NCBI RefSeq assembly: GCF_002221595.1
Contig: NZ_NHMP01000004.1
Coordinates: 248,001-312,000, forward strand
Direction: 5' to 3'
Origin: Turicimonas muris
GTDB lineage: Bacteria; Pseudomonadota; Gammaproteobacteria; Burkholderiales; Burkholderiaceae_F
Length of the DNA stretch: 64,000 bases
Shown: positions 1-64,000 of the stretch, piece after piece
Numbering within the stretch: position 1 is the stretch's first letter
How the letters are laid out: every line of letters starts with the position of its first letter
Notes under the pieces: model-generated
Told to the model about the DNA's origin: nothing
Databases searched by the model: none
What the model saw: only the letters and a program-made list of their open reading frames with translations
Program-made: the position numbers and the translations under genes

Positions 1-558
1 TTCCGCAAAACTGCACTTCTCGGCCCGGATCAGACAATGGCAAAGAAGTTCTACTGGCCCCTTATGTTCATGTTAGGCGTTGGCTTCTGGAACTTTATCG
101 GAGCAGGTGTTCTAGGATTCCTCATCAATATGCCCATTGTCAGCTACTTTGAAGTCGGAACTTATCTGACGTCAAACCACGGTCATGCTGCTATGTTCGG
201 TGTATTCGGAATGCTTTCCTTGGCACTGTGCTTGATGGTTCTCAGAGAATCTGCTTCAGACGAAGTATGGGCAAAAGCAGAAAAATGGATCAAATGTTCC
301 TTCTGAGGATTGAATATCGGACTTATACTGATGCTTGTTCTAAGCCTAATGCCGGCGGGATTCATCCAGCTTTGGGAGGTATTCAGCAGCGGTTACTGGC
401 ACGCTAGAAGTGTGGAATTCACAAATTCCGGACTTCTTTCCTTCTTCGGCTACTTCAGAATGCTGGGCGACTTGGTCTTCATTTTCTTCGGCGCCATCCC
501 CTTCTTTATCGCGAGCTGGAAAGTTTGGAGATTCAACAGTAAAACTTCTGTGAAGTAA
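1..558 (+). pseudogene. norB: Quinol-dependent nitric oxide reductase large subunit, 3' part, interrupted by in-frame TGA
   Basis: The gene is already open at the first base and begins outside the window. Translated in one frame it gives about 185 residues of very hydrophobic haem-copper oxidase-type sequence. It has the conserved segment NHGHAAMFG (haem/metal histidines), several membrane helices, and the C-terminal GYWHARS signature of qNor/NorZ-type enzymes, which reduce NO to N2O at the inner membrane. At 304-306 a TGA interrupts the frame exactly where the family has Trp (SF-W-GLN), and the frame then continues undisturbed to TAA at 556-558. Only one base (TGG to TGA) separates this from an intact gene. 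It may be a nonsense mutation, a sequencing error or a read-through stop. Other genes here end with TGA, so general recoding is not supported. Identity is confident; functional state is uncertain. Confidence 0.8.
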
Positions 559-575
559 TTTTAGCTTCTGAGGCG

Positions 576-606
576 AACGGCCCGGATATTCTTCGGGGCC
601 GTTTCT
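576..606 (+). terminator. Rho-independent terminator of norB
   Basis: An 8-bp perfect stem (AACGGCCC at 576-583, GGGCCGTT at 596-603) follows 17 bp after the norB stop. The trailing T-run is short, so its strength is uncertain. Confidence 0.6.
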
Positions 607-619
607 GTTGACCTACAGG

Positions 620-646
620 CAAAAATTAACCGGCGCAAAGGCCGGT
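620..646 (-). terminator. Terminator of the M20 peptidase transcript
   Basis: Read on the minus strand, ACCGGC...GCCGGT (arms 641-646 and 629-634) is followed by a T-rich run (the complement of AAAAATTAA at 621-629). It lies 20 bp past the M20 peptidase stop, back to back with the norB terminator. Confidence 0.65.
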
Positions 647-666
647 CAGATCTGACAGCTTATCTA

Positions 667-1782
667 TTAGATGAGAGTCAAGAAGCGGGAGATCATGCGG
701 ATACGTTCTTCAACTGTATCCAATCTCAAGTATTCTCTGTCGCAGTGGAATTCAGCACCGGCTGGGCCGCATCCGTCGATAACAGGGATATTCATTTCAG
801 CCATGTGGTTGCCGTCGGAAGCTCCGCCAGCATCAACCCATTTAACGTCAACGCCTTCGAGCTTGCCGGCTTCAGTAATCTGGCTAACCAATTCTTTGGT
901 GTTTTCAGACAACGGCATAGCAGGAATATGGCTGACGCGTACGAGTTCTTGAGTAACTCTCGGAGCCCATGTGCATTTAGCCATGTTATTGAGGGCATCA
1001 TCAATGAGTTTGTCGCATTCCGGATTCCAGTAACGAACGTCGAGCTTAACAACGCATTTATCAGAAATAACGTTGGAAGCAGAACCGCCCTGGATCACGC
1101 CTGGGTTAACTGTAGTACCGACTTCATAATCAGCCAGACCGTAAGCAGCTAAAGCAAATCTCATTGCAGCAACGTTAGCGTTTGCTCCTTTGTACGGTGC
1201 GTTGCCGGCGTGTGAACCTACACCGTGGAATGTGACTTCATAAGTAGCGGAACCCTTTCTGGAGCGAACTAATTCGCCGCCTGCACGAGCAGCTTCGAAT
1301 ACGAGTGCGCGTTTGGACTTTGCTGCCAAAGAAGCAAGCCACTTGGCGGAGTTCTTAGAACCTGTTTCTTCGTCCGGGTTCAAAGCAACGGCGATAGCCA
1401 ATCTTTGAAGATCTTCCGGTCTTGCATTCTTCAAAGCATAGAAGATAGCCAAAACACCGCTCTTGCAGTCAGAGCATCCTGGACCGTATGCTGTGTCACC
1501 TTTCATGGAGAATGGGCGAGCAGCAGCTGTTCCGTCAGGGAATACTGTGTCCATATGAGCATTCATAAGAACATCGTATTCTTTTGCATCAGGTTTGTTT
1601 GTTGCAAAAAGACCTTTACCGGCGTTAGGACCGAGATCTACTAGTTCTGCATGGAATCCGATGGATTCATAATGCTTCTTCATCATTTCGGCAATAGCTG
1701 TGACGCCAGCGACATTGCTTGTACCGCAATCGATGTTAACAAGAGGCTTTAAATCTTCGATAAAGGATTCAAGGACTGTCAT
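667..1782 (-). CDS. M20 family metallopeptidase, glutamate carboxypeptidase-like
   Basis: A 371-residue cytoplasmic zinc hydrolase of the M20/M25/M40 (ArgE/DapE/CPG2) family. Metal-binding motifs appear in family order: NAHMDTVFPDG (HxD), GPGCSDCKSG (bridging Asp), NPDEETGS (catalytic and metal Glu pair), FEAARAG, and a late His in CGPAGAEFHCD. The SHAGNAPYKGAN stretch belongs to the lid/dimerisation domain. The best similarity is to carboxypeptidase G2-type glutamate carboxypeptidases, but the substrate cannot be fixed from sequence. I chose the ATG at 1782 because AGGAAG precedes it by 7 bases; a longer frame reaches an ATG at 1833 that lacks an SD and adds an atypical N-terminus. It lies downstream of pncA, separated by 139 bp, and is followed by a terminator. 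Confidence 0.85.
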   Translation of the reverse strand: MTVLESFIEDLKPLVNIDCGTSNVAGVTAIAEMMKKHYESIGFHAELVDLGPNAGKGLFATNKPDAKEYDVLMNAHMDTVFPDGTAAARPFSMKGDTAYGPGCSDCKSGVLAIFYALKNARPEDLQRLAIAVALNPDEETGSKNSAKWLASLAAKSKRALVFEAARAGGELVRSRKGSATYEVTFHGVGSHAGNAPYKGANANVAAMRFALAAYGLADYEVGTTVNPGVIQGGSASNVISDKCVVKLDVRYWNPECDKLIDDALNNMAKCTWAPRVTQELVRVSHIPAMPLSENTKELVSQITEAGKLEGVDVKWVDAGGASDGNHMAEMNIPVIDGCGPAGAEFHCDREYLRLDTVEERIRMISRFLTLI

Positions 1783-1921
1783 GAAAATCTTCCTGTTAAA
1801 AGATATTGAGAAGCGAGAATAATTCTTGGTCATTCTCGAAAATTGCTCAAAATTGTAGGAGGCTCCTCAAGAATAAGATATAAGTACTAACACGAACAAC
1901 GGATCAATCCTCGTACTCAGT

Positions 1922-2542
1922 TTATCTCAACGAATTACTGCTGATTGTCTCAATACCTTTGTCTTTCCACTGCTGCTTAGCAGCTGCCAAGGAACCTCCA
2001 ACGTCAATACCACGGCATGCATCTTCGAGAACGAAAGTCTTAAACCCTTCTTTAACGGCATCCAAAGCGGACCAAGACACACAGAAATCCGTGGCCAAAC
2101 CGCATAAGAAAACTTCCGTAATTCCTCGGTCTCTCAGCCAATCGGCAAGAATTGTTTTTGATTTGCCGTCAGCCTCAAAAAATGCGGAATAACTATCCAC
2201 TTCCGAGTTGGTACCTTTACGAACCTTGAATTCGGTGCCTTTAACCGCAAGGGTCTCGGCAAGTTCCGCCCCTTTGCTGTTCTGTACACAATGAGCAGGC
2301 CACAGCACTTGTTGCCCGTAAGGCATCGTCGTCACATCATACGGTTTTTTGTTTTCGTGATTTGAAGCAAAAGATTTGTGCTCGGCCGGATGCCAATCTT
2401 GGGTTAAAACAACCGTTTGAAATAACGGCATCGCTTTATTGATGACAGGAATTACTTTAGAACCTTCCGGAACCGGAAGCGAGCCTGTTTCCAGGAAATC
2501 ATTCTGAACATCAACAACAATGAGAGCTTGATTTTTATTCAT
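1922..2542 (-). CDS. pncA: Nicotinamidase (isochorismatase-like hydrolase)
   Basis: A 206-residue cysteine hydrolase that deaminates nicotinamide to nicotinate in NAD salvage. The triad is visible: Asp in VVDVQNDF near residue 11, Lys in the FKVRKGTN segment, and Cys in LATDFCVSW. The metal-site motif is TQDWHPAEH, and the cis-peptide region is around ATDFCV. Length matches bacterial PncA. Its start overlaps the end of the upstream monooxygenase gene by 8 bp, so the two are probably translationally coupled. Family assignment is firm; activity on other amides is not excluded. Confidence 0.9.
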   Translation of the reverse strand: MNKNQALIVVDVQNDFLETGSLPVPEGSKVIPVINKAMPLFQTVVLTQDWHPAEHKSFASNHENKKPYDVTTMPYGQQVLWPAHCVQNSKGAELAETLAVKGTEFKVRKGTNSEVDSYSAFFEADGKSKTILADWLRDRGITEVFLCGLATDFCVSWSALDAVKEGFKTFVLEDACRGIDVGGSLAAAKQQWKDKGIETISSNSLR

Positions 2543-3599
2543 TTTTTATCCACCCATGTACGTAATCAACAACTTCTTTTACAGAACCGGTCTTAACTTG
2601 ATAAGCGCTCTGTCCGAATTCGATGTATGCTAAATCCATGCTGCCGAACTCTTCCGCTTTTTTGAATATGTCTTTGAGAGCAAACCACTGATAAGGGAAG
2701 TCCAGAACCGGAAGTTCGTTTTCTTGGATGGCTTCCAAAATTCCCGTGTACAAACTTCTTGAAGGTCGGCCCATGGCAAAAGAATTTACTTCAGAAGCCC
2801 CGTCAGAGAAATAAGAAAGCGGAAGTCTCCAAGTTTGAGGGAACGTAGATTCAGAAGTATTGATAAGACCATCCGAAATCACGATACCGGAGGCACCCAA
2901 CTGCAGGGCAGCTTTAACAGCATCTTCGGAAAGTAGAGATGCATCCGCCACAAAAGGAATTTTTAGAGCGCGGTTCAATTCTGAAAAGTAGGTCAAAGAG
3001 TCAATCGCCGAAGCCGTTACAGAAGATTCGCAAAAGGATCGAAGGCCCGGAGCTCCCCAGCCCTGAGCCAAGATAGTTTTAACACCGCTGGCAACTAAAA
3101 CCTTAGAGTCTTTTAAATTGGAAGATACTCCGTAAATTCTTACATCTTTCTCTTCCAAGGCTTCCATATACGGTTCACGAAGTCCACCAAGACAGACTCC
3201 CAAGATTTTGACATCTAAATCCAAGATCTTTTTGAACTGGGCCTCGAAATCAATCCCTTTCGGAACTTCAGGATCATCGAGTCCCAGATCTTCTCTGACC
3301 GGTCTCAGCGCCTTATTAAGAAGCTCGAACTTCTTTTCATCAAAAGCCGTTTTCTGTTCCGGGAATATTTCCACTGCAAAAGGCTTATCCGTAAGCTCCC
3401 TGATCCTCCCGACGTTTTCTGCCAACTCTTCAGGAGTCATCAAGCCTGCAGATAACACACCTAACGCACCGCTGTTGCTCGCCTGAGCAATAAGTTCCGG
3501 AGTTTGCCAGCAAAAACTCGGACGGCAAAAAATGGGTTTTTCTATATCGAAGTACCACTGGACTCTTTCTATTTGGTTTTGGTGATTTTGAGAACTCAA
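2535..3599 (-). CDS. Nitronate monooxygenase / 2-nitropropane dioxygenase-like FMN protein
   Basis: A TIM-barrel flavoprotein of the NMO/FabK-related family. The N-terminal active-site region is FCRPSFCWQTPELIAQASNSGALGVLSAG split by a short linker; the middle holds LAQGWGAPGLRSF and the phosphate-binding part holds VADASLLSEDAVKAALQLGASGIVISDG. Such enzymes oxidise alkyl nitronates or related toxic nitro compounds. The start is ambiguous. I prefer the TTG at 3599, preceded by AGAGGA, giving 354 residues. An ATG at 3686 would add 29 residues that do not resemble the family and has no SD. It overlaps pncA by 8 bp and is divergent from the MCE gene. The exact substrate is unknown. Confidence 0.7.
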   Translation of the reverse strand: MSSQNHQNQIERVQWYFDIEKPIFCRPSFCWQTPELIAQASNSGALGVLSAGLMTPEELAENVGRIRELTDKPFAVEIFPEQKTAFDEKKFELLNKALRPVREDLGLDDPEVPKGIDFEAQFKKILDLDVKILGVCLGGLREPYMEALEEKDVRIYGVSSNLKDSKVLVASGVKTILAQGWGAPGLRSFCESSVTASAIDSLTYFSELNRALKIPFVADASLLSEDAVKAALQLGASGIVISDGLINTSESTFPQTWRLPLSYFSDGASEVNSFAMGRPSRSLYTGILEAIQENELPVLDFPYQWFALKDIFKKAEEFGSMDLAYIEFGQSAYQVKTGSVKEVVDYVHGWIKNE

Positions 3600-3791
3600 T
3601 TGATCCTCTGCGTAATGGCTTTCAAAAAATGAAAATATAACTCGAATCCTTGCCCTAGAACTTAACAAGAGATCTTTGCTCACCATAAGATAAAAGACGC
3701 CAAGTGTCTTAAATTGAGGATTAAGATTGTTAAGGAGAGAGCAGATGTAAGAAAATTACAATTGCATTTTTGGGCTTAAGAAAGCAACGGC

Positions 3792-4781
3792 ATGGCAGCA
3801 AAAAACAAAAAACGATATTTCATCATCGGGACGACAGTAATGGGTTTGCTTATCCTCTCGCTTATTGCCGTGGCCGTTATTGCCAGCCCTAATTTCTTTC
3901 GGCCTAAAACCTATGCAGAAACCTACTTTACTGAGTCCGTCAATGGATTAGATGTGGGTGCGCCCGTTAAATTCAGAGGCGTTCCGATAGGGAAAGTCAC
4001 AGAAATCGATTTATCTTCGACCGTTTACCCTGAAAATCATATCTTTTTATTTTCTAAGAATAAGTCTGTAGCTGTCGTGAAGATGCTTCTCTATTTTGAT
4101 GAAGGTCAAGTAAGACAGGAACTGCGCAAATATATTGAAGAAGGATTAAGAGCTCAGACTCAATTATCCGGCCTTACCGGCACTCTTTACATATCTCTGG
4201 ACTTTCTCAATCCTAAAGAATTTCCTGCCCCGAAGAAACCTCCCGTCTGGGAAGCCAATTATTTGGTGATTCCATCCGCGCCAAGTCTTACTACTCAAAT
4301 TACAGAAAGTGTTAGTTCATTCTTATCTCGCTTAGACAAGATCCATCCGGATCAAAAACTGATGGAAACGATTCCAAATGCAAAGGAATTAATTGCTAAC
4401 TTGGATAGAATCGCCGACGGTCTAAATGCTCATACGCTCAATCTTATTTTAACGAACTTCGATAAACTGCTTAAAACAGCATCCAATAAAATCTCTGATT
4501 TAGACGTCAAAACTCTGAAATCTTTGATTGCTCAGCTTGATTCCACAGCAGCCGATCTTGATAAACAAGTAGGCACAAGCAATATTGATAAGCTAATGAA
4601 CGATATCAATTCACTTTCGGCTAAGTTCGACGCAATGGCCAAAAACAATCAGTACGATGTACGAGCTTTAATGTTGTCCCTACTTCAAGTAACGCAGAAT
4701 CTTGATCAGTTGACGAGCCAATTGGCCACCGACCCGTCTAGTCTCGTCAGACCAAGACCGGGCATTCCGCGCGTGGAATAA
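3792..4781 (+). CDS. MCE-domain (MlaD family) lipid transport protein
   Basis: A 329-residue periplasmic protein anchored by one N-terminal membrane helix (about residues 12-32). It is followed by an MCE domain with the signature YFTESVNGLDVGAPVKFRGVPIGKVTEI (given here as adjoining short motifs YFTESVNGL and GAPVKFRGVPIG). The C-terminal half is predicted helical and coiled-coil-like, as in MCE proteins that form hexameric lipid channels across the periplasm. Family members work with MlaE/MlaF-type ABC subunits or PqiA-like partners, but none is adjacent: the neighbours are the divergent NMO gene and a LysR gene. It could be a remote part of a lipid-trafficking system. The MCE assignment is strong; the specific pathway is not known. 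Confidence 0.8.
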   Translation: MAAKNKKRYFIIGTTVMGLLILSLIAVAVIASPNFFRPKTYAETYFTESVNGLDVGAPVKFRGVPIGKVTEIDLSSTVYPENHIFLFSKNKSVAVVKMLLYFDEGQVRQELRKYIEEGLRAQTQLSGLTGTLYISLDFLNPKEFPAPKKPPVWEANYLVIPSAPSLTTQITESVSSFLSRLDKIHPDQKLMETIPNAKELIANLDRIADGLNAHTLNLILTNFDKLLKTASNKISDLDVKTLKSLIAQLDSTAADLDKQVGTSNIDKLMNDINSLSAKFDAMAKNNQYDVRALMLSLLQVTQNLDQLTSQLATDPSSLVRPRPGIPRVE

Positions 4782-4785
4782 AAAT

Positions 4786-4809
4786 AGCCGATCGCGGAAG
4801 CGACCGGCT
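4786..4809 (+). terminator. Possible terminator after the MCE gene
   Basis: A hairpin with arms AGCCG-ATCGC and GCGA-CCGGCT starts 4 bp past the stop codon. There is no clear T-run, so this is only a weak call. Confidence 0.35.
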
Positions 4810-4943
4810 TAATAACCCATTTCAACTACCAAGCTACGTTATTCTCAAAAACAATAACAACTTTATGCCTGTAGCGTTGGTGTAATTTTGCTATATTTCC
4901 ATCAGTTCGTAAATTGCAATTATGTCCTTTCGTATTGCACAAA

Positions 4944-5906
4944 ATGGAAATAAAAGTTAAGTCAATCAAGCTATTTTGCTCCATCGTTGAAACTGGCTCA
5001 CTCATTGCAGCTGCAAATAAAAATTTATTATCAGCTCCGGCAGCCAGCCGTGTTCTTTCTCAATTAGAAGATCGGCTTGGATTCAAACTTTTTCACCGCA
5101 CCAACCGTAATTTGTCTTTAACCGAAGAAGGCGCAGACTTTTACCGTATCGCCATGGAGTCGGTGCGTGCCTGGAAACATTTGGAAGACTATCCGATAAG
5201 ACGAAATCACCATAAGAGAATCCTGCGTGTTGCTCTTTTAGCAAGACATACCAGCGACGTGACTCTGCCGGCTGTTGTCAAAATTTTAAAGAAGCATGAG
5301 GAGCACCTAAGGGTCACGATTGACGTCCATGCAAGCCGGGATATCTATTATTCCAAATACTCTCATCCCTTTGATGTCGGGTTTGGGATTCTTTTATCCG
5401 ACCATGACGACTTGGTCAAAGTAAATTTGGCAAACCTGCCTTTCTGTCTGGTTATGTCTAAAGAGAATCCTTTGAGCAACCGCAAAATTTTGAAACCTGC
5501 CGATTTCGCAAGAGAACGTTTTATTGTTTTGTCCCGAGATATTAAAGAAAGAAATGCCTGCGGGCCCCTCCTAGGGAACATTGACGAAAATCAAATCGTC
5601 GGTGAAGTCTCCTCCACGCAAGTAGCTATCCGAATGACACGCAAAAACGTGGGAGTTCACTTAACGGATGTTTTAGCCGCCGTTAAGGTCAGTGACGACT
5701 GTGCCGCCATTCCGGTAGCAGATCCTCTGACAATTCCTTTCAGCGTTTTCTGGCCGAAAAACTCCACCGCACTCTCCCCTGAAGCCATTGAATGCATTGC
5801 AGAAATCATCAATAACATTCAGCAGTTAGGTATTGAAGTTACGGAAGACGGACAGAGCTTTTTACAAGGGGAAGTACCCGAAAAATATCTGGAAGCAGCT
5901 CAATAA
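4944..5906 (+). CDS. LysR family transcriptional regulator
   Basis: A 320-residue LTTR. The N-terminal winged HTH covers roughly residues 1-60 (KLFCSIVETGSLIAAA, SAPAASRVLSQLEDRLG, LFHRTNRNLSLTEEG), followed by a linker helix and a periplasmic-binding-protein-like effector domain. I chose the ATG at 4944, which places MEIKVKSIKLF right before the HTH; an in-frame ATG at 4914 adds 10 atypical residues. Neither start has a good SD. It is monocistronic by position, 68 bp before mnmA, and its target and ligand are not evident from context. Confidence 0.8.
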   Translation: MEIKVKSIKLFCSIVETGSLIAAANKNLLSAPAASRVLSQLEDRLGFKLFHRTNRNLSLTEEGADFYRIAMESVRAWKHLEDYPIRRNHHKRILRVALLARHTSDVTLPAVVKILKKHEEHLRVTIDVHASRDIYYSKYSHPFDVGFGILLSDHDDLVKVNLANLPFCLVMSKENPLSNRKILKPADFARERFIVLSRDIKERNACGPLLGNIDENQIVGEVSSTQVAIRMTRKNVGVHLTDVLAAVKVSDDCAAIPVADPLTIPFSVFWPKNSTALSPEAIECIAEIINNIQQLGIEVTEDGQSFLQGEVPEKYLEAAQ

Positions 5907-5974
5907 ACCTATCCAACGTTTGGAATTCTATAATTCGAAACTTGTGTACTTAGATCAAAGTTGAGGAGAGATCA

Positions 5975-7054
5975 TTGACTGCAAACCGAGTAGTTGTTGG
6001 ATTATCCGGAGGAGTTGACTCCTCCGTGACAGCTTACCTTCTTAAACAGCAAGGATATGAAGTCATCGGTCTTTTCATGAAAAACTGGGAAGACGACGAT
6101 GACAGTGAATACTGCTCGTCCAGGCAGGACCTCATCGATGCAGCTGCGGCCGCCGATGTCATCGGAATCGAACTGGAGGCCGTTAATTTTGCCAAAGAGT
6201 ACAAAGCGAGAGTGTTCTCCATTTTCTTGGAGGAATATCAAGCCGGTCGTACGCCCAACCCAGATATTCTGTGCAACTCAGAAATCAAATTCAAATCCTT
6301 CTTGGATTACGCTCTGAAGATGGGTGCAGAAAAAATTGCCACGGGCCACTACGCTCGAGTCAGAGAAAATAACGGTCTTTTCGAATTACTCAAAGGAGTA
6401 GATCCGGCAAAAGATCAAAGCTATTTTCTGCACAGACTCAACCAGCATCAGCTCTCCAAATCTTTATTCCCAATCGGCGGCTATTGCAAGACTGAAATTC
6501 GCAAAATTGCCGCGGAAATCGGACTGCCGAACGCCCGTAAAAAAGACAGCACGGGGATCTGTTTTATCGGAGAGAGGCCCTTCCGAGAGTTTCTTCACCG
6601 TTATTTGAGCAACAAACCGGGCCCAATTAAAACCCCAGACGGGAAGATTGTGGGAGAGCACATCGGTTTGTCCTACTACACCCTTGGTCAAAGGAAAGGA
6701 ATTGGAATCGGCGGTACAAAAGATTCCAATGGAGAGCCTTGGTTTGCAGCGAGAAAAGACATCAAGGAAAACACGCTTTATGTAGTCCAGGGTCATGACC
6801 ATCCTTGGCTGCAATCCATGACTTTAAAGGCAAGCGATCCGAATTGGATTCTCTGCACGCCCCCTGTTGCAGGAAGTCTACTCTCCGTTAAAACGCGCTA
6901 CAGAATGCCCGATGAGCCCTGCGAGATTATTTCAGCAGATAAAAACTCTTTATTTCTGACCAGTAAAGAGCCCATGTGGGCGGTTACCCCGGGTCAGAGT
7001 GCAGTTCTCTACGATGGAGAAGTATGCTTGGGCGGTGCAGTAATCGACAAGTAA
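5975..7054 (+). CDS. mnmA: tRNA-specific 2-thiouridylase MnmA
   Basis: A 359-residue cytoplasmic enzyme that adds sulfur at C2 of U34 in tRNA-Lys, -Glu and -Gln, using sulfur passed from the Tus relay or IscS. The PP-loop SGGVDSSV lies near residues 10-17. The two catalytic cysteines are in [10 protein letters not shown] and [11 protein letters not shown]. The C-terminal beta-barrel contains [10 protein letters not shown] and [12 protein letters not shown]. The start is TTG with GAGGAGAG five bases upstream; no better ATG exists. Its substrate tRNA-Lys(TTT) is encoded at 11.8 kb, and another U34-modifying enzyme, mnmC, is encoded further along. Confidence 0.95.
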
Positions 7055-7070
7055 TTAGCGTCCTTGTCAA

Positions 7071-7097
7071 AAAAGCTCCGTGTTCAGCGGAGCTTTT
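7071..7097. terminator. Bidirectional terminator between mnmA and terC
   Basis: A perfect 10-bp stem, AAAAGCTCCG (7071-7080) and CGGAGCTTTT (7088-7097), has T-runs on both strands. It serves mnmA on the plus strand and the convergent sucC-sucD-terC transcript on the minus strand. Confidence 0.85.
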
Positions 7098-7113
7098 TCT
7101 TTACCGGAAGGTC

Positions 7114-7827
7114 TTATCCGGACGTCTTTTTACTGTTCTTTAGCCTTGCGATGATAAATCCCACCACAACAACAAAGACAGCCCCGGCGATTCCGCCCTC
7201 AACGTGAAGGTTCGGCAGATTCGGGAAGTGCGGAGAAATTCCCGGATCATCAACCATCAGCGTACCGGCAATCCAACCAAGCAAAGCACCACCGGCATAA
7301 ACGATAATTGGGAATCGATCGATTACCTTCAAGATAATCTGGCTTCCGCCAAGAATAAACGGGATACTGACAAGAAGACCGAAAATAACCAACCACATCT
7401 GATGGTGTCCCGGAGCCTGTTCAGCAGCCCCGGCGATAGCAATAACGTTATCAATACTCATCACCAAGTCCGCAACAATAATGGTCTTAACGGCACCCCA
7501 AAGTCTCTTACTGGCATGAATTTCCTTTTCTTCTTCATCGTGAGGAATAAGGAGCTTGATACCAATCCAAAGAAGCAAAATACCCCCGCAGAATTTCAGG
7601 AACGGCACCTTCATAATCGAGACGGCGAAAGCTACCAAAATAACTCGCAGGAGAATGGCACCGCCGGCTCCGTAAAGGATGCCTTTGCCCCTCATGTGCG
7701 GGTCTAAGTTTCGGCAAGCCATCGCGATTACAACTGCATTGTCTCCGCCTAGCAAGATGTCAATAATGATGATCTGGAGTACAGCACCCCAATGTATGTC
7801 AGCAAATACCTCTAAAAAATATTCCAC
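7114..7827 (-). CDS. TerC/YjbE-family integral membrane protein
   Basis: A 237-residue inner-membrane protein with about seven helices. It carries the two TerC acidic signatures, IDILLGGDNAVVIAMAC near residue 25 and ADLVMSIDNVIAIAG near residue 120, which line the putative metal pathway. Family members are linked to tellurite resistance and, better supported, to manganese export or metalation of exported proteins. It starts 11 bp after sucD stops, so it is probably the last gene of the sucCD transcript. The ion is an inference from family knowledge. Confidence 0.85.
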   Translation of the reverse strand: MEYFLEVFADIHWGAVLQIIIIDILLGGDNAVVIAMACRNLDPHMRGKGILYGAGGAILLRVILVAFAVSIMKVPFLKFCGGILLLWIGIKLLIPHDEEEKEIHASKRLWGAVKTIIVADLVMSIDNVIAIAGAAEQAPGHHQMWLVIFGLLVSIPFILGGSQIILKVIDRFPIIVYAGGALLGWIAGTLMVDDPGISPHFPNLPNLHVEGGIAGAVFVVVVGFIIARLKNSKKTSG

Positions 7828-7838
7828 AATTTATCCTT

Positions 7839-8732
7839 TCAATTGGAAGAGTTCAAAACCTCTTTCAATAGACTTCCGATTTCAGACGGATTGCGTGTAG
7901 TTCTTATTCCGCATTCCTCCATAGTACGAAGTTTTCCTTCAGCAGTCCCTTTGCCTCCAGAAATAATCGCACCGGCATGCCCCATTCGTTTACCAGCAGG
8001 AGCAGTCACGCCAGCAATAAATCCTACCACCGGCTTGCTCATATGTTCTTTTGCCCACAGAGCAGCCTCTTCCTCATCGGAGCCTCCGATTTCCCCAATC
8101 ATGACAACAGCGTCAGTATCAGGATCTTCGTCGAAGAGCCTCAAAATATCCTTATGTTTTAAACCATTTATCGGATCGCCGCCAATTCCAACAGCCGTCG
8201 ACTGGCCCAATCCGAGCTCAGAGAGCTGAGCAACCGCTTCATAAGTCAAAGTTCCGGAGCGGGAGACCACTCCAATTCTTCCCTTCTTATGAATATGAGC
8301 AGGCATAATACCTACTTTAATTTCACCCGGTGTCACAAGACCCGGACAATTCGGTCCCAGGAGCAAGCTCTTAGACCCGGTTTTGCGCATATGCTCTCTA
8401 ACCTGAATCATATCAAGAACAGGAATTCCCTCTGTGATGCAAATAATGAGGTCCATTCCTGCATCAGAAGCTTCCATAATGGCAGAAGCTGCGCCGGCGG
8501 GCGGAACATAAATTACAGAGACATTGGCTCCGGTCGCTTTTTTAGCTTCTTGGACCGTACCAAAAATGGGAAGACCTTCCCAAGTTTGTCCTGCTTTTTT
8601 AGGATTTACGCCCCCCACGAAACATTCTTTGCCGAATCCATATTCTCTGCAGGCAGCCGTATGGAACTGGCCGGTCTTCCCGGTCATTCCTTGAGTAATT
8701 ACTCTTGAATCTTTATTAACCAAAATACTCAT
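7839..8732 (-). CDS. sucD: Succinyl-CoA synthetase alpha subunit
   Basis: A 297-residue TCA-cycle subunit that forms the phosphohistidine intermediate. CoA-binding Rossmann features are in the N-terminal half ([26 protein letters not shown]). The active-site His is in [17 protein letters not shown] near residue 243. The ATG at 8732 has GGAG upstream (GGAGCAATAAG-ATG) and lies 1 bp after the sucC stop, which rules out longer in-frame starts inside sucC. The gene ends in TGA. It is followed closely by terC. Confidence 0.95.
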
Positions 8733-8733
8733 C

Positions 8734-9900
8734 TTATTGCTCCTTAGCCAGAGAAACCGCTTTAAGGGCTGCTTCTCCAAGAGTCTCAGCAGTAATGATC
8801 GGCAAGCCGCTTTCTTTGAGAATCTGTTTACCTAAATCCTCATGAGTTCCCTTCATGCGAACGACAAGCGGAACGGTCAAGGAAACAACTTTGCAAGCCT
8901 CAACAATTCCTTCAGCAATGGTGTCGCACTTCATAATGCCGCCGAAGATATTGACTAAGATGACTTTCACTTCCGGCTTGGACAGCATGATTTCAAAAGC
9001 AGCCGTCACTTTTTCTACGGATGCGCCGCCGCCGATATCCAAGAAGTTTGCAGGTTCTCCCCCGAAAAGCTTAATGGTGTCCATAGTTGCCATTGCTAAT
9101 CCGGCGCCGTTGACCAAACAAGCAATATTGCCGTCGAGCTGGATATAAGGCAGTCCAGCCTCATGTGCCTTTAATTCGGTTTCGTCTTCTTGGGACGGAT
9201 CAATAAGAACTTCTAATTCAGGATGGCGATAAAGAGCATTATCGTCAAAAGTCATTTTGGCATCGAGGGGGAATACTTCCCCTTCTTTGGTGACGATTAA
9301 CGGATTAATTTCCAGAAGAGAGCAGTCTTTTTCCTTAAAGGCTTTCCAAAGACCCAATAAAACTTTCTCAGCCTTTTCACGGACTTTTTCATCCATGTTG
9401 AGCTTGACAACTACGTCTTTCGCTTGTTCTTTAGTTAATCCGACGGAGCTATCGATATATTCTTTAACGATTTTCTCAGGAAAATCAGCAGCTACTTTCT
9501 CGATTTCCATGCCGCCTTCCGAAGAAGCTAAAAGGACAGGAGATTGGTTGGCTCTATCAATAAGGAAGCCGACGTAATATTCGGAGACGATGTTTACGCC
9601 TTGTTGAATCAGAACCTTACTGACCAATGCACCGTCCGATCCCGTTTGCTTGGTAACCAATCTCATCCCGATCATGGTTTTTGCAAGTTCTTCGACCTGT
9701 TCTAAATTTCTGGCTAATTTGACGCCGCCGCCTTTACCTCTTCCGCCAGCGTGAACTTGAGCCTTGACTGCCCAAACAGTACCTCCAAGCTGTTCTGCGA
9801 CTTCTCGGGCCTGTGAAGGAGTTTCTGCAACTTTTCCGGCAGGAATTGGGACGTCAAAGTCTTGCAATATTTCTCTGGCTTGATACTCGTGAATTTTCAT
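8734..9900 (-). CDS. sucC: Succinyl-CoA synthetase beta subunit
   Basis: A 388-residue ATP-grasp subunit; with SucD it converts succinyl-CoA plus ADP to succinate plus ATP. Visible features are [12 protein letters not shown] at the N-terminus, the ATP-grasp segment [17 protein letters not shown] near residue 46, [10 protein letters not shown]-like [14 protein letters not shown] near residue 197, and the C-terminal flavodoxin-like domain with [10 protein letters not shown]. Length is standard. It is the first gene of sucC-sucD-terC on the minus strand. Confidence 0.96.
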
Positions 9901-9949
9901 GGTGATATTCGAAAATGTGCCAAAATGTGAAGTATAGCAAGCTCATCTT

Positions 9950-10423
9950 TTAGTCGAAGTCGTCCCCATCACCTTTAATAATTTGATTGATAGTTTTGAA
10001 AGAAAATCCTCTTGAGGCTAAGAACCTAAATTGTCTTGCTCTTTCTTTTTGATCTTCGGGAACTTCACCGAATTTTCTTTCCCAGAGTGTCTTTGCTCGT
10101 TCGAATTCCGACTCTTCAAACTCTTCCATGACAGAGTTAATCGTTTCAGAGTTGACGCCCTGGCACCGAAGTTCCCACTTAAGCCGCTGATCTCCGAATC
10201 GTGATGCTTTGGTTACCAAAGAAGCGCGAGCAAAACGTTCATCGGAGAGATACCCTTTACCTTCCAACTCATCGAGGCAGGCATCGATTATCGGCAAATC
10301 TTCCAGTTCAGAAAATTTTTCTTTTAATTTGTTGCGGAGAATAAAACGAGAGCGCTCCCTGACAGCAAGGAGCGCCACAGCTTTTTGTTTTATTAACCGA
10401 ACTCTGTCGTCATCATCAAGCAT
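9950..10423 (-). CDS. recX: Regulatory protein RecX
   Basis: A 157-residue helical protein that caps and destabilises RecA filaments. Typical RecX traits are [17 protein letters not shown] at the N-terminus, [18 protein letters not shown] near residue 50, and a C-terminal [16 protein letters not shown]. Its start overlaps the recA stop by 8 bp, the classic coupled recA-recX arrangement that keeps RecX subordinate to RecA. Confidence 0.92.
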
Positions 10424-11522
10424 TAGCTGTATCTTCGTAAGTTTCTTCCATTAAGGTTTCTTCATCGTCATCGTTGTTCAAACCGGAGTTCTCAGCAATC
10501 TTAGCTTTGATTTGCTCTTCGATAGCTTTCATTTCTTCCGGATGAGCGTGGAGCCAATCTCTAGCGGCTGTCTTACCTTGGCCGATCTTATTGCCTTGGT
10601 AAGAGTACCAAGCGCCGGACTTACCGAAGATATCCATCTCGGTTCCGAGGTCGATAATTTCACCTTCTCTGGAGATACCCTTACCGTAGATGATTTCGAA
10701 TTCAGCGGACTTAAACGGAGGAGCAACTTTGTTCTTAACGACTTTAACTCTTGTTTCGTTACCTAAAACATCATCACCTTTCTTGACGCCGCCTGTTCTA
10801 CGAATTTCCATACGGATAGTAGAGTAGAACTTTAATGCGTTACCGCCTGTCGTCGTTTCTGACGGACCGTACATGACGCCGATCTTCTGGCGGACCTGGT
10901 TAATAAAGACGACTAAAGCGTTGGATTTCTTAATGCTGGAGGTAAGCTTTCTAAGGGCTTGACTCATCAAACGAGCCTGAAGGCCAGGAAGGGCTTCGCC
11001 CATCTCACCTTCAATTTCTGATTTTGGTGTTAAGGCTGCTACAGAGTCGATAACGACAAGGTCAACCGCACCGGAACGAACCAAAGCATCGGTAATTTCA
11101 AGAGCTTGTTCACCGCTGTCAGGCTGAGAAAGAAGAAGATCGTCCACATTTACGCCCAAATCCTTAGCGTATTTGATATCTAAAGCGTGTTCAGCGTCGA
11201 TGAAAGCACATGTTCCGCCCAATTTCTGCATTTCAGCCAAGATATGGAGTGTCAGCGTGGTTTTACCGGAAGATTCAGCACCGTAGATTTCGACAATTCT
11301 TCCGCGGGGCAGACCGCCGACACCAAGGGCCATATCCAAGGTAAAGGAACCGGTGGAAACAACTTCCAGATCTTCCTGGACGGTTTTTTGTCCCATCGGC
11401 ATAATTGCTTCTTTACCGAACTGTTTTGCAATCTGATCAAGAGCGACCTTAAGAGCTTTTTTACGTGCTTCCGGGTCAACTACCTGCACCACCTGCGGTT
11501 TTGCTTTTTTCTTTTCTGCCAT
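10416..11522 (-). CDS. recA: Recombinase RecA
   Basis: A 368-residue DNA strand-exchange ATPase central to homologous recombination and SOS signalling. Walker A is GAESSGKTT near residue 79, Walker B is [10 protein letters not shown], loop L1 is near [22 protein letters not shown] (region only), the Gln switch is [12 protein letters not shown], and the acidic C-tail is [12 protein letters not shown]. The ATG is preceded by AGGAA. The AT-rich 178 bp upstream shows no CTGT-N8-ACAG LexA box that I can find. Such activity could promote recombination between the 115-bp repeats described at 23-25 kb. Confidence 0.97.
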
Positions 11523-11722
11523 TTCTTTTTCCTAACTTTTTCTTATTTATAAACTGATTCTGTAAATACTAATTGGAATAGTTTTTCTTTGCAAAAGATT
11601 TATTTTTTCCAATCTTTTATGAGAATTATTCCTCTATATGCGTCAATTTATGTCTTTTATTTAACTATTTTTAGACTTTTTGGAAAAAAACAACAAATTT
11701 AATAAAAAATCGTGCAGATCGT

Positions 11723-11751
11723 TTGACGGATAAAAAAAAGGGATGTATAGT
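11723..11751 (+). promoter_or_regulatory. Sigma-70 promoter for the tRNA-Lys pair
   Basis: TTGACG at 11723-11728, a 17-bp spacer and TATAGT at 11746-11751, 33 bp before the first tRNA. It is close to the consensus in both boxes and in spacing. Confidence 0.8.
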
Positions 11752-11784
11752 TCGACTCCTGGATTGATTCAACACAAATCAAAC

Positions 11785-11860
11785 GGGTTGTTAGCTCAGT
11801 TGGTAGAGCAGTGGACTTTTAATCCATTGGTCGCAGGTTCGAGTCCTGCACAGCCCACCA
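11785..11860 (+). tRNA. tRNA-Lys (anticodon TTT)
   Basis: A 76-nt cloverleaf with encoded CCA. The acceptor pairs GGGTTGT with ACAGCCC, the D-arm is TAGCTCAGTTGGTAGAGC, the anticodon loop is CTTTTAA, and the T-loop is GGTTCGAGTCC. It is a likely MnmA/MnmC substrate (U34). Confidence 0.97.
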
Positions 11861-11862
11861 GA

Positions 11863-11938
11863 GGGAGCATAGCTCAGTTGGTAGAGCAGCGGACTCTTAA
11901 TCCGTAGGTCCCGGGTTCGAATCCCTGTGCTCCCACCA
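11863..11938 (+). tRNA. tRNA-Lys (anticodon CTT)
   Basis: A second 76-nt lysine tRNA, 2 bp after the first. The acceptor pairs GGGAGCA with TGCTCCC, the anticodon loop is CTCTTAA, the T-loop is GGTTCGAATCC, and CCA is encoded. It is co-transcribed with tRNA-Lys(TTT). Confidence 0.97.
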
Positions 11939-11945
11939 GAATACC

Positions 11946-11980
11946 ACCCGTGACTCTTTCGAAGAGCGCGGGTTTTTCTT
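11946..11980 (+). terminator. Terminator of the tRNA-Lys operon
   Basis: A hairpin with outer arms ACCCG/CGGGT and inner CTCTTTCGAAGAG is followed by TTTTTCTTTT, starting 8 bp after the second tRNA. Confidence 0.85.
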
Positions 11981-12000
11981 TTCATTCGACCCATATCACC

Positions 12001-13899
12001 CCTGAACTTTACTAAACTAGATATATTTCTCAAAATCTTTTAGCCGGAGCGCCTAAACCCCTTATCCAGAGCCTGTTTTGGCCGTTTGAGGTTTAGTTTT
12101 ATCTTTATTTCTAGATATAATTCTTATATCTAGTGAGGCTCCCTATGTTTTTTCAAACTCTTTCAAATGAACTTCACCCACTGTTAGTTCAGAAAACCAA
12201 AAATGCTTCTTACGTTCTCAGGTGTAAAAATAAATGGGTAGACGGCGTTTCCAAACGCATTAGCAGCGAAACAGTGGGAAGAATTCTTGATGAAAGTACG
12301 GGTGCCTTTGAATTTAGCGAAAAATTTCTCAACAAGAATCCTCAGTTCCGTGGCCTGAACCTCTACTGGGATAAGGAACATTGCATTCTCACTTATCGAG
12401 ATGCTCCGGATCTCGGGCCTACCACTCAATCAAGGCTGAATGCCGGGGCCTCCTATTTGTTTTTAGAAATAGCAGAACAGGCAGGAATCCTCGAAGATCT
12501 CAAAACCGTCTGGGGAGAAAAAGCTGCCGATATTATTTCTCTAGCCATTTACTTTCTTGTTCACCCGCATCTTAATATCGACAGTTATTTTCATACAGCA
12601 GAACGGACTTTACTGCCTGGGCAGCCACTCAGCGCCAAACGTTGTACAGAGCTTTTTGAGTCAATAACTTTCGACGAGCGTAATCAATATCTTAAATTGC
12701 GGGCCGCTAGGAGTTCCGAAACTAACAACCCCAATTACTGGGCCTATGACACAACTTCTATTTCTTCTTACTCCGAAACGATACCGCTTGTTAAATACGG
12801 CTTTAACAAAGAGCACGATCCTTTGCCGCAGATGGTGCTTGGGATTCTGATGGATTGCAATACCGGGGAACCTATTGACTATCAACTGCTTAATGGAGCT
12901 ACGGCTGATGTATCCACTTTAAAAAAACTTTTTCTAGATCTCTCGAACATTGATGTCGATACAATCAATTTAATCCTTGATAGAGGATTTGATAGTTTTG
13001 AGAACCTGAAGCTGCTATATCTTCAGCATACGAATTTCATCCTGGCCGTTAAGTCCAACAGCACAATCATTGCCGATACATTTAAAGCAAATTGGAAAAC
13101 TCTAAAGGCTCGAAACCCTCTCGAATATATCCCGGAGTACGAATGCTTCGGAAGAGCATGCAAGGCGAACTATAACTTCCAATCCAAAGAGCTCGGTCAG
13201 ATTGATTCGGAGGTCTACGTTCATATGTTTTACAGCCCGGACAAGGCCGGGAGTGAACTTCATCGAGACGATTTAATCCTTCATGGATGTCTAGAAGAAA
13301 TTACCGAAAGAGAAAGAAAAAAGCGGATGAATAAGAAATTGGGCGACCCGAGTACTTCTTTAAAAGCGTACTTTAGGAGAGCAGAAAAAGGAAAATGGGA
13401 GCTTAAAAGTGAAGAATGGCTAAGCATTCAGCAAAATTCCGGTTTGTTCTACCTGGTATCAAATTCGATATCAAGTCCGCGAGAATGCCTGTTCAAATAC
13501 AGAAGCCGAGACGTTGCCGAAAAAGGCTTCAACAACTTTAAAGAACGATGTGCCGGAAGGAGAGCCAGATGTCAGGAACGTTCTTTACATGCCAAAATTT
13601 TTGTTATTTATCTAGCTGTGAGCTTGCGCATGATGCTTCGTCATCGTGTTAATCAGACAACAGAAGAAGAGTATCTTAGAACAGAGAAAATTCGGAACAT
13701 TCCAGATAACAGCGTGCCGGAGATGATCGACGACCTTAACTATGTTGGAGTGACAAAGTGCATGGGAACTTCGCCGGTGAAATATTTCTGGGATCAACTC
13801 ACTCCCAAGCAACGGGACTACTACAAATTTGCAAGAGTACCGCTGCCCGAGGGAACATTTGTCTTAGATAGTTTTATATCTAGGTAAGAAAAGTTCAGG
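12001..13899 (+). mobile_element. Complete IS1634-family insertion sequence, 1.9 kb
   Basis: The ends are imperfect inverted repeats: reading inward from 12001 and from 13899, 24 of the first 30 bases match, both starting CCTGAACTTT and sharing CTAGATATA. The 6-bp sequence ATCACC lies directly outside both ends (11995-12000 and 13900-13905) and is the likely target duplication. A single transposase fills the interior. It inserted just beyond the tRNA-Lys terminator, so probably without harm to a gene. Its intact ends and frame suggest recent, possibly active transposition. Confidence 0.85.
12145..13887 (+). CDS. IS1634-family DDE transposase
   Basis: About 580 residues. A DDE-type catalytic core with the long insertion typical of IS4/IS1634 enzymes: first Asp in NYWAYDTTSISSYSE, second Asp in LILDRGFDSFENLK, and the C-terminal YREK-like motif YRSRDVAEKGFNNFK carrying Glu. 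The ATG at 12145 has GAGG upstream; an in-frame GTG at 12133 is also possible. A TATAAT lies within the palindrome at 12111-12133 (CTAGATATAA/TTATATCTAG), which may position its promoter. It is not closely similar to the second IS1634-type transposase at 23.1 kb. Confidence 0.85.
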   Translation: MFFQTLSNELHPLLVQKTKNASYVLRCKNKWVDGVSKRISSETVGRILDESTGAFEFSEKFLNKNPQFRGLNLYWDKEHCILTYRDAPDLGPTTQSRLNAGASYLFLEIAEQAGILEDLKTVWGEKAADIISLAIYFLVHPHLNIDSYFHTAERTLLPGQPLSAKRCTELFESITFDERNQYLKLRAARSSETNNPNYWAYDTTSISSYSETIPLVKYGFNKEHDPLPQMVLGILMDCNTGEPIDYQLLNGATADVSTLKKLFLDLSNIDVDTINLILDRGFDSFENLKLLYLQHTNFILAVKSNSTIIADTFKANWKTLKARNPLEYIPEYECFGRACKANYNFQSKELGQIDSEVYVHMFYSPDKAGSELHRDDLILHGCLEEITERERKKRMNKKLGDPSTSLKAYFRRAEKGKWELKSEEWLSIQQNSGLFYLVSNSISSPRECLFKYRSRDVAEKGFNNFKERCAGRRARCQERSLHAKIFVIYLAVSLRMMLRHRVNQTTEEEYLRTEKIRNIPDNSVPEMIDDLNYVGVTKCMGTSPVKYFWDQLTPKQRDYYKFARVPLPEGTFVLDSFISR

Positions 13900-14151
13900 A
13901 TCACCCCTTCGTCTACTAACTTTCCTTATTAGTGAGAAGCTAGGAAAAACAGCGAAGCTTTTCCTTTAACGATTTCTCCAGCTAAAAACCAATTTGCCGC
14001 ACAGCAATAAACGTGGAATCCTCAAATCTGAAGGAGAAAGCCTTGTTGGAATCAAAATCATTCAGGCCTATTTAGTCGCATCTGCTTCTATTATTTATTT
14101 CAATTCATTATGAAAATTATCTAACCAAACCCACCGACTCAGGGAGGAAAT
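13900..14151. other. Intergenic region after the first IS
   Basis: About 250 bp of AT-rich DNA. Apart from the ATCACC target duplicate at its left edge and a strong SD (AGGGAGGAA) at its right edge, I see no gene or convincing terminator. Confidence 0.5.
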
Positions 14152-14523
14152 ATGGGAGAACAACAAAAAGATTTCATTTTTGAAGGCAATAAAACACTTT
14201 TTAGGGAGGAACACGACACTGAGAAAGCAGGCGTCTTAGAACAATTTCTTAATCTTCCTAGGGAGATGACTGAAGAAGACTTTCTCGAAGAAGTGCACCG
14301 CGGAACTGTGCCTTATGCAGCCGCCCAAAAGATAGACGAGGAAACTGTATTACTAATTCGGCGAAATGTTAACGCCGGTCCTAATTGTTTAGACTGTGTG
14401 CTGAAAACCGACGGTAAATATTTGACCTTCGAGGACGCACTTCTGCGTCTTGAAGACATCCCGGAAAAATTAAAGTTGAAGCAGTATGCTTTTGGCCCAA
14501 TGGATTTGAAGGAGAGATCGTAG
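14152..14523 (+). CDS. Hypothetical protein, 5' fragment of a probably frameshifted gene
   Basis: 123 codons, acidic and soluble, with no signal peptide; I do not recognise the family. It starts at an ATG with an excellent SD (AGGGAGGAAAT). It stops at TAG 14521-14523, but the next frame is open from 14454 to 15038 and continues naturally in sense. Restoring one G in the AAGGAGAG run near 14511 would turn the tail DLKERS-stop into DLKGEIVGSLGTREF and join both pieces into one protein of about 295 residues. I therefore read this as the N-terminal part of a broken gene, or a sequencing indel. It lies between an IS element and the tautomerase group. Confidence 0.6.
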   Translation: MGEQQKDFIFEGNKTLFREEHDTEKAGVLEQFLNLPREMTEEDFLEEVHRGTVPYAAAQKIDEETVLLIRRNVNAGPNCLDCVLKTDGKYLTFEDALLRLEDIPEKLKLKQYAFGPMDLKERS

Positions 14524-14690
14524 GATCTCTGGGTACTAGAGAGTTTTCTTTTTATGTTCCGTTTCTGCAATTTTTCAAAGACGAAGTCCAGTTAGAGAAA
14601 GAGGTTTCTTTTGAATTTGCTGGCCTTCTGAACAAAGTTCGAAAAGTCCAACCAAAAAAATTTCACATTTCTACTGGTCCATTTTATGAA

Positions 14691-15038
14691 ATGGCTCGTA
14701 CTGAGTTCTTAAAGAACTATCCTGAAAAATCTGCTTCAGATTTTCCTTACGTGGTCGTCCGCACAAACGGGATGAAAATTCTTGATCCTTCCCGTTACTG
14801 TTCGTGGCATATGTTCCGAGGACCAGTGATGGAATGCTCTGCCCTCTTTATCAATGAACATCCGTTTTACCGCTTGAAGGTTCAAATCACAGACGGCGAC
14901 AAAGACCTTGATTTATATGCGTACACTAGCTGCAAGCAATGTAGTGACTACATTCCACAAGTCGGCGACGACATCTGCGGCGAATTGTGGCTGATCGGGT
15001 ACAAAGAAATTCCAGAATATTTGAGACTAAAACCATAA
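14691..15038 (+). CDS. Hypothetical protein, 3' fragment of the same frameshifted gene
   Basis: From the first in-frame ATG this gives 115 residues, but the reading frame is open from 14454 and looks coding throughout (GTREFSFYVPF, then EVSFEFAGLLNKVRKVQPKK), so the ATG at 14691 is unlikely to be a true start and has no SD. The C-terminal part is rich in aromatic residues and has Cys in SRYCSWHM, MECSAL and SCKQCSDY. No family is recognised. Best explained as the downstream half of the gene that begins at 14152. Confidence 0.55.
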   Translation: MARTEFLKNYPEKSASDFPYVVVRTNGMKILDPSRYCSWHMFRGPVMECSALFINEHPFYRLKVQITDGDKDLDLYAYTSCKQCSDYIPQVGDDICGELWLIGYKEIPEYLRLKP

Positions 15039-15072
15039 TCTATTAACCATATATACTCATTAAGTTAAATTG

Positions 15073-15098
15073 GAGTAGGCTTCTAGTGTGACCTACTC
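15073..15098 (+). terminator. Possible terminator after the hypothetical gene
   Basis: A 7-bp perfect hairpin, GAGTAGG (15073-15079) and CCTACTC (15092-15098), lies 35 bp past the stop. It is followed by only a few Ts. Confidence 0.4.
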
Positions 15099-15175
15099 TC
15101 TTCGCCCCACCATTTCCTAATGACTCTACAATTGCTCACTCTTTTAGAATAGCCAAAAAGTTTCTTCAGGAATTG

Positions 15176-15210
15176 TGAAAAAAGAGGCAGAAGACTCAAT
15201 CCTCTACCTC
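15176..15210 (-). terminator. Terminator of the tautomerase/NimA-like transcript
   Basis: On the minus strand GAGGTAGA pairs with TCTGCCTC (arms 15203-15210 and 15184-15191), followed by six Ts. It starts 13 bp past the tautomerase stop. Confidence 0.7.
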
Positions 15211-15222
15211 ATTAATCAGATG

Positions 15223-15429
15223 TTACTTCCTTCGGCGAAGTTCTCTTACAGTTACTCCTCCAATGCCATAACTATCCATAGGTACTTCTTCAATGATGAC
15301 GCAGAGGTTGTGGGTGTTTTTGTGTAGAACCTCACCAATTACGTTAGTTATTTTGGAGATTAGCTGTTTTTTTGATTCAGTACTTGGAGATTCTTCATCT
15401 CCAGTGATTTTAATAGTGACGATAGGCAT
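15223..15429 (-). CDS. 4-oxalocrotonate tautomerase-like protein
   Basis: A 68-residue small beta-alpha-beta protein of the tautomerase superfamily. Pro follows the initiator Met (MPIVTIKITG) and would become the catalytic N-terminal Pro1. The C-terminal IIEEVPMDSYGIGGVTV matches the family pattern ending in a glycine-rich turn. Members are usually hexamers acting on enol or dienol acids or related small molecules. It starts 3 bp after the NimA-like flavoprotein ends, implying co-transcription; the shared role is not known. Confidence 0.8.
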   Translation of the reverse strand: MPIVTIKITGDEESPSTESKKQLISKITNVIGEVLHKNTHNLCVIIEEVPMDSYGIGGVTVRELRRRK

Positions 15430-15432
15430 GCA

Positions 15433-16017
15433 CTAACCTTTGTTCTTGCCAAAGTACAAGTGCTTATTACGAGATTTTCCGGAAATCTTTGTCGGAGTAA
15501 CCTCCCAAACAGTAATGCCCTTTCCACCCTTATCGAAATATGCTTCAGCAGCCTTTGCACCGGCCTCCGGAGCATGGATCTTACAAATTTCTAATTGAAT
15601 TTTTCTGAGTTCTTGTGGATCAGTGATCTCCTTGGCCGTGCCGGCAACAACCACAGAAGCGAAATCAACGGCGAATTCCTTTTGATTGATATCATCTTTA
15701 CCGATGAAGCACAAAGAAACTCTTTCATTTTGTCGCAGGTTGTCTACCTTTCTTCCGCCTGCTTTAGAACAATGGAAATAGAGTTTGCCATTCAAAAGGA
15801 TAGGTGTGACAGGAACGCCGTATGGAGTTCCGGAGTTGTCTGTTGTGGAAAGCACGGCATGAGGAGTATGACGGATAAGATAAAAGCATTCTTCTTCTGT
15901 TAATTGCCGATCCTTGCGACGCATTTCTCTTTCCGTACTTGTTCCAGAGGCAAATGCGAAAGGTGCAACAGAAGCAGCAAAGCTAGATACGAGGATTGAA
16001 CGACGTAAGAGGTTCAT
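15433..16017 (-). CDS. Exported pyridoxamine 5'-phosphate oxidase-like (NimA-type) flavoprotein
   Basis: 194 residues. An N-terminal export signal (NLLRRSILVSSFAAS, ending near FASG) has adjacent arginines and could be Tat- or Sec-dependent. The mature part has the split-barrel FMN fold of the PNPOx/NimA group: MRRKDRQLTEEECFYLI, PHAVLSTTDNSGTPYGVPV, and YFHCSKAGGRKVDNL. NimA-like proteins reduce nitroimidazoles or other small oxidants; export is unusual for the group. I chose the ATG at 16017 because AAAGGAGA precedes it. It forms a pair with the tautomerase gene and lies next to a divergent-in-function AraC regulator on the same strand. Confidence 0.78.
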   Translation of the reverse strand: MNLLRRSILVSSFAASVAPFAFASGTSTEREMRRKDRQLTEEECFYLIRHTPHAVLSTTDNSGTPYGVPVTPILLNGKLYFHCSKAGGRKVDNLRQNERVSLCFIGKDDINQKEFAVDFASVVVAGTAKEITDPQELRKIQLEICKIHAPEAGAKAAEAYFDKGGKGITVWEVTPTKISGKSRNKHLYFGKNKG

Positions 16018-16100
16018 TTTTTTCTCCTTTAGAGTTAAGCCATTAAGACCAAGCCTTTCGTGTTCAGCTTGTGAGCTCACTCTATTGGAATTTAGAAAAA

Positions 16101-17033
16101 TCAGCTTTCTAAGGTTGATATTTCCGGCACTGCATTTAGCACATTAGGAAGCCTTTTTGCTTTCCACTCTGTGGCACTCACACCAAAATGACTTTTGAAA
16201 GAACGGCAAAAATTTTCAAAACTTCCAAATCCGCACAGCTCTGAAATCTCGCGGACAGAACGTTTTTGATAGCGGTGTTCGCGGAGTTTTCTTGCTGCCT
16301 CAGAAAGCCGAAGCTCCTTTAAACGTGCCATTACAGTGGTTCCGCTCGGGCTATAAATGTTGTTTAATTGTCGGCTAGAAATGGAAAAGAATGAGGCAAC
16401 CTCCGTGGCCGTCAGTTCCTTATTATTAAGATTTTCTTTGAGATAGCTCTCAACCTTTTGCCTCAATATCTCATGTTTTGTGAGTGTCCCGTCTAATCCT
16501 TTGGCCTGACGACGAAATTGAGCAATAAGCGGCATAAGAATGTAAAGAAAGCCGATACACATGCTTTCGAGCTCAAGGGGATGTGCCTTCTTTAACATCC
16601 GTCGAACGGCCCTCAGTGTATCTAAGCTTGTTTTCCCTAAGTTGTTTTGGAGAGAAATACGCACTCCTAACAGTTGAGATGGCCGATATACCATGTGGCT
16701 CGACCAAACAGAAGACGAGATCAGCAGAAGATAAAAATTACTGTCTTCCACAAAATTGAGACAAAAGTCTTCACTAGGATCTACAAAAAAGACCGACTGG
16801 CTGGGCACCTCTCTTTGATTACCTTTCTGCTCGAGAAAAAAGTGTCCCTGCTGCAAAAAGATAAATGCTAACTGGTAGCTGTCATCCTTTTGAAAGACGC
16901 AAGAGCCTTTTACATCCTGGGCATAAAGCAGAAGAGAATTGTCGGACTGCGACATTTCTGACTGAGGTAAGTCGAGCAAATCCATTGAATTACGCGGGGC
17001 GTCCCTTATTTCACCCGGAAATTTTCCATTCAT
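16101..17033 (-). CDS. AraC family transcriptional regulator
   Basis: 310 residues: an N-terminal cupin-like ligand-sensing domain (about residues 30-180) and a C-terminal double HTH (about 205-295), with LTATEVASFFSISSRQLNNIY and the second helix-turn-helix region ending in FGSFENFCRSFKSHFGVSATEW (cited as separate short motifs SISSRQLNN and FENFCRSFKSHFG). It reads into the exported flavoprotein and tautomerase genes 83 bp downstream, which are plausible targets. The start overlaps the iscB stop as ATGA, with GGAG eight bases upstream that belongs to the end of the IscB element. So the insertion may have replaced its original promoter or N-terminus. Confidence 0.8.
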   Translation of the reverse strand: MNGKFPGEIRDAPRNSMDLLDLPQSEMSQSDNSLLLYAQDVKGSCVFQKDDSYQLAFIFLQQGHFFLEQKGNQREVPSQSVFFVDPSEDFCLNFVEDSNFYLLLISSSVWSSHMVYRPSQLLGVRISLQNNLGKTSLDTLRAVRRMLKKAHPLELESMCIGFLYILMPLIAQFRRQAKGLDGTLTKHEILRQKVESYLKENLNNKELTATEVASFFSISSRQLNNIYSPSGTTVMARLKELRLSEAARKLREHRYQKRSVREISELCGFGSFENFCRSFKSHFGVSATEWKAKRLPNVLNAVPEISTLES

Positions 17034-18385
17034 CTAACTTCTCCAAGGATACCTCGGGTTTCAACCCGAGGAGGAATTGGACAGCTTTTCCAACTGTAGG
17101 AATAGCCATCCGAGTGTGTAATTAATCTGCAATAGCGATAGGAAATACCTTGTATGGTTTGGCCGGAGGTTTGAAGATTGAAAGATCCTGTTTTACGGAC
17201 AGCAACCTTTCCCACACACACGCCTTTTTTCTTGCCTTTCGGGATAATCGCTTTGACCATATCTCCGGTTGAAAATCCGTAAACTTTCTTCTGCCTCATG
17301 CAGATTCCTCGTGGGAATCCATACTTATCAGTTCTCGTTCTTTGATAGGCTCCACGGCCACAACATTTAATGTTCAGAACATTGAGGTTTCTCCAATTTG
17401 TCACTGATGGAACATTGCCCACACAGAGTGCATCTAGCCAATGCGCTTTTGGAATACCGAATTTTTTGCGGTTAAACTTAGTTAAAGCTCCTGAACCAAC
17501 TTCAAAGGGAAAACCAGTTGATTTCAGTTTGTTAAACAGTTTCCAACGGGTGGCATTAACAGAAGCTGCGTCTTTAAGCGGTTGTTTTAACTGATTCTTG
17601 ATTTGCCGCAGAACTTCCGGCTTGTCTTTCAGAAACTCCTCAATGCTCCTTGAGCCTTTCTTCTGATTGCATTGAACACAAGCTAAAACGAGATTGCTGA
17701 CTCTGTTAGAGCCGCCTTTGGATTTTGGTATTACATGATCGATATTAAGTGGGACATTGTCTGCTCCGCAGTAGATGCACTTGCGGCCGAATTTTTCAAG
17801 CAGATACTCCCGGAGTTCGTAACCAGTCAGCTCTCCTTGTTGATACTCAATCCCTTCAATTTTCGAGTTCTGGGTAAGCTGCGTATCGAACTTTACAAGC
17901 TCTTGGCTGATTCTTTCAACAGGGGTTATCTTGCGCAATCGAGAAACCCAAGAAAGAATGCTGTCTGGTCGATGCTGCAGGGAAGGAGCAAGCCACCCCT
18001 CTGCTCTCCTGCGGTTCAGGAACCGGGGTGAGCGGTAACGGAGATTACGGCTTCTTCGGCTGCGTCTCAAACAACGCCTCTTGTGGAGTGCATTGCGAAT
18101 CTGCTGACCTCGATGCTGAAGATTGATAAAGTACAAAGCATGATGCTCTTTGTTTTTCTCTTCCCGCACTAGAGCAATACCTGTCTCTTTGGAACCCGGA
18201 TCAATCTTGATAAGCATCGGTTGGACAGATGAGTTTTCCAGTTCACGATCCGTTAGACGGATTGTAAACGGGAAAACCTTATGGACCCGTGCCCGTCCTT
18301 TTTTCAGGAGTTTCCTTGCTCTTGCCGGATGACAGGGCATCAGGCGCCGGCCTTTCCTATCTAATACAAATACGAATGTCGTCAT
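17030..18385 (-). CDS. iscB: IscB: RNA-guided RuvC-HNH nuclease of the OMEGA type
   Basis: 451 residues with full IscB architecture. The N-terminal PLMP-type domain (VFVLDRKGRRLMPCHPARA) is followed by RuvC-I with Asp62 in KIDPGSKETG and an Arg-rich bridge helix at about 99-127 (RRCLRRSRRSRNLRYR). RuvC-II has Glu162 (ISQELVKFD). The HNH domain spans about 200-245, with Cys203/206 and Cys236/239 as a zinc site and catalytic His217 in NIDHVIP. RuvC-III has Asp318 (HWLDAL). The C-terminal domain contains GDMVKAIIPKGKKKG. All nuclease residues appear intact. IscB is the ancestor group of Cas9; it uses an upstream omega RNA to cut matching DNA, probably preserving the element after excision. The gene ends in TGA inside the element's right-end hairpin zone and overlaps the AraC start. 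No tnpA is nearby. Confidence 0.95.
   Translation of the reverse strand: MTTFVFVLDRKGRRLMPCHPARARKLLKKGRARVHKVFPFTIRLTDRELENSSVQPMLIKIDPGSKETGIALVREEKNKEHHALYFINLQHRGQQIRNALHKRRCLRRSRRSRNLRYRSPRFLNRRRAEGWLAPSLQHRPDSILSWVSRLRKITPVERISQELVKFDTQLTQNSKIEGIEYQQGELTGYELREYLLEKFGRKCIYCGADNVPLNIDHVIPKSKGGSNRVSNLVLACVQCNQKKGSRSIEEFLKDKPEVLRQIKNQLKQPLKDAASVNATRWKLFNKLKSTGFPFEVGSGALTKFNRKKFGIPKAHWLDALCVGNVPSVTNWRNLNVLNIKCCGRGAYQRTRTDKYGFPRGICMRQKKVYGFSTGDMVKAIIPKGKKKGVCVGKVAVRKTGSFNLQTSGQTIQGISYRYCRLITHSDGYSYSWKSCPIPPRVETRGILGEVR
17052..17071 (-). repeat. Right-end subterminal hairpin of the IscB element
   Basis: A perfect 9-bp palindrome, CCTCGGGTT then AACCCGAGG with a 2-base loop, lies inside the last codons of iscB. 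The left end of the element has a similar CCTCGGG-type hairpin at 18637-18656. Paired subterminal hairpins are what TnpA (Y1 HUH transposase) of IS200/IS605 elements recognises. Confidence 0.7.
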
Positions 18386-18667
18386 AAATAAATTACCTTA
18401 CGGTTACTGGACTTGTCTTTCGACTTGTCCGTGGCAAACACCTTTCGGTGTTGTTCCCCTCGCCAATGTTGCAGAGCGGCGTTTTGTTCCGAACCGTTTC
18501 GTACTTACCCATAGCTTGTCTGCTTTCGGAACTTTCAGGGTCCGGAGCTGAGGAAGCACCCCGGAGTGAGTCTTGAACCTCTTTGCAACGTAGTCAGCAT
18601 TGCTGACTGAAGCTGGTCAACCAGACTTTTGCAAGCCTCGGGCTTTTAGCCCGGGGTAGTTGACCAA
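18386..18667 (-). ncRNA. Omega RNA (HEARO-type) of IscB
   Basis: About 280 nt of non-coding, strongly structured DNA directly 5' of iscB, the standard location. On the minus strand I can pair: 5' arm 18666-18659 (TGGTCAAC) with GTTGACCA near 18620; hairpin 18639-18653 (CGGGCT/AGCCCG); hairpin 18593-18607 (GTCAGC/GCTGAC); long-range stem 18579-18589 with 18468-18476 (CTCTTTGCAAC/GTTGCAGAG); stem 18486-18493 with 18535-18542 (GTTCCGAA/TTCGGAAC); hairpin 18437-18452 (AACACC/GGTGTT); and hairpin 18409-18430 with an internal loop. This density of long-range and local pairing, plus its position, supports the call. Family knowledge: IscB needs this RNA for guided cleavage. Confidence 0.85.
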
Positions 18668-18686
18668 ATTGATTATTTCAGAGATC
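18667..18686 (-). other. Predicted guide segment of the omega RNA
   Basis: In IscB systems the guide is the 16-20 nt immediately 5' of the scaffold and comes from DNA flanking the element's left end. Reading the minus strand just before the first scaffold stem gives TCTCTGAAATAATCAATT. It would match the element's own empty insertion site. The boundary may be off by a few bases. Confidence 0.6.
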
Positions 18687-18998
18687 TATTTGATGAAAAA
18701 GGAATATTGGTACAAACGACAATTACACATCTGGGACCTCAGCCGTAGAAGTAGCCGTAAGGGAAATTCCGACTTTAAATAATACTTTCTCCATCGGGCT
18801 TTTCACTTTTTCATCCAGCAGGACAGTCCTATCTTCTTCCTTTGAGTCCTCAACTTCTTACTTCTTTTTATTATCCTAATCAAGACTCTTGCGTGATGGG
18901 AACGCCAAAACCTTCTAAGACAATCCATCGAACTTTCTGTTCTGCTTGCAATCTTTCACCAATAGCTTTTCCCAGAAAAATGTGTAAAACTTTCTCAG
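18687..18998. other. Intergenic region between IscB element and sensor kinase
   Basis: About 310 bp. It should contain the promoter of the omega RNA/iscB unit (unless guide transcription starts further out) and of the plus-strand ttrS-like gene. I see no confident gene. Short coding-like stretches on the minus strand (for example a frame ending in VRWIVLEGFGVPITQES, about 18883-19011) could be a decayed gene. Confidence 0.4.
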
Positions 18999-20780
18999 AT
19001 GAACACGGCATTTCTCAAACAGAAGTTACTTCTTCTTTGCTTTCTATTCCTTGCTTCTATTACACAAGCAAAAGAAGAAATCACTATTGGCCTCATTGAT
19101 ACGTTTGATCCCGACTTTTATCTCGAGACTTTTGTACCAACTGTCGAGCATTTGCAAAAAGAGTTGCCTAACTACAAACTAAAAATCATTGAGATATCAC
19201 CGAAAAACATCATTGAAGAGACTGAAAAACTTAAACCTCAATTCCTTATAGCGTCAGCGGGCGACTTCTCTACCTTAATGAGCTTAAAAGGAGCGCAACA
19301 GATAGCTACAGTAAAACGTCCTCAAGCCATCAACGCTGAAAAAGCCGTTTTTGCAGCTTTTGTCGTCAAAAATGATCGGAAAGACCTTCAGACTCTCCGA
19401 GATCTAGAAAATAAAACCGCAGCTGCGGCTACCGAAACTGACTTTGAAGGTTGGCTCGTTCCTCTCGGCGAAATTGCCGATGCCGGATTCAATCCGGAAA
19501 AATTCTTCAAAAATGTTAAGTTCACGGAACATCAGTTCCCGGATGTCCTGACTCATCTAAAAGTCGGAAATGTCGACGTGGGAATTTTTGGGCCATGCCA
19601 ATTAGAGCGATTGGCAGAAAACGGAGAAATTAATAAATCAGATTTTCGAGTGATAGGACTTAAGGATCCGAAAGAGTTATGCGCACGGTCCACGAAAATG
19701 TATCCGGACGTCGTGTTTTGTTCGATGGACGGCGCACCCTCTCAAGCAGTGAAAGCCATTACGCTTTCCCTGCTCTCTTTTCCTCCTCAGCAAAATAATT
19801 TTGAATGGATTCCGGCAAGCAGTTTTTATCAGGTTTTTGAATTGCTGAAATCTTTAAAGCTCGGTCCGTACCGGCATTTAAGAGAAACTACCGTTAAAGA
19901 CTTTCTGGCTGCGCATAAACTCGAAATCGGGCTCTTTTTTGCGCTGGTAATTGCCGTGCTGATTCACATCGTCCGCGTCAATATGCTGGTTCGCCTTCGG
20001 ACGGAAGAACTTAAAGCTTCTATTGCCGAACAGCATTTAATCGAGTCACGAGCATTGGAAAACCGCGAACGGCTCGAGATGCTGGAAAAAAGCCGCGTAA
20101 TCTCTCAGCTAAGCTCCATGTTTGCTCACGAAGTTAAACAGCCAATCACCAATATCCTTTATTACACCAGCGGTTTGAAAGTTCTTCTTGAAAAACTAAA
20201 AATAAAAGATAACCAAGTAGAAATGGTACTGGATAAGCTCAGAGAACAAGCCCTGCGGACCGCCGATATTGTTGACCACGTAAGAAGCTACGCCAAACAC
20301 AGACCGTCTAAAGAAGTTGAGTTCGATTTAATCCCAACCGTCCTGCGTGCTTTGAAAAGTATTAAAGAGCAAGAAAGAAAAGGCGTAGAAGTTAGAACTG
20401 TTTTTCCTAGCGAAAGCATTTCAGCTAAGGGAGATCCCTTTGAGATTGAATTGGTAGTTCTTAACCTTCTCAAGAATGCCCTTAGTGCCGTCAAGGACGT
20501 ATCATCCCCGGAAGTCACTATTACGATTACAGAAAATGAAGATAAGATCCGCGTTCATATTGCCGACAACGGCCCTGCTCTTTCTGATGAACAGTTTGAA
20601 AAACTAGGGAAGCCCATCCAAAGCAAGAAATCCGACGGATTAGGAATCGGCCTCTCAATTGCTCTTAGTATCATCGAAAGCCACGGAGGCCACTTGACCT
20701 TTTCCAGAAACCAACCGAACGGCTTGATCGTAAGCTTCTCTGTAGAATACGCTGCGAATAAGGAGAACCACAATGGCTAA
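18999..20780 (+). CDS. TtrS-like sensor histidine kinase with periplasmic PhnD-type binding domain
   Basis: 593 residues. A signal/anchor segment (KLLLLCFLFLASITQA) precedes a periplasmic substrate-binding domain of the PhnD/TtrS type (about residues 25-295, EITIGLIDTFDPDFY at its start). A membrane helix lies near 309-329 (IGLFFALVIAVLIHIV). Then come a dimerisation/phosphoacceptor H-box FAHEVKQPITNILYY with the phosphorylated His, N-box LLKNALSAV, G1 ADNGPAL and G2 GLGIGLSIAL of the HATPase domain. TtrS senses tetrathionate in Salmonella; the ligand here could be another electron acceptor, given the flavoproteins downstream. It overlaps the response regulator by 8 bp. The ATG at 18999 lacks a clear SD. 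Confidence 0.85.
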   Translation: MNTAFLKQKLLLLCFLFLASITQAKEEITIGLIDTFDPDFYLETFVPTVEHLQKELPNYKLKIIEISPKNIIEETEKLKPQFLIASAGDFSTLMSLKGAQQIATVKRPQAINAEKAVFAAFVVKNDRKDLQTLRDLENKTAAAATETDFEGWLVPLGEIADAGFNPEKFFKNVKFTEHQFPDVLTHLKVGNVDVGIFGPCQLERLAENGEINKSDFRVIGLKDPKELCARSTKMYPDVVFCSMDGAPSQAVKAITLSLLSFPPQQNNFEWIPASSFYQVFELLKSLKLGPYRHLRETTVKDFLAAHKLEIGLFFALVIAVLIHIVRVNMLVRLRTEELKASIAEQHLIESRALENRERLEMLEKSRVISQLSSMFAHEVKQPITNILYYTSGLKVLLEKLKIKDNQVEMVLDKLREQALRTADIVDHVRSYAKHRPSKEVEFDLIPTVLRALKSIKEQERKGVEVRTVFPSESISAKGDPFEIELVVLNLLKNALSAVKDVSSPEVTITITENEDKIRVHIADNGPALSDEQFEKLGKPIQSKKSDGLGIGLSIALSIIESHGGHLTFSRNQPNGLIVSFSVEYAANKENHNG

Positions 20781-21396
20781 CCTAACACCTCTCGTCCGTA
20801 TCGTTGACGATGATCCCACTATTTGTGACTCTCAGTCTTTCTTTTTGCAGTTAGCCGGCTGGCAAACCGTCACCTACCAGGATCCCGTAACCTTTTTGGA
20901 ACGAGACGATTGGGATCGGCCGGGATGCATTATCTTGGATGTGAGAATGCCTTCTCTCTCTGGATTGGAAGTGCAGCAGGAATTGAATAAACGCGGCGTT
21001 GATTTGCCGATCATTTTTCTCTCGGCCCACGGTGACATTGAGATGGCGATGAATTGCGTTGAGCAAGGAGCTTTCAATTTTCTAGTTAAACCTCCTATCC
21101 CAGAGAAGCTTAAGGATTTAGTTGAGAAAGCCATCAAACTGAATAAGTCTCAGAGAAAAATAAAAAAGGAAACCGAAGAACTACAGAAACTTTTTAGTCA
21201 GCTGACGTCGACCGAGCAAATGGTAGCCCGTCAGGTAGCTAAAGGTTTAACCAACAAAATGATCGGCGAAGTATTGGATATGTCGGAAAGGACCGTTCAA
21301 TCACATCGGAGCAAAGTTTTTGCAAAGCTGGACGTTGGAAATGCAGTAGAACTTTTCCAATTCCTTAGCGACATGGATAATTCCTCAAACCTGTAA
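20773..21396 (+). CDS. TtrR-like response regulator (REC plus LuxR-type HTH)
   Basis: 207 residues. The receiver domain (about 5-120) has acidic pocket DDDP near the N-terminus, phospho-acceptor Asp in CIILDVRMPSLSG, Ser/Thr switch in FLSAHGD and Lys in FLVKPP. The C-terminal LuxR-type HTH is LTSTEQMVARQVAKGLTNKM then MSERTVQSHRSKVFAKL. It belongs to the FixJ/TtrR group and is the cognate partner of the overlapping kinase. It ends 12 bp before the flavoprotein gene, so that operon is its most likely target. The palindrome at 22861 is a candidate site. Confidence 0.88.
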   Translation: MANLTPLVRIVDDDPTICDSQSFFLQLAGWQTVTYQDPVTFLERDDWDRPGCIILDVRMPSLSGLEVQQELNKRGVDLPIIFLSAHGDIEMAMNCVEQGAFNFLVKPPIPEKLKDLVEKAIKLNKSQRKIKKETEELQKLFSQLTSTEQMVARQVAKGLTNKMIGEVLDMSERTVQSHRSKVFAKLDVGNAVELFQFLSDMDNSSNL

Positions 21397-21408
21397 CCGA
21401 ACAAAAAG

Positions 21409-22797
21409 ATGAAACGCCGCACACTAAACTCTTTACTTGCCTTCTTCAGCTTAGGTTTCGGTTTTGCCCCTTCTATTGTTGAAGCCGCTGTTACTTCCTG
21501 CGATGTGCTTGTAGTTGGCTCAGGCGCTGCCGGTCTTTCGGCTGCTTTAGAAGCTGCTGACGCCGGATGCAAAGTTATCCTTTTAGAAAAAGAAGCCTTC
21601 GTCGGCGGAGATACTCTGCGTTCAGGCGGGTTTTACAATGCTCCCGATCCAAAAATCCAAGAGCTCATTCATGTGACCGATAGTCCGGAATTCTTCTATC
21701 AACAACTTGAAGAATCAGCCCATGGAAAGGGCGATCCGGCCTTACGCAAAATACTTGCTTATAACTCAGTCGACACCTTGGAGTGGCTGAAGAAACAAGG
21801 TGTGGTCTTTGAAGAAAGAGTATTTCAAATTTACGGTTCCAAACACCCGAGAAGCCACAAACCAAGCCTCATCAGCGGCACTTCATATATCCAAAAATTA
21901 TCTGAAGCCTGCCTTCAACGCGGGGTTAAGATAATGACAGGTTCCTACTTCTCGGACTTTATTGTTGAAGGTTCAAATGTTATCGGCGCTTTTGTAGAAC
22001 ACAAAGGCATGCGCCAGCAGATTTATGCCAAAACAATTGTATTGGCGGCGGGCGGATTCGGAAATAATCCGGAAATGGTCAAACGGTATGTTCCAAGCCT
22101 TAAATTCGTATTTTCTGATTCTCGCGGGCACGGAAGTGTCCTGCAGAAGGCAATTGATCTCGGCTTAAAGGCGGAAAACATGGATATCGTGGAATGCGTC
22201 CCGGAAGGATCGTTTCTTGATCAGTTCTCGGCCCGTATTTATGTTTTTGTGAAGAACACGTTTTTCGTTAATGAAAATGGAGAACGATTCGTTGATGAAG
22301 CCGCTCAGCGCAATGTCATCAGCAAAGCGCTTATCGCACAAGGCAACAAAAGATGCTACACAATCGTAGGATCGGAAAACATTTCGAAGATGGGCAAAGA
22401 CTTGAGAAAAAACCTTTACCGAGCCTATTTCGCCGGACAAGTTTGGAAGGCCAACACATTGGAAGAATTGTGCGAAATCATAAAAATTCCGTTTGCACCA
22501 ATCAAAGCCTATGTTGAACAGGGAGACAGCTCAAAAACTCCCTCAGAGCCTCCTTTCTGGGCTGTGCGAATGTATCCCTGGATTCACTATACTTTAGGCG
22601 GCCTCTCTATCAACACGGACGCCAACTGTCTTACCACATCCGGACAACCGATTCCCAATTTATTTGCCGCCGGTCAGATAACCGGGAACGTTCACGGAGA
22701 AAATAGACTCGGCGGATGCGGACTGACCGATGCTTTTGTTTTTGGAAGAATCGCGGGACAAAACGCAGCAAAATTTGCAAAATCCCTAGCACAGTAA
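21409..22797 (+). CDS. Exported fumarate reductase/urocanate reductase-type FAD flavoprotein
   Basis: 462 residues with a Sec-type signal peptide (RRTLNSLLAFFSLGFGFAPS, cleavage near VEA). The FAD-binding Rossmann motif is VVGSGAAGLSAALEAADAG. It keeps residues diagnostic of flavocytochrome c-type reductases: IHYTLGGLSI (substrate His) and TGNVHGENRLGGCGLTDAF (catalytic Arg in NRLGG). There is no haem domain in the chain, so electrons must come from a separate cytochrome, and the tetrahaem protein encoded at 26.6 kb is a candidate. It is the third gene of a unit with the TtrSR-like pair. Substrate is probably a small unsaturated acid such as fumarate, urocanate or an acrylate; this is an inference. 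Confidence 0.85.
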   Translation: MKRRTLNSLLAFFSLGFGFAPSIVEAAVTSCDVLVVGSGAAGLSAALEAADAGCKVILLEKEAFVGGDTLRSGGFYNAPDPKIQELIHVTDSPEFFYQQLEESAHGKGDPALRKILAYNSVDTLEWLKKQGVVFEERVFQIYGSKHPRSHKPSLISGTSYIQKLSEACLQRGVKIMTGSYFSDFIVEGSNVIGAFVEHKGMRQQIYAKTIVLAAGGFGNNPEMVKRYVPSLKFVFSDSRGHGSVLQKAIDLGLKAENMDIVECVPEGSFLDQFSARIYVFVKNTFFVNENGERFVDEAAQRNVISKALIAQGNKRCYTIVGSENISKMGKDLRKNLYRAYFAGQVWKANTLEELCEIIKIPFAPIKAYVEQGDSSKTPSEPPFWAVRMYPWIHYTLGGLSINTDANCLTTSGQPIPNLFAAGQITGNVHGENRLGGCGLTDAFVFGRIAGQNAAKFAKSLAQ

Positions 22798-22860
22798 AAT
22801 TCAAAAATCAATAGATCTTTAACTGACGACTTGGAAAACGTAACAAATTAAGATTTCTCC

Positions 22861-22877
22861 ATACTTTCGATAAGTAT
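22861..22877 (+). promoter_or_regulatory. Palindrome upstream of the second flavoprotein's original start
   Basis: ATACTT and AAGTAT form a perfect 6-bp inverted repeat with a 5-bp spacer, 20 bp before the original ATG. It could be an operator for the TtrR-like regulator. No protein-DNA evidence is available from sequence alone. Confidence 0.4.
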
Positions 22878-22893
22878 ATTGACACAAGGAGAA

Positions 22894-23008
22894 AAAATGA
22901 ACACTTCCAGACGTTCTCTTTTGAAAGGCGGAATCATTGCATCAATGGCTACCGGCTTTGCAGCCATGCCCGCTATAGCTTCTGCAGCAGAAGAAACAAA
23001 GTTTCCTC
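22894..23008 (+). repeat. 115-bp direct repeat, left copy (IS target duplication)
   Basis: Identical at every base to 25101-25215. The two copies lie directly outside the IS at 23009-25100. Members of the IS1634 family are known to create long, variable target duplications, so this is best read as a target-site duplication of about 115 bp. The boundary is ambiguous by 1-2 bp. Confidence 0.9.
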
Positions 23009-23037
23009 CTGTCTTTAATACTTTTTATTTAGTCTGA
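22897..23037 (+). pseudogene. Truncated 5' copy of the Tat-exported flavoprotein gene
   Basis: This is the original start region: AAGGAG SD, ATG, and the complete twin-arginine signal (SRRSLLKGG through AIASAAEE). After the 115-bp repeat the frame enters the IS and stops at TGA 23035-23037, giving a 46-residue signal-peptide-only product. It keeps the native RBS and presumably the native promoter, while the intact gene body lies beyond the IS. Confidence 0.85.
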
Positions 23038-23045
23038 TCCGTTTT

Positions 23046-23070
23046 GAACCCCGATGGGTTCTTTATTTTT
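23046..23070 (+). terminator. Terminator inside the left IS end
   Basis: GAACCC (23046-23051) and GGGTTC (23056-23061) with a 4-base loop, followed by a T-rich run. It would stop transcripts entering from the flavoprotein's native promoter. Confidence 0.7.
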
Positions 23071-23142
23071 GCCTAAATTTATTTTCTAATAATATGTATT
23101 AACTGTAGTATAATTAGCTTAATGATAAATCTTGGGGGTCCT

Positions 23143-25032
23143 ATGCGTTATAGGTTGGGGTTTAGTTCTAACAAAGACAGTTCTAGTGTTTATATCGAGT
23201 GTTCTATTCGAAAGCCAGGTGTCAAACATCCCGTTCGAGAAATCATTAAACGCTTTGGAAAGAAAAAAGACCTCTTAGCTAAAGACCCTGCGGCACTACA
23301 AAAGATCCAAGAAGAGGTTGACCGGATGAACCTCAACTGTGAGGGTAGGAAACTGCTTTCCACTCCCACTTCTCTTGAGTTACTTTCTAAAGATTTATCC
23401 GAGCTTCTTCAACGACAAACTTTGGATCCTAGTGCCGTTTTTTGTACTCGTAGTGCCGGCTATCTTATCTTGCGCCGCCTCTATGATGAACTTAAATTGG
23501 ATGCTAAGTTCGATTACATTGCAACGAAAGGCTCTTTCAAGTATGACTTAGCAGAAATTGCCAAGGAACTAATTTTGCTCAGAATTCTTGCCCCGTCCTC
23601 CAAGAGACGTTCCTCAATCGAAGGACCCGAGCGTTATCTTGGCATGGAGTTTGATAATCTAAATCAAATCTACAAAGCTCTGGATGTACTCTGTGCGAAT
23701 AAAAGCGACATCATCCGATACTGGAATCGTCAAATCAGCAAGCTGGTTCCCGACAGGGATACTTCGATTTGTCTTTATGACATAACTACATATGCCTTTG
23801 AGAGTACCGATCAAGATGCGCTAAGAGATTTTGGCTATTCCAAGGACAAGAAATTTAATGAAGTCCAAGTAGTTATGGGATTAGCTACGGACAAACAAGG
23901 CTTGCCCCTCGACTATGGTCTCTACAGAGGCAATCAGGCTGAGGGGGCTACTATGGTGCCCTTTGTTAGTGAACTAAAGAAGAAATTTAATGTTAAAAGC
24001 TTCACGGTAGTTGCCGATAGAGGTCTGAACAGCCAAGCTAATATCGACGCTCTGATAAAACTCGGAGATAACTACGTTCTAGCCTCCAAGATAAGAGGCG
24101 CAAGCAGCGATATACAAAGAGAAGTTCTCTCTGAGGAAGGCAGAGTTCCAATACAGAAAGTCTCCGAAGACGGGGAAATCTTAGACTTCGGCTGGTACAA
24201 AGAAATTCAATTGAACGGTCCTATCAGCTACGAGTCGCCGGAATACGTCTTTGAAGACGGTGACAAAGAGAAAGAAAAGCAACTTGAGAAAAACTTAAAC
24301 CATACAAAAACGAAATCTGGGAAATACGTAAAAAGCCAATTAAAACGCAGACTCATCGTTACCTGGACCGAGGCCAGAGCCAGAAAAGACAGAAAAGACC
24401 GAGAAAGGTTAATCAAGAAAGCTCAGGAGCTAGTTGGAAAACCTTCTAAGATCAAGACCTCATTCAAAAGAGGAGGAAGAAGTTTTATTCTCTTAGATAT
24501 GGATTTGGAGACTGCAAGAATAAATGAATCACTAATTGCAGCACAGGAGCAATTTGATGGAATTCATGTTATCGAAACATCATTGAGTTCACCTGCTTCA
24601 GAAGTGGTAAGAATCTATAAAAACTTATGGAGAATTGAAGATAGTTTCCGCCATTTAAAAAGTACTTTTGAGGCAAGACCAGTATATTTACGGCTGCCGG
24701 ATCATGTGCGCGGACACTTCCTAATCTGCTTTTTAGCTTTATGCGTCCATCGTTATTTGGAATATAAACTTCGGGCAAATAATACTCCGGCCACGACCGA
24801 TGGAATTATCAGAGGACTGAACCGAGCCACGATATCATTGATTAATCCAACCTCCGGGATTGAGTTTTACGGCACCGCTGGCTTTGACTCTACAGTACGA
24901 AACATTATGAATCTAGTTGGCTTGACGCCTCCAAATACTTACGAAGACCCAAGCGCTTTGAGGAAGAAAATGCGACTCTATACTTCTGTCAAAGATTTAT
25001 TCTCTTCTACTACAATAAGTTTAGAAAATTAA
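23143..25032 (+). CDS. IS1634-family DDE transposase
   Basis: About 629 residues. DDE core: first Asp in ICLYDITTYAFES, second in FTVVADRGLNSQAN, and Glu in the C-terminal YKNLWRIEDSFRHLK (Y-(2)-R-(3)-E-type signature). The motif FNEVQVVMGLATDKQGLPLDY is typical of IS1634 relatives. I chose the ATG at 23143 (GGGG shortly upstream); an in-frame ATG at 23122 would sit almost on the predicted transcription start. The frame is intact, so the element may still move. It is distinct from the 580-residue transposase at 12.1 kb. Confidence 0.88.
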   Translation: MRYRLGFSSNKDSSSVYIECSIRKPGVKHPVREIIKRFGKKKDLLAKDPAALQKIQEEVDRMNLNCEGRKLLSTPTSLELLSKDLSELLQRQTLDPSAVFCTRSAGYLILRRLYDELKLDAKFDYIATKGSFKYDLAEIAKELILLRILAPSSKRRSSIEGPERYLGMEFDNLNQIYKALDVLCANKSDIIRYWNRQISKLVPDRDTSICLYDITTYAFESTDQDALRDFGYSKDKKFNEVQVVMGLATDKQGLPLDYGLYRGNQAEGATMVPFVSELKKKFNVKSFTVVADRGLNSQANIDALIKLGDNYVLASKIRGASSDIQREVLSEEGRVPIQKVSEDGEILDFGWYKEIQLNGPISYESPEYVFEDGDKEKEKQLEKNLNHTKTKSGKYVKSQLKRRLIVTWTEARARKDRKDRERLIKKAQELVGKPSKIKTSFKRGGRSFILLDMDLETARINESLIAAQEQFDGIHVIETSLSSPASEVVRIYKNLWRIEDSFRHLKSTFEARPVYLRLPDHVRGHFLICFLALCVHRYLEYKLRANNTPATTDGIIRGLNRATISLINPTSGIEFYGTAGFDSTVRNIMNLVGLTPPNTYEDPSALRKKMRLYTSVKDLFSSTTISLEN

Positions 25033-25056
25033 GAAAAAGAGAAACTAGAGCTGACG

Positions 25057-25077
25057 GGGCCTCACAGGCCCTTTTTT
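25057..25077 (+). terminator. Terminator inside the right IS end
   Basis: GGGCCT (25057-25062), loop CAC, AGGCCC (25066-25071) and six Ts. It lies 26 bp before the restored flavoprotein ATG and should block read-through from the transposase. Confidence 0.85.
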
Positions 25078-25100
25078 AATTCGTAGGCATAAAAGACGGG

Positions 25101-25215
25101 AAAATGAACACTTCCAGACGTTCTCTTTTGAAAGGCGGAATCATTGCATCAATGGCTACCGGCTTTGCAGCCATGCCCGCTATAGCTTCTGCAGCAGAAG
25201 AAACAAAGTTTCCTC
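25101..25215 (+). repeat. 115-bp direct repeat, right copy
   Basis: A perfect copy of 22894-23008. It supplies the start codon and whole Tat signal sequence to the downstream flavoprotein gene, which is why its reading frame is intact despite the insertion. Confidence 0.9.
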
Positions 25216-26588
25216 AACATACTTATGACCTCGTTATCGCAGGTTTGGGCATCGGCGGCATCGTCACCGCTATCCGCGCCGCAGAAAACGGTTTGAAGCC
25301 AGTTGTTTTGGAAAAGATGGGCTCTGCTGCCGGCAATACTGTTTACTCCGCAGGTTTCATGCTTGGCGTCAACACAAAGATGCAGCAGGAAAAAGGTTTG
25401 AAGACCGGCGACACCACTGAAAAATTCTACGAAGACATGATGAAGGTCTCTCAAGGCAGAGGAGATCCAGCTCTCACACGTCTTGTCGCTGAAAATGCAG
25501 ATGACACACTGAACTGGCTTCACGACTATGTCGGCGTTAAATACGGTGTCGGTGCCAAATTGGTTTGGCCGATGCTGCAGAGAGCTCACTTAACAATCGG
25601 CGAAGAAAAGCCGGGCGGAAAACAGTTGATGAGCTATCTCTTGAAAAAAGCAAAAGAGTTGAATATTCCTATCATCTACAACGCCAAAGCCGTTGAGCTC
25701 CTAGACAATCCTAAGAACGGTACCGTTACCGGCGTCAAGGTTAAGACCGCCAAAGGTTTTGAAGAATACATCGGCAAACTCGGTGTTGTCATGGCAACCG
25801 GAGGTTATTCTGCCAACAAGATGATGCTGACAATGATGGCAGGTGTTCCAGCAGCCAACATGCCAGTCCGCGGTTCCAACACCGTTACCGGCGAAAGCAT
25901 TCTGCTGACAGCTCCTTATTTCCCGCGCGTTGTCAACGTTGATCAATACCACTGCGGTCCTATCCACGGCCCAACAGGTGCAAATCCGTTGAACATCGTC
26001 AATACCGGTATCGCAGTTTCTAAGGAAACCAAGAGATACACCAACGAAGGCCACACATACGTTGAAATGTCCCGCGACACAGCCGCTAAGACAAAAGACA
26101 ACTGGGGCTACATGATTGTTGACGAAGATACTCATAATCTTCCGATGCTCAAGAACGACTGGTTTTCTTATGCTTCTAAGAAAGCTCCTGTTTATAAGGC
26201 TGACACCATCGAAGGTCTTGCAAAAGAAGCCGGCTTAAATCCTGAAGAATTGAAGAAGATTGTTGATGAATACAACACAGCTTTGAAGGAAGGCAAGCTT
26301 GATCAGCTTACTCCTCCAAACACTCACAAGAATCCGCGTCCAATTCTGAAAGCACCTTTCTATGCCGTTCCGTTCCAAGGCGGTATGACAGCCACATTCG
26401 GCGGTCCGCTTATTAATACTAAGGGACAAGTTCTGGATACAGAAGGCAAACCGATCAAAGGCTTGTATGCAGTCGGCAATGCCGCTGGCGGTCTGTTCTA
26501 CGACAACTACGTTGGCGGTGCTCAGCTGACTTCTGCCTCCGTTATCGGCAGAGCCATCGCTGATCACATGAAAGCCTTAATGCAATAG
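25104..26588 (+). CDS. Tat-exported FAD-dependent oxidoreductase (flavocytochrome c family)
   Basis: 494 residues. The twin-arginine signal SRRSLLKGG with a hydrophobic stretch ends near ASAAEE. FAD-binding motif: DLVIAGLGIGGIVTAIRAAENG. Unlike the upstream flavoprotein it lacks the NRLGG arginine motif; the equivalent region reads AGGLFYDNYVGGAQLTSAS, with TATFGGPL instead of HYTMGG. So its substrate probably differs from fumarate. Partner cytochrome: the tetrahaem protein 11 bp downstream. The coding sequence is complete only because the IS duplicated the first 115 bp. Its native SD is lost; only GACGGG from the IS precedes the ATG, and a terminator lies just upstream, so expression is likely low in this state. 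Confidence 0.85.
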   Translation: MNTSRRSLLKGGIIASMATGFAAMPAIASAAEETKFPQHTYDLVIAGLGIGGIVTAIRAAENGLKPVVLEKMGSAAGNTVYSAGFMLGVNTKMQQEKGLKTGDTTEKFYEDMMKVSQGRGDPALTRLVAENADDTLNWLHDYVGVKYGVGAKLVWPMLQRAHLTIGEEKPGGKQLMSYLLKKAKELNIPIIYNAKAVELLDNPKNGTVTGVKVKTAKGFEEYIGKLGVVMATGGYSANKMMLTMMAGVPAANMPVRGSNTVTGESILLTAPYFPRVVNVDQYHCGPIHGPTGANPLNIVNTGIAVSKETKRYTNEGHTYVEMSRDTAAKTKDNWGYMIVDEDTHNLPMLKNDWFSYASKKAPVYKADTIEGLAKEAGLNPEELKKIVDEYNTALKEGKLDQLTPPNTHKNPRPILKAPFYAVPFQGGMTATFGGPLINTKGQVLDTEGKPIKGLYAVGNAAGGLFYDNYVGGAQLTSASVIGRAIADHMKALMQ

Positions 26589-26599
26589 GAGCTCATTGA

Positions 26600-26938
26600 A
26601 TGAATGTCAGAATTTTTCAGGCTCTGTGCGTATCCGGCTTGCTGATCTTTTCCTGGAATGCATCGGCGCAGGTACAGCTCCATGGCAAACATGCACAGAT
26701 GAATATGCAGTGTGACACTTGTCACGGTCAAACCAGACCTCGAGAAGTTCCCGATGAATCAGTTTGCCTTACATGCCATGTCAGCAGGGACGCCGTCAAG
26801 CAAAAGACTGCAGCACTCAAGCCTAATCCTCATTACGGCCACAGCGAGTCTCAGCCCTGCGGAGACTGCCACAAGCAGCATGAACCATCGGTTTTGACAT
26901 GCGATCAATGCCACAAGTTCGGCTATAAGACTCCTTAG
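26600..26938 (+). CDS. Periplasmic tetrahaem cytochrome c
   Basis: 112 residues with a Sec signal peptide (cleavage near ASA-QV) and four CXXCH haem motifs: CDTCH, CLTCH, CGDCH and CDQCH, plus further His residues for bis-His ligation. It resembles the small tetrahaem domain of flavocytochrome c3 fumarate reductases, here as a separate chain. It should pass electrons from a membrane quinol dehydrogenase to the periplasmic flavoproteins. AGGAG lies 7 bases before the ATG. It is co-transcribed with the preceding flavoprotein gene and would share its loss of expression. Confidence 0.9.
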   Translation: MNVRIFQALCVSGLLIFSWNASAQVQLHGKHAQMNMQCDTCHGQTRPREVPDESVCLTCHVSRDAVKQKTAALKPNPHYGHSESQPCGDCHKQHEPSVLTCDQCHKFGYKTP

Positions 26939-26952
26939 TTCCTTTTAGAAGA

Positions 26953-26981
26953 AAGGCCGACGAAATTGCCGACCTTTCTTT
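26953..26981 (+). terminator. Hairpin after the cytochrome gene
   Basis: Arms AGAAAGG and CCTTTCT (with further partial pairing inside) begin 14 bp past the stop and are followed by TTT. It is a plausible first terminator of the flavoprotein-cytochrome transcript. Confidence 0.5.
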
Positions 26982-27000
26982 TAGGAATGAGATCCTCCTT

Positions 27001-27025
27001 ACCGCCTTAATGGCGGTTCTTTTTT
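27001..27025 (+). terminator. Second, strong terminator after the cytochrome gene
   Basis: ACCGCC (27001-27006) and GGCGGT (27012-27017) with a 5-base loop, followed by TCTTTTTTT. Confidence 0.85.
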
Positions 27026-27317
27026 TGATAGCGTCTTCTAACTTTTTTCTCAAAAAATAAAAACCAGTCCAAAAATGCATTACTAGAGGGAGAGGATTCC
27101 AGACACATCCGAGTTAATAGTGCAACCTCTGATCATCTCTAAAATTCTTACCTGAACTTTAGTTCAGTCAAATCTAGACTTTTAAATTTTTATAAAAAAT
27201 TTATAAGATATTTCGCACGAGTTGCTCTATGCTGTACAAACTCTCATTAATGCTCCCTTTAAAATAAAAGCGATGCGACTTATATCACTTTTTGGATTAT
27301 GTGTGTGGGAGATCCAG
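27026..27317. other. Intergenic region before the R-M system
   Basis: About 290 bp, markedly AT-rich, between a strong terminator and the first methylase gene. It holds the palindrome at 27152 and an A/T-rich stretch (27175-27215) likely to include the R-M promoter. No other gene is visible. Confidence 0.5.
27152..27167 (+). promoter_or_regulatory. Palindrome in the R-M promoter region
   Basis: CTGAAC-TTTA-GTTCAG, a perfect 6-bp inverted repeat about 150 bp before the first methylase gene, in an AT-rich stretch. Possibly an operator. Its left 11 bases match the terminal repeat of the IS at 12.0 kb, so an IS-end remnant is an alternative. Confidence 0.35.
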
Positions 27318-28028
27318 GTGGCGAAACAGGTAAAAACAAAACAACGAGTCATTGATCACGGCGAAGTATTTACAGCTGAACGAGAAGTCAAAGCTATGTG
27401 CGATATGGTAGCTAGCGAGTGTCTAAGGATCGACTCTAGATTCTTGGAACCTGCCTGCGGAGAAGGCAATTTTCTCGCTGAGGTTCTTGCTAGAAAGCTA
27501 ACCGTTGTCAGAACCAAATATAAGCAAAGTTCTTATGAACTCGAACGTAATTCGATTCTTGCTATTTCTAGTATCTACGGAATAGATATTCTTTCCGACA
27601 ATGTTTCCGCCTGTAGAGAACGCTTGTATCAACTTTGGAATACCTGGTACAAGGGTGTTTGCAAGGATGAAAGCAATGACGCAACTCGAGCAGCCGTAAA
27701 ATACATTCTAGAGAAAAATATAGTATGCGGTAATGCCCTAAGTATGAAGCTTGTTGATGACACTCAAAAAGATACCCAAGCGTATATAACTTTTCCAGAA
27801 TGGACATTCCCTTTGAATGACGCACGTATCAAGCGTAGAGATTTTCGGCTTGATGTTCTATTACAAGAGAATACTGATAGTGCGCTCTATGATGGACAAA
27901 TTGAATTATTCAGCGATGATGCAATGAATGCCAATAATTGGATGTTAGACCCAGTAACTCGCGAAATAATCCCTAAGCCAATAAGAGAGTATTCTCCTAT
28001 TCACTATAGGAGGATAACTAATGACTGA
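27318..28028 (+). CDS. Restriction-modification methylase subunit, small (SAM-binding half)
   Basis: 236 residues. It opens with the N6-adenine methylase pre-motif DHGEVFTAEREVKAMCDMV and SAM motif I FLEPACGEGNFL (about residues 38-50), then IYGIDILSDNVSACRERLY (motif II-like acidic). No NPPY motif IV is present, so it is unlikely to methylate on its own and may be a regulatory or partner subunit of the next protein. I chose GTG 27318, preceded by GGGAG; an in-frame ATG at 27222 adds an unrelated 32-residue leader. It overlaps the next gene by 8 bp (ATGACTGA), implying coupled translation. Confidence 0.7.
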   Translation: MAKQVKTKQRVIDHGEVFTAEREVKAMCDMVASECLRIDSRFLEPACGEGNFLAEVLARKLTVVRTKYKQSSYELERNSILAISSIYGIDILSDNVSACRERLYQLWNTWYKGVCKDESNDATRAAVKYILEKNIVCGNALSMKLVDDTQKDTQAYITFPEWTFPLNDARIKRRDFRLDVLLQENTDSALYDGQIELFSDDAMNANNWMLDPVTREIIPKPIREYSPIHYRRITND

Positions 28029-29559
28029 TACTGCCCCTGTAGGAGTCAAATACAACCCAGATGTTCTCAGCTGTCTGGCAAACCTATCAAATGACGAGGT
28101 TTTCACTCCTCCGGATGTCGCAAATAGATTATTGGATCTCCTCCCTCAAGATTTATTTGCTAATCCAGATACCAAATTCTTAGACCCCGCCTGTAAAAGC
28201 GGAATTTTTCTTCGAGAAATTGCAAAAAGGCTGTTAAAAGGACTGGAGCCTCAGATCCCAGATTTAGAAGAAAGAATTGCTCATATTTTCAAAAATCAGC
28301 TGTACGGCATCGCTATTACAGAACTAACCGGCCTACTTGCAAGAAGAAGCCTTTATTGTTCAAAATACGCTAACAATGAGTACTCAGTATTCAAATTCAG
28401 TACCCCACAAGGGAATATTTGCTACAAAAGGATGAGGCATAAATGGAAGAACCAAAAATGCATTTACTGCGGAGCCACTAAGTCTAAATATGAGCGAGAG
28501 GATGGGTTAGAGACTCACGCTTATCAACTAATACATTCACCTAAACCAGAGGAGATATTTAAAATCAAATTTGATGTAATCATTTCCAATCCTCCATACC
28601 AGCTTTCTGATGGTGGAGCTCAGGCAAGTGCAAAACCTATTTATCATCTCTTTGTTGAACAGGCCGAAAGACTAAATCCACGGTATTTGGCAATGATTAT
28701 TCCTGCCCGTTGGTATGCGGGTGGTAAAGGTCTTGACGAGTTCCGAAATAAGATGTTAGATGATGAACACATAAGAGAGCTTCATGACTTTCCTAATACA
28801 TCCGATTGCTTTCCTGGTGTAAATATCCGGGGGGGGGTATGCTACTTTTTGTGGGATAAAGAATATAACAATCAACAAGAGTTAGTCCAGGTTGTTACCC
28901 ACACCAATAAAAACACGCAAGCCACTCAAAGAAGTTTGAAGTATCGTGACTTGGACATATTCTTGAGGTATCAACAATCGATACCTATATTAGAAAAAGT
29001 CATGAGCTCCGGTCAGAATGATATGTTGTCTGAGCATATCTCTCCTCGAAAACCTTTCGGCATCGATGCAGAATTTATTAAAACATCTAAACTCCAAAAT
29101 AAACCAGACAACTTAAAGCGTGCCGTTCCATGTTATGGAAAAGGCAAAGAATTGTCCTATATTGAATTTGATGAGATTCCATCCCATCAAGACTGGATTG
29201 GAAAGTGGAAGATCTTTGCGCCAAGAGCAAATAATATTGGCACTGAATTAAATGATGACAATTTAAATGTTTTCATAGGTAAAGACGAAGTTTGTACAGA
29301 GTCTTATCTTGTGATCGGGGCAGAAATGAACCTCACTCAAGAAACGGCGACTAATCTTATCTCCTATCTTCAGACTAAATTTGTCCGTTTCCTTCACAGC
29401 TTAGCTAAAGCAAGCCAGGATGCGACTTCCAAAACATATCGTTTCATTCCAATGCAAGATTTTTCAAAGTCTTGGACGGATGAAGAACTATTCAAGATGT
29501 ATGGCTTTACTGAAGGAGAAGTGGCTTTTATCGAGGCACAAATAAAGCCGATGTCATAA
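28021..29559 (+). CDS. Eco57I-type N6-adenine DNA methylase of the R-M system
   Basis: 512 residues. Pre-motif DEVFTPPDVANRLLDL, SAM motif I FLDPACKSGIF (about 53-63), a Cys pair in CIYCGATKSKYE (147 and 150), catalytic motif IV ISNPPYQ (NPPY at 190-193), and a C-terminal target-recognition region. It methylates adenine to protect host DNA; the target is unknown. A run of nine G residues at 28829-28837 encodes Arg270-Gly-Gly-Val in the conserved IRGGVCYFLW segment; a gain or loss of one G would truncate the protein. It lies 157 bp upstream of the helicase-nuclease gene. Confidence 0.85.
   Translation: MTDTAPVGVKYNPDVLSCLANLSNDEVFTPPDVANRLLDLLPQDLFANPDTKFLDPACKSGIFLREIAKRLLKGLEPQIPDLEERIAHIFKNQLYGIAITELTGLLARRSLYCSKYANNEYSVFKFSTPQGNICYKRMRHKWKNQKCIYCGATKSKYEREDGLETHAYQLIHSPKPEEIFKIKFDVIISNPPYQLSDGGAQASAKPIYHLFVEQAERLNPRYLAMIIPARWYAGGKGLDEFRNKMLDDEHIRELHDFPNTSDCFPGVNIRGGVCYFLWDKEYNNQQELVQVVTHTNKNTQATQRSLKYRDLDIFLRYQQSIPILEKVMSSGQNDMLSEHISPRKPFGIDAEFIKTSKLQNKPDNLKRAVPCYGKGKELSYIEFDEIPSHQDWIGKWKIFAPRANNIGTELNDDNLNVFIGKDEVCTESYLVIGAEMNLTQETATNLISYLQTKFVRFLHSLAKASQDATSKTYRFIPMQDFSKSWTDEELFKMYGFTEGEVAFIEAQIKPMS
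28829..28837 (+). repeat. G9 homopolymer tract within the methylase gene
   Basis: Nine consecutive G inside the coding frame of the methylase. In the observed length the frame is open. Such tracts mutate by slipped-strand mispairing and are classic phase-variation switches in modification genes of host-associated bacteria. Confidence 0.8.
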
Positions 29560-29576
29560 ATCAACAAGGTTGATTT
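29558..29576 (+). promoter_or_regulatory. Inverted repeat between methylase and helicase genes
   Basis: AAATCAAC (29558-29565), AAG spacer, GTTGATTT (29569-29576), overlapping the methylase stop. There is no T-run, so it may be an operator or an RNA element rather than a terminator. The gap that follows is 140 bp, enough for a separate promoter for the nuclease gene. Confidence 0.45.
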
Positions 29577-29716
29577 AACTTACAAAGGCAATACTTTCGA
29601 AGAGATCAGTGAGATGTCTCTCCCATAGCCCGAAAAGAAAATTTTTGGGCCAAGCATAGATAGAAGAGTACGGCTAAACGCTTTTAATACATACATAAAA
29701 AATTCCAGGAAGAAAA

Positions 29717-32293
29717 ATGAGTCAATTTTTTGCTCCCCCACCCAAATTAAATCCCACTATTTATGCTTATGAGTTTGTCAATGTACCCTCTCACCAAGGG
29801 TATCTGAAAATCGGCTACACAGAAAGAGAGCCTGAAGTGCGGATAAAAGAACAACTACATACCTCCGCCGTTTCTTACAGAATTGTGTTTCAGACCTCAG
29901 CTATGCGAGCGGATGGTTCTTGTTTCACTGACCATGAAGTTCACTCTGTTTTGAAGAAAAACGGATTCTCGCAGTTAAATGCGGGTAAAGATAAAAACGA
30001 GTGGTTCAAATGCGATATCGATTCTCTTAAGGCAGCAATAATTGCTGTACGAGAAGGCAGAAACTACATAAAGAATCGGTTTCAATGTTTCAAGATGCGT
30101 CCCGAACAGACTAGAGCTGTCCAAAAAACAGAAGAATATTTTCGACGAGCACAAAAAGAGGACCCTAATAGAGCTCCTAAGTTTCTTTGGAATGCCAAAA
30201 TGCGATTTGGAAAAACATTTGCCGCATATCAATTAGCCAAGAAAATGAGATTTTCTCGGGTCCTAGTTCTCACTTTCAAGCCCGCAGTTGAATCAGCATG
30301 GGCAGAAGACCTGAAAACCCATGTTGACTTTGAAGGATGGAGCTTTATTTCCAACAAGGATGCCAAAGATAGAGGAATTTGTATGGACGAAGCTTTTCTC
30401 CAAGCCGATAAAAGCAAACCAATCGTTGTCTTTGGATCTTTTCAAGACTTGCTTGGCACAAATGAGAATGGAGGTGTTAAGGCAAAAAACGAATTTATTC
30501 ACACAACAAATTGGGACTTAGTGATATTCGACGAATATCATTTTGGAGCATGGAAAGAAAATGCAAAAAAACTATTTGAAGATCCTGATGAAGAGGCGGA
30601 CATTGACTTCGACCAAGAAAAATATAAGAAAGATGAGGCTGATAATGCCTATAACGAAACTTTTCTACCCATCACATCAAATTTTTATTTATTCCTCTCA
30701 GGAACTCCCTTCAGAGCCATTAACTCAGGTGAATTCATAGAGGATCAAATTTATAACTGGTCTTATTCCGATGAACAAAATGCAAAAAGCAAATGGATAG
30801 GATCAGGCAACCCATATTTGACATTGCCAAGAATGGTTATGTTGACATATCAGGTTCCCGATAGTATTCAGCAAATAGCAAAAGGAGGAGAATTTAACGA
30901 ATTTGACCTGAACGTTTTCTTCTCCGTAAAAAAAATGCGGAAAGGAGAAAAAGCGCAAAATGCTCGCTTTATATATGAGTCCGAGGTTAAGAAGTGGCTC
31001 CAACTCATCCGGGGAAGCTATCTCCCATCAAATATTGACAATCTCAAGCTCGGCCAAGACAAAAGGCCTCCAATGCCGTTTTCTGACGCTCGGCTGCTAG
31101 ACATCTTGACACATACTTTGTGGTTCTTACCAAATGTTGCGTCCTGCTGGGCAATGCATCATCTTTTAACTCAGGATAGTTTTTTCAAGGACTACAACAT
31201 CATTGTATGTGCTGGTTCCGGAGCGGGTATAGGTGTTGCAGCACTTACCCCAGTCCTAACTGCCATGGGAGATCCCTTAAAAACCAAAACAATAACTCTA
31301 TCTTGTGGCAAGTTAACCACCGGCGTAACTGTAAAACCTTGGACTGGGGTTTTTATGCTACGTAATCTCAAAAGTCCGGAAACCTATTTTCAGACGGCTT
31401 TCAGAGTTCAGTCTCCATGGACTGTCGTGGATTCCTCAGGACATCAACAAATTCTAAAGGAAGAATGTTATGTCTTTGATTTCGCCTTGGACCGTGCTCT
31501 ACGGCAGATAGCAGATTACTCATGTCGGCTTAACGTAAGTGAAGAGAATCCCGAAAGAAAAGTCGCAGACTTCATTCATTTTCTTCCTGTTCTAGCCTAT
31601 GACGGTTCAACAATGAAACAGATCTCCGCTCAAGATATTCTTGATATCACTTTAGCAGGCACCTCTGCCACACTCCTTGCTCGTCGCTGGGAATCCGCCT
31701 TGCTCGTTAATGTTGACAATGAGACTTTAACTAGACTATTAAAAAACAAGAATATCCTCAAGGCTCTTATGAAAATTGAAGGTTTCCGAAGCTTAAATAA
31801 AGACATTCAAACCATCATTAACAAATCAGAAAAAGTAAAGGCTGCGAAAAAGAACAACACTAAAAAATCGCCGAATAAGATGAAAGAACTTTCTAAGGAA
31901 GAGAAGGAATACAAAACTCTACGAAAAAAAATACAAGAAAAGCTAATTAAGTTTGCGACTAGGATTCCTATCTTCATGTACCTCACGGACTATCGGGAAC
32001 GTACTCTCAGGGATGTAATTACCAAACTGGAACCCGAATTATTCAAAAAAGTCACCGGGCTAGAGGTACCAGACTTTGAAGCTCTTTGCTCCCTTGGTTT
32101 ATTTAATTCCAGCCTGATGAATGATGCTATCTTCAAGTTTAAACGATACGAAGACAGCAGCTTATCCTATACAGGGTTAAATCGACATGAAACGCAAGCG
32201 GTTGGAGGTTGGGATACGGTTCTTAAGAAAGAGGAATTTACTCAATTTTTTTATAACCAAGCTTTCTCTTCTGAAATTCAAAATCATCCGTAA
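29717..32293 (+). CDS. Restriction helicase-nuclease with N-terminal GIY-YIG (T5orf172-type) domain
   Basis: 858 residues. N-terminal GIY-YIG-like domain (about 12-110): IYAYEF at 15-20, YLKIGYT at 29-35, Arg42, Glu74 in TDHEVHS, Asn94. A superfamily 2 helicase follows: Walker A KMRFGKT (161-167), DEYH box (272-275), SGTP motif III (328-331), and a motif VI-like FQTAFRVQSPW near residue 555. The C-terminal 200 residues are Lys-rich and partly coiled coil. It is the probable restriction subunit: the helicase translocates and GIY-YIG cuts. Together with the two methylase-type proteins it makes a complete three-gene R-M system that does not fit the textbook Type I or III layouts. Function is inferred. 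Confidence 0.8.
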   Translation: MSQFFAPPPKLNPTIYAYEFVNVPSHQGYLKIGYTEREPEVRIKEQLHTSAVSYRIVFQTSAMRADGSCFTDHEVHSVLKKNGFSQLNAGKDKNEWFKCDIDSLKAAIIAVREGRNYIKNRFQCFKMRPEQTRAVQKTEEYFRRAQKEDPNRAPKFLWNAKMRFGKTFAAYQLAKKMRFSRVLVLTFKPAVESAWAEDLKTHVDFEGWSFISNKDAKDRGICMDEAFLQADKSKPIVVFGSFQDLLGTNENGGVKAKNEFIHTTNWDLVIFDEYHFGAWKENAKKLFEDPDEEADIDFDQEKYKKDEADNAYNETFLPITSNFYLFLSGTPFRAINSGEFIEDQIYNWSYSDEQNAKSKWIGSGNPYLTLPRMVMLTYQVPDSIQQIAKGGEFNEFDLNVFFSVKKMRKGEKAQNARFIYESEVKKWLQLIRGSYLPSNIDNLKLGQDKRPPMPFSDARLLDILTHTLWFLPNVASCWAMHHLLTQDSFFKDYNIIVCAGSGAGIGVAALTPVLTAMGDPLKTKTITLSCGKLTTGVTVKPWTGVFMLRNLKSPETYFQTAFRVQSPWTVVDSSGHQQILKEECYVFDFALDRALRQIADYSCRLNVSEENPERKVADFIHFLPVLAYDGSTMKQISAQDILDITLAGTSATLLARRWESALLVNVDNETLTRLLKNKNILKALMKIEGFRSLNKDIQTIINKSEKVKAAKKNNTKKSPNKMKELSKEEKEYKTLRKKIQEKLIKFATRIPIFMYLTDYRERTLRDVITKLEPELFKKVTGLEVPDFEALCSLGLFNSSLMNDAIFKFKRYEDSSLSYTGLNRHETQAVGGWDTVLKKEEFTQFFYNQAFSSEIQNHP

Positions 32294-32661
32294 TCCACTA
32301 AAAATTATTGAAAAAACTCCCCCCATCGTGAGCTGTCTCGCTAATTGAGAAAGAGGGGAAAATCAAACATAGTTAAAGTTATTGAGAGGCATCTTTTTTC
32401 TTTCTGTCCTTTGTTTCTCGTCTCTCTGTTAAAGAAGCAACAGACGAAAACGCAACCTTAAATAGATAAGATCCGTGAATTCACTAAATTCGATGAAAAA
32501 AGTACCTTTCTTTTTGTTTTAATTAAGATTTCGAGGCTAATCTTAGAGTCTTCAAATTTTTTCAACAGGTAATCAAACCGATAGGCAACTATTGTCCGCT
32601 TACGAAACTATTTGTCCTTACCGGGACCTCGAGGCTTGCCTCTGAATTTGGAATTTTGACA
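32294..32661. other. Intergenic region between the R-M system and metN
   Basis: About 370 bp, AT-rich. A C6 run and a later GGGG flank a poor hairpin near 32320-32360 that could end the R-M transcript. The last 100 bp before metN contain a short near-repeat (AACTATT...TGTCC twice, about 32587-32616). I could not match any known riboswitch with confidence. Confidence 0.4.
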
Positions 32662-33720
32662 ATGATTGAACTACAGCACATAACACAAGAATATGACACT
32701 GCTGACGGAAAGGATAAATTTTTCGCCTGCAAAGATGTCAATGTCAGCATCAAGCCCGGAGAAATCTTCGGGATTATCGGCCGAAGCGGTGCTGGAAAAA
32801 GCACTTTAGTCAGATGCATCAACCTTCTTAACAGACCTACTTCCGGAACAGTCATTGTTGATGGAAAAGATCTGACAAAAATGTCTGATGAAGAACTGCG
32901 CAAAGAAAGAAGACAGATTGGAATGATTTTCCAACACTTCAACCTTCTCTCTTCCCGTACGGTTTTCGATAACGTTGCGCTGCCTCTGGAACTTGCCGGC
33001 GTCAGTAAAGCAGATATCCGGAAGAAAGTTGAACCTTTGCTGGAGCTTGTCGGTTTAACCGAGCATGCGAACAAATATCCTTCGCAGCTCTCCGGCGGTC
33101 AGAAACAAAGAGTTGGTATTGCCCGTGCCCTTTCCTCTGATCCGAAGATTCTTCTTAGCGACGAAGCGACCTCCGCGCTCGACCCGGAAACCACCCAGGC
33201 TACTTTGCAGCTTCTCAAAAAGATTAATCAAGAACTGGGCCTTACTATCGTCATGATTACTCATGAAATGGATGTCGTTAAGCAAATTTGCCATCGAGTC
33301 GTAGTGATGAATAAAGGACAAGTAATCGAAGAAGGAAGCGTTCTGGACGTTTTCCGCGATCCTAAGCATGAAGTTACGCAGGCTATGCTCGGAACCGCCT
33401 TAGCTGCACGAACCATCCCTGCTTCTATGAAAGAAAAGATTCAGAAGCTCATGCGCGGCACAGACTCTAAAGGAAGACCAATGCACTTGCTGCGCTTAAC
33501 CTTTGTCGGATCCAATACGACGGAACCGGTTCTTTCCGCTGCTTGCCACAAATACGATCTTGACTTCAACATTCTTCTCGGCCAAGTCGACGAAGTCCAA
33601 GGCGAAAGCTACGGCACGCTTACCCTGGTAATGATGGGAGAAAAAGACGATTACCAAGCCGCCGTTGAATTCATTAAAGCCAATAACGTCAAAGTCGAGG
33701 AGTTAAGCGATGTCATCTAA
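32662..33720 (+). CDS. metN: Methionine ABC transporter ATP-binding protein MetN
   Basis: 352 residues. ABC ATPase with Walker A GRSGAGKST near residue 40, Q-loop, signature LSGGQKQR and an H-loop in ITHEMD. The Walker B segment reads ILLSDEATSALD. The C-terminal 90 residues form the NIL regulatory domain that binds methionine and inhibits transport (transinhibition). The ATG at 32662 is preferred; an in-frame TTG at 32656 is possible. It overlaps metI by 11 bp. The usual third gene metQ (binding lipoprotein) is not next to it. Confidence 0.93.
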   Translation: MIELQHITQEYDTADGKDKFFACKDVNVSIKPGEIFGIIGRSGAGKSTLVRCINLLNRPTSGTVIVDGKDLTKMSDEELRKERRQIGMIFQHFNLLSSRTVFDNVALPLELAGVSKADIRKKVEPLLELVGLTEHANKYPSQLSGGQKQRVGIARALSSDPKILLSDEATSALDPETTQATLQLLKKINQELGLTIVMITHEMDVVKQICHRVVVMNKGQVIEEGSVLDVFRDPKHEVTQAMLGTALAARTIPASMKEKIQKLMRGTDSKGRPMHLLRLTFVGSNTTEPVLSAACHKYDLDFNILLGQVDEVQGESYGTLTLVMMGEKDDYQAAVEFIKANNVKVEELSDVI

Positions 33721-34363
33721 TATTATTCAACTGCTGTGGGACTCCTTTCTTGAGACCATATTGATGGTCGGTATTTCCGGAGGTCTCGGAGCCGCCATCG
33801 GCATTCCTTTAGGTGTATTTCTTTTCATCACCTCTCCTAAAGGAATCATGCCGAAACCTCTAGCCAACAGAATTATCGGCACTCTTGTGAACGCCGTTCG
33901 TTCCACCCCGTTCATCATTCTTTTGGTTGCCATCATTCCATTTACCCGTTTGATTGTGGGCTCTTCCATCGGTACCGTTGCCGCTATCGTTCCCTTAACT
34001 ATTGCGGCTGCTCCTTTGATTGCCCGTTTAGTTGAAACCAGCCTTCGCGAAGTGGACAAAGGTCTCATCGAGGCTGCTCAATCCATGGGCGCCTCAAACC
34101 AGCAGATCATCATGAAAGTTTTGCTTCCGGAAGCTATGCCAGGCATTCTTGCCGGCTTAACCATTGCTTTCGTAGCCCTTGTCGGCAGTTCTGCCATGGC
34201 AGGTGCCGTCGGCGGTGGCGGTCTCGGTGATATGGGCATCCGCTACGGTTATCAGCGCTTCATGCCTGATGTCATGGCAGCCGTTGTGGTTATCCTTATC
34301 ATTTTCGTTCAAAGTCTTCAAAGCTTTGGGGACTGGGCGGTTCGCCGGGTTTCTCACAAATAA
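33710..34363 (+). CDS. metI: Methionine ABC transporter permease MetI
   Basis: 217 residues with five or six membrane helices and the ABC permease EAA loop (EAAQSMGASNQQIIMKVLLPEA, cited as EAAQSMGAS and KVLLPEA). Partner of MetN for uptake of L- and D-methionine. The motif AGAVGGGGLGDMGIRYGYQRF is typical of MetI. It is translationally coupled to metN. Confidence 0.93.
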   Translation: MSSNIIQLLWDSFLETILMVGISGGLGAAIGIPLGVFLFITSPKGIMPKPLANRIIGTLVNAVRSTPFIILLVAIIPFTRLIVGSSIGTVAAIVPLTIAAAPLIARLVETSLREVDKGLIEAAQSMGASNQQIIMKVLLPEAMPGILAGLTIAFVALVGSSAMAGAVGGGGLGDMGIRYGYQRFMPDVMAAVVVILIIFVQSLQSFGDWAVRRVSHK

Positions 34364-34410
34364 AAAAATATGGAAGAAGAGTTCTAATTTGATGTAGAAT
34401 TCCTTCTCCT

Positions 34411-34484
34411 GCGGGTGTAGCTCAATGGTAGAGCAGAAGCTTCCCAAGCTTACGACGAGGGTTCGATTCCCTTCACCCGCTCCA
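34411..34484 (+). tRNA. tRNA-Gly (anticodon CCC)
   Basis: A 74-nt cloverleaf with CCA encoded. The acceptor pairs GCGGGTG with CACCCGC, the anticodon loop is TTCCCAA, and the T-loop is GGTTCGATTCC. It lies 47 bp past metI, on the same strand. Confidence 0.95.
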
Positions 34485-34598
34485 CTTCTCCTCTCCTTCC
34501 ACCACCTGAGTTCCTTTCGAACAAGGATACAAAATCCTTTAGGTTCAATACCGTTAAATAATTTAGAATTTCTGCAAATTATTAACTTGCAGTGAAAA

Positions 34599-35318
34599 AT
34601 GTCACAAGAACTGACTCCGGAAAAACTTGAAGAACTCAAACATAGCCATATACGCAGTTTTAGTACTCGTAAAGGCAGAATCAGCCATGCTCAAGAAAGA
34701 GCTTTGAGCGAGCTTTTCCCAAAATACGAACTCACATACGACAAAGAGAATAAAGTTAACGCCAAAGAAATCTTCGGCAACGATAATCCTGTTGTTCTTG
34801 AAATCGGCTGCGGAATGGGAGAAACCACCGCTGCAATTGCAGAGGCTCATCCTGAGATTAATTTCATCGGCTGCGAAATCTTCCCCTCCGGCGTTGGAGC
34901 ACTATCCCTTCTCTTAGAAGAAAAGCAGTTAAAAAACGTTCGCATTTTCAAACATGATGCCGTTGAAGTCGTCAGAGATATGGTTGCTGACGGTTCTTTA
35001 GACGGAGTGCACATTTACTTTCCCGACCCGTGGAGAAAAGCAAGGCACCACAAAAGACGCTTAATCTCTCCTTTCTTTGTTGATCTTCTCTCCCCGAAAC
35101 TTAAAACCGGTGCTTACTTGCACTGTGCAACGGACTGGGAAAACTATGCCGAACAAATGATGGAAGTGCTTTCTGCAGCACCATTGCTGAAGAATAAGTA
35201 TGAAGGATTCTCTCTGGTTGCAGAAAATCCAATCACCAAGCGTCCGGTCACTAAATTCAATGAACGAGGAAACCGGCTTGGACATGGCTGTTGGGATTTG
35301 GTTTTCTTAAAAAAGTAA
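34599..35318 (+). CDS. trmB: tRNA (guanine-N7-)-methyltransferase TrmB
   Basis: 239 residues. Class I SAM methyltransferase that makes m7G46 in tRNA. SAM motif VVLEIGCGMGETTAAIA near residue 65, then FIGCEIF, the TrmB signature VHIYFPDPWRKARHHKRRL, and C-terminal TKFNERGNRLGHGCWDL. Length and motif order are standard. It is monocistronic, with a strong terminator after it. Confidence 0.96.
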   Translation: MSQELTPEKLEELKHSHIRSFSTRKGRISHAQERALSELFPKYELTYDKENKVNAKEIFGNDNPVVLEIGCGMGETTAAIAEAHPEINFIGCEIFPSGVGALSLLLEEKQLKNVRIFKHDAVEVVRDMVADGSLDGVHIYFPDPWRKARHHKRRLISPFFVDLLSPKLKTGAYLHCATDWENYAEQMMEVLSAAPLLKNKYEGFSLVAENPITKRPVTKFNERGNRLGHGCWDLVFLKK

Positions 35319-35344
35319 CCGTTAAGACTTTTGAACGTAAATAA

Positions 35345-35370
35345 GGCTCCCAATGGGAGCCCGATTTTTT
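35345..35370 (+). terminator. Terminator of trmB
   Basis: GGCTCCC (35345-35351) and GGGAGCC (35355-35361) with a 3-base loop, then CGATTTTTT. It lies between convergent trmB and uppP and may act in both directions. Confidence 0.85.
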
Positions 35371-35396
35371 GAATCCTAATTAGCTAAAAGCGTTGC

Positions 35397-36224
35397 TTAC
35401 CACTTCACAAGACCCGTCATCCAGGTGACTAAGATAACACCGCCGAAGAAAATTCGATACCAGCCGAAAGCTGAGAAATCGTGTCTGGCAACATAATGTA
35501 AGAGCCAACGTACAACGATCAAAGCAGAGAAGAAAGAAACTACAAAACCGATACTGATAACCGGAAGACTATCCGCCGACAAGATGTCCCTAGACTGCCA
35601 AAGCTCATAAACCGTCGCGCCAAAAATGGTTGGAATAGCCAGGAAGAAAGAGAACTCAGTAGCAGCGGTTCTTGATAAACCGATGACAAGACCACCGATG
35701 ATAGTTGCTCCAGAACGGCTGGTTCCAGGAATCATCGCGAGACATTGAAGGAAGCCGACCTTCAGCGCATCTTTCCAGGACATATCGTCCATAGTAGCGA
35801 CTCTCGGGATATAGCTCTTCTTGTCTTGATATCTCTCGACGATGAGAATGATGATACCGCCGATAACCAAAGCCGTCGCCACAGATACCGGATTAAACAA
35901 CCACTCTTTAATGTACTTGGCAACCATCACGCCAATAACTGCAGCCGGAAGAAAGGCAATAATCGTATTCCAAGCAAGTTTCTGCTGAGCCGGTTCAGTA
36001 AAGAGTCCTTTGCAAATTCTGACAATACGCTCGCGGTAATACCAGCAGACAGCGACAATCGCACCAGCCTGAATTGCGATGTAAAACGTGTCGGCTTCTT
36101 GACCCGTGTAGTCCAACAAGCTTCCGAAAACAATTAAATGGCCGGTAGAAGAAACCGGTAAAAACTCCGTCAGTCCTTCGACAATTCCTAAAATTACGGC
36201 TTTTAAATAAAGAATCCAATCCAT
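35397..36224 (-). CDS. uppP: Undecaprenyl-diphosphatase UppP (BacA)
   Basis: 275 residues with multiple membrane helices. It dephosphorylates undecaprenyl diphosphate to recycle the lipid carrier for peptidoglycan and O-antigen. Active-site motifs are GIVEGLTEFLPVSSTGHL near residue 13 and MIPGTSRSGATIIGGL in the second half. It is the last gene of the ettA-mnmC-116aa-uppP minus-strand group. Confidence 0.95.
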   Translation of the reverse strand: MDWILYLKAVILGIVEGLTEFLPVSSTGHLIVFGSLLDYTGQEADTFYIAIQAGAIVAVCWYYRERIVRICKGLFTEPAQQKLAWNTIIAFLPAAVIGVMVAKYIKEWLFNPVSVATALVIGGIIILIVERYQDKKSYIPRVATMDDMSWKDALKVGFLQCLAMIPGTSRSGATIIGGLVIGLSRTAATEFSFFLAIPTIFGATVYELWQSRDILSADSLPVISIGFVVSFFSALIVVRWLLHYVARHDFSAFGWYRIFFGGVILVTWMTGLVKW

Positions 36225-36232
36225 GTCTGTTT

Positions 36233-36583
36233 TTATTCCGGCATAAAGAATTTTTTAAATACTGGTACTAAAGCTTTCTGCTGTTCAGAATTGAGCTGTT
36301 TGAACACCTCATCTGTCTTAGCGTTGCAATAAGATTTTTCGCGATTAGAAAGAATACCGCATCGGTAGAACTCAAAAAGCAATTCAGAATTAATAAGTTT
36401 GTGTGCTTTGCCAAGTTCTTTTTGAACGCTTTGATTAAAGGCCACGAAACTTTGTTTATCTTTTTCAATGGCGGCTGCCTCTTTTTCTGCGTCAGCCTGA
36501 AATTTAATAAACGATCCAGTTGCAACCACAACAACAAATGCCGTGACAACCCAAGGTCCGCGGTTTCTGGAAAAAATAAGCAT
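36233..36583 (-). CDS. Hypothetical membrane-anchored protein
   Basis: 116 residues. A single N-terminal membrane helix (WVVTAFVVVVATGSFIKF) is followed by a charged helical periplasmic domain with two Cys (FYRCGILSNREKSYCNAK), possibly a disulfide. The family is not recognised. It sits directly between mnmC (no gap) and uppP (8 bp), so it is likely co-transcribed, but its role is unknown. Confidence 0.7.
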   Translation of the reverse strand: MLIFSRNRGPWVVTAFVVVVATGSFIKFQADAEKEAAAIEKDKQSFVAFNQSVQKELGKAHKLINSELLFEFYRCGILSNREKSYCNAKTDEVFKQLNSEQQKALVPVFKKFFMPE

Positions 36584-38464
36584 CTAAGTCCTACTCAAAA
36601 ATCTTGCAGGATTTACCGCATCCAGCAGATCTTTTTCAATCGGATATGGTTCACCTGTTACTTGGGCCGCAATTATACGTGCTCCCAAATCGCTGAAAAT
36701 AAGGCCACGAGATCCCATACCCGTATTTAGAAATAAAGTGTCATTGACAGAATCTTTCTCTGATACAAAGCCTTCTATTAAAAATCCGGGAGGAACACTT
36801 CCAATCAAAGGAAGCCGATCAGAGGGAGCCGAACGAATACCTTCGTAAAACCCTATCGCAGTGCCGAACACTGCATTGGGGAACATCTTATGAAGCTTCT
36901 CTGCATTTTGCCTATGAGCCTCTCTTTCCTCCATGGATGCGCCTTCTCGCTCATAAGTTGCTCCTACGCCAACCCAATTGTCTCCATCATTGATGACATA
37001 ACCGGGGCCGGTCATAGCTCCTTTCAATTTGGGAAATTCTTCTCCGCTTAAAAGGCTTAATCTTCCATGCCAATTAGTAACCGGAACATTGTCCGATGCT
37101 ATTTTCAGAAGAGAACTTCCGGGACACAAAATGCAAACGGCGGCTCTTGCCAGTTCCTCTCCCGCATTCCCATAAGCGACCCACTTTCCTTCTTCTCTTC
37201 TTAAACTGGACACTCGGGTATTAAAGAGACACAATGCTCCGGAGGAAAAAAGTCTTTCTCTTACAAAACGACCGGCTTCCACTAATCCGGCTGCTGGGTG
37301 CAGTAAGGCTCCGTACGAAGTTCCGTAGCCGATTAGATCTGAGACTTCTTCCCGGCTTAACAATCTCAAAAAATTATGCGGAAACTGGAAAGGCTTGTTA
37401 TTTTGAAACCATCTCTCCCACTTTTTGTACTCCGTCTCGTCTCTGGCGATCTGCGGCAATCCATTAAGGTGGAAATATTCAGGAAAATCACGGCTGATCT
37501 CTTTGAGCACGTCAAAACCAGCTCGAGAAAGTCTAAAAAGAAGATTTTCGTCGCCTGCCGGCTGGAAATGTGCGATAGCGTAACGAATTGCCGACGCAGC
37601 AGACGCGGCTACCCTTCCTTCGTCTATAACCGTTACTTTCCATCCTCTTCGTGCAAATTCACAAGCACAGGCCGCCCCAGCCATTCCGGCTCCAATAATT
37701 AGAAGGGAACGATCAGGATATTTTTCACTGTAAGGAACCTCTTGAGAACGTCTGTGAGAAAACTTCGGACGATAAATGCCTACCGTCATCTGAGATTTTT
37801 TGCCAAACCCTTGAACCTTTTGAACTTCAAACCCGGCGTTGTGCAAATCTTCGCGGACGTGCGACGATACGCACCAAGTAGCCAATGTAGCCTCAGGTTT
37901 GGCGAACTTCGATAAAGAAGTAAGTACACTGCGTTTCCACATTGCATCATTTTTTGCAGGAGAGAAACCGTCAAGATAAAGAGCATCGTATCTCAAAGCC
38001 AGCTTCTTAGACGCAAAAGCAACATCCATAAAATATAAAGACAAAACGACGCGACCGTCATCGAAATAAAGACGGTGAACGCCAGGAACACAGTCAGGCC
38101 ACTGTTGAACCAACTCGACGGTTTCGCTTGCGACATCTGGATCGGCAAAGCGGAGCAAATCTTCTTTGGATACGGGAAACTTTTCAATAGAAACGAAATG
38201 AAGAGATTCCGAGCGATTTAGATCTTCTCTCCATGTTTTTAAAGTAGTAAGAAAATTCGTCCCGAGCCCGAAACCATTTTCCAGAATGACAAACTCCGGA
38301 CGGTTCTGCCAGGCCTGAGGCAGATTGTTTCCCTTAATAAAAACATGCAGAGCTTGGCCAACTGCTCCTTGACGAGAGGCATAAATATCTCCGAACTCCG
38401 CACTGTAAGGGTGCCCGTCCTGATCAGTGATTTGAGCAGGACGAATTTCCTCCTTCTCTGACAT
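36584..38464 (-). CDS. mnmC: Bifunctional tRNA mnm5s2U biosynthesis protein MnmC
   Basis: 626 residues. The N-terminal SAM-methyltransferase domain (about 1-245; VILENGFGLGTNFL, LYLDGFSPAKNDAMW) and C-terminal FAD-dependent oxidase domain (from about 250; LLIIGAGMAGAACACEFARRG) together convert cmnm5U34 to mnm5U34 in tRNA. The domain order and length match MnmC. It complements MnmA, encoded in the same window. Start ATG 38464 overlaps the ettA stop by 1 bp. Confidence 0.95.
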   Translation of the reverse strand: MSEKEEIRPAQITDQDGHPYSAEFGDIYASRQGAVGQALHVFIKGNNLPQAWQNRPEFVILENGFGLGTNFLTTLKTWREDLNRSESLHFVSIEKFPVSKEDLLRFADPDVASETVELVQQWPDCVPGVHRLYFDDGRVVLSLYFMDVAFASKKLALRYDALYLDGFSPAKNDAMWKRSVLTSLSKFAKPEATLATWCVSSHVREDLHNAGFEVQKVQGFGKKSQMTVGIYRPKFSHRRSQEVPYSEKYPDRSLLIIGAGMAGAACACEFARRGWKVTVIDEGRVAASAASAIRYAIAHFQPAGDENLLFRLSRAGFDVLKEISRDFPEYFHLNGLPQIARDETEYKKWERWFQNNKPFQFPHNFLRLLSREEVSDLIGYGTSYGALLHPAAGLVEAGRFVRERLFSSGALCLFNTRVSSLRREEGKWVAYGNAGEELARAAVCILCPGSSLLKIASDNVPVTNWHGRLSLLSGEEFPKLKGAMTGPGYVINDGDNWVGVGATYEREGASMEEREAHRQNAEKLHKMFPNAVFGTAIGFYEGIRSAPSDRLPLIGSVPPGFLIEGFVSEKDSVNDTLFLNTGMGSRGLIFSDLGARIIAAQVTGEPYPIEKDLLDAVNPARFLSRT

Positions 38465-40125
38465 TAGTCTTTGAGAGGCTTGAATCTAAGGCGATGCGGT
38501 GTGGCACCCTCACCAAGACGGCGCTTCTTATCTGCTTCATACTCGGTGTAGTTGCCTGCAAAGAATTCGACCTTGGAATCACCTTCAAAAGAGAGGATGT
38601 GCGTGGCGATTCTGTCCAAGAACCAACGATCATGGGAAATAACCATGGCGCAGCCCGCAAACTCCAACAGAGCTTCTTCCAAAGCACGGAGAGTTTCAAC
38701 GTCCAAGTCATTGGAAGGTTCGTCAAGAAGAAGAACATTGCCGCCGTTCAAGAGGGTCTTGGCCATATGAAGACGTCCGCGTTCACCACCGGACAAATTA
38801 CCAACGATCTTCTGCTGATCTCCGCCCTTGAAGTTGAATCTGCCGATATACGCACGGCTCGGCATTTCGAACTTACCTACCTTGAGAATATCCAGACCGT
38901 TAGAGACTGCTTCCCAAACAGTCTTATCGTTCGGGAGAGACTCTCTTGTCTGAGTGACGGAGCTAATCTTAACTGTAGAACCAATATCAATCTCACCCGA
39001 ATCAGGCTTCTGGTCTCCGGTAATCAACTTGAATAATGTGGACTTACCTGCACCGTTCGGGCCGATAACACCGACAATTGCTCCGGGCGGAATCGTAAAG
39101 CTCAGATTATCGAACAAAAGCTTATCGCCGAATGCCTTGGAAACATTCTTGAACTCAATGACCTTATCGCCGAGACGGTCTGCGACAGGAATAAAGATTT
39201 CGTTGGTTTCGTTACGTTTCTGGTATTCGTAAGAACTCATCTCTTCGAAGCGCTGCAAACGTGCCTTGCTCTTGGCTTGTCTGCCTTTAGCATTCTGACG
39301 GACCCATTCAAGTTCGTGCTTCATGGCTTTGATTCGAGCGTCTTCTTTCTTCTGTTCCATTAAGAGACGCTGTTCTTTTTGATCCAACCAGGAAGAATAG
39401 TTTCCTTTCCAAGGAATACCATGACCGCGGTCCAGTTCCAGAATCCATTCAGCCGCATTGTCCAAGAAGTATCTGTCGTGAGTTACGGCAACAACTGTTC
39501 CCGGGAATCTCTGGAGGAATTGTTCAAGCCAGTCAACGCTTTCCGCATCCAAGTGGTTAGTCGGCTCGTCAAGAAGGAGCATATCCGGTCTGGAAAGCAG
39601 CAGACGGCAAATTGCCACACGGCGTTTTTCACCGCCGGAAAGATTGCCGATACGTGCATCCCATGGAGGCAGACGTAATGCGTCAGCAGCAATTTCCATT
39701 TGAGTCTCGGCATTGGTACCGCTGGTTGCAATAATGGCTTCCAATCTAGCTTGCTCAGCTGCCAATGCATCAAAATCAGCTTCCGGATCCGCATAGGCTT
39801 CGTAGATTTTGTTCAGCTTATCCTGGGCGGAAAAAACTTCACCCAGACCTTCAGCGACGGTTTCTTTAACTGTTTTTTCAGGATCAAGAACTGGCTCCTG
39901 CGGTAAATAACCGATGTTTAAGCCCGGCATTGGAATGGCTTCGCCTTCAATCTCTTTATCTATGCCTGCCATAATTTTCAGGAGAGTAGATTTACCTGCG
40001 CCATTCAAACCCAAAACACCAATTTTTGCACCAGGGAAGAAAGACAAAGAAATGTCTTTCAGAATTTGTCTTTTTGGTGGAACGATTTTTCCAACTCGGT
40101 TCATCGTATAAACGAATTGAGCCAT
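38464..40125 (-). CDS. ettA: Energy-dependent translational throttle protein EttA
   Basis: 553 residues. ABC-F ATPase with two nucleotide-binding domains: Walker A GLNGAGKST and GPNGAGKST, signatures LSGGEKRR and LSGGERGR, Walker B LLLDEPTNHLD and LLLDEPSNDLD. The EttA-type Arm and linker (about 240-320, lysine- and glutamine-rich) are present. It binds the ribosomal E-site and gates translation according to the ATP/ADP ratio. First gene of ettA-mnmC-116aa-uppP. Confidence 0.95.
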   Translation of the reverse strand: MAQFVYTMNRVGKIVPPKRQILKDISLSFFPGAKIGVLGLNGAGKSTLLKIMAGIDKEIEGEAIPMPGLNIGYLPQEPVLDPEKTVKETVAEGLGEVFSAQDKLNKIYEAYADPEADFDALAAEQARLEAIIATSGTNAETQMEIAADALRLPPWDARIGNLSGGEKRRVAICRLLLSRPDMLLLDEPTNHLDAESVDWLEQFLQRFPGTVVAVTHDRYFLDNAAEWILELDRGHGIPWKGNYSSWLDQKEQRLLMEQKKEDARIKAMKHELEWVRQNAKGRQAKSKARLQRFEEMSSYEYQKRNETNEIFIPVADRLGDKVIEFKNVSKAFGDKLLFDNLSFTIPPGAIVGVIGPNGAGKSTLFKLITGDQKPDSGEIDIGSTVKISSVTQTRESLPNDKTVWEAVSNGLDILKVGKFEMPSRAYIGRFNFKGGDQQKIVGNLSGGERGRLHMAKTLLNGGNVLLLDEPSNDLDVETLRALEEALLEFAGCAMVISHDRWFLDRIATHILSFEGDSKVEFFAGNYTEYEADKKRRLGEGATPHRLRFKPLKD

Positions 40126-40137
40126 ACCATATCCTTT

Positions 40138-40165
40138 AAAAAAATGCCCGCAATTTATATGCGGG
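40138..40165 (-). terminator. Terminator ending the his-tat operon
   Basis: On the minus strand CCCGCA (40165-40160) pairs with TGCGGG (40152-40147), followed by CATTTTTTT. It lies 40 bp past the last gene of the long operon and just upstream of ettA. Confidence 0.8.
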
Positions 40166-40205
40166 AGTAATGTAATTGAATTTTATTTGTTCAACGTTCG
40201 AATTG

Positions 40206-40853
40206 TTATTTCTTCTTTGGATGGAATAACCAAATTTTACGTATTTTTTCAAAGCGTTCCGCGGCTTTTTTCCTCTTCTCACCCATTTCATTGGGACGGA
40301 AGGCAATCCACTTTTTATATACGCCTCGCAGATCCATCGCCTTTAAGAAACCAACTAACCTAGAAGGCAGGCCCTTTGTTTTCATCGCTGTCTGGAAATC
40401 AATCAATGCCGGCCGATTATCCGGTTTAACAATCCAATTTCCCATTGCTCCGGTATCAAGATGAACCAATCCTTTCTTGTGGATGTCTCGAAGAATTCTC
40501 TCACACTCAGTTAAGAACTCCGGTGTAATTTTGTCCGCAGGATAGTCCCTCAAAGAGGCTCCCTCAACATATTCAAATGCCAGACAGCAAGAGTCAACAA
40601 AGAAGGGATTCTGAGGGACGCCCTCTATGCCGTTAAGCATTGAAATCGCGTTAAGTTCGCGATTGAGAAGAATCTTGGCATAAGAATTTCTGACGAACCA
40701 ATTGCAATCAGAATAGTCCTTTACGGTCCATTTCTTGTTGCCAAAGGTGAGAATTCCGACTTCCGGATGCCAATGTGACGATGTTCTGAGACGAACATAG
40801 TCACACTGGTGAGTCAGAAGATAAATTCGATCAAAAGGCTTTCGAAGTTCCAA
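40206..40853 (-). CDS. Kinase-like protein (RIO/WaaP-type fold)
   Basis: 215 residues with protein-kinase-fold motifs: a Lys-containing segment ILTFGNKKWTVKDYS and RELNAISMLNGI (helix C-like), then catalytic-loop-like GLVHLDTGAMGNWIV and metal-binding IDFQTA in place of DFG. The C-terminus is basic. It resembles small RIO1/LPS-kinase-like proteins; the substrate is unknown. It follows tatC by 2 bp, so it is the last gene of the murA-his-tat operon. Confidence 0.6.
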   Translation of the reverse strand: MELRKPFDRIYLLTHQCDYVRLRTSSHWHPEVGILTFGNKKWTVKDYSDCNWFVRNSYAKILLNRELNAISMLNGIEGVPQNPFFVDSCCLAFEYVEGASLRDYPADKITPEFLTECERILRDIHKKGLVHLDTGAMGNWIVKPDNRPALIDFQTAMKTKGLPSRLVGFLKAMDLRGVYKKWIAFRPNEMGEKRKKAAERFEKIRKIWLFHPKKK

Positions 40854-40855
40854 AG

Positions 40856-41632
40856 TTATTCTTCCTCATCTTCATCCAAATTTTTAGCCGTTCCGAAAAT
40901 GGAGCAAAGCCAAATTCCAACTTGGTAGAGAATTACCAAAGGCAAAGCCAGGAGAAGTTGAGAGAGAACGTCAGGGGGAGTAAAGATCGCAGCAATCACG
41001 AAGGCGCCTACGACCATGTAAGGGCGTGCTTTTTTTAGTTTTTCTACGGTTGTAATGCCGAGTCTGTTGAGAACTACCACAACGATAGGAACTTCGAACG
41101 TCACACCGAACGCAATAAAGAGGGCCAAGACGAAGCCGAAATAGGAGTCGATATCCGGTGCAAAGTTAACGGAATCCGGTGAGAACCCTGCAATGAATTG
41201 GAATACCATCCTAAATACGATGAAATAGCAATAAGCCATTCCAAGGAAAAACATAACCAAAGACGAGATGATGATTGGTAATGCGAGTCTCTTCTCTTTT
41301 CTATATAAACCGGGGGCAATAAATCCCCACATCTGCCAAAGTACGTATGGCAGAGCAATAATAAAGGCCACGAAAAGCGTTACCTTCAAAGGCACCATAA
41401 ACGGTGCGATAACGCCTGTTGCCAGCAGCTTTGCACCTTGAGGCAGAGCGACCATCAGCGGTTGGCTGAGGTAGTCGAAAATCTGCTTCATAAACGGGGA
41501 AAGGCAGGCGAATACCAACAAAATCGCCACAGCCATGCGAACGATTCTGGAGCGAAGCTCAACTAGGTGAGCGACAAGGGTCTGTTCCTTGTCATCTTCC
41601 GGCCCTTCTAACTCTAAGTCTTTATCGCTCAT
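40856..41632 (-). CDS. tatC: Sec-independent protein translocase TatC
   Basis: About 258 residues with six membrane helices; the core receptor for twin-arginine signal peptides. Conserved features are HLVELRSRIVRM near the N-terminus, FMVPLKVTLFVAF, and AAIFTPPDVLSQLLLALPL. I chose the ATG at 41632, 4 bp past the tatB stop; an in-frame ATG at 41686 lies inside tatB. It serves, among others, the Tat flavoprotein at 25.1 kb. Confidence 0.94.
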   Translation of the reverse strand: MSDKDLELEGPEDDKEQTLVAHLVELRSRIVRMAVAILLVFACLSPFMKQIFDYLSQPLMVALPQGAKLLATGVIAPFMVPLKVTLFVAFIIALPYVLWQMWGFIAPGLYRKEKRLALPIIISSLVMFFLGMAYCYFIVFRMVFQFIAGFSPDSVNFAPDIDSYFGFVLALFIAFGVTFEVPIVVVVLNRLGITTVEKLKKARPYMVVGAFVIAAIFTPPDVLSQLLLALPLVILYQVGIWLCSIFGTAKNLDEDEEE

Positions 41633-41636
41633 GAGA

Positions 41637-42443
41637 TTATGAATATCTACTTCTAGTCTTGTGAATTCTATTGAGTTTGGCTGCAACAGCCAATTTGTTT
41701 ACGTGACCCCGTCTAACAGAACGGATCTGTTTCTTAGATCCCGAAGTACTGGACTGAATCATCGCCTTCAGCTCTTCAACTTCTTTACTCAATACAGCAA
41801 TTTTTTCCGATTCCGTAATCGAATTAAAGTCCACTCCGCTGGAAGTGCCGATTAAGGAATTTTCTTCGGTTAATGCCGGAGGAACAGGAACCGGAATAGA
41901 AGTCTGACCGGATTCCGCGTCGTTCCAAGCAAATGCTCCCTCTAAATTAGAGGTATCGACTTTATCCGGAGTGATTTCCCAAACTGTTTCCTTCCCAGCT
42001 GCCGGAGTTTCTACCATATTTTCGATAGAAGCCTCGGATTGGGCTACAGCCTTAGGGGCCGTATCAGAAAGCCATTGATTCTTGGCTTCGTTTTTTACTT
42101 CGTTGATTTGAGCCGCAGTATCCTTGGCTTGGTCTTCCATACTTTTGCCAATGGAATTTACTGCGGAATTCAGATCGGATACCTCTTTCTCAATCTGATT
42201 TTGTGTGTTGCGCAAGTTATCCTGAAGATCGCTAGCCATTTTCTTAGCGTCTTCTTGAATCTTCTTCAGTTCGGATAACTGAATTTCTTTGTCAATATCA
42301 GTCTTGACCTGAGTAACAAAACGCTGCGCTTTCCCTATCAGAGAACCCGCAGTCTTAGCAACCTGAGGGAGTTTGTCAGGCCCTAGCACCACAAGAGCTA
42401 CCGCAGCGATAAGGCCGATCTCTCCCATGCTGAAATCTAGCAT
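41637..42443 (-). CDS. tatB: Sec-independent protein translocase TatB
   Basis: 268 residues, longer than the common 140-180. N-terminal membrane helix and amphipathic helix (MLDFSMGEIGLIAAVALVVLG, then PDKLPQVAKTAG) typical of TatB. The extended charged, coiled-coil-prone C-terminal tail ends in a basic segment. It lies between tatA and tatC. Confidence 0.9.
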   Translation of the reverse strand: MLDFSMGEIGLIAAVALVVLGPDKLPQVAKTAGSLIGKAQRFVTQVKTDIDKEIQLSELKKIQEDAKKMASDLQDNLRNTQNQIEKEVSDLNSAVNSIGKSMEDQAKDTAAQINEVKNEAKNQWLSDTAPKAVAQSEASIENMVETPAAGKETVWEITPDKVDTSNLEGAFAWNDAESGQTSIPVPVPPALTEENSLIGTSSGVDFNSITESEKIAVLSKEVEELKAMIQSSTSGSKKQIRSVRRGHVNKLAVAAKLNRIHKTRSRYS

Positions 42444-42460
42444 AGGACAATACTTCTAAA

Positions 42461-42697
42461 TTAAGCTTCTTTCTTTTCAGTTGCTTTAACGTCAACAACG
42501 TCTTCAGCTTTCTTTTCAGCAACCTGAGCCGGCTTTGTTTCAGCTTTAGCTTCGGCCTCAGCTTCTTTCATGCCTTCTTTGAAGCCTTTAACGGCGCCGC
42601 CGAGATCTTTACCCATGTTCTTGAGTTTACTGGTACCGAAAATCAAGACAACAATAACAAGTACGACAAGCCAATGCCAAATAGAAAATGAACCCAT
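42461..42697 (-). CDS. tatA: Sec-independent protein translocase TatA
   Basis: 78 residues. One membrane helix ([16 protein letters not shown]), the [20 protein letters not shown] hinge and amphipathic helix, and an acidic/lysine tail. It forms the translocation pore with TatBC. It starts 9 bp after hinT. Confidence 0.95.
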
Positions 42698-42706
42698 TAT
42701 TTACTC

Positions 42707-43051
42707 CTAGAGTTTAGTCCAAGGACGGGGACCGCCTAAGACATGAATATGAATATGATTAACTTCTTGGCCGCCGTCGTGACCGGTGTTGATGACCACA
42801 CGGAAACCATTATTTGCACCTGCCTCTTTGGCAAGGACAGGAGCTAAAGCCAGCATTTTACCTAAAAGCGGCTCTTCGTTCTTTCCCATTACAGCCAGGG
42901 AATCGTAGTGCTGTTTTGGAATAATCAACAAATGGACTGGGGCTGCAGGATTGATATCTTTGAAAGCAATTACTTCTTCGTCCTCATAGACTTTCTTAGA
43001 AGGAATGTCTCCTTTTGCAATCTTACAGAACAGGCAATCGTCCTTTTGCAT
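42707..43051 (-). CDS. hinT: HIT family purine nucleoside phosphoramidase (HinT)
   Basis: 114 residues. The histidine triad is in NHIHIHVLGGPRPW, and the N-terminal CLFCKIAKGDIPSKKVYED is typical of HinT. It hydrolyses AMP-lysine and related adenylates. ATG 43051 has GGAGAAG upstream; a TTG 12 bases earlier is unlikely. It is embedded between hisE and tatA, as in many Burkholderiales. Confidence 0.92.
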   Translation of the reverse strand: MQKDDCLFCKIAKGDIPSKKVYEDEEVIAFKDINPAAPVHLLIIPKQHYDSLAVMGKNEEPLLGKMLALAPVLAKEAGANNGFRVVINTGHDGGQEVNHIHIHVLGGPRPWTKL

Positions 43052-43151
43052 AATCTTCTCCAATTTAACATTTAATATTTTTCAATAAATGCTCTCCGTA
43101 CTCAATATGAATTACCCTAAGATTTACATTTATTGAAGTTTTTATTTATTT

Positions 43152-43475
43152 CTAATCCTTGCGGGAGGCTTTCTCTACCAAGCCCGAAGTCCCCTCTCTT
43201 CTCTGCAGTTCCATTAGAACTTGCTCGGGCCTCAAACCGGCCTGTGATAATGCCACCATCGAATGAAACCAAAGATCGGCAACTTCGTAGATAAGATGGT
43301 CAGGGTCGTTATCCTTTCCGGCCATGACAACTTCGGTTGCCTCTTCGCCGACTTTCTTTAATACAGCATCGGGCCCTTTTGAAAACAGTTTTGCTACATA
43401 AGAAGTGTGAGGATCCGCGTCTTTTCTGCTGTCGATAACATCGGCGATCTCACTGATTATAGGAATTCTTTCCAT
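43152..43475 (-). CDS. hisE: Phosphoribosyl-ATP pyrophosphatase HisE
   Basis: 107 residues. MazG-like all-alpha enzyme for the second step of histidine synthesis. Metal-binding acidic motif [14 protein letters not shown] then [18 protein letters not shown]. It is separate from hisI, unlike the enterobacterial fusion. Confidence 0.94.
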
Positions 43476-43484
43476 TTCTTCCTC

Positions 43485-43871
43485 TTATTTATGGTTTGCG
43501 TACATTACGTCCGGAGACTTAAGTACATCTGAATTCTCTTCCCAAGCATTGCCTTTCAAGGTCTTATAGAAACAGCTTCTATGCCCGGTATGACATGCAA
43601 TACCGCCGATTTGCTCAACCTTATAAATAACGGCATCGCAATCGCAATCGAGGAGAATTTCGGAGACTTTTTGAATATTGCCACTCTCTTCTCCCTTTCT
43701 CCACAATTTTGAACGGGAACGGGAAAAGTATGTTCCACGGCCGGTTTTAACCGTTTCTTCGAGTGCTTCCTTATTGGCCCAAGCCAACATCAAAATCGTG
43801 CCGTCCTTGGCGTCTTGCGCTATCACCGGAACGAGCCCTTTAGCATCAAAGTGAATTTCGTCAATAAACAT
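43485..43871 (-). CDS. hisI: Phosphoribosyl-AMP cyclohydrolase HisI
   Basis: 128 residues; third step of histidine synthesis. Zn/Mg residues in LLDCDCDAVIYKVEQ and ACHTGHRSCFYK. The substrate region GRGTYFSRSRSKLWRKGE is highly conserved. It lies 1 bp after hisF. Confidence 0.95.
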   Translation of the reverse strand: MFIDEIHFDAKGLVPVIAQDAKDGTILMLAWANKEALEETVKTGRGTYFSRSRSKLWRKGEESGNIQKVSEILLDCDCDAVIYKVEQIGGIACHTGHRSCFYKTLKGNAWEENSDVLKSPDVMYANHK

Positions 43872-43872
43872 C

Positions 43873-44634
43873 TTAGTCCAACCTCACTGGAATACCGTGA
43901 TCCCGCATGTATTGCTTAGCTTGCCCGATGGTATATTCCCCGAAGTGGAAGATAGAAGCAGCGAGCACAGCGTCAGCCTGCCCGATCTTGATGCCGTCGA
44001 CCAAGTGCTGAAGATTGCCAACGCCCCCGGAAGCAATTATCGGAATATCCACTGCGCTGCTGACAGTTGCCGTCAGTTCAAGGTCAAATCCTTTTTTAGT
44101 CCCGTCGCCGTCCATACTGGTAAGCAAAATCTCGCCGGCACCAAGAGACTGAACTTTCTTAGCCCATTCCACGGCATCAATGCCGGTATTGACACGTCCG
44201 CCGTGAGTATAGACTTCCCATTTATTGTCGCCTGCTCTCTTGGCGTCGATAGCAACAACGATGCACTGAGAACCGTAGATAGCCGCAGAATTGCCGATAA
44301 GATCCGGATTCTTGACGCCGGCAGAGTTGATAGAAACCTTATCGGCTCCGGAATTTAAGAGACGGCGAATATCTCCGACTTCTCTAACGCCGCCGCCAAC
44401 CGTAAGAGGAATAAATACCTGTGCGGCCACATCTTCAATTACCTTAAGAATTAAGCCTCTGTTATCAGACGTGGCGGTGATATCCAAGAACGTAATTTCG
44501 TCGGCACCTTGTTCATCGTAACGACGAGCAACTTCAACCGGATCACCGGCTTCCCGGAGTTCTACGAAGTTAACGCCTTTAACGACTTTACCGTCAGTGA
44601 CGTCTAAGCAAGGAATAATTCTTTTGGCGAGCAT
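43873..44634 (-). CDS. hisF: Imidazole glycerol phosphate synthase cyclase subunit HisF
   Basis: 253-residue TIM barrel that forms IGP and AICAR from PRFAR with ammonia from HisH. N-terminal [19 protein letters not shown] carries the catalytic Asp; the second is in [15 protein letters not shown]. Phosphate loop [12 protein letters not shown]. It shares 1 bp with hisA. Confidence 0.96.
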
Positions 44635-45389
44635 TAGAAACTCCAGTTCTGTTTGTGATTTTTTACTAATTCCAAAGCTTCTTTGAAGTCCAAGGTGTGC
44701 TCATACAAAGAACGTCCGAGCACTGCCATGGTGACTCCGTCGTATTCGACATCGAGCAGCTTACGAATATCGTCTAAGTCGCGGATACCTCCGGAAGCAA
44801 TGACCGGAATATCGATGGCTCTAGCTAAATCAGCAGTGGCTTCAACATTGCAGCCGGTAAGCATGCCGTCACGAGAAATGTCAGTATAAAGAATGGCGTC
44901 AACACCGTAATCTTGGAATTTCTTAGCTAAATCGATTGCGGTACGTCCGGAAGACTTGGTCCAGCCATCAGTCATGACGATACCGTCTTTAGCGTCCAAG
45001 CCGACAATCACGCTACCGCCGTATTGGCTGCACACATCATGCAGAAAACCGGGAGCTTTAACGGCTGCAGTACCGATCACCACGAAATCAACACCGGCAT
45101 CCAGAGTTTTTTCGACTCTCTCAAGAGTTCTCATGCCGCCGCCGACTTCGATTTCAACGTCATCACCGAACTCTTCGGAAATTTTACGAATGATTGGAAG
45201 GTTTACCGGCTTGCCGGTTCTGGCGCCGTCCAAATCAACAATATGAATTCTTTCTGCTCCCATCTCAACCCATTGTCTGGCCTGTTCTACAGGATCTTCG
45301 TTAAAAACGGAGATATTGGATGTCAAATCACCTTGGCGCAGACGGACACACTTGCCGTCCTTAATGTCAATAGCGGGAATTAAAAGCAT
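44634..45389 (-). CDS. hisA: ProFAR isomerase HisA
   Basis: 251-residue TIM barrel. [20 protein letters not shown] with the first catalytic Asp, [12 protein letters not shown] with the second, and [12 protein letters not shown] phosphate loop. It isomerises ProFAR to PRFAR. Confidence 0.96.
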
Positions 45390-45419
45390 GGTAGTACTTC
45401 TTTTTATAAAAACTTAAGA

Positions 45420-46055
45420 TTAAGGTTTCCAAGTTAGGAAATTGCTGTAGAGCTTCAAGCCCATATCAGCACTTTTTTCAGGATGGAATTGGGTTGCAAA
45501 AATATAGTCTTTTGCGACTGCCACAGTAACTTTCCTGCCGTAGTCAGTTGTTCCTGCAATTAAATTCAAATCGGCAGGTACAACGTAGTAACTATGGACA
45601 AAATAGAACCAAGAATTGTCCGGAATCCCTTCCCACATATAATGGTCCATCGTTTTACGCACCCTGTTCCAACCCATTTGCGGAACTTTCAAACGAGAAC
45701 CGTCCTCACCATACTGGTTGGCCGGAAAGCGGACAACTCGTCCCGGAAAGACACCAAGGGCAGAAACATCGCCTTCTTCGCTAAAGTCGAACAGCATTTG
45801 TTCTCCAACGCAAACCGCAAAAAAAGGTTTCCTCTTAAGAGAGCCTCTTACCGCCTCTTCCAGTCCGGCCTTGCGAAGATTCCCCATGCAGTCGGGCATT
45901 GCGCCTTGGCCCGGGAAAATGACTCTGTCGGCTTCTTTTACTTTGTTCGGATCTTCAGTTACCCAAACATCCGAATTCAAAGGAGCAACTTTCTTTATTG
46001 CCTGATAGACGGAACGCAGATTTCCTGAACCGTAGTCAACTACTGCAATTTTCAT
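45420..46055 (-). CDS. hisH: Imidazole glycerol phosphate synthase glutaminase subunit HisH
   Basis: 211-residue class I glutamine amidotransferase. Nucleophile Cys in [12 protein letters not shown] (usually CxGxQ), His/Glu in ATQFHPEKS. It supplies ammonia to HisF. Overlaps hisB by 4 bp (ATGA type). Confidence 0.95.
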
Positions 46056-46642
46056 AGTGTCCCTTTGGTAGAAGGAATGACATTTTTAGAGCGTTCATCG
46101 ATGGCTGCAGCCATGCGGAGCGCTCTTCCGAAAGATTTAAAAACGGATTCACACTGATGGTGAGCGTTGATGCCTTTCAAATTATCGATATGCAAGGTCA
46201 TCTTGGCATTCGTGCTCAGTGCTAAGAAGAATTCACGCGGCAGCTGAGAGTCCAAGGCGCCGATCATCGGGGCAGTGAAATCAACATCCCATGAAAGATA
46301 AGGACGGCCGGAAAAGTCAATAACGGTTCGAGAAAGAGCTTCGTCCAACGGCACATAGCTAAAACCATAGCGCACAATGCCTTTCTTATCGCCAAGAGCT
46401 TGACCGATAGCCTGCCCCAACGCTATTCCGACATCCTCGACGGAGTGATGGCCGTCGACTTCTAAATCTCCTTCGCACTGCACGGTCAAATCAATCAAAC
46501 CGTGACGAGCGATTTGATCAAGCATATGGTCGAAAAATCCAATTCCCGTCGAGATAGATGCCTTACCGGTTCCGTCCAAATCGACCTTCACGAAGATTTT
46601 GGTCTCTTTGGTTTCTCTGCAAATCTCAGCATGCCTGCTCAT
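46052..46642 (-). CDS. hisB: Imidazoleglycerol-phosphate dehydratase HisB
   Basis: 196-residue monofunctional enzyme. Metal-binding His-rich motifs [30 protein letters not shown] and [16 protein letters not shown]. No phosphatase domain is fused. It follows hisD directly; hisC, which usually lies between them in this order, is missing. Confidence 0.96.
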
Positions 46643-47958
46643 TATTTATCCTTGCTGTCTAAGTCCTTAACACGGTACATTGCACTGCCGGAGTGAGCGT
46701 ACAAGAACTCACCGCGGGCCAGCACATCGGCAATCTTACCGAGCTCATAAGCGCCTTGTTTGGAAACCTTGAGAATGCTGGTACGTTTTTGGAAATCCCA
46801 AACGCCCAAAGGAGAAGAGTAACGGGCTGTTCTAGAAGTCGGCAGTACGTGGTTAGGACCTGCACAGTAGTCGCCCAAGGCTTCGCATGTGTAAGCACCT
46901 AAGAACATAGCACCGGCGTGATGAATCAAATCAACATATTTTTCCGGATCTTCAACAGACAGTTCCAAGTGTTCCGGAGCAATCTTGTCAGCAATGCGGC
47001 AGGCTTCCTCGACGGATTCAGTAACGATAATTGCGCCGCGGTTCTTCAAGCTGGCTGCAATGATGCCTTTGCGAGGCATATCAGGCAACTGTTTTTCGAT
47101 AGAAGTTTTAACTGCTTCTGCAAATTCAGCATCCGGAGTCAACAAAATAGCCTGGGCCAATTCATCATGCTCAGCTTGGCTGAACAAGTCCATTGCAATC
47201 CAGTCAGGATTTGTCTTGCCATCGCAGATAACGAGAATTTCAGACGGGCCGGCAATCATGTCGATCCCTACCGTACCGAACACATATCTCTTAGCGGCAG
47301 CAACATAAGCGTTGCCGGGACCGACGATTTTATCAACTGCAGGAATTGTCTTTGTCCCGTAAGCCAAAGCAGCTACTGCCTGGGCTCCGCCGATAGTAAA
47401 GCAAGTAGATACGCCGGCTAAGCAAGCGGCGGCGAGCACGAGTTGATTAGGAGTGCCGCCCGGAGTCGGAACAACCATAACGATATTTTTAACACCGGCA
47501 ACGTGGGCAGGCATCGCGTTCATCAGGACGGAAGAAGGATAAGCAGCCTTCCCTCCGGGAACATAAAGACCGACTGAATCCAAGGCTGTGTAGCGAATAC
47601 CGAGCTTTGTACCATCTTTTTCAGTGATAGACCAGCTTTGTCCGAGTTCATGTTCGTGGAAAGAACGGATTCTTTCAGCGGCTACTGTTAAAGCATGCTT
47701 TTGATCTTCCGGCAAAGTCTCAAGAGCGTTTTTCAACTGCTCCTGAGTGATGCGGAATTCTTCCATGCACTTAGCGTTCATGCGGTCGAAACGGTTGGTG
47801 TATTCCAAAACAGCTTCATCGCCACGTTTATGAACGTCTTCGACGATTGCTTCAGCTCGTTTTGTAATTTCCGGATCAACGGAACTGTCAACAGCTACTA
47901 ATGCAGAGAAATTCTTTTCGAAGTCTTTATCCTTCGTATTTAAAAATCTAATCGTCAT
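46642..47958 (-). CDS. hisD: Histidinol dehydrogenase HisD
   Basis: 438 residues; last two steps of histidine synthesis, zinc- and NAD-dependent. Conserved segments: [49 protein letters not shown], and the C-terminal [21 protein letters not shown] 47958 gives [12 protein letters not shown]; 9 upstream codons are open but lie within hisG. Overlaps hisG by 11 bp. Confidence 0.95.
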
Positions 47959-48592
47959 ATTTAACAGTCTTTTCAAAAGTATCAATTATCGGAAGAAGTT
48001 CACTGGTTTTGAGCTTCATGGCTGCCTGTCCCACAATCAGGCGTGAAGAGATAGTATCGATCTGCTCGACTTCAACCAGGTTATTTGCCCTCAAAGTGGC
48101 ACCGGAACTGACTAAGTCCACGATAGCATCGGACAAACCTGCAATAGGGGCAAGCTCCATGGAACCGTAAAGCTTAATCAGATCCACATGTACGCCAATC
48201 TTTGCAAAATAGTTGCGGGAGTACTTCATGAACTTGGTTGCGATTCTTAGACGTGCTCCTCTTCTGACTTTAGCGTGATAGTCAAAATCACGAGGACATG
48301 CCACGCACATTCTGCATTTTGCAATGTTCAAATCCAAAGGAACATACAAGCCGGCCCCGCCGTGTTCGTACAGTGAGTCTTTACCCGCTACTCCCATGTC
48401 TGCAGCGCCGTATTGGACATAAGTCGGAACGTCGCTGGCACGCACCACCACAATTCGGATATCCGGATGGTTTGTACCGATGAGCAGTTTTCTTGAAGTC
48501 TCAGGATCCTCTAGCGGAACCACACCGGCAGCTGCCAGGAACGGCAGTGTTTCGGTAAAAATGCGGCCCTTTGAAAGTGCGATAGTAATCAT
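47948..48592 (-). CDS. hisG: ATP phosphoribosyltransferase HisG, short form
   Basis: 214 residues; first step of histidine synthesis. [18 protein letters not shown] at the start and the PRPP-binding region [17 protein letters not shown]. The short form lacks the C-terminal regulatory domain and normally needs HisZ, which is not encoded in this window. Overlaps murA by 4 bp (ATGA). Confidence 0.94.
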
Positions 48593-49854
48593 GCCTTAAT
48601 CCTTTCTATCTGAGCACCCAAGGTCTTTAATTTTTCTTCCATTCTTTCATATCCGCGATCCAGGTGGTAAATACGGTCTACGGTAGACTCTCCCTCTGCG
48701 ACCAAAGCAGCGATAACCAGAGCGGCACTGGCTCTTAAATCCGTAGCCATCAAGGGAGCACCGGAAAGTTTTTCTACTCCTCTGACAGTCGCAGTGTGAC
48801 CGTCAATGTTGATGTCAGCCCCGAGTCTTTGCAGCTCGGGAACGTGCATGAAGCGATTTTCAAAAATTGTTTCGGTAATATGAGAAGCTCCGTCGGAAAT
48901 CGTATCCAAAGCCATAAACTGAGCCTGCATATCAGTTGGGAAACCGGGATATGGGACAGTTCTGATATCAACGGCTTTGGTGCGTCCTTTAGACTTTGCT
49001 CGAACCCAAGTATCTCCGGTAATAACTTCCGCGCCTGCTTCTAATAATTTTTCGATAACGGCACCAAGATATTCCGGCTGGCAGTCGGTAACGGTGACAT
49101 CACCGCCGGTTGCTACCCCGGCTACCAAGAAGCTTCCTGCTTCAATACGGTCTGCCATCACTTTGTAATTAGTTCCGTGAAGTTTCTTCACGCCTTTTAT
49201 GACAATCCTGACGGTTCCTTCGCCGGTAATGTCCGCACCCATGGACTTCAGGCAACGTGCTAAATCGACAACTTCCGGTTCACGGGCGGCATTTTCAAGA
49301 ATCGTTTCTCCCTCAGCTAGGACAGCGGCCATCAGGAGATTTTCCGTTCCGGTTACGGTCACCATGTCGGTCAGAACACGAGCACCTACAAGTTTGTCGG
49401 CGAAAGCGTTGACATAGCCGTGTTCCAAATTGATTTCCGCACCTAAGGCTTTCATACCCTTGATATGCTGATCAACGGGACGAGCACCGATAGAACAGCC
49501 TCCGGGCAATGAGACGGTTGCTTTGCCAAAGCGAGCAATCAAAGGACCAAGCACCAGAATGGAGGCCCGCATTGTTTTGACTAAGTCATAATTAGCCACG
49601 GTGGAGCGAACTTGAGAAGCATCGATTTTCACACGATGATCATTTCTCTCAATCTTGCATCCCAAATCCTCAAGAAGACGAATCATAGTATTGACATCAG
49701 CCAACTCCGGTACGTTTTCAAAAACAACCGGTTCGTCCGTCAACAAGGCAGATGCTAATAAAGGAAGGGCCGCATTCTTAGCGCCGGAGACTGAGATTTC
49801 TCCATGCAGAGGGACACCTCCTTTAATGACTAATTTTTGCACTACATGCTCCAA
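48589..49854 (-). CDS. murA: UDP-N-acetylglucosamine 1-carboxyvinyltransferase MurA
   Basis: 421 residues; first committed step of peptidoglycan synthesis. Features: [24 protein letters not shown] at the N-terminus (cited as [14 protein letters not shown]), active-site Cys in [15 protein letters not shown] (fosfomycin target), and GYPFPTDMQ-like [15 protein letters not shown]. It ends in TGA. First gene of the long his-tat operon, the order typical of Burkholderiales. Confidence 0.96.
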
Positions 49855-49867
49855 TAAAAAAGAAGGA

Positions 49868-49890
49868 GTTGGGGTCTTTCGGGCCCCAAC
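49868..49890 (-). terminator. Terminator of the bcs operon
   Basis: GTTGGGG and CCCCAAC form a 7-bp stem (arms 49868-49874 and 49884-49890). On the minus strand it is followed by TCCTTCTTTTTT. It lies between bcsG and murA. Confidence 0.7.
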
Positions 49891-49953
49891 ACTCGAGTTT
49901 ATATCTTGTTTCGGTTTAATACATTGATTTGAAGATTATTTTTCAAGGTGACT

Positions 49954-51588
49954 TTATTTTGCGTATTCACGCCATTCACCTTTATCCATCTTCACGTAAT
50001 CTTTGTTCTGATAATGAATCACCTTCGCATTGGCGTTTTCTGAAACGGCTTCCGTCTGCGGAAGGTCTTTAACTAGGTCGTTAAGCGGGACGGTACCATG
50101 CTCTGCGCTGAAATAGTTGCTTTGCAGAACTCTGCCGATCAAGCTGCTGATTGCCAGATAGCTGGTCGGTTCCTTGACTTGAACTTGTTCGTCTCCGTCA
50201 CCGATGCCGATGAATTTAACCATGGCAGGAACCTTGGTAATAGACGGGCTCGGGATGTCGCGCAAGTGGGCTACCTGAACCTTATCTCCGCGTTCAGCAG
50301 CACCGTGTTCCGGAACCACTATCAGCATGACTTTCTTGCCCGATGCTTCAATATCTTTGATCAATGACTGCAGGTCATCGAGCATCGCCTTAGCTCTCGG
50401 CTTAAACGGTGCCAATCTTCTCTTATTGGCATACCTGTTGCCGTCATGAAGAGCAATCAAGTTAAAGAAGGTCGCACTGCGCTTATCTTTGTTGGAAGCA
50501 AGAATTTTTTCCCACTCCTTAAAGACAGCGCGAGCATCTCCAATTGGTTCTTCATCGAAAGAATCGTAGCGTTTCGGATAGTTCATTGCACCGAGCTGAG
50601 GGCTAAGCCCCGCTAAATGCCTCAAGCTCTGATAGAAATTGTCGTATTTACCGCTGTGGTCCATGAACACGTGCTGGTTATAGCCGAGATGCCCTAAACG
50701 GTTCATCAATTCGCAATCCGGATTTCTGCCCTCATATAAATCTTCATGGGAGGGCTGACCACAGACGGACTTCAGCAGACGCAACGCGGCCGGCCCGGAG
50801 TAAGAAGTCGCGGAGTTAAAGTTATCGAAGACGACGTTAAACTCTTTGAGAACTTCATGGTTGGTCAAGCCCGCTGTCTGCAGGTCATCGTTGGATAAAG
50901 AGCAAATGTTGATGAGCAGAATATCGAACGGAGTATCATCTTTGCCTAAACGCTCAGGGAATACCGCCCTGCGGGCTTTTTCCTTGCTGTGGAAAGCATA
51001 AAGCCACTTATCCAGATTTTCGTTGGTCGGACGGTCCTTCTGCGGAAGCAGATCGGATCGAGCCTCCTCCGTTTTTTCTCCTTCTTTTGCGCCTTCGGTT
51101 TGAGCCACCACAACCTGTTCAGCAGGCTTCTCAAACCATGGCTGCCAAATCGGACCGCAGATAAGAAGAAACAGATACAGCAAGGTAAATGTGGAGATGC
51201 GGACGTAGTCCTTCAAACCGTAGTAGGCGATGATCAGCAGAATACCGACCCCGATCATTTCAAAATTCAGGAAGTTATAGGCGGACTCAAGCAGGTAGCT
51301 TGTGCCCATTGCCTCTAAATTATGAAAATTACCTTTGATGCTTTCGAGTCCGGGAAGCCAGCTCTCCGCATAGACCATTGCTGCTGCCGCAGCAATAGCC
51401 AGCAGTGTTCTGACGACACGAAGGAAACGACTCTGAATTGGAAAAATTACGAAAGCCGCAAGCAGGCAGTTCTGTAAAAGATTAAGGTGCAAATAGCCGA
51501 AACCTGCCAGCAAAAACTCTCCGATAAAGAAAACGTTCCAAAGCCCCAGCCCGCTCCAGCTTGCTGTTCGAGCGCCGCTAACTCTCAT
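49954..51588 (-). CDS. bcsG: Cellulose phosphoethanolamine transferase BcsG
   Basis: 544 residues. About four to five N-terminal membrane helices (to about residue 150), a low-complexity linker, then a periplasmic alkaline-phosphatase-fold domain. Conserved BcsG pieces are NFNSATSYSGPAALRLL (nucleophilic Ser region), CGQPSHEDLYE, FFNLIALHDGNRY, VVPEHGAA and LRDIPSPSITKVP. It transfers phosphoethanolamine from phosphatidylethanolamine to glucose units of cellulose. Its partners BcsE and BcsF are not in the window. Last gene of bcsA-B-Z-G. Confidence 0.9.
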   Translation of the reverse strand: MRVSGARTASWSGLGLWNVFFIGEFLLAGFGYLHLNLLQNCLLAAFVIFPIQSRFLRVVRTLLAIAAAAAMVYAESWLPGLESIKGNFHNLEAMGTSYLLESAYNFLNFEMIGVGILLIIAYYGLKDYVRISTFTLLYLFLLICGPIWQPWFEKPAEQVVVAQTEGAKEGEKTEEARSDLLPQKDRPTNENLDKWLYAFHSKEKARRAVFPERLGKDDTPFDILLINICSLSNDDLQTAGLTNHEVLKEFNVVFDNFNSATSYSGPAALRLLKSVCGQPSHEDLYEGRNPDCELMNRLGHLGYNQHVFMDHSGKYDNFYQSLRHLAGLSPQLGAMNYPKRYDSFDEEPIGDARAVFKEWEKILASNKDKRSATFFNLIALHDGNRYANKRRLAPFKPRAKAMLDDLQSLIKDIEASGKKVMLIVVPEHGAAERGDKVQVAHLRDIPSPSITKVPAMVKFIGIGDGDEQVQVKEPTSYLAISSLIGRVLQSNYFSAEHGTVPLNDLVKDLPQTEAVSENANAKVIHYQNKDYVKMDKGEWREYAK

Positions 51589-51608
51589 GTAGTGTTTTTT
51601 CCTTTTTC

Positions 51609-52709
51609 TTATGGTTTATTTTGAGGCTGATTTACTCTGACCGTCATATTATCTTTCGGGATAAACAAACGGCCCTTCGCATCAAAAGCGTAGTTTTTGT
51701 AATCAAAGCCTAAGCCAAATATTGTCAATACATTCCGATAGTAGTTGTCTCCCTCCATTTTAGTATTTGTCAGCAAGGTTCGAATGACTGCGCCGCTCTT
51801 ATCGTTAGAGACATAGGGTAAAAAGCAAGCACCAAACGCATTCACTTCCCTAGGACCAAAGCTCATGCTGCCTAAACTAACCTCTTCCGGAGGTACATTC
51901 AAGGTCTTAACGGCATTGATCATCGGGGCATAGTGGCGAGCCAACTTTGCGTACAACGGATCTTTCGGAGAAGTAATAGCTGCCCACAAATAAGTGCGGA
52001 TAGCGTTGTAGCTGCCGACCATCTTCTCGGGCTCAACCAATTTTCCGGTTGAGTCGAATTTTGCCCAGTCAGGAGCAGCACCGCCCGGAGAGCAGCGGAT
52101 CATGGCGTTAATCAAACCTTCAAGGATAGGCAGCCACGACGGATCGTACTCAGCGAAGCGTCTGAGAATAAACGGCGGATAGTAGCTCGGGTTGATAGTT
52201 ACTACTCCCTTTTCTTCAAAGCCCACGCGAGCAGGAAGAATGACTTTTCCAACAGTCGGAACGTCTCTGACCAATTCTTTGAGCTTAGCCATATAGGCTT
52301 TAGCTTTTGTTTCGTAGGCCGGTTCATTCCAGATGCGGGATGCTTCCAAAAGACAGTAAGCAATCCACATATCCGAGTCTGTAGCGTTGTTGGTATCAAG
52401 GATTTTGCCCTGGCCGTCTTTTTTGCCGTCAGGAATGCCCCACCACCAAGCAGGTTGATCGGGTCCCAAATTCTTTTCCGACCAAGCAAAAATCTTATCG
52501 AAAGATTCTCTGTCGTTAGCCACGAGAGCGAAGAACATTCCGTATGACTGTCCTTCGGAGGTCGTAATCAGTTTAGCATCGCTGTAATCGACAACACGGC
52601 CTTCCGGAGTGACGTTTACCGCTTTGAACTCGTCCCAAAGATCCCATGCCTGTGCCGGAAGGTGTACAGCCAAACTCATCAAAAAAGCGACAATCAGTTT
52701 CTTTTTCAT
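51609..52709 (-). CDS. bcsZ: Periplasmic endo-1,4-beta-glucanase BcsZ (GH8)
   Basis: 366 residues with a Sec signal peptide (KLIVAFLMSLAVHLPAQA). GH8 catalytic Glu in TSEGQSYGMFFAL near residue 52 and Asp in NATDSDMWIAYCLLEA. Substrate aromatic run PAWWWGIPDGK. It trims cellulose during export. It sits between bcsB (10 bp) and bcsG. Confidence 0.93.
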   Translation of the reverse strand: MKKKLIVAFLMSLAVHLPAQAWDLWDEFKAVNVTPEGRVVDYSDAKLITTSEGQSYGMFFALVANDRESFDKIFAWSEKNLGPDQPAWWWGIPDGKKDGQGKILDTNNATDSDMWIAYCLLEASRIWNEPAYETKAKAYMAKLKELVRDVPTVGKVILPARVGFEEKGVVTINPSYYPPFILRRFAEYDPSWLPILEGLINAMIRCSPGGAAPDWAKFDSTGKLVEPEKMVGSYNAIRTYLWAAITSPKDPLYAKLARHYAPMINAVKTLNVPPEEVSLGSMSFGPREVNAFGACFLPYVSNDKSGAVIRTLLTNTKMEGDNYYRNVLTIFGLGFDYKNYAFDAKGRLFIPKDNMTVRVNQPQNKP

Positions 52710-52719
52710 CTGAATCTCC

Positions 52720-55026
52720 TTATTTATGACGACGGCTGCGATATCTGATCAAAGAGTGCATCAGGTAGTAAATACCACCGGCAAACAGCAATGCGCAGAC
52801 GAGAGTAAAGAGAACCAGCAACACGGGTTGATCGAGCATAGAGTACCAAACTCTTTGGTGCCACGGCAAGGAACCTGTGTAGTAAGTAGGTCCGATGTTA
52901 TAGCTTGTAGGGGTTGCGTTTGTCTTAAAGACAGCGACGCTACCGTCAATCAGCTTTAAGTCGCCCGGGATCATCAATCGCTTATTGATGAGAAAACTTC
53001 CGTCCTGACCGTCGCCGAGCACTGCAACGACAGATCTGTCATCGCTGAAAGGAGACTGATATTGAACAATAGCGGCTATGCCAGCATCTTCTGCCACCAC
53101 CGACTCCATATTCTTGTCATCGGATACTGCCTTAGTCAGAGACTTTTCAATTCCCTGTTTGATTTTATCGATAGCTACACCGGCATCTTCTTTATCGATA
53201 CCGTCCAAAATCCGGCTGTTTTCACCGAATACCAAGATGTCTTTATCTTTCAGAGCACCTTTATCGATGGTTTCAACAACTGTCAGCTTTGTTGCCGGGT
53301 AGCCGGTTTGGGCAGCAAGGCGGGCCATCGTATTGAGATAGGTAGTCAGAACCGCTGCCGGAGCATCCTTTGCCAGCACGACACCAGTCTCAGACAAGTC
53401 GGCATACTTTGTAAACGGGAAACCGCTTACCGTGAACAGGTTTAAGTTCGGAAGCTTAGCAAAGTGATAAAAGCCGGAGAAATCGATTGTGGAAGTCGGA
53501 TCGATTTCAACTTGGCTCGGAATTAGTGCAACGGACTTGCAGTTTTCAACGGATCCGCCGGGAACAGCCAGTCCATACTGGAAGTCAAACTGCATTAAAT
53601 TATCTGCTCCAAGCAAACCGGTAGGAACGGACGTGTCGTTCCACATATTGGCCAAACCGTTGAGCAGAGAGAATCTAGAGGTGAAAGAGCTGCTGTTTTT
53701 CTTCGGATCCAATTCGAAGGACTCAACGAGCTGCTCATTGAGCAAGAAGCGCATTTGAGCAGCTTCGCCGCTTGTCGGTTTGGTGTAGCGATAACGCAGG
53801 TCTAAATCGACATTGCTCTTGTTGACCATGTAGAGGTCTGGCGGAAGTCTGACTTCCAAAGAGATAGGCGCAGGATGAAGTCCTGAGCTTCTTAGCTGAC
53901 CGCGGTACTTGGCGATTTTTTCAAAAGTAACCTTATCGTTAGTAGGAATCCAATTGGGAGCGTCATAAGCTTCACGGTTAGGCAGCGGCTTAAAGTCTTT
54001 TACTTCAGCGGAACTGCCGGTAAGAACCTGTGAATTAACGGCGAGCCACTCAGCTGCGGTCAACACTTCAGCTTCGTCTTTACCCCCGATAACGAGCACT
54101 TTGGCGTAGAGACTGTTAGGAGCATCAACGACGGTTACGAAGGGTCCGGTAAAAGCCGGCAAGTTCTTCAGAAATTCCGGTCTGCTGTCATTGGTCGCAA
54201 AGACCACAAAATTCTGAGCCTGCGGCACTTCTTTGATATAAACGGGGAATTCAGCGCCTCTCCATTCCGTCTTAGTGCCGATCCAAGAAGCAAAAATACC
54301 CGAGGCTTTCTTTAAGGCCGGGGAAGGATTCCCGTTGAAAACAACCGGCAAAGTCGTTGCATTCGGGCTCAAGTTGTTGGCAAAAGGAGCCGGCATCAGG
54401 CTCAGGTCATTCGCCAAACGCAGTTTCTGCGTATTAAACGACATGTAGCTTGAGTCATCGATGGTCAGCCATAACGAAGGGTTCGCGATATTGCCGCAGT
54501 TGTTGGTGTACACACCAACGAACTCAATCGTCATACGATTGCTTTCTTCGATATTTTTAGTATTGAGTTCAACGGTCTGCGTTACCGCATTGCCAAGCTG
54601 TTCTTTAGTGATCGGCAGACTCTTTTGGATCTGACCGTTAAGGAAGATATTGAGCTGGCTTTGCTGAGGAATCAACGAAGGCGACGGAGTGTACTTTAAC
54701 GTAACCGTCACCTTGGAGATGATTTCATCTTTCGGGCTGTAAAACCTGAAGCTTCTTTCCGGATAGATTCCGGTGAGCTTGATCTGTTCTGTCTTACCTT
54801 CAGGAATAAAATCAAACAAAGCTACATCCGAACGAATAACAGGAATCTCATCGGTTCTGTAATTCGGAACAACATCTTTGATAAAAGTCGATGCTTCTTG
54901 AGGGGCAGCCGAGGAGACAGCCGGCGTCAAAAAAAGAGCCGGAATAATAGCGGCCGCTGCTATTTTCTGGAAAAAGCACAGAGGCCCCGAGCCTCGAGTT
55001 CCTATCATTTCTTTATTATTCGACAT
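52720..55026 (-). CDS. bcsB: Cellulose synthase regulatory/translocation subunit BcsB
   Basis: 768 residues. An N-terminal signal segment (IAAAAIIPALFLTPAVSSAA) and a long periplasmic part made of alternating carbohydrate-binding and flavodoxin-like domains are followed by a single C-terminal membrane anchor (PVLLVLFTLVCALLFAGGIYY, near residues 735-755). It activates BcsA and guides the glucan through the periplasm. It lies 148 bp after bcsA. Confidence 0.93.
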   Translation of the reverse strand: MSNNKEMIGTRGSGPLCFFQKIAAAAIIPALFLTPAVSSAAPQEASTFIKDVVPNYRTDEIPVIRSDVALFDFIPEGKTEQIKLTGIYPERSFRFYSPKDEIISKVTVTLKYTPSPSLIPQQSQLNIFLNGQIQKSLPITKEQLGNAVTQTVELNTKNIEESNRMTIEFVGVYTNNCGNIANPSLWLTIDDSSYMSFNTQKLRLANDLSLMPAPFANNLSPNATTLPVVFNGNPSPALKKASGIFASWIGTKTEWRGAEFPVYIKEVPQAQNFVVFATNDSRPEFLKNLPAFTGPFVTVVDAPNSLYAKVLVIGGKDEAEVLTAAEWLAVNSQVLTGSSAEVKDFKPLPNREAYDAPNWIPTNDKVTFEKIAKYRGQLRSSGLHPAPISLEVRLPPDLYMVNKSNVDLDLRYRYTKPTSGEAAQMRFLLNEQLVESFELDPKKNSSSFTSRFSLLNGLANMWNDTSVPTGLLGADNLMQFDFQYGLAVPGGSVENCKSVALIPSQVEIDPTSTIDFSGFYHFAKLPNLNLFTVSGFPFTKYADLSETGVVLAKDAPAAVLTTYLNTMARLAAQTGYPATKLTVVETIDKGALKDKDILVFGENSRILDGIDKEDAGVAIDKIKQGIEKSLTKAVSDDKNMESVVAEDAGIAAIVQYQSPFSDDRSVVAVLGDGQDGSFLINKRLMIPGDLKLIDGSVAVFKTNATPTSYNIGPTYYTGSLPWHQRVWYSMLDQPVLLVLFTLVCALLFAGGIYYLMHSLIRYRSRRHK

Positions 55027-55174
55027 AAACGTAACTTCTGAGGGTTAGATTCAGACCTTCCTATAGGCAAGGAAAGCCAGTATGTTTCATGGTTTATTAG
55101 CGATTACCATTATATTTAATGAGAGCCTTCCTGGAGTCAAATTTCATAAATTAGGTACAAAAAACGCATGCTAA

Positions 55175-57835
55175 TTAAGAAGCGAATACGGTTTGTTTAG
55201 ATTGACTCCTAAGCTTTGGCACTCTGGGGATAAAGCTAATGATCCATTTCAGAGATCCAACGGTAATATAGAACAGCCAGCTGGATGATGGCGGGGTATA
55301 GTGGACAAAAGCCTCCACGCCTTGGCGAGCCATCCGCAAAAGAGCCATGAAACCGTCAAGCATTCCGAATCCTTTGATTTTGGCCTGTTTATTAATCCAC
55401 AGTTCGGGGACACCGAATGTGCATGCCGTGTACTCTTTTTCTTTCTGGAATGTTTCCTGATGAACTTCAAGATCAATAACGCCGGCAGAGAAGATAGCTG
55501 AGACGGTGCAGTTAAATTCATGCACGGTCTTGCCCTCGCCGAATATCAGCTTGACGCTTTCACCAAGCTTGAAGTTAGGTATAGCTGACGGAATCTTGAA
55601 TACCAACTGACAATCTTTTTGAGAGAAGGCCGCAAGCACAGCTTTGACTTTATGACCGTCAGAAAGTTCAACAGTTACCTTCTGCATAGCAGCAACCCGA
55701 GGGAATTTTCTTTGCTGAACACTTTCGACACAGACGGCAATAGAGGCAAAAAGAATGATGAGGTTATAAAGAATCCATCCGATATTAATTGCCAACATCA
55801 GTACTTGATACTGAGAAGCACCGATCATCTTGTATAAACCGAAACATAGACCCGCCAAGTTCAGAATCAGCAAATACAGATATGGCTTTGCAACTGACCA
55901 GTCTACGTAAGCTTTGTCGATAATACCGCCTTTAGCAGTCACGTTGAATTTACCTTTATGCGGAGCAAAGATTGCCACTAAGGTCGGCACAAAGATATAC
56001 CAAGAAAGAATCGTTTCGTAAATAGCACTGACAAACGGAAAGCGATAGCCTTTATGGATCACATAAGTCGTCATTGTCGAGTGCACCATATGGGGAACGA
56101 GGTACACGAAGATAGCAATGGCGCTCGCGTAGATCACGTAAATGTTGGCGAACAAGAACGGCAACGGTGCGAGCAAGAAGATAATTCTGGGCAAGCCGTG
56201 CAAGAAGTGAATCATCGCATTTAAGAAGCACAGCCGCTGCGGAATAGTCAGGCCTTTACCGAATAACGGATTATCCAATCGGAAGATCTGAATCATGCCG
56301 CGGGCCCAGCGGATTCTTTGGCCGATATGAGCGGCCAATGTTTCCGTACTCAGACCGGCAGAAAGAGGCGTACTTAAAAATGCGGAAGACCAGCCTTTGC
56401 GATTGAGTTTCAGAGAAGTATGAGCGTCCTCAGTCACTGTTTCAACGGCAATACCTCCGACCTCTTCCAGAGCTTTTCTGCGCATGATGGCGCAAGAGCC
56501 GCAAAACATGGTTGCATTCCAAGTGTCATTGCCCTTCTGGATAAAGTCATGGAAGAGGGAGTTTTCATTCGGCACGTGATCAGAGAGGTGAAGATTCTTT
56601 TCGAAAGGATCCTGTGAATAAAAATGGTGAGGCGTCTGAATCAAAGCAATGTTCTTATCTTTAAAAAACCATCCCATGGTCTTCTTTAAGAAACTCCTGA
56701 CAGGAACGTGGTCGCAGTCAAAGATTGTGATGAATTCGCCGGAAGTTTTAGTTAAAGCGTGATTGATATTGCCCGCTTTTGCGTGGTTATGTTTTTCACG
56801 TTTGATATATCCCGCACCGACGGAATTAGAAAATTCTTCAAACTCAGGACGGCTACCATCATCAAGAACATGCACATGAAGTTTTTCTTTCGGCCAATCC
56901 ATCGTCAGACAAGCGTAGACGGTCGGTTTAACCACGTCCAAGGGTTCATTATAAGTCGGAATAAAAATATCGACATGAGGCCACAAAGAAGAATCTTTGG
57001 GCATAGAAGTCGGTTTTCTATCCAGAGCCCAGCAAACCTGGAAGTAGCCCAACAACATTACGATGAAAGCGTAAGTTTCAGCAAGGATCAGCATCCAAGA
57101 GAAAATCACGCTCATGAAACTATTCGGGTTAATCGTCTCCGTGTAGCGCCACCAGATATAGCGGCTGGAGACAATCACGCTGATGACGATCAGCATGAGC
57201 AGCGTCAATCTTGTCTGAGCTTGGAAAAGGAGTAAAGCGCTTACCCACAAAATTGACAAAAAGATGATTTGCTCTTCCAAGCTGAAGGGCTGAGTAATAC
57301 AAAGGAAATAGAGAACCAAGCCGACGGAGAGCAAAATGCCAATCACGGTTTTTCTTACCCAACTCATTTTATGAGCGGGAGGTTCTTCGGCTGAATTTTT
57401 ACCCTTTTCTGCAGCAGCAGAAGAATCTGAGAGGAGCAATTTAGAGAGCGTCTCGGAGAGATTGCGAATTTCTCGGCCGATATTGACTCGAACATATCTG
57501 ACGAACTGAGACAGCGTTCCAGGCTGTCCTTTTGCTTTTCGCTGAGAAAACTTATCTTTTGTGATTACAAACAAGCAAAGGAAGCCAAGCTGGATAAGTA
57601 TACGAAAAGCATCAAGCGGATGCAGAGAGTGGAAGTTAATCTGCGGGAAATAGAAAGCACGGTTACGGAAGATTTTTTTGTATAGTTTGTTTTCTAATGG
57701 GAAAATCGCCCATGCAATCAGGAAAAAGAAAGCATTACAAACGTAGCTCCATGAAGAACAGCAATGGCTTTTCAACATAACCAAATCTGTCTTTAGACTC
57801 AGATCAAAACTTCTGAATAACTGGGTCAAAAGCAT
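55175..57835 (-). CDS. bcsA: Cellulose synthase catalytic subunit BcsA
   Basis: 886 residues. N-terminal helices, GT2 glycosyltransferase domain with DDGS (325-328), DCD (373-375), TED (468-470) and the QxxRW motif QRIRW (506-510), then the membrane channel, then a C-terminal PilZ domain. PilZ motif 1 RKFPR (709-713) fits RxxxR, but motif 2, normally (D/N)xSxxG, reads AFSQKD (736-741), with both key positions changed. UDP-glucose polymerisation should be intact; c-di-GMP control may be altered. First gene of bcsA-B-Z-G; no bcsC or bcsQ in the window. Confidence 0.93.
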   Translation of the reverse strand: MLLTQLFRSFDLSLKTDLVMLKSHCCSSWSYVCNAFFFLIAWAIFPLENKLYKKIFRNRAFYFPQINFHSLHPLDAFRILIQLGFLCLFVITKDKFSQRKAKGQPGTLSQFVRYVRVNIGREIRNLSETLSKLLLSDSSAAAEKGKNSAEEPPAHKMSWVRKTVIGILLSVGLVLYFLCITQPFSLEEQIIFLSILWVSALLLFQAQTRLTLLMLIVISVIVSSRYIWWRYTETINPNSFMSVIFSWMLILAETYAFIVMLLGYFQVCWALDRKPTSMPKDSSLWPHVDIFIPTYNEPLDVVKPTVYACLTMDWPKEKLHVHVLDDGSRPEFEEFSNSVGAGYIKREKHNHAKAGNINHALTKTSGEFITIFDCDHVPVRSFLKKTMGWFFKDKNIALIQTPHHFYSQDPFEKNLHLSDHVPNENSLFHDFIQKGNDTWNATMFCGSCAIMRRKALEEVGGIAVETVTEDAHTSLKLNRKGWSSAFLSTPLSAGLSTETLAAHIGQRIRWARGMIQIFRLDNPLFGKGLTIPQRLCFLNAMIHFLHGLPRIIFLLAPLPFLFANIYVIYASAIAIFVYLVPHMVHSTMTTYVIHKGYRFPFVSAIYETILSWYIFVPTLVAIFAPHKGKFNVTAKGGIIDKAYVDWSVAKPYLYLLILNLAGLCFGLYKMIGASQYQVLMLAINIGWILYNLIILFASIAVCVESVQQRKFPRVAAMQKVTVELSDGHKVKAVLAAFSQKDCQLVFKIPSAIPNFKLGESVKLIFGEGKTVHEFNCTVSAIFSAGVIDLEVHQETFQKEKEYTACTFGVPELWINKQAKIKGFGMLDGFMALLRMARQGVEAFVHYTPPSSSWLFYITVGSLKWIISFIPRVPKLRSQSKQTVFAS

Positions 57836-58059
57836 ATTGAGTGGTCCTCCGAAGGCATCAATTTTTAGTATAGAAAAATTATAGGCAGTGTAATTTTAAG
57901 AAATTAATAATTTCCTAAGGAACTCTTGCGCTCATTACGGAAAACTACTGTTACGGGTTGATGTCCCACTTTACTTTGTGACAACCTTACCCTGTTCATC
58001 TGTACCAAGAGCTGCTATATCATTAGATATTAGTGATGAGAAAAATATGGAGAATGGAT

Positions 58060-58569
58060 ATGGTTTCAGTTAAACACGCTGCACTTGCTGCTTCCGTTGC
58101 CGCATTACTTGCAGGCTGTCAAGCAAACGGCGACATTTATCGCTCTGACGTTTACTCTGCAGGACAGGTTAACCAAGCCCAGCAAGTTCAAACCGTTCAG
58201 ATCATTGCAATTCAGCCGGCACGAGTCGCTGTCAACAATTCTTCTGACAGAGGCACCAATCAGCTGTTAGGAACTGTAATCGGCGGAATTTTAGGCGGTG
58301 TTATCGGCCATTCCATTGACAGCGGCACAGGCACAACAGTCGGTGCGATTGCCGGCGGCGCACTCGGCGCTGCAGGAGCGAGCTATGCTTCCCCCCAGGA
58401 TGCTCTGGTCAACGGCGTACAAATTACTTTCAAGATGAACGGCAGGATTTTCAATTCCGCACAAGTCGGCCAGCTATGCGAGTTCAAACTTGGTCCGGCC
58501 ATCATGACATCGACAAGTCCGACAAGCACAAGAATTCAGCCGAACAATCCTTACGGATGCCAAAAATAA
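58060..58569 (+). CDS. Glycine-zipper outer-membrane lipoprotein (SlyB/17-kDa antigen type)
   Basis: 169 residues. Lipobox LLAGC at the end of a short signal (KHAALAASVAALLAGC), then a glycine-zipper hairpin LLGTVIGGILGGVIGHSID and VGAIAGGALGAAGASYA (about residues 75-115). It resembles SlyB/PcpD lipoproteins that stabilise the outer membrane. ATG 58060 has GGAG upstream; earlier in-frame GTG/ATG codons from 58033 add 9 residues. It is divergent from bcsA. Confidence 0.85.
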   Translation: MVSVKHAALAASVAALLAGCQANGDIYRSDVYSAGQVNQAQQVQTVQIIAIQPARVAVNNSSDRGTNQLLGTVIGGILGGVIGHSIDSGTGTTVGAIAGGALGAAGASYASPQDALVNGVQITFKMNGRIFNSAQVGQLCEFKLGPAIMTSTSPTSTRIQPNNPYGCQK

Positions 58570-58586
58570 TTTGGGAGGCATGATCC

Positions 58587-59069
58587 ATGAATCTTAAATT
58601 TACTGTAATTGCTTTAGCCGCAGCTTTATCCGGAAGTGTGTACGCCCAACAAATCGTTGAGCAGACCTATCCGCTTGTACCGGTAAGCCCCACGGATCAA
58701 CAAATTATGGCTGTTCAGCAGGCAGAAAGACAAATTCAAGCCAATGAACAAGCCATTGCTCTGGAAAAAGCCAGAGCTGCTCAAAGACAAGCCAAGGCAA
58801 ACGCAGCCGCAGCTGCAAAACGCAGAGCCGCCCAGGCCAAGGTTAATGAGAAGAAAGCCGCCGAAGCCGCTCAAAAGAAAGCCTACGACGACGAAATGAG
58901 ACAGATTGACCTTGAGATGAAGAAGCTTGATCTTGAGCTCAAACGTTCTAATGTCAAAACTAGGATTGACATGAACGATATAGCTCAGCGCAAAGCCGAG
59001 TTAGAACTGCAGAAAGAAATGCAGGCTCCGGGAGCAGCTCCAGCCGTACCGGCTCCTAAAGCGCCGTAG
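58587..59069 (+). CDS. Exported Ala/Lys-rich coiled-coil protein
   Basis: 160 residues with a Sec signal peptide (FTVIALAAALSGSVYA-QQ). The mature part is almost entirely charged helix, rich in Ala, Lys and Gln, predicted coiled coil (about 45-150), with a Pro/Ala tail. The family is not recognised; periplasmic structural or scaffold role possible. It follows the glycine-zipper gene by 17 bp. Confidence 0.75.
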   Translation: MNLKFTVIALAAALSGSVYAQQIVEQTYPLVPVSPTDQQIMAVQQAERQIQANEQAIALEKARAAQRQAKANAAAAAKRRAAQAKVNEKKAAEAAQKKAYDDEMRQIDLEMKKLDLELKRSNVKTRIDMNDIAQRKAELELQKEMQAPGAAPAVPAPKAP

Positions 59070-59095
59070 ACAAATCTAAAATTTGCGACAAAAGC

Positions 59096-59130
59096 AAAGG
59101 GCAGAGCATTTGATTGTTCTGCCTTTACTT
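59096..59130 (+). terminator. Terminator of the lipoprotein/coiled-coil pair
   Basis: Arms AAAGGGCAGAGCA and TGTTCTGCCTTT pair with one bulge and are followed by ACTTTTATT. It starts 27 bp past the stop. Confidence 0.6.
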
Positions 59131-59169
59131 TTATTACAGCTTCTCCATCCGGCATAAGCCGGACTCGAA

Positions 59170-59895
59170 TTACTTCTGTTCTTTCTTCGGGACGAGAAGA
59201 GCCGAAAGACCTTTATCATCCATTTCTTTTACGCCTTCAAAGACCATCTGTTTGTAGAATCTGCGGACAAACTCAGTATGGAAATCCATGTTGTTGAAAT
59301 AGGAGAAAGTAAATCTCTTCGGTTCAAGACCGACTTTTCTCTTTTCTGAATCTTCATGGCCGATCCACATGTGATCGGTTACCGGAGCAGCAGTAAAAGC
59401 TTTTCCCTGAAGAAGGTTCAGATTCATCTTCATCGTCATATCGTATTCGTAGACGATTTTTTCCGGATGACTTTGCGGGTCAGCTTCTTTGGCAGCGATA
59501 GCTTTTTTCGTTTCTTCGTCCATCCACCGAGAAAGATCGACGGTCATAACGCCTTGCTTTTCTTCGTTGTCTTCATCGACGATGATGAACTGACCTGTCT
59601 GCTGAAGATAACGTTTAGTGGCTTCCCATAAACCATATTGCTCTCTCCAATCGGCCGGCCTGTCCTCAAACGGTTCTTGAACGATCGGTCTGCCTTCCCA
59701 TGTGTAGTTGACGACTAAGACAACTTTCAAAGGATTCTCGGCTTTCTGGAACTGTTCAGCCTCAATCAGCTGACTGCCGGTTTTAAACCAGCTTTCTCTA
59801 GGATAGTCTTTGTGGTTGTAAGAAGAGCAAGCTCCAAGAGTCAGAGCAAGAGCAGCAACCGCAGCTAATTTCAATATATTTTTTTGTGTTTTCAT
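59170..59895 (-). CDS. Lipoprotein of unknown function
   Basis: 241 residues. A lipoprotein signal with lipobox ALTLGAC (KLAAVAALALTLGAC) is followed by a soluble periplasmic domain with VVLVVNYTWEGRPI, WMDEETKKAIAAKE and MKMNLNLLQGKAF. I do not recognise the family. ATG 59895 is the only sensible start for the signal. It lies 69 bp downstream of the autotransporter on the same strand and could share its transcript. Confidence 0.75.
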   Translation of the reverse strand: MKTQKNILKLAAVAALALTLGACSSYNHKDYPRESWFKTGSQLIEAEQFQKAENPLKVVLVVNYTWEGRPIVQEPFEDRPADWREQYGLWEATKRYLQQTGQFIIVDEDNEEKQGVMTVDLSRWMDEETKKAIAAKEADPQSHPEKIVYEYDMTMKMNLNLLQGKAFTAAPVTDHMWIGHEDSEKRKVGLEPKRFTFSYFNNMDFHTEFVRRFYKQMVFEGVKEMDDKGLSALLVPKKEQK

Positions 59896-59964
59896 GATTA
59901 GAAATTCCGTCAAATGCAGGTTTTGCAAGCCGGAGAGGCGAAGCTCCCCGGTTCTTCTTGCTCA

Positions 59965-62900
59965 TCAGAACATGTATCTCAAGCCGATTTGAGCCGTTTC
60001 GTTGTGATAGCCGGATTTGCCAGCCTGTACACCGACAGTTGCCCATCCAAGCGTATTGCGACTCAAATGACCTTCGAGGCCCATCCGGAACTCACCGACA
60101 TTGCGTCCGCCGTTGCGATAAATATCGCCGTTGGTCATCCGCACGCCGGGGCTCTTAGTGTTATGGATCCAGTTTCCTTCGATAAAGCCTAAGCCTTTAT
60201 TCATGTAGTTGGCATGAAGTCTGGCACCGACTCTGATAGAAACGTTATCTTTACCCAGCTGGGTGTACTTGGTTCCCGTATTGTCAACCACGCTGCTGGC
60301 CCGTACGCCGTCCCAAACCACCTGAACTTCCGGTTGGAATGTCCAAATCAGCTTGTTGTAGTCTTTTGTTCCGGACTCTGAGAGCGGGATCGTGTAGCCG
60401 CTTTCAACGGACCAGACCCAACCGCGGGACTTGTACTTAAAGCCTGGGTTTTCATCGCCCCAAACCTTATTGTCGTAACGGCCGAACAGCAACCAAGAAT
60501 CTACATAGAAACCGTCATCCGGGCTGTTGCCGGTATAAATAGTTCCGTAGATACCCAATGAGTAACCGTCAGAACGAGACTTAGCGCTATCCCAAGAACG
60601 AGTATTTGCGCGATTGTACAAGCCACCGGCAAATACACCGCCAACGTACTTCCAATCCTCATTAGCTTCGTTTCTGATCAAATCAGCACCGACCTGAGTG
60701 ATTGCTGTTCTAGCGTGTGTCTTGCTGGAACCGGCTTTGAAGTGAGAATGTGTTCCGACTTGGCGAACCCATCCGGAAGCCTTCTTTTCTTCGCCATCAA
60801 ACGGATCAATGTAATAAGCCTGACCGAAACGATCATGCAGACGCATATGCATCTTTGCCCAAGCTTCCGAGTTAGCGATATAGGCACCGCTTTCCGGTCT
60901 CAACACCGGGATATTCGGCAGATCAGGATCCACTGACGGAGAAGGCGGAATGATTGGAGTGGGTTCATCATCCGGCGTATTGCTGTTATATAGTACCCAT
61001 TCTCTTGAGCCATCTTCCTTTTCGTTATAGCCGAGGCCGTACATCCATTTGTAAGCTTCGTTGTCTTTTGCCTTGACTCCGAACTCTTGCATTGTCAGAG
61101 TCAGATCATTTGCATCATGTGTCGGTTTTTGAACAATGAATACAGGGATACCGTTCTCTTTAAGAGTCTTTTCGCCTTGAGACTGGGCAAAGACGCCAAC
61201 CGGCGGAAGATCTTTGTGATCACCGAATGTTATTTCTGAAGTTCCCGTTGCAGTCTGAGAATGAACAACATCAACTTGAGAGTTGTTTGGTCCCTGAACC
61301 AAGCCACGATAATGGATTACAGATCCTGCACTACCTTCGTAGGCATTTTTAACGTTCACAACATTCAGAGTATCAAGTTTTTGTTCTAAATCAGCATTAG
61401 AAAGGTAAACTTGACCGCTATTTGTAATAGCACGAATAGTTGCCGTTGTATTGCCAACAGCTTTTGTGGTTGCGGGTGTTGGAGATGTCAAGAAATACAA
61501 GGATGAATCTTTTCCAACATTGGCAGCGGCCGCTTCAAGCGCATTTTGATTATTTAATAATCCGCTTGCACCATCCTTGAGATAAACAGTTCCCAAGAAA
61601 TCCGGGTTGGCAGAGGAAATGTCAAGAGAATATCCCTCAACATTAATAATTGATTTTGTTTCCCCTTTAATGTTTCCAGCGACTACACCGCCTTTTCGTA
61701 TTGTAAGTTCCCCGTCAGTTGACCCTCGATTGGCGGTATAGGCTTTTCCGTCTGTAGAGGTGACCTTAATAACTGCATCTTCCGTCAAAGAAAGAAGAGC
61801 ATTCTCTTCTACAGTCAGACTACCAATTACCTGCTGATGGCCTTGTAAATAAAAAGCGGTCTTTCCATTTTTTCCCTCAAGTAATTGGAGCGCAGATGTA
61901 TGAGAACTGTCGGATCCTAAAGCACCATCAATTCCAGCTGCTAAAAGTGCATCTGACTCAATAAGTGTCACTCCAGTATAAGAGTTCGGCAATGCAGAAT
62001 TGAATTCGACTTCATCATTGTCACCGTAGTCTTTGACTTTGATGTTGTAGATAGTTTTAGGAGTCCCTAAAACTACAATATTATTTTCTGGAATAACCAC
62101 ACCGCCGTTACCGGTTAGTTCGGCAGATAATGTGTATCTTTCTTGGGGATCAATACTAACTGTAGTTCCAATATCTGTATTTTCTGTAACACCGTTCAAA
62201 GTCAACATCTTGTTATCCAAGATATTTAGTGACTTGAGCCAATACTTGATCCCAATACCTCCACTTTCTCCAGCGCTTGTAACCTTTCCTGTATATTCGA
62301 GTGGATTACCATTTTGATCTTTATCGGAGATTTTTCTGTCTTCCCCATCGAAGTGGAGATACTTATATATTCCGTAAGTAGCTTCTGCAACTACTTGTCC
62401 ATTTTGATAGATGTCAAATCCCGGGCGACCATTTTCTTTTATCGGATCAAAGGTCATTAATTTTGCGTCTACAGTCTTCAGTCCATCAGACGTTGAGTCT
62501 AAGAAAAATGGACGAGAGTTTCCTTCTAAGAACACACCGACAAAGGTATTTCCGAATGCATTTACACCTTCTCCCTTTCTGAATTTTTCTATTTCCTCAA
62601 AAGAAATTTCAACGGCATGTATAGCATTCCCAGTTGAGTCAACTCCTGGATTTACCCCCACATACAAAACCAACCCGTCATAGTGATATCTAAACTGGTG
62701 CATCAGCGATGGTCGGTGAGTTGCATTCTGATCTTGCGCTCCTCCTGTAACCGTGGTCGGTTTAAAGTTATATACCATACCATCATCATGAACTAACAAT
62801 GATAGATTTTGGTCTGCTGAAGTTGCGCCGTCACCATAGTTATGATTGACCGTATAAGTCTTTTTATCTTTAAAAAGATTTTGTGAATCTTTATTGAATA

Positions 62901-64000
62901 ACTTTCCATCACCATCAACCTTACTTACAAGATTCACATAAGCTCCGACCCAGAAATTATGCATACCATTAGTAACATTGGAAACATTGGCACTGTCATG
63001 AGAAGTAAGGGTAGAGTGGAAACCTGTCTTGTTAACCACATAGCTCTTGGCGACAAGATCTCCAAGCTGCATAGCGTACTGACTTGCTTCTGAGTTGGAA
63101 GTAACTCGGTTCAAGCCTAACGAGTCTTTAACCTCATAATTCGGATCACTTAGAACTTTGTCATAGTTAGATGAGGAAGGATAATAGTCACGAACTATTT
63201 CTCTATCAACCTTTGGATTAGCTTCTAAGACTGAATTATCAACATACTGTCCAAAATGAACATATCTCGCATAAACCGCATCAACTTCATTTTCTCCGGT
63301 TAGATATACTACACCTCGTCTTCTATTGACGGCTTTTAAAGAAGACTGATCAAGAACAGTCACACCGTCTTCTTCTTTGAATTTTCCCTCTGCGGTAGCA
63401 GTACCATAAACTGCTGAGCCATCCTCAAATTTAACATTAAACAATGAGACCAAGTTGGCGTTCAATGGTCTTAAGTCCGAACCACTAGCAGTTAAACGAT
63501 CTTGAAGTTCCAATCCACCATAAACATTTCCGTTAATTACTGAGTCTTTAATAGAGACTATGTTATTTGCAGCAATTCCAGTAGACCATCCCCCGTAAAT
63601 AGCATAAGAAAAATCAGCCAGGGTTGAACCGGTATTCCAATCGTTAGCTGTCTTATAGCCAATATAAGAATTGTTAATCGTTACTATATTGTTATTGGCA
63701 ATAGACGAATGTTCAGCTAACTTCTCGTTATCCCAAACGAGTGAATTATTAATTCTTGTACCTAAATCTACCTGGTTAATTCTCCAGAAGTACATACCTC
63801 GGCCGCCAACTAATCCTAATTTTCTGGCGCCACTGTAACCAGCCACGAGTAACGTATCTTTAATCGACACTAAATTTCCACTTGATTCATAGCCCTCTCC
63901 GCCAAAGATTCCTTTTGAAATCAACAAAGAAGAATCTCCTGGTTTGCCAACTTCAATAGCATTAGCATTCTTTTCCGCCGTTGGCCCAGAAATGGTTCCT
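59965..64000 (-). CDS. Large autotransporter (type V secretion), C-terminal part
   Basis: Open from the window edge to the stop, at least 1344 residues, so the signal peptide and N-terminus lie outside. The passenger shows degenerate beta-helix repeats of the type N-(N/L)-(V/I)-(S/T)-I-x-x-(S/T)-x-I (NNIVTINNSYIG, NNIVSIKDSVIN, GNLVSIKDTLLV, ANLVSLFNVKF). A Pro-rich linker (TPIIPPSPSVDPDLP) leads to the outer-membrane beta-barrel (about last 280 residues, ending IGLRYMF with terminal Phe). It is exported to the cell surface; function unknown. Adhesin or large surface structure are possibilities. Confidence 0.88.
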   Translation of the reverse strand, partial: GTISGPTAEKNANAIEVGKPGDSSLLISKGIFGGEGYESSGNLVSIKDTLLVAGYSGARKLGLVGGRGMYFWRINQVDLGTRINNSLVWDNEKLAEHSSIANNNIVTINNSYIGYKTANDWNTGSTLADFSYAIYGGWSTGIAANNIVSIKDSVINGNVYGGLELQDRLTASGSDLRPLNANLVSLFNVKFEDGSAVYGTATAEGKFKEEDGVTVLDQSSLKAVNRRRGVVYLTGENEVDAVYARYVHFGQYVDNSVLEANPKVDREIVRDYYPSSSNYDKVLSDPNYEVKDSLGLNRVTSNSEASQYAMQLGDLVAKSYVVNKTGFHSTLTSHDSANVSNVTNGMHNFWVGAYVNLVSKVDGDGKLFNKDSQNLFKDKKTYTVNHNYGDGATSADQNLSLLVHDDGMVYNFKPTTVTGGAQDQNATHRPSLMHQFRYHYDGLVLYVGVNPGVDSTGNAIHAVEISFEEIEKFRKGEGVNAFGNTFVGVFLEGNSRPFFLDSTSDGLKTVDAKLMTFDPIKENGRPGFDIYQNGQVVAEATYGIYKYLHFDGEDRKISDKDQNGNPLEYTGKVTSAGESGGIGIKYWLKSLNILDNKMLTLNGVTENTDIGTTVSIDPQERYTLSAELTGNGGVVIPENNIVVLGTPKTIYNIKVKDYGDNDEVEFNSALPNSYTGVTLIESDALLAAGIDGALGSDSSHTSALQLLEGKNGKTAFYLQGHQQVIGSLTVEENALLSLTEDAVIKVTSTDGKAYTANRGSTDGELTIRKGGVVAGNIKGETKSIINVEGYSLDISSANPDFLGTVYLKDGASGLLNNQNALEAAAANVGKDSSLYFLTSPTPATTKAVGNTTATIRAITNSGQVYLSNADLEQKLDTLNVVNVKNAYEGSAGSVIHYRGLVQGPNNSQVDVVHSQTATGTSEITFGDHKDLPPVGVFAQSQGEKTLKENGIPVFIVQKPTHDANDLTLTMQEFGVKAKDNEAYKWMYGLGYNEKEDGSREWVLYNSNTPDDEPTPIIPPSPSVDPDLPNIPVLRPESGAYIANSEAWAKMHMRLHDRFGQAYYIDPFDGEEKKASGWVRQVGTHSHFKAGSSKTHARTAITQVGADLIRNEANEDWKYVGGVFAGGLYNRANTRSWDSAKSRSDGYSLGIYGTIYTGNSPDDGFYVDSWLLFGRYDNKVWGDENPGFKYKSRGWVWSVESGYTIPLSESGTKDYNKLIWTFQPEVQVVWDGVRASSVVDNTGTKYTQLGKDNVSIRVGARLHANYMNKGLGFIEGNWIHNTKSPGVRMTNGDIYRNGGRNVGEFRMGLEGHLSRNTLGWATVGVQAGKSGYHNETAQIGLRYMF

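What the first reader, a model, noticed from the sequence alone, without database searches (positions are those of the whole stretch)
17030..18686. Intact IscB RNA-guided nuclease with its own omega RNA
Visible directly: a 451-residue protein with PLMP domain, Asp62/Glu162/Asp318 RuvC residues, an HNH insert with His217 and four zinc Cys, an Arg-rich bridge helix and, immediately upstream, about 280 nt of DNA whose minus strand folds into at least seven consistent stems including two long-range ones. Established knowledge: IscB with omega RNA (HEARO) is a programmable dsDNA nuclease related to Cas9. New here is a compact, apparently active locus in a gut betaproteobacterium.
Basis: partly seen in the sequence, partly recalled or inferred. 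Interest (0 to 1): 0.88.

Follow-up and report, generated by a model that had tools for sequence, protein, structure and literature searches.

The report
IscB element sitting on start codon
A probable gut bacterium carries an intact, Cas9-related RNA-guided DNA cutter of a known family (IscB); the mobile element that holds it sits exactly on the start codon of a host gene, as many of its relatives do.

Summary
As protein and RNA it is an ordinary member of a known family, single-copy in its genome.

The unexpected part is its position. Comparison with relatives puts the element's far end at 17034. The next four bases, ATGA, are the inferred target-adjacent motif, the start codon of an araC-type gene and the stop codon of iscB. 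This recurs. In one related genome 17 of 21 IscB ends open an ORF of at least 100 codons at the junction ATG (24% of random ATGA sites do), against 2 of 8 ends of TnpA elements with nearly the same end. On plasmids 7 of 13 loci have an annotated start exactly there (background 4.7%). Empty sites confirm two cases.

Best reading: the guide is read from host DNA upstream, so the element gains from sitting behind a host promoter; it leaves the host ORF whole and hands translation back. Placement is shown; promoter use and hand-off are inferred. For the window itself no empty allele was found. Key older papers were not held, so priority is unproven.

The parts
18665..18680 (-). inferred guide (16 nt assumed; host DNA 5' of the element end)
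   Evidence: similarity between copies stops at 18664; the 20 nt upstream of 18664 occur once in the own genome at up to 3 mismatches; the guide length is recalled
18448..18664 (-). omega RNA scaffold (HEARO, RF02033); 18664 is the guide-side end of the element (GTCAAC)
   Evidence: cmscan 117 bits; 34 of 45 pairs with compensatory change over 19 sequences
17030..18385 (-). iscB, 451 aa: PLMP region, RuvC (D62, E162, H315, D318), HNH (H217, C203/C206/C236/C239), C-terminal region; stop codon TGA 17032-17030
17042..17081 (-). terminal two-tier hairpin of the far element end
   Evidence: same type of fold in 11 representative ends, the outer stem varies in sequence and stays paired
17041..17044 (-). 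GGAG, Shine-Dalgarno-like, 7 nt before the araC start codon, partly in the outer stem of the hairpin
   Evidence: sequence; function inferred
17030..17033 (-). ATGA: inferred target-adjacent motif, start codon of the araC-type gene (17033-17031) and stop codon of iscB (17032-17030)
   Evidence: the same junction motif in relatives
16101..17033 (-). target gene: AraC-family regulator, 310 aa
   Evidence: Pfam HTH_18; read across the junction, an in-frame stop lies 7 codons before its ATG

Best explanation
The locus is a compact IS200/IS605-like element that carries iscB and its omega RNA and no transposase. Shown: it is a full member of the IscB/HEARO family by protein and RNA, and by comparison with relatives its far end abuts the start codon of an araC-type gene. 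In one related genome and on plasmids IscB elements do this far more often than chance; further cases occur in the rest of the family and in other families of the order. Inferred: (1) a TnpA supplied in trans inserts the element directly 5' of ATGA/ATGG; (2) transcription from the host promoter reads the flank as the guide, then the omega RNA, then iscB; (3) the ribonucleoprotein cuts DNA that carries the guide sequence followed by ATGA, that is uninterrupted copies of the same start-codon site, and so favours copying of the element into empty alleles; (4) translation of the host gene is restored by a Shine-Dalgarno-like sequence in the element end and/or by ribosomes that end iscB at an overlapping ATGA or TGATG. 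Start-codon sites are the ones kept because there the 5'-end guide has a promoter and the host ORF is left whole.
For: IscB and HEARO membership. Ends and motif: 21 of 40 loci had both ends resolved by my patterns, 20 with ATGA and 1 with ATGG; in genome G011 33 ends against 0 for the reversed pattern (ATG is part of that pattern, the fourth base is not, and it is A in 30 of 30 loci). Start codon: of 30 G011 ends with loci, 21 adjoin iscB and 17 of these open an ORF of at least 100 codons; 8 adjoin tnpA and 2 do; 1 adjoins neither. Null: 24% of 1532 random ATGA sites in 220 kb; P 6e-8 for iscB, 0.6 for tnpA, Fisher 0.009. 10 of the 17 ORFs have a family profile starting within the first 12 residues. 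Rest of the family: of 18 resolved ends, window included, 14 open such an ORF; other families of the order 3 of 4 (25 loci given, 3 without an end; names). Plasmids: 7 of 13 annotated loci, P 7e-7, or 4e-4 if only sites outside CDS plus starts are allowed. Empty sites: ParB in two cyanobacterial plasmids, a nuclease-related gene in two Pseudomonas plasmids. TnpA elements with nearly the same end and a TCAT flank in G011. In 8 of 32 loci iscB stays open to the junction and stops on the junction ATG, at +4 or +1.
Against: No RNA, cleavage or expression data. For the window there is no empty allele: the one other genome of the genus gave no match to the araC protein or the DNA, and all other matches to the araC protein begin at its residue 29 or later, so its start rests on the ORF and the upstream in-frame stop. 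Exceptions: 4 of 21 iscB ends in G011; L059 lies inside a DUF362 gene; L002, L013, L086, L087 open short ORFs; 6 of 13 plasmid loci miss (two with unresolved ends, one 8 nt away). 19 of 40 loci were unresolved; 7 of them were tried again and 6 of these gave an end; L004, L005, L006, L061 seem to have a different kind of end and stay unplaced. The Pseudomonas case carries one extra ATGA in its left flank compared with the empty sites. The other end of the G011 TnpA elements (TTTAC) differs from the guide-side end of the IscB elements, and in 2 of 6 the inner hairpin stem differs. No TnpA with matching ends was found in the own genome by the patterns used. Five of 32 ends show no Shine-Dalgarno-like string. 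Promoter-like sites upstream are within chance: 2 found, 0.9 +/- 0.9 expected.
Confidence: 0.72

Rival explanations
1. Pure tolerance: TnpA inserts at any ATGA/TCAT, most insertions are lost because they break genes, and those between ribosome-binding site and start codon survive because the IscB element end supplies initiation. No benefit from the host promoter is involved.
For: In the second subfamily AAGGAG lies just before the shared hairpin in IscB ends but not in the G011 TnpA ends. Genes usually essential (signal peptidase I, a LolC-like permease, an Obg GTPase; the second name and the essentiality are recalled) are among the targets.
Against: If only sites outside genes plus starts could survive, 16% would be start-like in G011, well below what is seen (8 of 9 full-length copies pass the start-like test, P 3e-6). 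So intergenic insertions must be disfavoured too, which tolerance alone does not explain.
Confidence: 0.3
2. Ordinary IscB insertion whose start-codon position in the window is chance.
For: Only one copy in this genome. In the window start-like sites are 3.0% of all ATGA/ATGG sites and 32% of those outside genes or at starts.
Against: The same placement recurs in G011, in other family members, in other families of the order and on plasmids.
Confidence: 0.1
3. Domesticated regulator: IscB kept as an RNA-guided controller of the araC-type gene or of its targets, not as a mobile element.
For: Single copy in tight arrangement with a regulator; guide flank unique in the genome.
Against: Nuclease residues intact; transposon-like ends; decayed pieces of the element elsewhere in the genome; no close relative of the araC gene in 67 family genomes (best other match 29% identity).
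Confidence: 0.06

Closest known systems
IscB with omega RNA (OMEGA systems; OgeuIscB, TbaIscB; AwaIscB recalled)
   Same: RRXRR/PLMP region, RuvC split by HNH, HEARO RNA directly 5' of the gene, guide from flanking DNA, motif on the far side
   Different: 451 aa. Nearest named relatives found: an uncultured Duodenibacillus assembly at 62% and plasmid copies at about 57-58%, Allochromatium tepidum among them. The start-codon placement was not seen in the papers I could reach
HEARO RNA (RF02033)
   Same: full-length hit of 117 bits
   Different: nothing of note. I recall that the original description already placed HEARO elements before ATGA or GTGA; that paper was not held
IsrB
   Same: related omega RNA; motifs NTGA, NTG and NTGG were measured for IsrBs (PMC9581776, passages), which fits ATGA/ATGG here
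   Different: IsrB lacks the HNH domain (recalled); this protein has it
IS200/IS605 TnpA-TnpB elements
   Same: in G011 nearly the same far end with a TCAT/ATGA junction
   Different: their ends do not favour start codons (2 of 8) and their other end differs; a TnpB guide lies 3' of its gene (recalled)
IStrons
   Same: mobile elements that limit harm to the host gene (PMC4227781, start of abstract, passages)
   Different: IStrons splice out of the RNA; here the element stays and initiation would be handed over

Membership tests
IscB | IscB-specific protein profile over its curated cut-off | tested here: met
   NF040563 450.7 bits, cut-off 175
IscB | intact RuvC and HNH catalytic residues | tested here: met
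IscB | HEARO/omega RNA immediately 5' of the gene, same strand | tested here: met
IscB | guide-side end and a target-adjacent motif at the far end | tested here: met
   ends from copies and from empty sites of relatives; for the window by alignment only
IscB | RNA-guided DNA cleavage | not testable with these tools
   needs protein and RNA
IS200/IS605-like mobile element | subterminal hairpins, insertion at a fixed tetranucleotide without target duplication | tested here: met
   exact empty site for the Trichormus plasmid; the Pseudomonas case has one extra ATGA; not tested for the window itself
IS200/IS605-like mobile element | Y1 transposase with matching ends, in cis or trans | tested here: inconclusive
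   TnpA elements with nearly the same far end but another second end in G011, 6 of 8 loci given; 10 Y1 matches in the own genome, none with matching ends by the patterns used
start-codon-targeted element (as proposed here) | far end abuts a host start codon more often than chance | tested here: met
start-codon-targeted element (as proposed here) | host promoter drives guide and iscB; host translation restored | not testable with these tools
   needs RNA and protein data

The most novel reading that the evidence does not exclude
IscB elements live on start codons. Their motif ATGA/ATGG is the initiation codon plus the next base, so the guide is the stretch just upstream of a gene. The host promoter makes the guide RNA, the host ORF stays whole, and the element end or the iscB stop codon restarts translation. 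This would explain why IscB, whose guide is at the 5' end, has this habit while TnpA-TnpB elements with nearly the same far end do not.
Probability: 0.45. Interest if true: 0.75.

Novelty: new member of a known kind. Interest (0 to 1): 0.55.

Why it matters
The protein and RNA are one more IscB. The placement bears on open questions: how an RNA whose guide lies outside the element gets transcribed, why some IscB motifs read ATGA, and how such elements avoid harming the host. Because TnpA-TnpB elements with nearly the same end in the same genome do not share the bias, the question can be tested directly.

Tried and rejected
Empty site for the window locus: not found in the only other genome of the genus. 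A TnpA partner in the own genome: 10 Y1 matches; the stretches fetched around them carry none of the element-end patterns I used. In G063 and G058 one TnpA locus each gave no matching end either. Stand-alone omega RNAs in the own genome: L043 has no HEARO hit at E 0.5 or better and L045 has 28 bits, below cut-off; both are decayed fragments. Relatives in viral contigs: none confirmed. Promoters: the consensus scan was uninformative. Orientation of host genes at the non-start insertions: too few and mixed. A Shine-Dalgarno sequence as the single rule: rejected, because 5 of 32 ends show no such string. Structure prediction was not run; profile and alignment evidence was taken as enough.

Rows dropped before counts and corrections; 40 loci given, 21 resolved; 25 loci given; 11 family loci outside G011 (L004-L009, L011, L060, L061, L084, L085) and L071 of G011 were not given, because their ends had not been resolved. 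In one search the pattern for L086 caught another ATG than; both open short ORFs. Plasmids: 15 of 95 matching plasmid records and 1 of 213 phage records were opened; L107 (no annotation), L112 (same locus as L111) and L119 (phage, end unresolved, though its next CDS starts at an ATGA) were left out of the 13. In one search the stop position for L104 was not computed properly and is not used. The criterion of 100 codons counts internal Met codons too, hence the null of 24% (30% if ATGA and ATGG are pooled, P 2e-6); the nine full-length G011 copies with both ends resolved pass a stricter start-like test in 8 of 9. Three of the 33 G011 ends have no locus and were not classified. Of the 17 long ORFs, 7 have no profile near the N-terminus: L131 and L153 have no family hit, L137, L140, L141, L144, L148 have hits further in.

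Literature: seven answered searches, of which I saw only the listed rows (1 to 25 of up to 1,763 papers), showed no paper that I could see to report start-codon insertion of IscB. Read: passages and section 9 of PMC9755519; passages of PMC13180657 (its one 'start codon' concerns iscB's own start), PMC9581776, PMC12286853 and PMC4227781 (its 'IscB' matches are other IS names); outline and abstract of PMC6728339. Four papers sought by DOI (from recall: an IscB paper, the HEARO paper, the ISC transposon paper, a transposon-nuclease paper) are not held, so no claim of priority is made.

Full report
The observation. The ORF at 17030-18385(-) is a complete IscB with relatives of solved structure. 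Against OgeuIscB all four RuvC residues and the HNH histidine are in place, and they are invariant or nearly so in 47 aligned IscBs. The RNA upstream scores 117 bits against HEARO over the whole model, and 34 of 45 pairs predicted from 19 related sequences show compensatory change. The own genome has one IscB and one HEARO over cut-off. Named relatives: an uncultured Duodenibacillus assembly at 62% and plasmid copies up to 57-58%.

The ends. Copies of the same subfamily in other family members align from GTCAA on the guide side to a hairpin followed by ...ATGA on the other. For the window this gives 18664 and 17034, an element of 1631 bp. The next bases, ATGA, belong to the target. They are at once the inferred target-adjacent motif, the start codon of the araC-type gene and the stop codon of iscB. 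Read across the junction, an in-frame stop lies 7 codons before that ATG. The 20 nt of guide-side flank occur nowhere else in the genome at up to 3 mismatches. Of 40 loci tried, 21 had both ends resolved. L004, L005, L006 and L061, of the same subfamily, seem to have ends of another kind and were not placed.

The start-codon pattern. In genome G011 a search for the element end found 33 places, and the reversed control pattern found none. The pattern includes ATG but not the fourth base, which is A in 30 of the 30 ends with loci. Of these 30, 21 adjoin iscB, 8 adjoin a TnpA gene in the opposite orientation and 1 adjoins neither. From the junction ATG an ORF of at least 100 codons opens in 17 of 21 iscB ends and 2 of 8 TnpA ends. 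Downstream proteins of the iscB group include signal peptidase I, a HAD hydrolase, a class-V aminotransferase, an NtrC-type regulator, a flavodoxin, a radical SAM activase-like protein, a heavy-metal ATPase and an AI-2E-type permease; in 10 of the 17 a profile starts within the first 12 residues. In 220 kb of G011 sequence from 11 stretches 24% of ATGA sites open such an ORF, 2.0% are start-like, and 15.6% of sites outside genes or at starts are start-like. The iscB count has P 6e-8; the TnpA count fits chance (P 0.6); the two differ at P 0.009.

Other genomes. In the rest of the family 14 of 18 resolved ends (window included) open an ORF of at least 100 codons, among them NikR, an HTH regulator, an aconitase-C (LeuD-like), a Usp and an SSF protein; L059 is inside a DUF362 gene. 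No null was computed for these genomes. Five ends of one subtype (L080, L082, L083, L087, L089) read ATGG, as do L059 and the plasmid locus L116; the others seen read ATGA. In other families of the order 3 of 4 resolved ends open such an ORF: an Obg GTPase, a sugar epimerase and a DUF488 protein. Three of the 25 loci given to one search yielded no end. On plasmids with independent annotation 7 of 13 loci have a CDS starting exactly at the junction; background 36 of 762 ATGA/ATGG sites.

Empty sites. Plasmids of Aulosira and Scytonema carry the ParA-ParB region of the Trichormus plasmid without the element. Their ParB begins at exactly the ATGA where the element sits, an overlap with the end of ParA. 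P. putida pDK1 and Pseudomonas pCP7-41 carry the P. veronii region without it, and the nuclease-related gene begins at the same ATGA; there the occupied allele has one extra ATGA on the left. A diverged Polaromonas plasmid has sequence like the start of the L106 target gene without the element, though no CDS is annotated there.

Transposase. In G011 six TnpA elements of about 1750 bp have nearly the same far end and a TCAT flank; in two of them the inner hairpin stem has another sequence, and their second end (TTTAC) is not that of the IscB elements. Trans-mobilisation is thus likely but not proven. In the own genome no such partner was found. Decayed fragments L043 and L045 suggest that the family moved in this genome before.

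How it probably works. The guide is the host DNA just 5' of the omega RNA, so the RNA must be read from outside; a site between promoter and start codon provides that. The host ORF is left whole. Initiation can be restored by a Shine-Dalgarno-like stretch in the end (GGAG, 7 nt before the ATG in the window) or by ribosomes finishing iscB at an overlapping ATGA or TGATG, which 8 of 32 loci have (L001, L107, L110 at +4; L093, L095, L106, L108, L109 at +1; in L093, L107 and L110 no long or annotated gene starts there). Overlaps of this kind coupled translation strictly in 13 of 14 tested pairs in another study (PMC6728339, abstract). Apart from the counts, this paragraph is inference from sequence.

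What is known. IscB, HEARO and IS605 elements are known kinds, and IsrB proteins have NTGA-type motifs (PMC9581776, passages). I recall that HEARO elements were described as lying before ATGA or GTGA and that one IscB has an ATGA motif; neither source was held. The start-codon bias, the contrast with TnpA elements and the stop-on-start overlap were not in anything I could read.

Noticed in passing
L043 (own genome C14:235755-235853) and L045 (C13:328696-328751): Decayed pieces of the same element: 99 bp of the omega RNA at 94%, and a guide-side end stub at 89%.
   Followed up: partly
L080, L082, L083, L087, L089: An element subtype with a different end hairpin has ATGG instead of ATGA at the junction in the five copies seen, so the motif may change together with the end.
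   Followed up: no
L004, L005, L006, L061: IscBs of the window's subfamily (about 60% identical) whose flanks show another kind of end; their insertion sites were not placed.
   Followed up: no
G011 (L128-L157): One genome carries 33 copies of the element end, 21 of the 30 with loci beside iscB.
   Followed up: yes
L170 and L171, about 1070; L118:1769-3371: In the cyanobacterial plasmids ParA and ParB overlap by ATGA, and the IscB element sits exactly in that overlap in Trichormus.
   Followed up: yes
L106:4862-5104 and from 5243: A second HEARO (83.2 bits) and a second iscB lie about 1.5 kb downstream on the same Polaromonas plasmid.
   Followed up: no
window 15433-16080: Protein of the pyridoxamine-phosphate-oxidase type, below cut-off similar to NimABCDEF nitroimidazole reductases, directly after the araC-type gene.
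   Followed up: no
window 18999-22797: Two-component pair similar below cut-off to TtrS and to FixJ/TtrR, and a flavocytochrome c, divergent from the element.
   Followed up: no
window 11785-13887: Two tRNA-Lys genes followed by an IS1634-family transposase.
   Followed up: no
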